From: a virus
Direction: 5' to 3' (one strand)
Virus record (IMG/VR): IMGVR_UViG_3300001681_000101
Coordinates: 1-20,962 of that record
DNA: 20,962 nucleotides
Below, piece after piece: positions 1-20,962 of this stretch. A program made the translations under genes and the position numbers. The notes beneath the pieces were generated by a model. It searched no databases and had not been told where the DNA came from. It saw only the letters and a list, made by a program, of their open reading frames with translations. The first letter of the stretch is position 1; each line of letters opens with the position of its first letter.

Positions 1-120
1 GGATCGTATATAAAAGGCAAGTATCAAAAACTATCTGCTAACGGCTTCAGTAAGCAAGCACCTAACGGGTGGGTGAGAGCCACAGTAATCAAGATGGCAA
101 ATAAAATAAGGTCACTTTAA
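1..120 (+). CDS. Partial tail-completion-type protein (C-terminal end only)
   Basis: Frame 1 is open from the window edge to a TAA at 118-120 and gives 39 residues ending in KIRSL. The final segment (GWVRATVIKMANKIRSL) is amphipathic. The position just before the tail terminator is where HK97 gp10-like / lambda gpZ-like head-tail or tail-completion proteins sit, and a short C-terminal helix of this kind fits that family. The stop shares its last base with the ATG of the next gene (TAATG), so the two are translationally coupled. The family call is inference from position; the reading frame itself is seen. Confidence 0.5.
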   Translation, partial: GSYIKGKYQKLSANGFSKQAPNGWVRATVIKMANKIRSL

Positions 121-545
121 TGTCATATTTAAACACTAAGCAAGCGTGTATTACGCACTTAATCAATAACCTACCGAGCGGGCTAACTACTGCCGATATC
201 GCATTCGAGAATAGAAAATTCGATCCATCGGGCAAAGATTTATGGTTGGCCGCCTACTTCATACCAGCATCAACTGAGATGATGGGAAAGAGCGCCACTG
301 ATAAGGATGAGCAGCGAGGAATATTTCAGATTAGCGTATTCGTATCATTGAATAGTGAGGAATTTGACAATGCACAATTGACCGCCATAGACGAATTAAT
401 AAGCGCATTTAAATATAACACCCAAATGGTGTATAATACCCAAACGGTTACAACACTTGAAAGCACTGTTAATACTGGCTCAGAAAGCGAGGCTTGGTAT
501 CAGCGTGATGTCAGCATTAACTACCTCACCTTTTCATCACGCTAG
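120..545 (+). CDS. Tail terminator-like protein (lambda gpU / DUF4128 type)
   Basis: This 141-residue protein is the size of lambda gpU-type tail terminators, which form the hexameric ring that stops tube polymerisation and joins the tail to the head. The sequence shows the usual family layout: an N-terminal helix (residues about 6-17), an F-P-G-x-x-LWLAAYFIPA strand segment near residues 35-50, an alternating ISVFVSL strand (about 71-77), a helix with AIDELISAFK (about 89-98), and a final strand (SINYLTFSSR). The ATG overlaps the upstream stop by one base, and a tube-protein gene is the next rightward gene, matching lambda order. The 3' end overlaps by 9 bp the end of a reversed endonuclease-like gene. 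Name based on fold pattern and position. Confidence 0.68.
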   Translation: MSYLNTKQACITHLINNLPSGLTTADIAFENRKFDPSGKDLWLAAYFIPASTEMMGKSATDKDEQRGIFQISVFVSLNSEEFDNAQLTAIDELISAFKYNTQMVYNTQTVTTLESTVNTGSESEAWYQRDVSINYLTFSSR

Positions 546-1190
546 GCTCCACCCTCTGTGCATGTTTTGCTTTTTGTGTGCCACGCCACTCATGCACTGT
601 TGGGATAGTTTATTTTCCCTACAAAACTCAGTTAGGTTATAAACCTCTGCAACATAACCGTTAACCCATTTAAACCTAAAATACTTAGCGTTGGCTTTTA
701 TGTTATTGTCGCTATGAGTAACAAACGAGCAATTGTTTTTGTTGTACTGTCTAGCACCAGTTGAAAGTATATCCTTATCAAGGCAGTATCCATCTATATA
801 GTTGTCATTGAACCATGCGCAGAAAACTTGAAAATTATGCCATTCATCGCACACGCTAACATTTGAATATGAAGGGTTGTATTTTTTAGATGTCTCTGAA
901 TAGCATCTTTTTAGCATGGCAGACCAAACATCATACTCTTTTGTTTTTACTTTGTTGATTTGAGCTTTATAGTCACCAACTCCGAAGTAGCCAACACCAC
1001 AAACTGACGGCTTCATTAAATCCTTTACACTACCGTTTCTTATAGCGCTGGATTCAGCGTTCCTGACAAATCCTGTGTCAATAAAAACAACATCAACATC
1101 ATATTTACCTTTGTAATGCTTTATTCTTAATGAGCCATTATTTTTTGTTTTGTGTATGGTATTTTCAACCATATCTAGAGGTATATTCAT
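537..1190 (-). CDS. Homing-endonuclease-like (HNH/AP2-type) protein, inserted in reverse in the tail operon
   Basis: This 217-residue reading begins at MNIPLD (ATG at 1190), behind a GTGAG ribosome site; an in-frame upstream start at 1280 would add 30 unlike residues. Two blocks recall phage-borne HNH-type free-standing endonucleases. Residues about 34-72 carry V-F-I-D-T-G, a SxAIRxGSVKDLMKPSV stretch and GVGYFG. Residues about 86-163 carry YDVWSAMLKRCY, a CDEWHNFQVFCAW core, LDKDI (138-142), NKNNCSF and a final NN. A C-terminal piece (SGVAHKKQNMHRGW) resembles the small DNA-binding repeats often attached to such enzymes. It is the only leftward gene among the tail genes and converges with the terminator gene, overlapping its end by 9 bp, as expected for a selfish insertion. 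Catalytic activity is not proven; a degenerate or DNA-binding role is possible. Confidence 0.6.
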   Translation of the reverse strand: MNIPLDMVENTIHKTKNNGSLRIKHYKGKYDVDVVFIDTGFVRNAESSAIRNGSVKDLMKPSVCGVGYFGVGDYKAQINKVKTKEYDVWSAMLKRCYSETSKKYNPSYSNVSVCDEWHNFQVFCAWFNDNYIDGYCLDKDILSTGARQYNKNNCSFVTHSDNNIKANAKYFRFKWVNGYVAEVYNLTEFCRENKLSQQCMSGVAHKKQNMHRGWSLA

Positions 1191-1301
1191 ATTAGTCTCA
1201 CTTTGACTATCACTATAATGAGTCGCGCCATTGTGTAGTGTGTCACAATGTTCAGCCGCTAAGCCTAGGCGCATTACCAATATAGCATAATTATGTTAGA
1301 A

Positions 1302-1310
1302 TGATATAAT
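1302..1310 (+). promoter_or_regulatory. Extended -10 promoter candidate before the tail tube gene
   Basis: TGATATAAT is a perfect extended -10 element (TG, one base, TATAAT) about 50 bases before the tube-protein ATG. No good -35 box lies 17 bp upstream, which is normal for extended -10 promoters. It would let the most abundantly needed tail protein be expressed even though the reversed gene lies upstream. The same nonamer occurs at 16839-16847. Confidence 0.38.
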
Positions 1311-1359
1311 CATAAGTGATCAATTAATTATTTAACATTTAGCACAAGGTAGAACTATC

Positions 1360-1782
1360 ATGGCAGGCGAAATTAACGGCACGGCAATAGTAGTAAATAA
1401 CACATCAGGCGCAATCGTGGGTCAAGGTGATTTTACACATACTTTCGGTGGTACCCCTATCGAGATTGGCAATAAATCAAACGGCGACAACGTCACTTAT
1501 TTAGATGGTGAGCTAGCAACTAAGCAGCATATTTTTGCAGGTGACTTTACCTATAATAACAATACAGAATTCAGAAAGATTCGCGCTGATTCCCTTGCTG
1601 GTACACAGGATACTTACACGTTAACATTTACAGGTTCAGGCGCGGCGACTGACGAATCATTCACAGGATTATTTGTACCTACTGGATTGAGCGACACCAT
1701 CCCGCACGGAGCAAAGGTATCGACAGCAATGTCATTTAACTCTAGTGGAGCTGTTACGCACGTTCCAGCGGCAGACGTGTAA
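1360..1782 (+). CDS. Major tail tube protein
   Basis: This 140-residue protein fits the size and style of siphovirus tail tube subunits (lambda gpV N-domain type), which stack as hexameric rings around the tape measure. Features seen: MAGEINGTAIVV start, many short beta strands rich in T, G, N and S, a central KIRADSLAGTQDTYTLTFTGSG segment, and no long helices except a short central one. It lies immediately before the frameshifted chaperone pair and the tape measure, which is the diagnostic order. A candidate extended -10 promoter and an AAGG ribosome site (about 10 bp before the ATG) precede it, consistent with high independent expression. Its TAA overlaps the ATG of the next gene (TAATG). 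Confidence 0.78.
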   Translation: MAGEINGTAIVVNNTSGAIVGQGDFTHTFGGTPIEIGNKSNGDNVTYLDGELATKQHIFAGDFTYNNNTEFRKIRADSLAGTQDTYTLTFTGSGAATDESFTGLFVPTGLSDTIPHGAKVSTAMSFNSSGAVTHVPAADV

Positions 1783-2180
1783 TGCATATCAACCTGTGTT
1801 TTAAAACTTACAACTGCAAGTTAAATCTTGCGGCTTGTAAGTCATTCCACCAGCAAACAGGTAAAGATTTAAATTACTTGCTTATGTGCTACTTAGAGTT
1901 ATTCAGAAAGAATGAAAAACTTAGTTTAGTTGAAAGGCTCAAGAGTGCTTTTGGTATGGAGTCTACTGATGTTGCAGCTAAACTATTTCATTGCTTAATA
2001 GTTCAGGAGGATAAGAGTATTCCCCTGGCTGAAATTGAAGACGCTATGTTTCGAGTTAGCTGGATGCCTACCGATAACGACACTGACATGTGCGAGCCTT
2101 GGCCTATGGTTATGCTTCAGCTGGCTATCGATGTCAGTTCATACTATGCGGAACTTGATAAAAAAAAAGTAATTACCTAG
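1782..2180 (+). CDS. Tail assembly chaperone, short form (gpG-like)
   Basis: This 132-residue protein sits between the tube and the tape measure, where lambda gpG sits. It is largely helical (HQQTGKDLNYLLMCYLELFR near 23-42; DVAAKLFHCLIVQ near 63-75) with a conserved-looking end, W-P-M-V-M-L-Q-L-A-I. Chaperones of this type bind the tape measure and recruit tube subunits but are absent from the virion. The stop is reached four codons after a run of nine A residues (2160-2168) where a -1 slip gives a longer product. The ATG overlaps the previous stop. The name rests on position, size and the frameshift arrangement rather than on a recognised domain. Confidence 0.72.
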   Translation: MHINLCFKTYNCKLNLAACKSFHQQTGKDLNYLLMCYLELFRKNEKLSLVERLKSAFGMESTDVAAKLFHCLIVQEDKSIPLAEIEDAMFRVSWMPTDNDTDMCEPWPMVMLQLAIDVSSYYAELDKKKVIT

Positions 2181-2404
2181 GTCAATCGTACGTACAAATA
2201 GAAGAATTCAGCGTTAAATACTGGGATTACTTTAAGTACTGCGTAAAAGAATTAAAGATAGCACCAAGCGAGGCGTGGCAATTAGATTTAGTTGAAATCA
2301 GTTGCTTATCAGAGCAAAGCAATTCTGAAATAGACTTGACTGTAATGCTTAACTACGAACGAAAACAAAACGGAGCTACTAGCGAATGGCTACAGAGAAA
2401 CTAA
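1782..2404 (+). CDS. Tail assembly chaperone, long form (gpGT-like) by -1 frameshift
   Basis: A -1 slip at the A run joins the 129 codons up to base 2168 to a second open frame (2168-2404), giving about 207 residues. The extension reads SNYLGQSYVQIEEF and continues with KYWDYFKYC, APSEAWQLDLVEI, DLTVMLNYERKQNG and EWLQRN, a normal-looking coding sequence with no start codon near its beginning. It fills what would otherwise be a 205-bp empty gap, and its stop lies 19 bp inside the tape-measure gene. The T-domain of lambda gpGT binds tube subunits while the G part binds the tape measure. The extended frame and slip site are seen; the use of the slip is inference from the universal gpG/gpGT arrangement in long-tailed phages. 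Confidence 0.75.
2162..2168 (+). other. Slippery heptamer for -1 programmed frameshift (A AAA AAA)
   Basis: Zero-frame codons are GAT AAA AAA AAA GTA. The heptamer A_AAA_AAA lets both tRNAs re-pair perfectly one base back, after which AGT AAT TAC opens the gpGT-like frame. No strong downstream pseudoknot is apparent; only the short palindromes CCTAGG and GTACGTAC follow. Confidence 0.7.
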
Positions 2405-3933
2405 TAGTTGAGCTTGACGCTAAAACCGCAAAGCTCGACAGCGCCTTATCAAAGACTGACAAGAAGCTTGACGAACTTGACGGCTCAGTTAAAAAAACAG
2501 ATAAATCATTTTCGAACTTTACCAAGGGCGCTGCCGCTGCCGCTGCTGCCACCCTGGCTGTTGCTGCCGCCGTTGGTGCCGCTGTTAAGGAGGCATCTAA
2601 TTTCGCGAGAGAATTAGAGGTTGCATCTAATCGTACTGGTGATTCAGTTGAGCGCCTACAGGAAATGGCTTTTGCTACTAACACGGTAGGCGTATCACTT
2701 GAAAAGCTTGGTGATATCGGCAAGGACACCAACGAAAAAATTGGTGAATTCCTTACTACCGGCGGCGGTGGCTTTCAAGATTTCGTTGACATAATGAAAA
2801 TAACATCGCAAGAGGCCGAGGTATTGGCGCAGCGATTCTCTACAATGTCAGGCACTGAAGTATTGCAAGCAATGGTGAATCAAATGCAAGCCGCTGGCGT
2901 TGGGGCCAATCAAATGTCATTTGCTCTTGAGGGCATGGCATCAGATACAACTGATTTAATACCGCTACTACTTAACGGTGGCGATGCAATGAAAAGCCTA
3001 ACTGGTGAGTTTTCAGATTTAAACACTACGCTATCGAAGCTTGACGTTCAAAAAATCAGAGAGGTTGGTAAGGAGTTCGATAAATTTAGCGGGTCTTTTG
3101 CTGCCCAATCAAGGCAACTTGTTGCTGACTACTCAGAAGAAATAATCAAAGCCCTAAATGTAACAGCGTTCCTTGGGGAGAAAACAATTGAGTCGTTTAA
3201 TGTTATAGCTGCCGGATGGGGCGGGCTAATAAGTGTCGCACAGGCTGCGCTAACTGACTTCGTAAATGGAACGGAAACGTTTGATGCTGCCCTAGCTGAT
3301 GCGGCCGGAAACTCCGCTATGAGACTGAACGAGCTTGTCGGCGAGGACTTCTACGAGCTTGGCGTTCAGTATGGTAAAAACATAGCTGATGGCATGGCTG
3401 ATGGCATGGAGCAAAACCAAAGTAAAGTGTTAGAGATAACGGTAAGGGGAGGTAAGCAATTAACCGACTGGGAGAAGCTTGATAAGAAGCAACGTGCTGG
3501 TGTATATAAGGATTTCATAACAGCATCAAGCAAGCTATCTGAAACTTACCTTGAAGATAATAAAGCGGTTCGGTCTGCGTTAGTGGTGATGGATACAGCG
3601 GCGGGTGTTCAGCGTGCCTTTGCTGAAAATAACTTTTGGGTGGCGCTTGGGCAGTCAGCTGTAATAGTGGCAAGCGGCCTTACGCAACTTAATAATATTA
3701 AAAGCGCCGGTAAAGGCGGCGGTACTATCTCAGGTGGCGGTGGTGGAGTATCATCACAACAACCACCACAGGATGACTTCCAGCCAGAAACTACGGGACT
3801 AGATTTAACTGTTGCAGACACTACTGGCGGTTCATCAGTACAACAAATTAGATTCGCAACTGATAGCGGAGATGAGCTGATTGATACAATAGCGAACATG
3901 ATAAACAAAGGACAAGAAGAGGGGCGCTTTTAA
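2386..3933 (+). CDS. Tail tape measure protein
   Basis: This 515-residue protein determines tail length and occupies the tube lumen. The N-terminus (about 1-45) is a charged coiled coil rich in K, D and L. It is followed by an alanine-rich hydrophobic segment (about 48-68), a second apolar segment near 273-290 (VIAAGWGGLISVAQAAL), helical repeats, and a glycine-rich linker near 441-456. The last about 60 residues are polar with an acidic end (DTIANMINKGQEEGRF). Using about 0.15 nm per helical residue gives a tail near 77 nm, short for a siphovirus. The start overlaps the end of the chaperone extension, and the stop overlaps the next ATG (TAATG). The apolar stretches are those thought to enter the host membrane during DNA ejection. 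Confidence 0.88.
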   Translation: MATEKLIVELDAKTAKLDSALSKTDKKLDELDGSVKKTDKSFSNFTKGAAAAAAATLAVAAAVGAAVKEASNFARELEVASNRTGDSVERLQEMAFATNTVGVSLEKLGDIGKDTNEKIGEFLTTGGGGFQDFVDIMKITSQEAEVLAQRFSTMSGTEVLQAMVNQMQAAGVGANQMSFALEGMASDTTDLIPLLLNGGDAMKSLTGEFSDLNTTLSKLDVQKIREVGKEFDKFSGSFAAQSRQLVADYSEEIIKALNVTAFLGEKTIESFNVIAAGWGGLISVAQAALTDFVNGTETFDAALADAAGNSAMRLNELVGEDFYELGVQYGKNIADGMADGMEQNQSKVLEITVRGGKQLTDWEKLDKKQRAGVYKDFITASSKLSETYLEDNKAVRSALVVMDTAAGVQRAFAENNFWVALGQSAVIVASGLTQLNNIKSAGKGGGTISGGGGGVSSQQPPQDDFQPETTGLDLTVADTTGGSSVQQIRFATDSGDELIDTIANMINKGQEEGRF

Positions 3934-4715
3934 TGCCAATAATTAGCAATACAGCGAGCCGAGTCCTTGCTGACGGTTTGTCGATATCAACCAGTAACGT
4001 ACTAATAGACCAAGTGCCAACAATAACCGATGCGGGAGCGGGTGAGACTGCGAGTAATATCTCAGACCCCGACCACTCATTGAATTATACTTGCGGAACC
4101 AATGTGGCTAACTTTGCTGTTAGCTACGGTGCACAAACAAACATTAGTTATGTAGCTATATCTGGTCACACTGCTGCGACATTAACACAAGCAACTATCG
4201 AGCTATACAATGATACCACCCTGATAGGTACTGCTGTGATAAAGCGTAATCATAACATTATGTTTACGTTTCCTGCGCAAGCGTTTCAAGACTTGATTGT
4301 TAAATTTGTCACTGTGCCCAATACACACCAAACCACAGTTAGTTTTATCGCCGCTGGACGTCACATAGTAGTGCCAACTGGTGAGCAAGCAGGATATAAG
4401 CGCGCATGGTTAAATCGCCACACAACACAAAAGACAACCACTAACCTGCAAGTAGGACCAGTAGCAGGAACGAGGAAGTCAGTGGCGCTAATGGGTAATC
4501 TATCACTACCAAACCAAACGGCAGCATTTGCAGAGGGTGTATGGCAAGACTTTATTGATTTTAGCTTTGATCAACCGTTCTTTATTAAAGAGCAGAGCGA
4601 TAAGCCGGAGTCTAGTTATATATGCTTTGACCCTGAACACGGCATCGGCGCGCATGGTCAAACAAGAAAGCTAGACGTTATCACATTAAAATTCACAGCT
4701 TACAACGGGTTATAA
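3933..4715 (+). CDS. Distal-tail-type minor tail protein
   Basis: This 260-residue protein lies between the tape measure and the hub, the slot of distal tail (Dit) or lambda gpM/gpL-like proteins that connect tube and baseplate. It is beta-rich: the N-terminal half alternates T/S/N with apolar residues (NFAVSYG, ISYVAISG, ATIELYNDT), like a jelly-roll. The second half contains GYKRAWLNRHTTQKTT, a WQDFIDFSFDQPFFIKE strand region and a final LDVITLKFTAY, the kind of closing strand seen in proteins that form the tail-tip ring. The TAATG start and a gap of one base to the next gene indicate tight coupling. No signature domain was recognised by eye, so the role is inferred from order. Confidence 0.58.
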   Translation: MPIISNTASRVLADGLSISTSNVLIDQVPTITDAGAGETASNISDPDHSLNYTCGTNVANFAVSYGAQTNISYVAISGHTAATLTQATIELYNDTTLIGTAVIKRNHNIMFTFPAQAFQDLIVKFVTVPNTHQTTVSFIAAGRHIVVPTGEQAGYKRAWLNRHTTQKTTTNLQVGPVAGTRKSVALMGNLSLPNQTAAFAEGVWQDFIDFSFDQPFFIKEQSDKPESSYICFDPEHGIGAHGQTRKLDVITLKFTAYNGL

Positions 4716-4716
4716 A

Positions 4717-7029
4717 ATGTCATCTTTTGAAGCAACAAGAACAATGAGAATGCAGGAGCATTTCGAGGTACTAGAAATAGACCTCCCCGTTATCACTGGT
4801 GCATGTACCATCGGTGGCGCTCCTGGGTTTGGTACCCCATTAACCTGTGACCAAGCATGGGCCGGAGAATACAAGACATACAAGTTCACAAATGAGAATT
4901 GCCCAGTACCTTTACCCGGTAGCCCTTGGCGTGTAATAAAATCAATCAGTGAAACTGCCACGGAATTAAAGCCTGGCGATGGCCTATCAAGCAGAGGCTC
5001 TTTAAAGATAGTATTTACTGATGATGAAAAGCAAGACCCTAACATTGATGCTCCGGGAGTTACGCCAACAGTAAAAACTCAAGGATCATTCTTTGGTAAA
5101 TTATCTGCGAGACAGATATTCGAAAACAAAGCTGTAAGATTAAAGCTTTACAGGGTAGAGCCTGACGGAACGGTTGACCTAGTTAATGGCGCACAAACTA
5201 GGCACTATGTTGCAAACTCATTTATTGCAGGTAGTAAAGGTACGTGGACACTAGCATGTAAAGACGTACTATCATTAGCTAATCTTAACGAGAAAACTTG
5301 GCCAGTGGCAACACAGAGTTTTTTACGTCAAGATATCGATTCATCAGTGACATCCTTGCCTGTTGACGGGGATACGGACTACTCGGGAGTTTTCGCAGTC
5401 AGAATAGGTGATGAATTCTTTAAAATAATTGGCGTTACTGACAACTTGCTACCCACTGCGTCACTAACCGTTAACACAAGAGGTAGCGATATATTCGCCA
5501 CAATATCAGGTGAATTGCTAACTAAGACGAGCGCTGATGATCATAGCTCAGGCGATGAAGTATTCCTGTGTGAGCTTTCAGATAATGAAACAATTGATAG
5601 CTTCATAGCGCGAGTACTAGTTGAGTCAGATTTTGATGCCTCATTAATACCGGCCACTGAATGGGCTGATGAAGTGGCGGAGTGGCACGCAACAGATAAA
5701 ATAAACACACTTCATAGCGAATCAGAAAGCGTGAATGATGTATTGAAAAAGGTTCTGTCTGGATTTCTAATGGATTTGTGGTTCTCAACCACAGAGAATC
5801 TAGCAAAACTATCAGCCATAAGTGTGTGGAAACAATCATCATCTACACTTGTTGAAGGTAAAGAGATAAACGCATACACGATAACTAAAAAACCTCAAGA
5901 TTCAATAAGGGCGTCTAGGGCGCTAGTACTTTATGATAAAAGAAATCTAGCAGATGATGATAGCGTATCAAGCTATAAAAAAGGCTCGCAGTTTTCAGAT
6001 AACACAATAATTGGTGGTGAATTCTTTGGTAAGCACAAGGATAAGCTATTCAAAAGCAATAGTCTTATAGGTACTAATGCTGCTGATTTGTTAGTGCAGA
6101 GGTACGTTAGTAGGTTTAAGTTTACGCCATTTATCAGAACGTTTATTACTGATGAGCGCCATTTAAACTTTAGTACTGGTGACGTTGTAGATATGAGGAC
6201 AACCGTAGACCAAGCGGCTGACGGCTCACCATCTAGTAACGTTAGGTCGCAGATATTGAAAATAAACCCAATGTATACAAAGGATGGCCGCCACTACAAA
6301 GTTAACGCGATGACTTATGAGGCAGCGTTCGAAGATGATACAGAGATAGTTTTGGATTCACCGCTAAGCGAGTCAAATCTATACATACTTGCCGGTGCGC
6401 CATCTACAGCGGTAACTATAACATTCGTGTTAACATCTTACTCTTTCGGTGCTACCGGATTCAGGGCTGGCGCGTTCGCTCCTGGCTCAAAGATAATTAT
6501 AATACTAGTTAATGGTTTTGACGGTCAGGCGCAAGGTGGTCGAGGTGGTAATAGCGATGAAATAGGTGTTGACGGCGGTACAGTATATAACGCGCAAGGC
6601 GTTGATACTGATATATACTTTTCTGGCGCTACACCTTCAGCATCTAATCCGGTTGCAGATGGATATATTAGAGCGCCTGGCGGTGGCGGTGCTGGTGGCG
6701 CAGACTTCACAATCAACCCATCATTAATACTTGAGGGCGGCGGTGGCGGCGGCGGTGCTGGTAGGACTGGCGGCATTGGCGGCAACGGGTATTTCGATGG
6801 AACTAATGGCGATATCATTGGTAATGGTGGTAACGGTGGGGTTGGTCAAGTACTAATACCGAACAGCGGTGAAAATGGTAGCGATGGCGGCGGCTGGGGT
6901 CAGGATGGCGATTCTGGTATACTGTTCGGTGGTGGTGCTGGCAATGGTGTTTTAGACTCAGGCGCTACAGTGGTCCTTTTCGGAGCAACACCAACAAGAT
7001 ACATAAACGGTAACGGCTCACACCCATAA
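4717..7029 (+). CDS. Tail hub/tip protein with glycine-rich C-terminal adhesin-like domain
   Basis: This 770-residue protein has two parts. Residues 1 to about 560 look like a tail hub (gp27/gpJ-type region): FEVLEIDLPVITG, strand-rich segments, a RIGDEFFKIIGV motif near 225 and a region with IDSFIARVLVESDFD and NDVLKKVLSGFLMDLWFS (about 290-355) that recalls the domain in which hub proteins define a virtual index of ring residues. Residues about 599-765 are glycine-rich, with GGRGG, GGGGAGG, a run of seven glycines near 672 and GNGGNGGVG. Such runs form packed polyglycine helices in the receptor-binding tips of some phage adhesins (the gp38 class). The fusion suggests that host contact is made directly by the tail tip as well as by the tailspike encoded next. 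The leader is short, directly after the preceding stop. Confidence 0.65.
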   Translation: MSSFEATRTMRMQEHFEVLEIDLPVITGACTIGGAPGFGTPLTCDQAWAGEYKTYKFTNENCPVPLPGSPWRVIKSISETATELKPGDGLSSRGSLKIVFTDDEKQDPNIDAPGVTPTVKTQGSFFGKLSARQIFENKAVRLKLYRVEPDGTVDLVNGAQTRHYVANSFIAGSKGTWTLACKDVLSLANLNEKTWPVATQSFLRQDIDSSVTSLPVDGDTDYSGVFAVRIGDEFFKIIGVTDNLLPTASLTVNTRGSDIFATISGELLTKTSADDHSSGDEVFLCELSDNETIDSFIARVLVESDFDASLIPATEWADEVAEWHATDKINTLHSESESVNDVLKKVLSGFLMDLWFSTTENLAKLSAISVWKQSSSTLVEGKEINAYTITKKPQDSIRASRALVLYDKRNLADDDSVSSYKKGSQFSDNTIIGGEFFGKHKDKLFKSNSLIGTNAADLLVQRYVSRFKFTPFIRTFITDERHLNFSTGDVVDMRTTVDQAADGSPSSNVRSQILKINPMYTKDGRHYKVNAMTYEAAFEDDTEIVLDSPLSESNLYILAGAPSTAVTITFVLTSYSFGATGFRAGAFAPGSKIIIILVNGFDGQAQGGRGGNSDEIGVDGGTVYNAQGVDTDIYFSGATPSASNPVADGYIRAPGGGGAGGADFTINPSLILEGGGGGGGAGRTGGIGGNGYFDGTNGDIIGNGGNGGVGQVLIPNSGENGSDGGGWGQDGDSGILFGGGAGNGVLDSGATVVLFGATPTRYINGNGSHP

Positions 7030-7044
7030 ACATAAGGTAAAAAC

Positions 7045-8982
7045 ATGATTGGATATAACGGTATCGCAGTGTCAAGAAATGACGCTATTGACCCTATGAC
7101 GAGTAAGGTAGATTTAAACGCATCTATCGGCACATTGGTGACGGTAAGGGTTGCGTCTATTCCGCCAGGTATGGGAGCAACAGCTAGTTTATTTGATGTA
7201 AACGATGCTCCGATAGCTAACCCTGTCACGTCTGACGATAATGGGAATTATTTTTTTAAAGTTGATTCCGGTACTTACGACATAATATCAAAAGAAGGTA
7301 CTGGAGATGAGTTTATAGAACCGTCAGAAACTATAGGCGCTACAGCAGAGTTAATAAACGACCTATCACAAGCTTATAACTTCACTTTCGTTAACTCTAT
7401 GACCTCTAGTGCGATAGCATTTCCTGCCGGTAAGCGCTTAAAAACAGATTATCACAACTCAGTGAGTATGGCGGGTGGTGCGGAATACATAGTCAGAGCT
7501 GGCGCAAGCCCTGAGCCTGTAGGTAGTCCTGATTTAAATGGGGCGTTTTATGCTGAGCTGCAAGGCAAGGCCGACTGGATGACTCCTGAAGTTTTCGGCT
7601 CAGATGGTACTGCGGCGGTTGATTCCATTGTAATACCTAAGTACATGGCAGCATGTAGAAAGCAGTTATGGAAAAGCGGGAAGACATATATTTTAGATGC
7701 TGATATTGCTGGTAATAGTCGAGCGTTTGAGGTTTTCTCAGATACTGAAATGATTGGTTACGGCGCGGTTATTGACCTTATAGGAACTCAAAACAATGGT
7801 TTTTATATGGGATTTGATAACGGCTCGTTGTTCCGTATTCGTATTGCTGGATTTAGGTTTATAAATTCAAATGTTATCGATGCTACGAACGCTATATTAC
7901 TTGAAGGTTTTGCTAATTACTTAATAGTTGAAGATTGTGTTTCGGTAGGTATCGGACAATACTTTTTAGGTATGGGTGGTGTTAACAGCGGCTTCAACCA
8001 TTGCACAGTTAGAAATAACAAAGCACTTAACACCAACCCTAACGGCGGAAACTTCTTTAGCTTACCTTTCGAGTTTTTCCCTAAAGTAGCTAGTAAAGAT
8101 TTACAGTTTTACGGTAACTATGGCGAACAAGCAGGAGGAGGCGGTTGTTTCAAAATACATTCGCTTACAGATGCTGACATTTACGATAACGTATTTGTTA
8201 GGACTACCAATGTTCCTGGCTCTAACTCCCAAAGTGTAATGTTAGGCGGTAGAGTTGGAGAAGAAACGCACAACATAAGATTCCATCATAATAGAATAGA
8301 AGATGCTAACGGTTCTTTAGGCGCTTTATTCTTAGGTAATGGCTCTGATAAGACGTTTGTCGATAACAATAAAATAGAGGGTGTTGGCTCTACCATATGG
8401 ATTGGAACAGGCCTTGCTGATAGTGAGATAACAAGCAATGTAGTTGATAATATATATTCACTAGGTGCATCAAGTGTCCTTACAAATTTAATAATAGAGG
8501 GTAACACACTATTCTCAATAGATTTTGCAGGTCCGCCAAGCGGAAACCTACCAGACCAAATAAACGGCCTTTTTGTTAAAACCAACAAGATAACCGGCAG
8601 CGTTAGATTTCAAGTAACAACCAGCTCAAGCAAGTTGAGAGTGTTAAGAAATGACTTTGAAAACGTTACGGCCAAGTCAATATTTGCATGTGATGATATC
8701 GAGTTCAAATACAATAATATTATTTTAGATGACTCATGGGCTGCTGGAACTCAGTTCGCAGATGTAACCAGCTTAGCAGGTAATTACAAGCAAATGAATA
8801 ACACTTGGGATATGAAGGGACTAACACAGCAAACGGTTTGGCTCAACGGCCCTGCAGGAGCACAGGTTGTTGGTGAGACAGTTGAAGATCCAACGGTAAG
8901 ACTCGTTCTTGATAATGGTACTTCTTCTGAGTTATTCGATAATAGACTTAAGATAAGTGGTGGCGGATGGACTCTGGTTTAG
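7045..8982 (+). CDS. Tailspike protein with right-handed beta-helix (putative glycan depolymerase)
   Basis: This 645-residue protein follows the hub gene, with an AAGG ribosome site 7 bp before the ATG. Residues about 1-110 form the virion-attachment part and include a small beta domain (SLFDVNDAPIANPVTSDDNG, then YFFKVDSGTYDI). From about 200 to 560 there is repeated short-strand sequence with stacked N and V/I residues (for example IRFHHNRIEDANG, FVDNNKIEGVGS, EITSNVVDNIYS, LIIEGNTLFS), the hallmark of a parallel right-handed beta-helix as in pectate-lyase-fold spikes. The C-terminal 80 residues differ and may be for trimerisation. Such spikes bind and often cleave surface polysaccharide. 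Catalytic residues could not be assigned by eye, so enzyme activity is inference. Confidence 0.75.
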   Translation: MIGYNGIAVSRNDAIDPMTSKVDLNASIGTLVTVRVASIPPGMGATASLFDVNDAPIANPVTSDDNGNYFFKVDSGTYDIISKEGTGDEFIEPSETIGATAELINDLSQAYNFTFVNSMTSSAIAFPAGKRLKTDYHNSVSMAGGAEYIVRAGASPEPVGSPDLNGAFYAELQGKADWMTPEVFGSDGTAAVDSIVIPKYMAACRKQLWKSGKTYILDADIAGNSRAFEVFSDTEMIGYGAVIDLIGTQNNGFYMGFDNGSLFRIRIAGFRFINSNVIDATNAILLEGFANYLIVEDCVSVGIGQYFLGMGGVNSGFNHCTVRNNKALNTNPNGGNFFSLPFEFFPKVASKDLQFYGNYGEQAGGGGCFKIHSLTDADIYDNVFVRTTNVPGSNSQSVMLGGRVGEETHNIRFHHNRIEDANGSLGALFLGNGSDKTFVDNNKIEGVGSTIWIGTGLADSEITSNVVDNIYSLGASSVLTNLIIEGNTLFSIDFAGPPSGNLPDQINGLFVKTNKITGSVRFQVTTSSSKLRVLRNDFENVTAKSIFACDDIEFKYNNIILDDSWAAGTQFADVTSLAGNYKQMNNTWDMKGLTQQTVWLNGPAGAQVVGETVEDPTVRLVLDNGTSSELFDNRLKISGGGWTLV

Positions 8983-8996
8983 ATTGACATGAAGAT

Positions 8997-9055
8997 ACCG
9001 CCTTTTTGATTTAGGCGGTTAACTCGATAACCTCAGCTTCAACTCTGGGGTTATC
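8997..9055 (+). terminator. Tandem hairpins at the end of the tail operon
   Basis: Two hairpins lie between the convergent tailspike and RuvC-like genes. The first pairs ACCGCC (8997-9002) with GGCGGT (9014-9019). The second has an 11-bp stem (9026-9036 with 9045-9055), perfect except for one G-U wobble that is allowed only in the rightward RNA, and an 8-base loop. No U tract follows either, so they may act with Rho or as RNA 3'-end stabilisers rather than as classical intrinsic terminators. Confidence 0.42.
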
Positions 9056-9077
9056 CCTATCTATACCGCCATGGCTT

Positions 9078-9527
9078 TTATTTACACCCTAACCAGCCGA
9101 AATACGCAGCTGACCTCGTATCTTCATTGCTGCGACCCTTCCAGCCTGTAATCTTTTCAAACTGTGCTCTATCCTTTTTCCACATCTTAGATATTTTATG
9201 TTTAACGGGGAATATTAAAAAGCTAGCTAAAAATACTTCTAGCTCTGATTGTGCTTGTTGACACATACCAAGAGTTCTAGACCTCGCTTTAACCTCCGCC
9301 AAATCCTTTCCTGAGTAGCTTTTTTTAGGCTTCATAAATACAGCGTTATTAGCGCAAACATCTTCAACATGAAACTCTACGCCCTTATCTAGCTCCTGCC
9401 ATTGCGGTATCATTTTTACAATATCGACAAGTGATAGGCAGTTTAATCCTGTTAATTTGCCGTCCATATAGACAGCTACACCATGCGCTTTCGAATCTGG
9501 GTCAATACCAATAATTATTTTACTCAT
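9078..9527 (-). CDS. RuvC-like Holliday junction resolvase (RNase H fold)
   Basis: This 149-residue protein has the RuvC layout: IGIDPD at residues 6-11 (Asp9), a conserved acidic position in HVEDV (Glu55), and a C-terminal NEDTRSAAYFGW block (Asp136) where RuvC has its last metal ligand pair followed by the helix A-x-x-x-G. The middle contains a KxxKxxW-K-K-DRAQFEK segment typical of DNA contacts. Phage relatives cut branched DNA left by recombination and replication before packaging. The ATG overlaps the TGA of the Ref-like gene by four bases (ATGA). It is the last gene of the leftward operon, next to two other recombination genes. Other RNase H-fold resolvases are possible, but the D-E-D spacing favours RuvC. 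Confidence 0.75.
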   Translation of the reverse strand: MSKIIIGIDPDSKAHGVAVYMDGKLTGLNCLSLVDIVKMIPQWQELDKGVEFHVEDVCANNAVFMKPKKSYSGKDLAEVKARSRTLGMCQQAQSELEVFLASFLIFPVKHKISKMWKKDRAQFEKITGWKGRSNEDTRSAAYFGWLGCK

Positions 9528-9898
9528 GCGCTTGTACCCCTAATGGATTCACATACATCATAAGGTGGTAACTCATAACCATAATCGCGCATATCTTCAA
9601 TCATCTGTAGAAATAAATCGCGTTGCTTGCCGTACTTGTCGGTAAACTTATGCTTATAATGAGTAACATTACTGGGGTGGTCACTGCTTACGTCGTGCAA
9701 TACAAACGGCACAGGCAATACAAACTCATGACCAATAGCTACCTTGTTGTGTTTAGCGCTTCTACCAAGTACATGATGAAGCTGAATTGGCTTGTTTGAC
9801 CATTCGTTACCGTAAAGTATTTGAATGTTATTTTCTGCCCATTCAGCTATATCTTTCATCCACTGCTTTTGCTTTGCGTTTGCTGGTTTAGTAGCCAT
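9524..9898 (-). CDS. Ref-like RecA-dependent HNH nuclease
   Basis: This 124-residue protein starts at the ATG 9898 (an ATG at 9901 and a GTG at 9907 are also in frame; the AAAGGTG ribosome site spaces best to 9898). It shows IQLHHVLGRS (His41, His42), then IGHEFVLPVPFVLHDV (His68) and NVTHYKHKFT (His80, His83), with KQRDLFLQMIEDM after. This histidine pattern matches the recombination enhancement (Ref) family named from phage P1, in which an HNH-type nuclease cuts within RecA-made D-loops. It overlaps a small membrane-peptide ORF upstream and the RuvC-like gene downstream, suggesting coordinated expression. It is shorter than P1 Ref, lacking the long basic N-terminal tail. The assignment is from pattern memory and order. 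Confidence 0.62.
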   Translation of the reverse strand: MATKPANAKQKQWMKDIAEWAENNIQILYGNEWSNKPIQLHHVLGRSAKHNKVAIGHEFVLPVPFVLHDVSSDHPSNVTHYKHKFTDKYGKQRDLFLQMIEDMRDYGYELPPYDVCESIRGTSA

Positions 9899-9989
9899 CA
9901 TAATCACCTTTAAAATTATCCAAAATCATACATATAACAATTGATATGCATAACACTAAAACACAATCACCTATACATTGAGTTGTCAT
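9888..9989 (-). CDS. Small single-span membrane peptide, 33 aa
   Basis: The ORF begins at an ATG sharing one base with the stop of the upstream gene (TAATG), behind GAGGCGG. It encodes MTTQCIGDCVLVL and continues CISIVICMILDNFKGDYDGY: a short polar start, about 17 apolar residues rich in I, V, C and L, and an acidic/aromatic tail. Its end overlaps the start of the Ref-like gene by 11 bases and contains that gene's ribosome site. No family recognised; it is one of three similar tiny membrane ORFs in this operon. Confidence 0.5.
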   Translation of the reverse strand: MTTQCIGDCVLVLCISIVICMILDNFKGDYDGY

Positions 9990-10162
9990 TACCGCCTCGT
10001 ATACTTAATTTTACCGCCTTTGCCGCGACTACCACCACGAAAGGCGTTCTTCGTCTTTAAGTAGTAAACATCATCGTCGCTAAACGCACTTGCTTGGGCT
10101 GCACTTACTGAGATTGAGTGCATCATAGATTGTCTTAATATTTGTTTACTTAACTTATCCAT
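9989..10162 (-). CDS. Small basic protein of unknown function, 57 aa
   Basis: This ORF starts at ATG 10162, seven bases after a perfect AAGGAG; an upstream in-frame start at 10192 would bury that site, so it is rejected. The protein has an alanine/serine-rich, slightly amphipathic first half (MDKLSKQILRQSMMHS, then SVSAAQASAFSDDD) and a strongly basic glycine-rich tail (NAFRGGSRGKGGKIKYTRR) that could bind nucleic acid. Its ATG overlaps the end of the 38-residue membrane ORF and its stop overlaps the next ATG (TAATG). Function not recognised; the basic tail and recombination neighbours hint at DNA or RNA contact, which is only inference. Confidence 0.6.
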   Translation of the reverse strand: MDKLSKQILRQSMMHSISVSAAQASAFSDDDVYYLKTKNAFRGGSRGKGGKIKYTRR

Positions 10163-10271
10163 ACATAAACTCCTTAACAATATAATAAGCACTAAACGCT
10201 AGCGGCGCACAAAGAACAATCACAACTAGCAGCGAACCGTAAATCTGCTTGTGTAGTGGGAATTTAAACAT
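10155..10271 (-). CDS. Small single-span membrane peptide, 38 aa
   Basis: The ATG at 10271 lies two bases after the stop of the NinB-like gene and seven after AAGGA. The product is MFKFPLHKQIYGSLLVVIVL followed by CAPLAFSAYYIVKEFMYG: a basic, amphipathic first 11 residues, a hydrophobic span (about 13-32) and a short tail. The basic side predicts an N-in orientation. Its last codons contain the AAGGAG that drives the next gene, with an 8-base overlap, so both must be translated in sequence. It was too short for routine ORF calling; function unknown. Confidence 0.55.
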   Translation of the reverse strand: MFKFPLHKQIYGSLLVVIVLCAPLAFSAYYIVKEFMYG

Positions 10272-10273
10272 AA

Positions 10274-10723
10274 TCAATCCTTAAACTTAATCGGTACGCC
10301 ATTATCATTCCAGTAAAATATCATTTGCTCCATATACTGTTTTGATTCGGCGGTATTAAATAAACTTGTAACTTCCAAGCACTGCACTAACTTCATTTTA
10401 CTTTCATGACTATGCCGATAGTAATCAAGCTTACATAGTAGAAATTCGAGCTTATCACCATGCTTAGAGCTATTTAAAAGTAGCGGCAACCCTATCGCAT
10501 CCTTACAGAAGTTTTTAACCTCTAACGCTGTACGGTCTCCATAATGCTTTGCTATTTGGCCGTACCACAAATGCTGCTGGTTGTTGGCGTTGATACTCCT
10601 ATCTTTACTTTTCTCAACTACCGTAAGCGTGTAATCTTGACTAGGGTTAGCGCTAACTATCTCTTTTATCTTATTGATAGCTACTGTGCTGGTTGATAGC
10701 TTTAGCGTGTAATCCTTAATCAC
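10274..10723 (-). CDS. NinB/Orf-like recombination mediator
   Basis: This 149-residue protein begins at a GTG that overlaps the upstream TGA (GTGA). The region DRSINANNQQHLWYGQIAKH (about 41-60) followed by LEVKNFCKDAIGLPL matches the NinB/lambda-Orf pattern of R-S-x-x-x-N-x-x-x-x-W then an E-V-K-x-x-x-K helix. The C-terminal TSLFNTAESKQYMEQMIFYW, with a final NDNGVPI, recalls the T-x-x-L-x-T-x-E-M-x-x-F motif and the G-I-x-L end of those proteins. Lambda Orf assists loading of annealing or RecA-type proteins on SSB-coated DNA. The other recombination genes of the operon (Ref-like, RuvC-like) support this. The degree of divergence is considerable, so the call is moderate. Confidence 0.62.
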   Translation of the reverse strand: MIKDYTLKLSTSTVAINKIKEIVSANPSQDYTLTVVEKSKDRSINANNQQHLWYGQIAKHYGDRTALEVKNFCKDAIGLPLLLNSSKHGDKLEFLLCKLDYYRHSHESKMKLVQCLEVTSLFNTAESKQYMEQMIFYWNDNGVPIKFKD

Positions 10724-10959
10724 TGTTTACGCTCATTATGTAAAAGCGTCTCGACCACATTCATACCGCCAACGATAGAGCTATACTCACCATCCGCTAG
10801 ATACTGCAAAAAGTAATGTTTAGCTTCAGAAACTGCCTGCTCAATCGTTGGAGCGGTAACGCCCCACAAACCTAGTCGGCAATCTATACTGTGAGACCCT
10901 TTGGACTTTACTGATTCGGTACACATGTAAAACTTATCAAACTCTGTTAATTCTCTCAT
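10720..10959 (-). CDS. Small protein of unknown function, 79 aa
   Basis: Starts at ATG 10959 with GGGGTGAG just upstream and ends by overlapping the GTG of the NinB-like gene. The sequence has an acidic-hydrophobic start (MRELTEFDKFYMCTESVK), a central RLGLWGVTAPTIEQAVSEAKHYFLQYL and a final MNVVETLLHNERKQ. The central segment, a strand followed by a long helix (A-x-x-x-A-K-H-Y-F), resembles the small phage proteins with a beta-alpha module, but no family is recognised. It is in the leftward operon between a membrane peptide and the recombination mediator. Real gene status is supported by its start/stop couplings and good codon use. Confidence 0.6.
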   Translation of the reverse strand: MRELTEFDKFYMCTESVKSKGSHSIDCRLGLWGVTAPTIEQAVSEAKHYFLQYLADGEYSSIVGGMNVVETLLHNERKQ

Positions 10960-10962
10960 AAC

Positions 10963-11061
10963 TCACCCCACTAAAAAATAAACACTAAAACCACAAACAC
11001 ATATACACACTATCGCTACTAGTGTTGATATATCTAAATACAAAAGCTTTTTATAGTCCAT
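10963..11061 (-). CDS. Small single-span membrane peptide, 32 aa
   Basis: The ATG at 11061 follows GAGGG by 8 bases and overlaps the end of the upstream 47-residue ORF by 11 bases. The product is MDYKKLLYLDISTLVAIVCI plus CVCGFSVYFLVG, with one apolar span from about residue 11 to the C-terminus and four cysteine/glycine positions. Its stop lies three bases before the next ATG, and its last codons supply that gene's GGGGTGAG ribosome site. Function unknown; third member of the tiny membrane set of this operon. Confidence 0.5.
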   Translation of the reverse strand: MDYKKLLYLDISTLVAIVCICVCGFSVYFLVG

Positions 11062-11194
11062 TGTTAAACCCTCGCAAATATTCTTTATAGTCAGGCTTTA
11101 GCTTTTTAGCTGCCGCCATATCCTTTTTAGCATCACCAGTAACGGCGACACCTTTGCGCTCTAATAGCTCACGCATCGCTTTACTGGTGGTCAT
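11051..11194 (-). CDS. Small basic protein of unknown function, 47 aa
   Basis: The ATG shares one base with the preceding stop (TAATG), which probably provides translation since no strong ribosome site precedes it. The product starts MTTSKAMRELLERKGVAVTG and continues DAKKDMAAAKKLKPDYKEYLRGFNNGL. It is almost wholly helical, highly basic (many K and R) and soluble. Its last codons carry the GAGGG used by the next ORF. It may be a small nucleic-acid-binding or regulatory protein; no family recognised. Confidence 0.55.
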   Translation of the reverse strand: MTTSKAMRELLERKGVAVTGDAKKDMAAAKKLKPDYKEYLRGFNNGL

Positions 11195-11559
11195 TACGAT
11201 TTCAAGCTAGCAAGAGTTTTTTCTAGTCTAGCAATCTTTTCTTGCTTTAATTTTTCTTTAGTTGCTGCAATATTTTCAGGTGCGTTCAAAATATCAGACT
11301 TTGATTTTTCATTAATGAGTATTTCTAACATATCACTTAACCATATTGCAAAATGCTTATTATCATCCGTGTACCCGCTACTGAACTCCTCATTCACAGC
11401 GGGCCTATTAGAATTATTTAGATATATGATTAAATGGTAATTATCAACATAACTCGTAAACTCTAATGAAGCAGAAAACACATCTCTATCTGTAGTTAAC
11501 TCGATACACTTACAAAACAACTCACCCGCCAATTTTAAATTCTCTTTTGATAGCTTCAT
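11194..11559 (-). CDS. Unknown protein with C-terminal coiled coil, 121 aa
   Basis: ATG 11559 follows GGAGAG by about 10 bases. Residues 1-50 are mixed helix/strand (MKLSKENLKLAGELF, then YVDNYHLIIYLNNS), a middle acidic patch includes EEFSSGYTDDNKH, and residues about 70-120 are helical (IWLSDMLEILINEK, then KEKLKQEKIARLEKTLASLK) with heptad-like leucines suggesting a coiled-coil dimer. Its stop is coupled to the next ATG. Codon use is like its neighbours. No family is recognised; position in the early leftward operon after the regulators suggests an early host-takeover or accessory role, which is inference. Confidence 0.6.
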   Translation of the reverse strand: MKLSKENLKLAGELFCKCIELTTDRDVFSASLEFTSYVDNYHLIIYLNNSNRPAVNEEFSSGYTDDNKHFAIWLSDMLEILINEKSKSDILNAPENIAATKEKLKQEKIARLEKTLASLKS

Positions 11560-11648
11560 TTTTCATTCTCTCCATTAATTAAGTAAGCTAACTATAACTC
11601 ATAAGTCACAGTTAACAGATTGGACCAGTGACATATCACCGAATTAAT

Positions 11649-11939
11649 TTAAGCAACAAGCTCGCTAGATAACTTCCTGACCGTAAAGTAACTAAGTCCT
11701 GACTTGTTTGCTATTTCCTGTAGTCGCATTTTCTCACCGTTGAACCTTCTTTTTATGAGCTCTCTAGCTGAGTCCGTCCTAGTAGTTATCATTTCATCAT
11801 AACGAACACGCAACCTAGAGTACTTAGACTTAACGTCTGAATGATTGGCGGACATAATGCGCAACCTCTCCTTGAGCTGCTCAATCTCAGCTTCGTACTC
11901 GTGCTTTTCTTTAAGTGTAAGCATGTCGTTATCTAACAT
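11649..11939 (-). CDS. Coiled-coil plus helix-turn-helix DNA-binding protein, 96 aa
   Basis: I chose ATG 11939 because AAGGGG lies eight bases before it; the in-frame start at 11966 lacks such a site. Residues about 5-40 form a charged coiled coil (KEKHEYEAEIEQLKERLRIM). Residues 72-92 (RLQEIANKSGLSYFTVRKLSS) form a clear helix-turn-helix with A-x-x-x-G-L at the turn and S-x-x-T-V-R-K-L in the recognition helix, like resolvase or sigma region 4 tails. The first 11 bases overlap the previous gene. It is probably a dimeric regulator binding phage DNA; target unknown. Confidence 0.6.
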   Translation of the reverse strand: MLDNDMLTLKEKHEYEAEIEQLKERLRIMSANHSDVKSKYSRLRVRYDEMITTRTDSARELIKRRFNGEKMRLQEIANKSGLSYFTVRKLSSELVA

Positions 11940-12240
11940 TTGCAAGCCCCTTATCAGACAATCCAAAGTAAGTATGTACGCTCATCCCTCGGCCAGTATT
12001 TCTAAATGATTCGCCAGAGGCTTCTAGCAACGACATGACAAGAAACACCGTTGTTGTGCTGTATCCGGTTTTATCTATCATGTCACTTGATGACGTTAGA
12101 CCGTTATCTTTAAGGCAGTTCCAGATAGCGCTGATAGCTTTTTCAGATGGTGCGTTAGGCTTTCTTTTAGTTTTGACTTTCGCGGGTTTCTTTTCTTTGA
12201 TACCCATGATTTTATAGATAATCTTTGCGTTTAAAATCAT
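11929..12240 (-). CDS. Winged helix-turn-helix regulator candidate, 103 aa
   Basis: The ATG (12240) overlaps the TGA of the preceding gene (ATGA), with AAAGGAG ten bases upstream. A basic N-terminal stretch (about 14-30, many K, P and R) precedes a winged-helix-like domain: helix ISAIWNCLKDNG (36-47), SSSDMIDKTGYSTTTVFLVM (49-69, helix-turn-helix with G-Y-S-T at the turn), helix LLEASG, then a beta hairpin wing (FRNTGRGMSVHTYFGLS). This is the arrangement of MarR/phage-type single-domain regulators, in which D-K-T-G-Y-S is typical. Member of a run of three HTH genes. Regulated targets are not visible from sequence. Confidence 0.6.
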   Translation of the reverse strand: MILNAKIIYKIMGIKEKKPAKVKTKRKPNAPSEKAISAIWNCLKDNGLTSSSDMIDKTGYSTTTVFLVMSLLEASGESFRNTGRGMSVHTYFGLSDKGLANVR

Positions 12241-12542
12241 GCTGCATTAACTCCTTTGTAAAATAATACCGGTCTAATTGAGCCAGCAACGGTGCGTGGA
12301 ATTGATTTAACAGTACCTATAGCCTCTTGCTTATACAATCGGCTATGTACCGCTGATCGACTTCTGCCTGTGGCGTTTGCAACCTCTGTTACTGATAACC
12401 AAGTATCGCTAACTAGTGACAGTATGCTATTAAGAAACTCCTTACCCACTACTGGGTTTATTTTCTCTTCAGTTGCGCCTGCTTCATAATCATCCACACT
12501 ATCAACTGGCTTAATTCTTCTAAAATCATTTATATTTAACAT
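12237..12542 (-). CDS. Helix-turn-helix regulator, 101 aa
   Basis: ATG 12542 is preferred to a GTG one codon upstream because AAGGG lies nine bases before it. The N-terminal 30 residues are acidic and probably unstructured (VDSVDDYEAGATEEK). A helix (FLNSILSLVSD) leads to SVTEVANATGRSRSAVHSRL (50-69), a canonical HTH with A at position 6, G at the turn and S-R-S-A-V at the start of the recognition helix. The tail contains a basic strand (GTVKSIPRTVAGSIRPVLFY) reminiscent of a wing. It is the first regulator of the leftward operon and so a candidate for controlling the divergent promoters at 12898-12989. Confidence 0.6.
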   Translation of the reverse strand: MLNINDFRRIKPVDSVDDYEAGATEEKINPVVGKEFLNSILSLVSDTWLSVTEVANATGRSRSAVHSRLYKQEAIGTVKSIPRTVAGSIRPVLFYKGVNAA

Positions 12543-12554
12543 CACTCTTCACCC

Positions 12555-12653
12555 TTATTTGTCTTCGTTTAACTTACGTGTTTTAGCTGCTATCTCTATC
12601 AACTCTAGTTCGCGCTTTTCGATGTCTTTTTCTTCTTGTGTTGGTTCGCTCAT
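12555..12653 (-). CDS. Small charged helical peptide, 32 aa
   Basis: MSEPTQEEKDIEKRELELIE followed by IAAKTRKLNEDK; ATG 12653 lies seven bases after GAGAG, and an ATG two codons earlier (12659) is also possible. The peptide is almost entirely charged helix. It sits between the first gene and the HTH gene of the leftward operon, with intergenic gaps of about 10-45 bases. It is probably real because of the ribosome site and codon use, but function is unknown. Confidence 0.42.
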   Translation of the reverse strand: MSEPTQEEKDIEKRELELIEIAAKTRKLNEDK

Positions 12654-12698
12654 TGTCATTCTCTCTTTGTTTGTTGAGCTACATAAGGTAGCTGTTAT

Positions 12699-12860
12699 TT
12701 AATTAAGCCATTGCCATTTTCCTACACAAAAATCCTTAAAGCTGGGGTATTCGTATAGCTGCTTCAAATCATCATGGCTCGATTTATACTCGTCCATCAA
12801 TTCACTTTCATTTTCCATCAGGTACTTTTCAAACGTGCCGTACTGCTTTCTTGTTTTCAT
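12699..12860 (-). CDS. First gene of the leftward operon, unknown, 53 aa
   Basis: ATG 12860 follows a GGGA ribosome site and lies about 35 bases after the -10 box of a strong leftward promoter. The protein is MKTRKQYGTFEKYLMENESE with a DEYKSSHDDLKQLYEYPSFK segment and a C-terminal KDFCVGKWQWLN. It is acidic, aromatic-rich and helical, with no membrane span. The position as the first leftward product suggests an early protein, as for small anti-host or regulatory peptides of other phages. No family is recognised. Confidence 0.55.
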   Translation of the reverse strand: MKTRKQYGTFEKYLMENESELMDEYKSSHDDLKQLYEYPSFKDFCVGKWQWLN

Positions 12861-12897
12861 AATCATTTCCCGTTAGTTGTTTGCGTTGATGAGACTA

Positions 12898-12926
12898 ACT
12901 TTAGCAACCACCGTTTAATGTGTCAA
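12898..12926 (-). promoter_or_regulatory. Leftward early promoter (TTGACA-17-TAAAGT)
   Basis: Read on the minus strand, TTGACA (12926-12921) and TAAAGT (12903-12898) are separated by exactly 17 bases. The -35 is the perfect consensus. It points to the 53-residue gene and the operon down to 9078, and lies back-to-back with the rightward promoter at 12961-12989. Confidence 0.7.
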
Positions 12927-12935
12927 TACAAAAAT

Positions 12936-12945
12936 ACAATATTGT
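12936..12945. promoter_or_regulatory. Palindromic operator candidate between divergent promoters
   Basis: ACAATATTGT is a perfect 10-bp palindrome between the -35 boxes of the two divergent promoters. A protein bound here could block both. The two -35 regions also form an inverted repeat (GTCAATA, TATTGAC). The bound protein is unknown; the HTH proteins of the leftward operon are candidates. Confidence 0.35.
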
Positions 12946-12960
12946 TTGTTTAAATATATA

Positions 12961-12989
12961 TTGACGTATTAAGTATTATGCGTTATTGT
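12961..12989 (+). promoter_or_regulatory. Rightward promoter (TTGACG-17-TATTGT)
   Basis: TTGACG (12961-12966) and TATTGT (12984-12989) are separated by 17 bases. The box lies about 30 bases before the ATG of the 79-residue gene and should drive the replication operon. It sits back-to-back with the leftward promoter. Confidence 0.62.
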
Positions 12990-13020
12990 TCACTCACTTA
13001 CTTAATAAAGGGTTTACAAA

Positions 13021-13260
13021 ATGCAATTACAAGAATTAAAGAAGTTAGTGGAATACGAAGCAGTAGGAACTCTTATGGCTACTAGTTACGGTGAAGGGTG
13101 GGCTTTGGTTGCGCTAAAGGAAGAATACAAAGACAAGCCTAATAAGATGGATTGTGCTTTAGAGTTAGCAAGAGGTGGAACTAGAAAATTTATGACACTT
13201 GATGCTGTCGCCAAGCTTGTGAAGACCGAGCTTTATAACGCAAAATTTATGGTTTGCTAG
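13021..13260 (+). CDS. Small protein of unknown function, 79 aa
   Basis: First gene of the rightward operon; AAGGG lies 8 bases before the ATG. The sequence MQLQELKKLVEYEAVGTLMA is followed by EGWALVALKEEY, then ARGGTRKFMTLDAVAKLVKTEL. The last segment, R-x-F-x-T-L-D-A-V-A-K-L, recalls small plasmid- and phage-borne proteins in which such a strand-helix unit recurs, but I cannot name a family. Its compact size and position just behind a regulated promoter resemble cro-type or other early control genes; no HTH is visible. Function unknown. Confidence 0.6.
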   Translation: MQLQELKKLVEYEAVGTLMATSYGEGWALVALKEEYKDKPNKMDCALELARGGTRKFMTLDAVAKLVKTELYNAKFMVC

Positions 13261-13265
13261 AAATG

Positions 13266-13288
13266 AAAAAGCGCCCCAGCAAGAGCGC
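13266..13288 (-). terminator. Leftward-reading hairpin-T terminator candidate
   Basis: On the minus strand GCGCTC and GGGCGC (one G-U) pair around TTGCTG and are followed by TTTTT. In the rightward RNA the wobble becomes a mismatch and no U tract follows, so it would stop antisense transcription coming leftward through the replication genes. Short stem; low certainty. Confidence 0.35.
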
Positions 13289-13320
13289 AAATTATTAATA
13301 TTTAGACAGGTCCATTATAT

Positions 13321-13959
13321 ATGACTACAAATAAAAAATCATTCTTACTGCATATAGACAGCTTAGATATACTGGATGATTTAACCAACGGACAAGCAGG
13401 AGTGTTATTTAAAGCTATAAAAGCTTATCAACATAACGAAGAATTCCCGCTTGATAGTGTAGTAAAAATAGCGTTTTCACCATTCAAAAACCAGTTTATT
13501 AGGGATGATGAGAAATACATCAAAACATGCGAAAGGCGTGCTATTGCTGGCTCTAAAGGAGGTAAGCAAAAGGTAGCAAATGCTAGCAAATGCAAGCAAG
13601 AGGTAGCAAACGTAGCAGATAGTAATAATAAGAATAAGAATAAAACAAAGAATAAAAGTGATAATTATAGTAAAGACATATATCAGCAAATAGCTGATGC
13701 ATACAATGAAGTTTTCCCTCACTTGCCTCAAGTGGTAAAGGTTAGCCAGAAAAGAAAGTCGCATATATCAGCAAGTATTACCGAATTTAAAAAAGAGTTT
13801 GGTTTTGACAGCGCTGAAAACTGGAAGGGTTTATTTTGCCATGCAGCAAAAAGCGATTACCTTATGGGGAAAGTTAACGGTTGGTCAATGAGTTTTGATT
13901 TCGTGATCAACAAAGCCAACCTACTAAAAATAATTGAAGGGAACTATGACAATGCTTAA
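13321..13959 (+). CDS. Replication initiator/helicase-loader-type protein carrying the candidate origin
   Basis: This 212-residue protein lies just before the helicase. Residues about 1-75 (KSFLLHIDSLDILDDL, then TNGQAGVLFKAIKAYQ, later FKNQFIRDDEKY) resemble the N-domain found in phage replisome-organiser proteins such as those with a DUF6291-type start. A low-complexity K/N linker (about 80-117) follows, then a C-domain (YQQIADAYNEVFPHLPQVVK with a NWKGLFCHAAKSDYLMG segment and a final DFVINKANLLKIIEGNY) of the type that contacts the helicase. This two-domain plan matches lambda O. Its gene contains 10-bp repeats and an A+T-rich tract in the linker. The 3' end overlaps the helicase start. 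The name is inferred from layout. Confidence 0.62.
   Translation: MTTNKKSFLLHIDSLDILDDLTNGQAGVLFKAIKAYQHNEEFPLDSVVKIAFSPFKNQFIRDDEKYIKTCERRAIAGSKGGKQKVANASKCKQEVANVADSNNKNKNKTKNKSDNYSKDIYQQIADAYNEVFPHLPQVVKVSQKRKSHISASITEFKKEFGFDSAENWKGLFCHAAKSDYLMGKVNGWSMSFDFVINKANLLKIIEGNYDNA
13561..13680 (+). other. Candidate replication origin: 10-bp iterons plus A+T-rich tract
   Basis: Five to six successive 10-base blocks (13561-13620) match the pattern x-x-g-t-a-g-c-a-a-a, for example AGGTAGCAAA twice (13571 and 13601) and TGCTAGCAAA (13581). They are followed by about 60 bases that are roughly 83% A+T (13621-13680). Ten is not a multiple of three, so the repeat is not a codon repeat and points to selection on DNA spaced at one helical turn. 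In lambda the origin likewise lies inside the initiator gene, with iterons beside an A+T-rich tract. Confidence 0.55.
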
Positions 13960-15331
13960 AGAACCACTTAACAATCTAAATGCTGAAAAGTCGATACTTG
14001 GTGCATTACTAACTGACTGCAATCACAGCACATCGAAACAAGCACTGGATATGATGGATTCATCAGCGCTTTACCTGCAAAGCCATCGCGTAATATTTGA
14101 CGCAATAAAAACAATGGCCGAGAGTAAAGAGGTAGTCGATACAATATCAGTGACCGAGAGGTTAAAAGCTAGCGGCACAGAAGCTATGTCAGGTGGTTAT
14201 TATTATATATCTGAGCTACCGCGTTCAGTAACTAGCTTAGCCCTTACACTTGTTCATGTGGACATTGTAAACAAGATAGCGATTAAGCGAGATATAATCA
14301 GAACAGCGCAACAGGCGATTGAACACTCTGAAAACCTTGAGCCAAGCGAGCTAATCGAGATGATAGAAAATAATCTCAAGTCAATTACATCAAAAGACAC
14401 AGGGAAAGAGGCGAGTCACATTTCAGATTTCGGTAATGATTGGCTAAACAAGCTTGATGAGCGAGTGCAAAGCGGGGGCGCTATAAGCGGATTAGAGACA
14501 GGAATAGCTGAACTCGATGAAAGACTATCAGGTTTTGATTTAGAGGGTTTAATTGTGCTTGCAGGGCGTCCTAGCATGGGTAAGACGTTATTAGCTCAGA
14601 CGATAATGGACTATGTAGGTGGTCACGCACAGAAAAACTGCATGTTCTTCTCTATGGAAATGAGCGACAAGCAAGTTTACGAAAGATTTATCTCTAAGGC
14701 TTCAGGCGTTTGCCCCAAGAAAATCAGAAGCGGAAAAGGTCTTAACAATGAAGATTGGGGGCGATTAACTAGCGGCATGGGCGCTGTCAATGCTAGTAAC
14801 ATCTACGTTGAGACAGATGCAAAGCTTTCAGTTGGTCAGATACGCGCAAGGGTGCGTAGGCATGTAGCTAAAAAGGGCTATATTGGGCTGATTGTTGTTG
14901 ATTATCTTGGTTTGATGGCTATGCCGAAAGCAGCTAGTTTAACAATATCTATTGGTGAAATAACCTCATCACTTAAAAGCCTAGCAAAAGAAATGGGCAC
15001 ACCTATTTTACTACTGGTGCAGGGTAGTCGAGCAATGGATAAGGGCGGCAGACCTGTAATGAGCGACCTTAAAGACTCAAGCTCGATTGAGGCTGATGCA
15101 GATGTGGTTTTATTTGTACATCGTCAAGAGGTTTTAGATCCCGACACTGAACTAAAAGGCGTAACAGAATTGATTATCGCTAAAGACCGACACAATGACG
15201 GAAACGGAACCATATACCTTTCAAAAATGTCGGGCGGTTTTGGGGCGTTAAGCGTTCAGGAAGTTGCAGAAATGACCCAAAGAGAAGAAGCTAAAAACAT
15301 GCCAGCACAGCGCGGATACCAAAGAGGTTAA
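13946..15331 (+). CDS. Replicative DNA helicase (DnaB family)
   Basis: A 461-residue helicase from ATG 13946 (a TTG at 13934 is less likely; AAGGG precedes 13946 closely, and ATG 13952 is also possible). It has the DnaB plan. The N-domain starts LNNLNAEKSILGALLTD and contains FDAIKTM and a YYYISELPRSV segment. The RecA-like domain has Walker A GRPSMGKT (207-214), MFFSMEMSDKQVYERF, Walker B LIVVDYLGLM (Asp319), SSSIEADADVVLFVHR and the final IAKDRHNDGNGTI loop (KNRNG-like). The canonical SQLSR sensor segment reads LLLVQGSRAMD. It unwinds the fork as a hexamer and partners with the upstream initiator. The start overlaps the upstream gene. Confidence 0.93.
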   Translation: MTMLKEPLNNLNAEKSILGALLTDCNHSTSKQALDMMDSSALYLQSHRVIFDAIKTMAESKEVVDTISVTERLKASGTEAMSGGYYYISELPRSVTSLALTLVHVDIVNKIAIKRDIIRTAQQAIEHSENLEPSELIEMIENNLKSITSKDTGKEASHISDFGNDWLNKLDERVQSGGAISGLETGIAELDERLSGFDLEGLIVLAGRPSMGKTLLAQTIMDYVGGHAQKNCMFFSMEMSDKQVYERFISKASGVCPKKIRSGKGLNNEDWGRLTSGMGAVNASNIYVETDAKLSVGQIRARVRRHVAKKGYIGLIVVDYLGLMAMPKAASLTISIGEITSSLKSLAKEMGTPILLLVQGSRAMDKGGRPVMSDLKDSSSIEADADVVLFVHRQEVLDPDTELKGVTELIIAKDRHNDGNGTIYLSKMSGGFGALSVQEVAEMTQREEAKNMPAQRGYQRG

Positions 15332-15333
15332 TT

Positions 15334-15561
15334 ATGTATACAGATAATAAAATGGAAATAGAAAAGCAGTTTAAAAAGGATATAGGCTTTAGCATTGCCG
15401 AGGCTGAAATTAAGTTAAGAAAAATCAAACGGGATAACAATGAACTTTACAATTTACGATGTTCACTCAATGGTTTTTGCTCAGAGGCGAATGAAAAGAT
15501 AGTACTGTCTGATGATGTAAGAGTGATTGTAAAAGCTAGAATTATCGAATTAGAACACTAA
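15334..15561 (+). CDS. Small unknown protein, 75 aa
   Basis: Starts two bases after the helicase stop, behind AAAGAGG. The protein (MYTDNKMEIEKQFKKDIGFS, then AEAEIKLRKIKRDNNELYNL, then NEKIVLSDDVRVIVKARI) is charged and helical with a probable coiled coil near 15-45 and a final strand-like stretch. No domain is recognised. It is in the replication operon and the following genes share a repeated leader. It may be an accessory replication protein, which is only inference. Confidence 0.55.
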   Translation: MYTDNKMEIEKQFKKDIGFSIAEAEIKLRKIKRDNNELYNLRCSLNGFCSEANEKIVLSDDVRVIVKARIIELEH

Positions 15562-15562
15562 C

Positions 15563-15578
15563 AAGGGATTATAAAATG
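15563..15578 (+). repeat. Repeated ribosome-site leader (second copy at 15817-15832)
   Basis: The 16 bases AAGGGATTATAAAATG, containing the ribosome site and start codon, are identical before two consecutive genes (15576 and 15830). Similar GAGTATAAAATG and AGGGAATTAAAATG leaders precede 16283 and 18803. Confidence 0.6.
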
Positions 15579-15812
15579 AGTATTGAAGCGCAAACAGCAA
15601 AAGTATATTTTGCACCAACTAAAGGGCGTAGATATTTAACAAAAGGTTCAGCGATACATAATGAGGCTAGAGCGATTATATACAAGCATTACCCTCGTGA
15701 ACCTTACGAATCAGACACAGGTTATTTTTGTGATATAGGCGAAACAAGACCTATGTATTTCACGCGCAAATACAAGGCGCTGTGTGAAGCACTAAGAAAC
15801 ACAATTAAATAA
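15576..15812 (+). CDS. Small unknown protein, 78 aa
   Basis: Its ATG is the last three bases of the first copy of the repeated leader. The sequence MSIEAQTAKVYFAPTKGRRY, then LTKGSAIHNEARAIIYKHYP and DTGYFCDIGETRPMYFTRKY, has a beta-alpha-beta feel: strand KVYFAP, helix SAIHNEARAIIYKHY, strand and a final helix KALCEALRNTIK. It lies in the replication operon with short spacing. No family is recognised; similar 70-80 residue genes are common in Vibrio-type phages. Confidence 0.55.
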   Translation: MSIEAQTAKVYFAPTKGRRYLTKGSAIHNEARAIIYKHYPREPYESDTGYFCDIGETRPMYFTRKYKALCEALRNTIK

Positions 15813-15829
15813 AACAAAGGGATTATAAA

Positions 15830-16039
15830 ATGAAGCACACAATAAAATTAAAAGAAGTCAGGACAACAACAAGAACAGCAACCATTGAAACTGATTACGA
15901 GCATCCTGATTTAGACTCATTAATAAAGCTTGTTGCAAGTGGTGTTAATAATACTGGGTTTGATGATGTTGGTGACGAAGGTGATACTGATGTTTACCAA
16001 GAAATAAACGGCGTAGATATTGATTTTATAGAAGTATAA
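15830..16039 (+). CDS. Small acidic unknown protein, 69 aa
   Basis: Begins in the second copy of the repeated leader. The first half is basic and beta-like (MKHTIKLKEVRTTTRTATIE) and the second is very acidic (FDDVGDEGDTDVYQEINGVDI). One helix, LDSLIKLVASG, separates them. Such an acidic C-terminal half resembles DNA-mimic or charge-bridging proteins, but it is too small to name. No membrane span. Confidence 0.5.
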   Translation: MKHTIKLKEVRTTTRTATIETDYEHPDLDSLIKLVASGVNNTGFDDVGDEGDTDVYQEINGVDIDFIEV

Positions 16040-16065
16040 ATAAAACATAATGGAGGGTAATAGAT

Positions 16066-16221
16066 ATGAAGCAGTTAAAAACTAAATGTGACCACTGTGA
16101 AAAACCTTTAACTCCTGATAAGTGGGAGCAATGTGATTGGCCTGTTCATTGTAGTCAGGAATGTGAAGTAGAAGCCAATAAAGAGTTGCACGAATACTTT
16201 GAAAAGCAAATGTTTAAATAA
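16066..16221 (+). CDS. Small zinc-finger-like protein, 51 aa
   Basis: ATG 16066 follows a strong TGGAGGG site by about 9 bases; the ORF encodes MKQLKTKCDHCEKPLTPDKW, then EQCDWPVHCSQECEVEANKE and LHEYFEKQMFK. Cysteines at 8, 11, 23, 29 and 33 (with His10 and His28) give C-x2-C ... H-C-x3-C, a likely zinc site like TRASH- or MYND-style knuckles where H/Y-C-S-x-x-C occurs. The C-terminal half is one acidic helix. It is the last gene before a terminator, so it ends the replication transcript. Function unknown. Confidence 0.6.
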   Translation: MKQLKTKCDHCEKPLTPDKWEQCDWPVHCSQECEVEANKELHEYFEKQMFK

Positions 16222-16243
16222 ACACACAGTAGAGAGTAACAAC

Positions 16244-16267
16244 AAGCCAGTTAGCCGACTGGCTTTT
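16244..16267 (+). terminator. Rho-independent terminator after the replication operon
   Basis: AAGCCAGT (16244-16251) pairs with ACTGGCTT (16258-16265), an eight-base stem with a six-base loop, and runs into TTTT. It lies 15 bases before the ATG of the Ntn-hydrolase gene, so that gene has almost no leader of its own. Confidence 0.75.
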
Positions 16268-16282
16268 AATTAAGAGTATAAA

Positions 16283-16732
16283 ATGACAACAATATTATAT
16301 GATCATAAAAATAAACAGATAGCGTGCGATAGTCGCATGTCAAAAAACAGCGGTGCTTATAACGATAGTTACATTAAAATGAAAGAGGTCAACGGAATTC
16401 TATTCGTATTAACCGGATCAACTTGTGATGCTGACTACTTTATGGAAAATTATAAAAAGTACGCAAAGGTTGAACTTGATGGTATTGATATAGATTGCTC
16501 TGGCATTATTGTTCGTGACAAAGTTGCATATAATGTATTTATTCATGACGGCGTATTCAATGAGGATAATATGTTTTGTAATGAATATGCAGGCAGTGGT
16601 GGCTCGTATGCGATATCAGCACTAGATCACGGGGCGACATTGAAAGAGGCTATTGAGTATGCAATGACTAGGGATTTATATACAGGAGGCAAGGTTCACG
16701 TATACGACATTGAAAAAGGCGAGTTTATCTAG
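16283..16732 (+). CDS. HslV/proteasome-like Ntn-hydrolase
   Basis: This 149-residue protein starts MTTILYDHKNKQIACDSRMS. Removal of Met leaves an N-terminal Thr, the proteasome/HslV nucleophile; an Asp follows in ACDSR (residue 16), a Lys in SYIKMKEVNG (32 or 34), and GILFVLTGSTCDADYFMENY (38-57) matches the HslV strand-G-G/S-x-x-x-D-A-helix segment. The conserved Thr-Asp-Lys spacing is close to HslV (1, 17, 33). The second half has GIIVRDKVAYNVFI, YAGSGGSYAISALDHGATLK (the G-x-G/S-x-x-A-x-G-A-L helix) and TGGKVHVYDIE. No ATPase partner is encoded nearby. It sits between two terminators, like a moron. It may be an active protease or a scaffold; not proven. Confidence 0.72.
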   Translation: MTTILYDHKNKQIACDSRMSKNSGAYNDSYIKMKEVNGILFVLTGSTCDADYFMENYKKYAKVELDGIDIDCSGIIVRDKVAYNVFIHDGVFNEDNMFCNEYAGSGGSYAISALDHGATLKEAIEYAMTRDLYTGGKVHVYDIEKGEFI

Positions 16733-16795
16733 TACACTATCAGCATAAACTTAACTCACTCTTCGTTTATGTTGTTTATCTACACTACTCCTTGT

Positions 16796-16826
16796 AAGCG
16801 CCGGACTAATCACCTGGCGCTTTTTT
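16796..16826 (+). terminator. Rho-independent terminator after the Ntn-hydrolase gene
   Basis: AAGCGCC (16796-16802) pairs with GGCGCTT (16816-16822) around a 13-base loop and is followed by a run of T residues. A second, weaker inverted repeat, CATAAAC (16744-16750) with GTTTATG (16765-16771), lies just downstream of the stop codon. Confidence 0.8.
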
Positions 16827-16838
16827 ATGTGTGTAATT

Positions 16839-16847
16839 TGATATAAT
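16839..16847 (+). promoter_or_regulatory. Extended -10 promoter candidate before two mini-ORFs
   Basis: TGATATAAT, identical to 1302-1310, lies just after the terminator and about 27 bases before the first mini-ORF. No clear -35. It would make the 16874-17043 stretch an independent transcript ending at the next terminator. Confidence 0.42.
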
Positions 16848-16873
16848 AAAGACTAATAAAGGGGGTTCTTGTT

Positions 16874-16939
16874 ATGATGTTTAATAGTCTTTGTCATAGT
16901 GCTGACATAGCCACGCAAAATAAAATAAAGGTTAATTAG
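16874..16939 (+). CDS. Mini-ORF, 21 aa, uncertain
   Basis: ATG ATG follows AAAGGGGG by about 9 bases and encodes MMFNSLCHSADIATQNKIKV plus N. It could be a leader peptide controlling the next ORF, whose ribosome site AAAGG lies inside its last codons and whose ATG is three bases after its stop. The strong ribosome site is the main support; the peptide has no recognised feature. Confidence 0.3.
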   Translation: MMFNSLCHSADIATQNKIKVN

Positions 16940-16941
16940 TT

Positions 16942-17043
16942 ATGGATGATTTACTGATAGAAGCGTATGAATGCGTTCTTGAGATAGAAAGATTACTTTC
17001 AGGTGTTAACGAAAGAATTGATAACAGGTTCTCAGGCGAATAG
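16942..17043 (+). CDS. Small acidic peptide, 33 aa
   Basis: MDDLLIEAYECVLEIERLLS followed by GVNERIDNRFSGE. The first 20 residues form an amphipathic acidic helix. AAAGG lies 12 bases before the ATG. It is bracketed by an extended -10 promoter and a strong terminator nine bases after its stop, so it is a stand-alone small transcription unit. Function unknown; could be an anti-host peptide, which is speculation. Confidence 0.45.
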   Translation: MDDLLIEAYECVLEIERLLSGVNERIDNRFSGE

Positions 17044-17052
17044 CACGCACAA

Positions 17053-17078
17053 AAAAGGCCACTCAATAGCGGCCTTTT
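17053..17078. terminator. Bidirectional Rho-independent terminator
   Basis: AAAAGGCC (17053-17060) pairs with GGCCTTTT (17071-17078) with a ten-base loop and an A run/T run on opposite sides, so it can stop both the rightward mini-ORF transcript and the leftward accessory operon whose last gene ends at 17121. Confidence 0.82.
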
Positions 17079-17120
17079 ATTTATCTCTCTAATAACTCAC
17101 AAAGGTTATCTAATAGCCTA

Positions 17121-17380
17121 TCAGCTAGCCTTGTTATCATTGTAGCCTCTTAAATTATCTATGTAGTCACCTATCCAATTGTTTTTATCGCGCTCTGAGT
17201 TAAACCCCGCGCTTGGCATAGCGCCAGTCATTTCGCTTATAGCATCAGCTTTAACACTGCTAAGGCATTGCTTTGAAGTTCTATTATCTATTGTTGACCA
17301 GTCATCACGCCATGATTCACAGCCTCAAAAGCATTGCGCTCACTGATTAACTCTTCTAATTGCTTGTCAAGATTTGTCAT
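17121..17380 (-). pseudogene. Frameshifted small gene at the end of the accessory operon
   Basis: ATG 17380 (AGGAT upstream) opens a frame MTNLDKQLEELISERNAFEA that ends after 30 codons. A second frame continues with CESWRDDWSTIDNRTSKQCL, then AISEMTGAMPSAGFNSERDK and NNWIGDYIDNLRGYN to a TGA at 17121. The total length is one base short of 87 codons, and the two frames join sensibly near 17318-17326, as if one base had been lost in GAGGC. The first part is coiled coil and the second a W-rich helical piece. Either an inactivated gene, a sequencing or assembly error, or a shift that is programmed. No family is recognised. Confidence 0.5.
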
Positions 17381-17391
17381 TAGAAACTATC

Positions 17392-17640
17392 CTAAAGTAG
17401 TGAATAAAAATAATCTTCGTTTGTTTGTGTTTTTAACGCTTTTATTTCGAGACTATCTTTGCGGTCACGAACCAGTCTAGCGCAACGCCCATGACTACTA
17501 TTGATTACTGATACACCACTCTGTGTTAGTTCGTCTGTTGATTCATCTTTAGCATCAGACAATGCCTTAACTTTATCAATGTGGCTACTTGGAATGTAAT
17601 TATTGAAACGCTCGTCTTTACCTATCGTTAATATACTCAT
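17392..17640 (-). CDS. Small unknown protein, 82 aa
   Basis: I chose ATG 17640, which overlaps the preceding stop (TAATG); the in-frame upstream start at 17676 lies within that gene and adds unlike residues. The ribosome site is GAGG about 10 bases upstream. The protein begins MSILTIGKDERFNNYIPSSH, with DKVKALSDAKDESTDELTQS in the middle and a RCARLVRDRKDSLEIKALKT stretch near the end. The pattern strand-helix-strand with a basic patch could bind nucleic acid, but no family is recognised. It ends 11 bases before the start of the frameshifted gene. Confidence 0.6.
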   Translation of the reverse strand: MSILTIGKDERFNNYIPSSHIDKVKALSDAKDESTDELTQSGVSVINSSHGRCARLVRDRKDSLEIKALKTQTNEDYFYSLL

Positions 17641-18218
17641 TATTTTACTACCTCTAGTAATTGAATGTTGGCGCACTTTGAAACGTCATAATGGGAAACC
17701 TCAAGGATAAATCTCATAAGGGTTTTGGAGTAAATGCCTACATGCACTTGTGTACCTGACACTAGATTGAACAGATAAGCCTTACCATCTATTAGATCTA
17801 TATGTGGGATTAGTGGTTTGCACTCGGTAACTTCCGCGCACTGGTAATCAAATGTACTATTCTTGTAAACCACTACAGTACCATCAACCGCCAAGCAAAC
17901 TTTTGGTATCTCTGGATTGTCACAACCCAAATCAATGAACTCCATACCTACACTAGGCAACTCACCAGCATCAGCCATAACTTGAGTATATACAGGCTTT
18001 TCAGGTTTACGCAGCCATACAGATGATGATTCAGGCTTGTAATTGTTAAACTCTTCTACTGTGCATATATATTGCCCATCGGGGTAAGTGGTTTTGAGTT
18101 CGGCTGCTATATAGCCCGACCTGCCCAAGTAATAAAGGTATTTATCATACTTATCAAACATAAAAGTGTCACTCAAATCACCCTTTAACTCTTCATACGC
18201 ATCTTTAATACTCTTCAT
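17640..18218 (-). CDS. Unknown phage protein, 192 aa
   Basis: Largest gene of the accessory operon. Its ATG overlaps the stop of a 20-residue ORF (TAATG), behind AGAGGAAG. The N-terminus is MKSIKDAYEELKGDLSDTFM, then a tyrosine-rich segment (DKYDKYLYYLGRSGYIA). Centrally YTQVMADAGELPSVGMEFID (about 76-95) is a phrase I associate with phage accessory proteins of vibrios and related hosts, in which it begins a repeated beta module. The rest alternates strands (VCLAVDGTVVVYK, HIDLIDGKAYLFN, THV-like ends). No enzyme motif is visible. Cellular location: cytoplasm, no signal or span. Confidence 0.62.
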   Translation of the reverse strand: MKSIKDAYEELKGDLSDTFMFDKYDKYLYYLGRSGYIAAELKTTYPDGQYICTVEEFNNYKPESSSVWLRKPEKPVYTQVMADAGELPSVGMEFIDLGCDNPEIPKVCLAVDGTVVVYKNSTFDYQCAEVTECKPLIPHIDLIDGKAYLFNLVSGTQVHVGIYSKTLMRFILEVSHYDVSKCANIQLLEVVK

Positions 18219-18280
18219 TATTTACTTCCTCTATTAGCTGGCTTATAAAATACTTCTGTAGTGTTGTTAGATGTAATCAT
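18218..18280 (-). CDS. Micro-ORF, 20 aa, bridging two genes
   Basis: MITSNNTTEVFYKPANRGSK. Both ends are TAATG junctions: its ATG shares a base with the stop of the membrane-protein gene, and its stop shares a base with the ATG of the 192-residue gene. Its final codons contain the AGAGGAAG ribosome site for that gene. It may be a coupling leader rather than a functional peptide; the exact junctions argue it is translated. Confidence 0.4.
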   Translation of the reverse strand: MITSNNTTEVFYKPANRGSK

Positions 18281-18495
18281 TATTTAACTTCTCCTTTGCA
18301 TTCTGGTTTTGCGTAATACTTATCGTCATAGGTAACAACGAAAGAAATAGCAACAGGCAGAAATACAGCTGCGATTACATCTGAATTAGATGGATACCCC
18401 TTTGTTCCGCATCTTTCGTGGTGGTGATTGTGAGCAAGCCCTAATGTCAGCCCGCAGATTAAAAGATAGATCCATATAATTGATAATACTTTCAT
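18280..18495 (-). CDS. Small membrane protein with His cluster, 71 aa
   Basis: The protein is MKVLSIIWIYLLICGLTLGL, then an HNHHHE cluster (22-27), polar linker with one Cys, a second apolar segment (DVIAAVFLPVAISFVVTY, about 39-56) and a charged tail with Cys (KYYAKPECKGEVK). It could be an N-terminal signal anchor plus one span, or two spans. The histidine cluster just after the first span could bind metal. It overlaps the ribbon-helix-helix gene by the shared base of TAATG. No family is recognised; holin-like roles are possible by size but lack support. Confidence 0.6.
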   Translation of the reverse strand: MKVLSIIWIYLLICGLTLGLAHNHHHERCGTKGYPSNSDVIAAVFLPVAISFVVTYDDKYYAKPECKGEVK

Positions 18496-18647
18496 TATTT
18501 ACATTCCTTATCGTGAAGTTTATTAATTAAATCGGTTAATATTTCAGTTTGCTTGTTAGGTAACTTACCTTGCTCTTTACGCTTATCAGATACTGCTTTT
18601 AATTTCTCTCTGGTTAACTTGTGAATCTGTACTGTTGTCTGTTTCAT
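18495..18647 (-). CDS. Ribbon-helix-helix type small regulator, 50 aa
   Basis: MKQTTVQIHKLTREKLKAVS with a DKRKEQGKLPNKQTEILTDL continuation and a final INKLHDKECK. The short strand TTVQIHK followed by LTREKLKAVSDKR and, after a GKLPNKQTEI turn, helix LTDLINKLHD is the ribbon-helix-helix (Arc/CopG) plan. AAAGG lies 8 bases before the ATG. It is first in the leftward accessory operon, directly downstream of a promoter whose spacer and -35 overlap a palindrome, so it is a natural autoregulator. Dimer binding to the palindrome is inference. Confidence 0.65.
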   Translation of the reverse strand: MKQTTVQIHKLTREKLKAVSDKRKEQGKLPNKQTEILTDLINKLHDKECK

Positions 18648-18677
18648 ATAATGTGCCTTTCTATTTAAGTTGAGATA

Positions 18678-18706
18678 ATACTAACGCAATGCATATTATA
18701 ATGCAA
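18678..18706 (-). promoter_or_regulatory. Leftward promoter of the accessory operon (TTGCAT-17-TAGTAT)
   Basis: Minus strand TTGCAT (18706-18701) and TAGTAT (18683-18678) are spaced 17 bases. The spacer contains most of the palindrome at 18690-18705, so binding there would block this promoter. Confidence 0.5.
18690..18705. promoter_or_regulatory. Palindromic operator candidate for the RHH protein
   Basis: TGCATATTATAATGCA has TGCAT and ATGCA arms around a six-base A/T centre. The arms sit in the spacer and -35 of the leftward promoter. A partial repeat (AATGCA, AATGCAATA) surrounds it. Confidence 0.48.
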
Positions 18707-18741
18707 TATAAAAATAATATGTAAATTAATATGAAAAACCC

Positions 18742-18770
18742 TTGACGATAGTTTAAGTGTGTATTACTAT
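18742..18770 (+). promoter_or_regulatory. Rightward promoter (TTGACG-17-TACTAT)
   Basis: TTGACG (18742-18747) and TACTAT (18765-18770) are spaced 17 bases and lie about 32 bases before the 60-residue gene. It should drive the recombination genes 18803 onward. Confidence 0.62.
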
Positions 18771-18802
18771 TTATCACATCAACAACGCAGCAGGGAATTA
18801 AA

Positions 18803-18985
18803 ATGATTAATAGAGATAACGTTCCAAGCGATAAGGTAGGTGAGCAGATTGCATTGGCGGCAATGAAAGGGCAGTTAATTGAATTAGTTGAAATGTTGTC
18901 ACAGCATGGAGTTACAACAGAGCACCAGATAAGTGGCTGGGCATGGTCAAAGATTGAAGAAATCGACGATATACTAAAGGATTAA
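18803..18985 (+). CDS. Small unknown protein, 60 aa
   Basis: AGGGA precedes the ATG. The product MINRDNVPSDKVGEQIALAA, MKGQLIELVEMLSQHGVTTE, HQISGWAWSKIEEIDDILKD has three amphipathic helices and no span; a W-A-W near 47-49 is distinctive. It is the first gene after the rightward promoter and is three bases from the next ATG. Function is not recognised; it belongs to the recombination operon. Confidence 0.55.
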   Translation: MINRDNVPSDKVGEQIALAAMKGQLIELVEMLSQHGVTTEHQISGWAWSKIEEIDDILKD

Positions 18986-18988
18986 ATT

Positions 18989-19288
18989 ATGACTATTACA
19001 GACGTAGAGCAAAGTTGCATTAAACCACAATCAATAGTTTATTTACTTGACGTGTTAGAAGCTGGCTACTTAAGAAAGTACAAAACAGCTAAACAGTATA
19101 AAGACACTATTGAGTACAAAGCTATCACGTTGACGGGGTGTTTAAGCGGTAAAGCAAGCAAGTATTTACTATCTGTAATAGATGACAGTTACACGACTGC
19201 CGAGCAGTACAAGGTAGCGATTAGAAACAAGATGAATGAATTAAGGAGTGAGATAAATGACATGCGTAATAGCAAATCAAACAGCTAA
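18989..19288 (+). CDS. Unknown protein with internal duplication, 99 aa
   Basis: Starts three bases after the previous stop. Two stretches match: YKTAKQYKDTIEYKAITL (about 32-49) and YTTAEQYKVAIRNKMNEL (about 69-86) share Y-x-T-A-x-Q-Y-K-x-x-I-x-x-K and a later L, suggesting an old helix duplication. The end (RSEINDMRNSKSNS) is polar. A strong AAGGAG and the ATG of the next ORF lie inside its last codons. Possibly a DNA- or protein-binding helical repeat; no family recognised. Confidence 0.55.
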   Translation: MTITDVEQSCIKPQSIVYLLDVLEAGYLRKYKTAKQYKDTIEYKAITLTGCLSGKASKYLLSVIDDSYTTAEQYKVAIRNKMNELRSEINDMRNSKSNS

Positions 19289-19409
19289 GCATTGTGATGA
19301 ACCGGAAGCGCCAGAATGTGAGTGTGGCGCTCAAATGACGCTGCACGATGGCGATAACGAATTAACGTGCGATAAGAATTGTGACTTGGGAGAGGCGGAA
19401 GATGAGTAG
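19257..19409 (+). CDS. Small acidic zinc-ribbon-like protein, 50 aa
   Basis: ATG 19257 follows a perfect AAGGAG by eight bases. The product has Cys at 3, 13, 21, 23, 38 and 42: the stretch ECECGAQMTLHDGDNELTCD ends with KNCD, the C-x-C ... C-x3-C form of a small zinc ribbon. Overall it is very acidic, which would suit DNA mimicry or protein contact more than DNA binding. It overlaps the gene before by 32 bases and the ERF gene by 8 bases, which is consistent with coupled translation. Confidence 0.58.
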   Translation: MTCVIANQTAKHCDEPEAPECECGAQMTLHDGDNELTCDKNCDLGEAEDE

Positions 19410-20019
19410 TGTATTAAATATATACCAGCGAATTAACAACGTAATGAAATCTGTTCAATACGTTCAAAAGGATAGTTCAGTATCAGGAATGGGTGGCGGG
19501 TATAAAGCTGTCTCTCACGACCAGGTTATATCTGTTGCTAGGCAATCTCTGGTTGATAACGGGGTGATAATATTTCCAAATCAAATTAAAGGCGAGTTCT
19601 TGCAAATGCGAGACGTCAACGCAACACCAACACCAATCAAAATGGGCTTATACTCCGGTACTTACGAGATAAATTTTGTAAATATTGATGATGGGAGCGA
19701 TAAAATAACCGCGACGATTGAAGCGCACGCAAATGATAACGGAGACAAGGCACCGGGTAAGGCGCTAAGTTACGCTACAAAGTCAGCTATCTTAAAAGTA
19801 TTAAATCTTGAAACTGGTGAGAGCGACGAAAGCAGGGAAGATCAGCGAGATTTTAACTTAATCAGCGCAGAACAGGTTGATCAGCTATTCCCTTTACTTT
19901 GTGATTCGAATGGTCAGTACACAGAGAAAGGATCGAAAGTTTGTCGCGCGTTCAAGTTCAACAATCTTAACGAAATAAAGTCTAAGAAGTTCAATGAAAT
20001 ACTAAGGTTTGCATCATGA
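19402..20019 (+). CDS. erf: ERF-family single-strand annealing recombinase
   Basis: Start chosen at ATG 19402, with GAGGCGG just upstream; a GTG at 19381 would add residues from the adjacent ribbon frame. The 205-residue protein has the ERF pattern: helix NIYQRINNVMKSVQYVQKDS, a G-G-G-Y-K-A-V-S-H-D-Q-V segment (31-42), strand VARQSLVDNGVIIFP, and the diagnostic GKALSYATKSAILKVLNLET followed by GESDE (119-143). ERF proteins anneal complementary single strands during phage recombination and repair. The next gene is a matching 5'-3' nuclease, which together form an annealing system like lambda Bet/Exo. The stop and the next ATG overlap (ATGA). Confidence 0.85.
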   Translation: MSSVLNIYQRINNVMKSVQYVQKDSSVSGMGGGYKAVSHDQVISVARQSLVDNGVIIFPNQIKGEFLQMRDVNATPTPIKMGLYSGTYEINFVNIDDGSDKITATIEAHANDNGDKAPGKALSYATKSAILKVLNLETGESDESREDQRDFNLISAEQVDQLFPLLCDSNGQYTEKGSKVCRAFKFNNLNEIKSKKFNEILRFAS

Positions 20020-20789
20020 TTATTATTGACCAAATAGAGCAAGGCACACCAGATTGGCACCGCGCAAGAGCTGGTGTAATTACAGCTAGCCGCGCTAGTG
20101 AGTTTGCAAGTGAATCTAAGTTAGCTCTAATGCCTGATAATGTTGAATATTGCAAGGATGGTAAGAATCATTCATTTATTTACGATGGCGGTAATTATAT
20201 AGGCACTAACAAAGCTGAATTGCAAAATATGATTCGCGCAACATTACCGCCTATTTACGGTGATATGCGCCAAGGTTACATGGCTGAGTTAGTGGCACAA
20301 ATAGCTACTGGTTTAATCCCTGAGCAAATGAGTTTTAAGCAATGTGAATGGGGTCACGACCACGAAGACCAAGCAAGGGCATTCTTTGAACTTGAGCATG
20401 GTGTTGATGTGACTGTTCCGGCGTTTATTTACCGCGATAAAGAAAAGCGCTTCGGTATTTCGCCTGATGGATTAATTGCAGGCAAAAAAGTTGGCTTAGA
20501 ATTAAAATGTCCGTTCACCAGTAAGGTATTTGTAGAGTTCGCCACTTGCGACAAAATTAAAAAAGAATACATTGAGCAATGCCAGTATTCAATGTGGGTT
20601 ACAGGTTACGAGGGTTGGTATTTTGCTAACTATGACCCGCGTATAAAAACTAAAAAGTTACACTGGGTATTGATTGAGCGCGACCAAGCATTCATGGATA
20701 AATACGACGAAGCAGAAAAAAACTTTATTCGTGATATGGATTCAATGCTAGGTAAATTAGATTTAAAATTCGGCCAGCAATGGTCATAA
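20016..20789 (+). CDS. YqaJ/lambda Exo-type 5'-3' exonuclease
   Basis: 257 residues. QGTPDWHRARAGVITASRAS (9-28) is the family start, WGHDHEDQARAFFELEHG (112-129) the E-containing helix, GISPDGLI (147-154, Asp151) and LELKCP (161-166, Glu162, Lys164) the PD-(D/E)xK core, then YIEQCQYSMWVTGYEGWYFA (185-204) with Gln190. This is the layout of lambda exonuclease, which trims 5' strands to make tails for the annealing protein encoded just before. The ATG overlaps the upstream stop (ATGA). A normal AGGA site starts the next gene, likely SSB. Confidence 0.87.
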   Translation: MIIIDQIEQGTPDWHRARAGVITASRASEFASESKLALMPDNVEYCKDGKNHSFIYDGGNYIGTNKAELQNMIRATLPPIYGDMRQGYMAELVAQIATGLIPEQMSFKQCEWGHDHEDQARAFFELEHGVDVTVPAFIYRDKEKRFGISPDGLIAGKKVGLELKCPFTSKVFVEFATCDKIKKEYIEQCQYSMWVTGYEGWYFANYDPRIKTKKLHWVLIERDQAFMDKYDEAEKNFIRDMDSMLGKLDLKFGQQWS

Positions 20790-20818
20790 CAATTAACTAC
20801 TAAACAGGAAGAAAGAAC

Positions 20819-20962
20819 ATGTCACATTCAGTAACAGCAAAACTAAACCGTCCAGCTAACGAACACGCAGGACAAAACGGCGTAACATTCTTTGTCGGGT
20901 TAGGCGAAAAGAACTATGACTTTAAACTAAAAACAAATGTTTACACTAACTACGATGCAGCT
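20819..20962 (+). CDS. Probable single-stranded DNA-binding protein (N-terminal part, runs off the window)
   Basis: ATG 20819 follows AGGAAG. The visible 48 residues begin MSHSVTAKLNRPANEHAGQN and continue GVTFFVGLGEKNYDFKLKTNVYTNYDAA. The T-A-K-L-N-R-P start, the G-V-x-F-x-V-G-L-G strand and the YTNYDAA phrase resemble an unusual SSB seen in recombination modules of related phages, where the first strand is followed by W/Y-T-N-Y-x-A. It is placed after ERF and exonuclease, as expected for an annealing system. The family is from memory and only the N-terminus is visible. Confidence 0.52.
   Translation, partial: MSHSVTAKLNRPANEHAGQNGVTFFVGLGEKNYDFKLKTNVYTNYDAA

Follow-up and report, generated by a model that had tools for sequence, protein, structure and literature searches.

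The window is a viral record of 20,962 bases, linear in form. Its positions 13564-13683 very probably form the phage's replication origin, nested inside the gene for the initiator. This reading is drawn from sequence analysis and rests on the coincidence of phased iterons with an A+T-rich tract, each of them conserved at the DNA level, within a gene that combines DUF6291 with an O-like domain and precedes a DnaB gene (Table 1). It supports the initial annotation, which had proposed a candidate phage origin inside an initiator gene. The layout, the constraint at the DNA level and the gene order described below are results of computation.

Table 1. Features of the putative origin region (window coordinates)
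Feature	Position	Strand	Basis
Initiator gene, 212 aa	13321..13959	+	DUF6291 and replication-initiation matches
DUF6291 core, aa 1-74, predicted three-helix domain; putative origin-binding/oligomerisation part	13321..13542	+	Pfam, AlphaFold2
Candidate recognition segment, codons 69-81 (TCERRAIAGSKGG)	13525..13563	+	Residues 73, 74 and 76 follow iteron type
Five 10-bp iterons, core AGCAAA/G	13565..13610	+	TRF, pattern match, codon identity
Degenerate sixth unit, AGCAGA	13614..13619	+	9 bp after fifth core
A+T-rich tract, putative DNA-unwinding element	13624..13683	+	85% A+T, AATAAG-type 6-bp repeats
C-terminal domain, aa 121-212, P22 gp18/HK97 O-like; putative helicase-recruiting part	13681..13956	+	tblastn
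DnaB-like replicative helicase gene	13934..15331	+	PF03796 E 1e-66, PF00772 E 7e-17

The repeat array and its constraint as DNA

AGCAAA cores lie at 13565, 13575, 13585 and 13605 and an AGCAAG core at 13595, in exact 10 bp steps. The tandem 10-base blocks of the initial annotation are present as claimed (AGGTAGCAAA at 13571 and 13601, TGCTAGCAAA at 13581), and TRF independently reports a period of 10 with 5 copies at 13560-13610. With up to 3 mismatches allowed, a three-unit pattern has the array as its sole match in the window, and none of 100 dinucleotide-shuffled versions of the window matched it. Positions 13624-13683 are the most A+T-rich 60-mer of the window, the tabulated A+T content being reached by only 2 of 20,902 overlapping 60-mers, and TRF detects a 6-bp period at 13623-13655; the A+T content of about 83% given earlier agrees with the 83.3% of 13621-13680. 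An Rfam search gave no match. GC skew turns near 12.5-13.5 kb, where gene orientation turns too, and because skew follows gene orientation it was not counted as evidence for an origin.

The strongest single result is codon identity in relatives. In 14 relatives with the same repeat type, identical codons were counted wherever the residue was unchanged. These values, which are counts rather than a phylogenetic rate test and come from relatives that are not fully independent, reach 200 of 205 (98%) across the iterons (codons 82-98) and 195 of 209 (93%) across the A+T tract (codons 99-117), as against 54-60% in the rest of the gene (470 of 782 in the DUF6291 core, 267 of 492 in the C-terminal part and, in codons 67-81 just before the array, 101 of 178, or 57%). 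The sixth unit kept its codons in 10/10 and 12/12 cases where the residue was unchanged. Conservation sets in sharply with codon 82 (13564), a single base ahead of the first core: the codons used for C70 and R73, shortly before it, are for the most part random among relatives, and synonymous positions are nearly frozen across 13564-13671. The high synonymous-site conservation that had been expected is thus borne out, and the repeat itself recurs in relatives at the same place, with the A+T tract after it.

The array was also compared with synonymous-codon permutations, in which protein and codon usage are held fixed and self-identity is scored at each lag. Its identity is 30 at lag 10 (18.5 +/- 3.0 expected) and 22 at lag 20 (12.8 +/- 2.6 expected; p < 0.0005 for both), and none of the other lags from 6 to 20 is significant for the array of the initiator gene. 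Taking the best of 19 lags, the initiator gene scores a z of 4.3-4.4, compared with at most 3.8 in the other 24 genes of the window, and as a positive control the same scan recovers the 20-23 bp iteron spacing of lambda O. We relied on lag statistics together with codon identity because a chain-length statistic alone is weak for a single gene (5 units arise in 214 of 5000 synonymous permutations). The initial annotation had argued from the period that the pattern is DNA-level. The period alone is no proof, since three 10-bp units make one 30-bp super-repeat that encodes a 10-residue protein repeat (KQKVANASKC/KQEVANVADS), but the conclusion stands: the 10-bp pattern is selected as DNA, and the codon-identity test is the proof.

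The initiator and its known counterparts

Judged from its sequence, the initiator is modular, with an N-terminal DUF6291 domain, the putative origin, a C-terminus resembling P22 gp18 and HK97 O, and the DnaB gene next to it. DUF6291 (Pfam PF19808) matches aa 7-84 with an E of 4e-21 and 75.3 bits (curated cut-off, 27.2). At E up to 0.01, Pfam gives DUF6291 and no Phage_rep_O-type DNA-binding domain at the N-terminus, and it detects no Rep_3 winged-helix domain, the kind found in Rep proteins of iteron plasmids, in the initiator. AlphaFold2 predicts helices at residues 12-20, 23-37 and 46-78 (mean pLDDT 86 over aa 1-86); the third of these is long and stops close to residue 78, and the linker encoded by the origin is modelled at low confidence. 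Foldseek searches with the full model and with aa 1-86 returned no PDB match with an E below 2, VIA-align rows for the model stayed at the level expected of helical bundles, and sequence searches of the PDB, one with the DUF6291 profile and one with the C-terminal part, gave no hits. Because DUF6291 is without a recognisable solved relative, we only infer that it binds DNA.

The C-terminal part matches the replication initiation families phrog_19658, phrog_345 (O-like; E 1.9e-18) and phrog_5810, and tblastn of the C-terminal domain finds HK97 O (E about 1e-5), P22-like gp18 and a Pseudomonas 'primosomal protein I'. The helicase ORF has in-frame ATGs at 13946 and 13952. Elsewhere in the window, an ORF at 16283-16732 matches the phage peptidase HslV family (phrog_1040, E 1e-28), and a 247-aa ORF at 537-1280 lies on the minus strand, opposite to its plus-strand neighbours.

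An origin inside the initiator gene is an already known kind, represented by lambda O and Tuc2009 rep, and the window has the features of such origins: repeats in the coding sequence, an adjacent A+T tract, DNA-level selection and, adjoining the initiator, a gene of the helicase/loader kind. OriLambda likewise lies midway in gene O and consists of tandem iterons with an A+T-rich tract after them; the O protein has an N-terminal binding half and a C-terminal helicase-side half (PMC7466680, PMC6022878). The lambda repeats are 18-bp inverted repeats 20-24 bp apart that take two O each, unlike the 10-bp direct units of the window, and the gene after O is the loader P, whereas here it is DnaB. The window thus has the O-like C-terminal domain of the lambda O family and lacks its 18-19 bp dyad-symmetric iterons; the likeness to lambda O pointed out earlier holds for the layout and the C-terminal half but not for the N-terminal domain, which is unrelated in sequence. 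Closer in the C-terminal domain, which is homologous (about 31% over 89 aa), are P22 gp18/gp12 and the HK97 O-like gp54/gp55, and in HK97 a phage DnaB gene also follows O. The N-terminal half of these proteins is different, and HK97 gp54 shows lags of 7, 14 and 23 rather than 10.

The replisome organizers Tuc2009 Rep and TP901-1 ORF13 bind direct repeats inside their own genes, and these repeats act as origin (PMC8965321). Inspection of the Tuc2009 rep sequence shows 11-bp CAACCAAATGN units, and the lag scan shows a lag-10/20 stretch apart from them. The two proteins belong to a different family from that of the window, and their iteron sequence and host group are different as well. Staphylococcus phage 80alpha has an annotated rep_origin inside its initiator gene gp20, with repeats followed by a TAATAATAA tract; here the repeats are of 15 bp and the protein family is again different. 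The new iteron class suggested by the initial annotation therefore holds in part: short units already occur in Tuc2009 rep, but the AGCAAA/10-bp set in DUF6291 initiators appears undescribed. A literature search, limited in subscription papers, returned no description of a DUF6291 role or of the AGCAAA iteron type, and the AGCAAA iterons (10-bp, in relatives also 11-bp), their link to DUF6291 and the apparent exchange of reader and iterons appear to be undescribed in the literature searched.

Iteron types and apparent module exchange in the DUF6291 family

Relatives were sought in viral contigs with the DUF6291 N-terminus only, using a 20-row alignment without the iteron region; 80 of 312 were kept and, after dereplication and addition of four isolates, gave 62 genes. 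Three or more iteron types occupy one and the same position in these genes, among them AGCAAA (10 bp), an ACCCA-type and a TACCA-type with inverted copies, and the arrays nearly always precede a 6-bp-periodic A+T-rich tract encoding DSDS- or NKNK-like dipeptides. In the AGCAAA group, which comprises 27 dereplicated genes selected on the N-terminal protein alone and includes a few whose cores are weak or absent, synonymous permutation gives a Stouffer z of 15.6 at lag 10 and 13.9 at lag 20, with 5.5 at the next largest lag. Lag 10 stands out in the ACCCA group too (Stouffer z 6.7).

Viral contigs were also searched by repeat pattern. The three-unit 10-bp pattern occurs at 80 places, nearly all of them in initiator ORFs of the DUF6291 kind (57 of 61 dereplicated ORFs contain the domain), and across ORFs the arrays fall in all three reading phases. 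An 11-bp pattern occurs at 103 places, again largely in initiators, though with other N-terminal families, and additionally in a noncoding marine virus group; among the N-terminal families of 40 such initiators are DUF1376 (10), DUF6291 (7) and Lin1244_N (3). As controls, 9-bp spacing gave 21 places, mostly EAN/EAK codon repeats, and 13-bp spacing 1 place. Of the 85 places with 12-bp spacing, most are in-frame codon repeats and a few lie in initiators; in six loci (L427, L445, L452, L460, L490 and L504), initiator-like ORFs have AGCAAA-type repeats at this spacing (ANAQANAQAN). The statement that only the helical spacings 10 and 11 occur would therefore be too strong, and strict one-face phasing is not universal. 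A general R..AGxxGG motif was also rejected, since just 12 of the 40 initiators with 11-bp spacing have it before the repeats.

In the marine virus group, 11-bp AGCAAATGCT units followed by AAGATAAGATAAGATA lie between a gene labelled terminase-like from its ORF sequence rather than by family search and the next gene, which shows that the motif can exist as DNA with no coding function. Such noncoding arrays, AGCAAATGCT[GA] repeated 4-5 times before an A+T-rich tract, are found at L122:11902, L106:5928, L129:9302, L135:12305 and L163:7487, with a conserved hairpin, GGGAGTGG..CACTCCC, upstream. They are possibly an origin that has moved out of its initiator gene. A scan of bacterial genomes for the repeat yielded mostly noise, chromosomal minisatellites outnumbering initiators; 11-bp AGCAAA minisatellites outside initiator genes in Pseudomonas (L227, L278, L315) and Pedobacter (L214) are, as far as seen, unrelated to phage origins. 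In Aeromonas phage 4_L372X (L332; MK813940), the initiator is annotated as two ORFs, and the 6-bp-repeat A+T tract contains an N that is probably a sequencing ambiguity.

Each iteron type is matched in the relatives to a different short protein segment directly before the repeats. R73, A74 and A76 pair with AGCAAA iterons and N73 with the ACCCA and TACCA types; these residues lie upstream of the iteron DNA, where synonymous codons are free. R73 is present in 22/22 relatives of the AGCAAA type and in 0/32 of other types. It tracks iteron type in 5/5 independent pairs on supported branches, although five pairs cannot reach p 0.05, and the association may reflect hitchhiking with the neighbouring iterons. 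A tree of the DUF6291 core, built on 66 columns only, contains at least 21 changes of iteron type in its best form, well-supported branches force at least 6 changes of the AGCAAA label, and a TACCA-type relative (L348) nests inside the AGCAAA clade of the window. Site and putative reader appear to have been exchanged together. We tentatively propose a portable specificity cassette, a possibility to which we give slightly less than even weight, in which residues 69-83 (about 10-15 residues from the end of the long helix onward) read the iterons that begin at codon 82. If so, one short DNA exchange would swap an origin sequence along with its reader.

A further exchange affects the other end of the protein. 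Among relatives about 90% alike in the N-terminus, the C-terminal domains switch abruptly after the A+T tract, and close relatives have swapped this domain together with the next gene. In the loci read, a C-terminus like that of the window is followed by a DnaB-like gene, and other C-termini by an IstB/DnaC-like ATPase, another DnaB type or an unnamed protein.

Proposed mechanism, alternatives and implications

By analogy with lambda and with Tuc2009/TP901-1, initiator binding, opening of the A+T tract and helicase loading would take place at this site. Several initiator copies would line up on one face of the helix, contacting the AGCAAA repeats with the DUF6291 domain and the basic stretch that follows it (residues about 69-83), and the resulting nucleoprotein complex would strain and melt the adjoining A+T tract. 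The C-terminal domain would then deliver DnaB, the helicase encoded by the phage itself, to the separated strands, with the origin-encoded linker, predicted to be disordered, serving as a flexible tether.

Three other explanations of the conserved stretch were weighed. It is highly improbable that the repeats are simply a feature of the protein, a basic KQ/AN/SK linker followed by an N/K-rich one whose amino acids dictate the DNA pattern. The 10-residue repeat encoded by the super-repeat would suit this idea, but synonymous permutation and codon identity reject it, residues 91, 94 and 95 vary among relatives under constant AGCAAA cores, and arrays occur in every reading phase. The iterons might instead bind the initiator for autoregulation or copy control, through titration or handcuffing, while replication starts elsewhere. 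Plasmid iterons often serve both control and replication, and the data establish the constraint on the DNA, not its purpose. We nevertheless regard this as unlikely, given that an A+T tract, likewise conserved as DNA, adjoins the repeats, that an operator located 240 bp into the gene, past its start, would be unusual, and that the layout is that of proven phage origins. Slightly less probable still is a boundary sequence that favours exchange of the N- and C-terminal modules by homology, an idea that fits the switch of C-terminal domains right after the A+T tract. Homologous exchange needs neither 10-bp phasing, nor A+T richness, nor repeat types matched to a reader, and the same spot is occupied by three different iteron types.

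With replication origin as the preferred reading, the analysis suggests a likely role, origin binding, for DUF6291, a domain family of unknown function. It also points, from sequence alone, to candidate origins of replication in dozens of phages that are uncharacterised. With the putative reader segment and the DNA that it would recognise adjacent within a single gene, the initiator may represent a compact system for origin recognition and its evolution by exchange.
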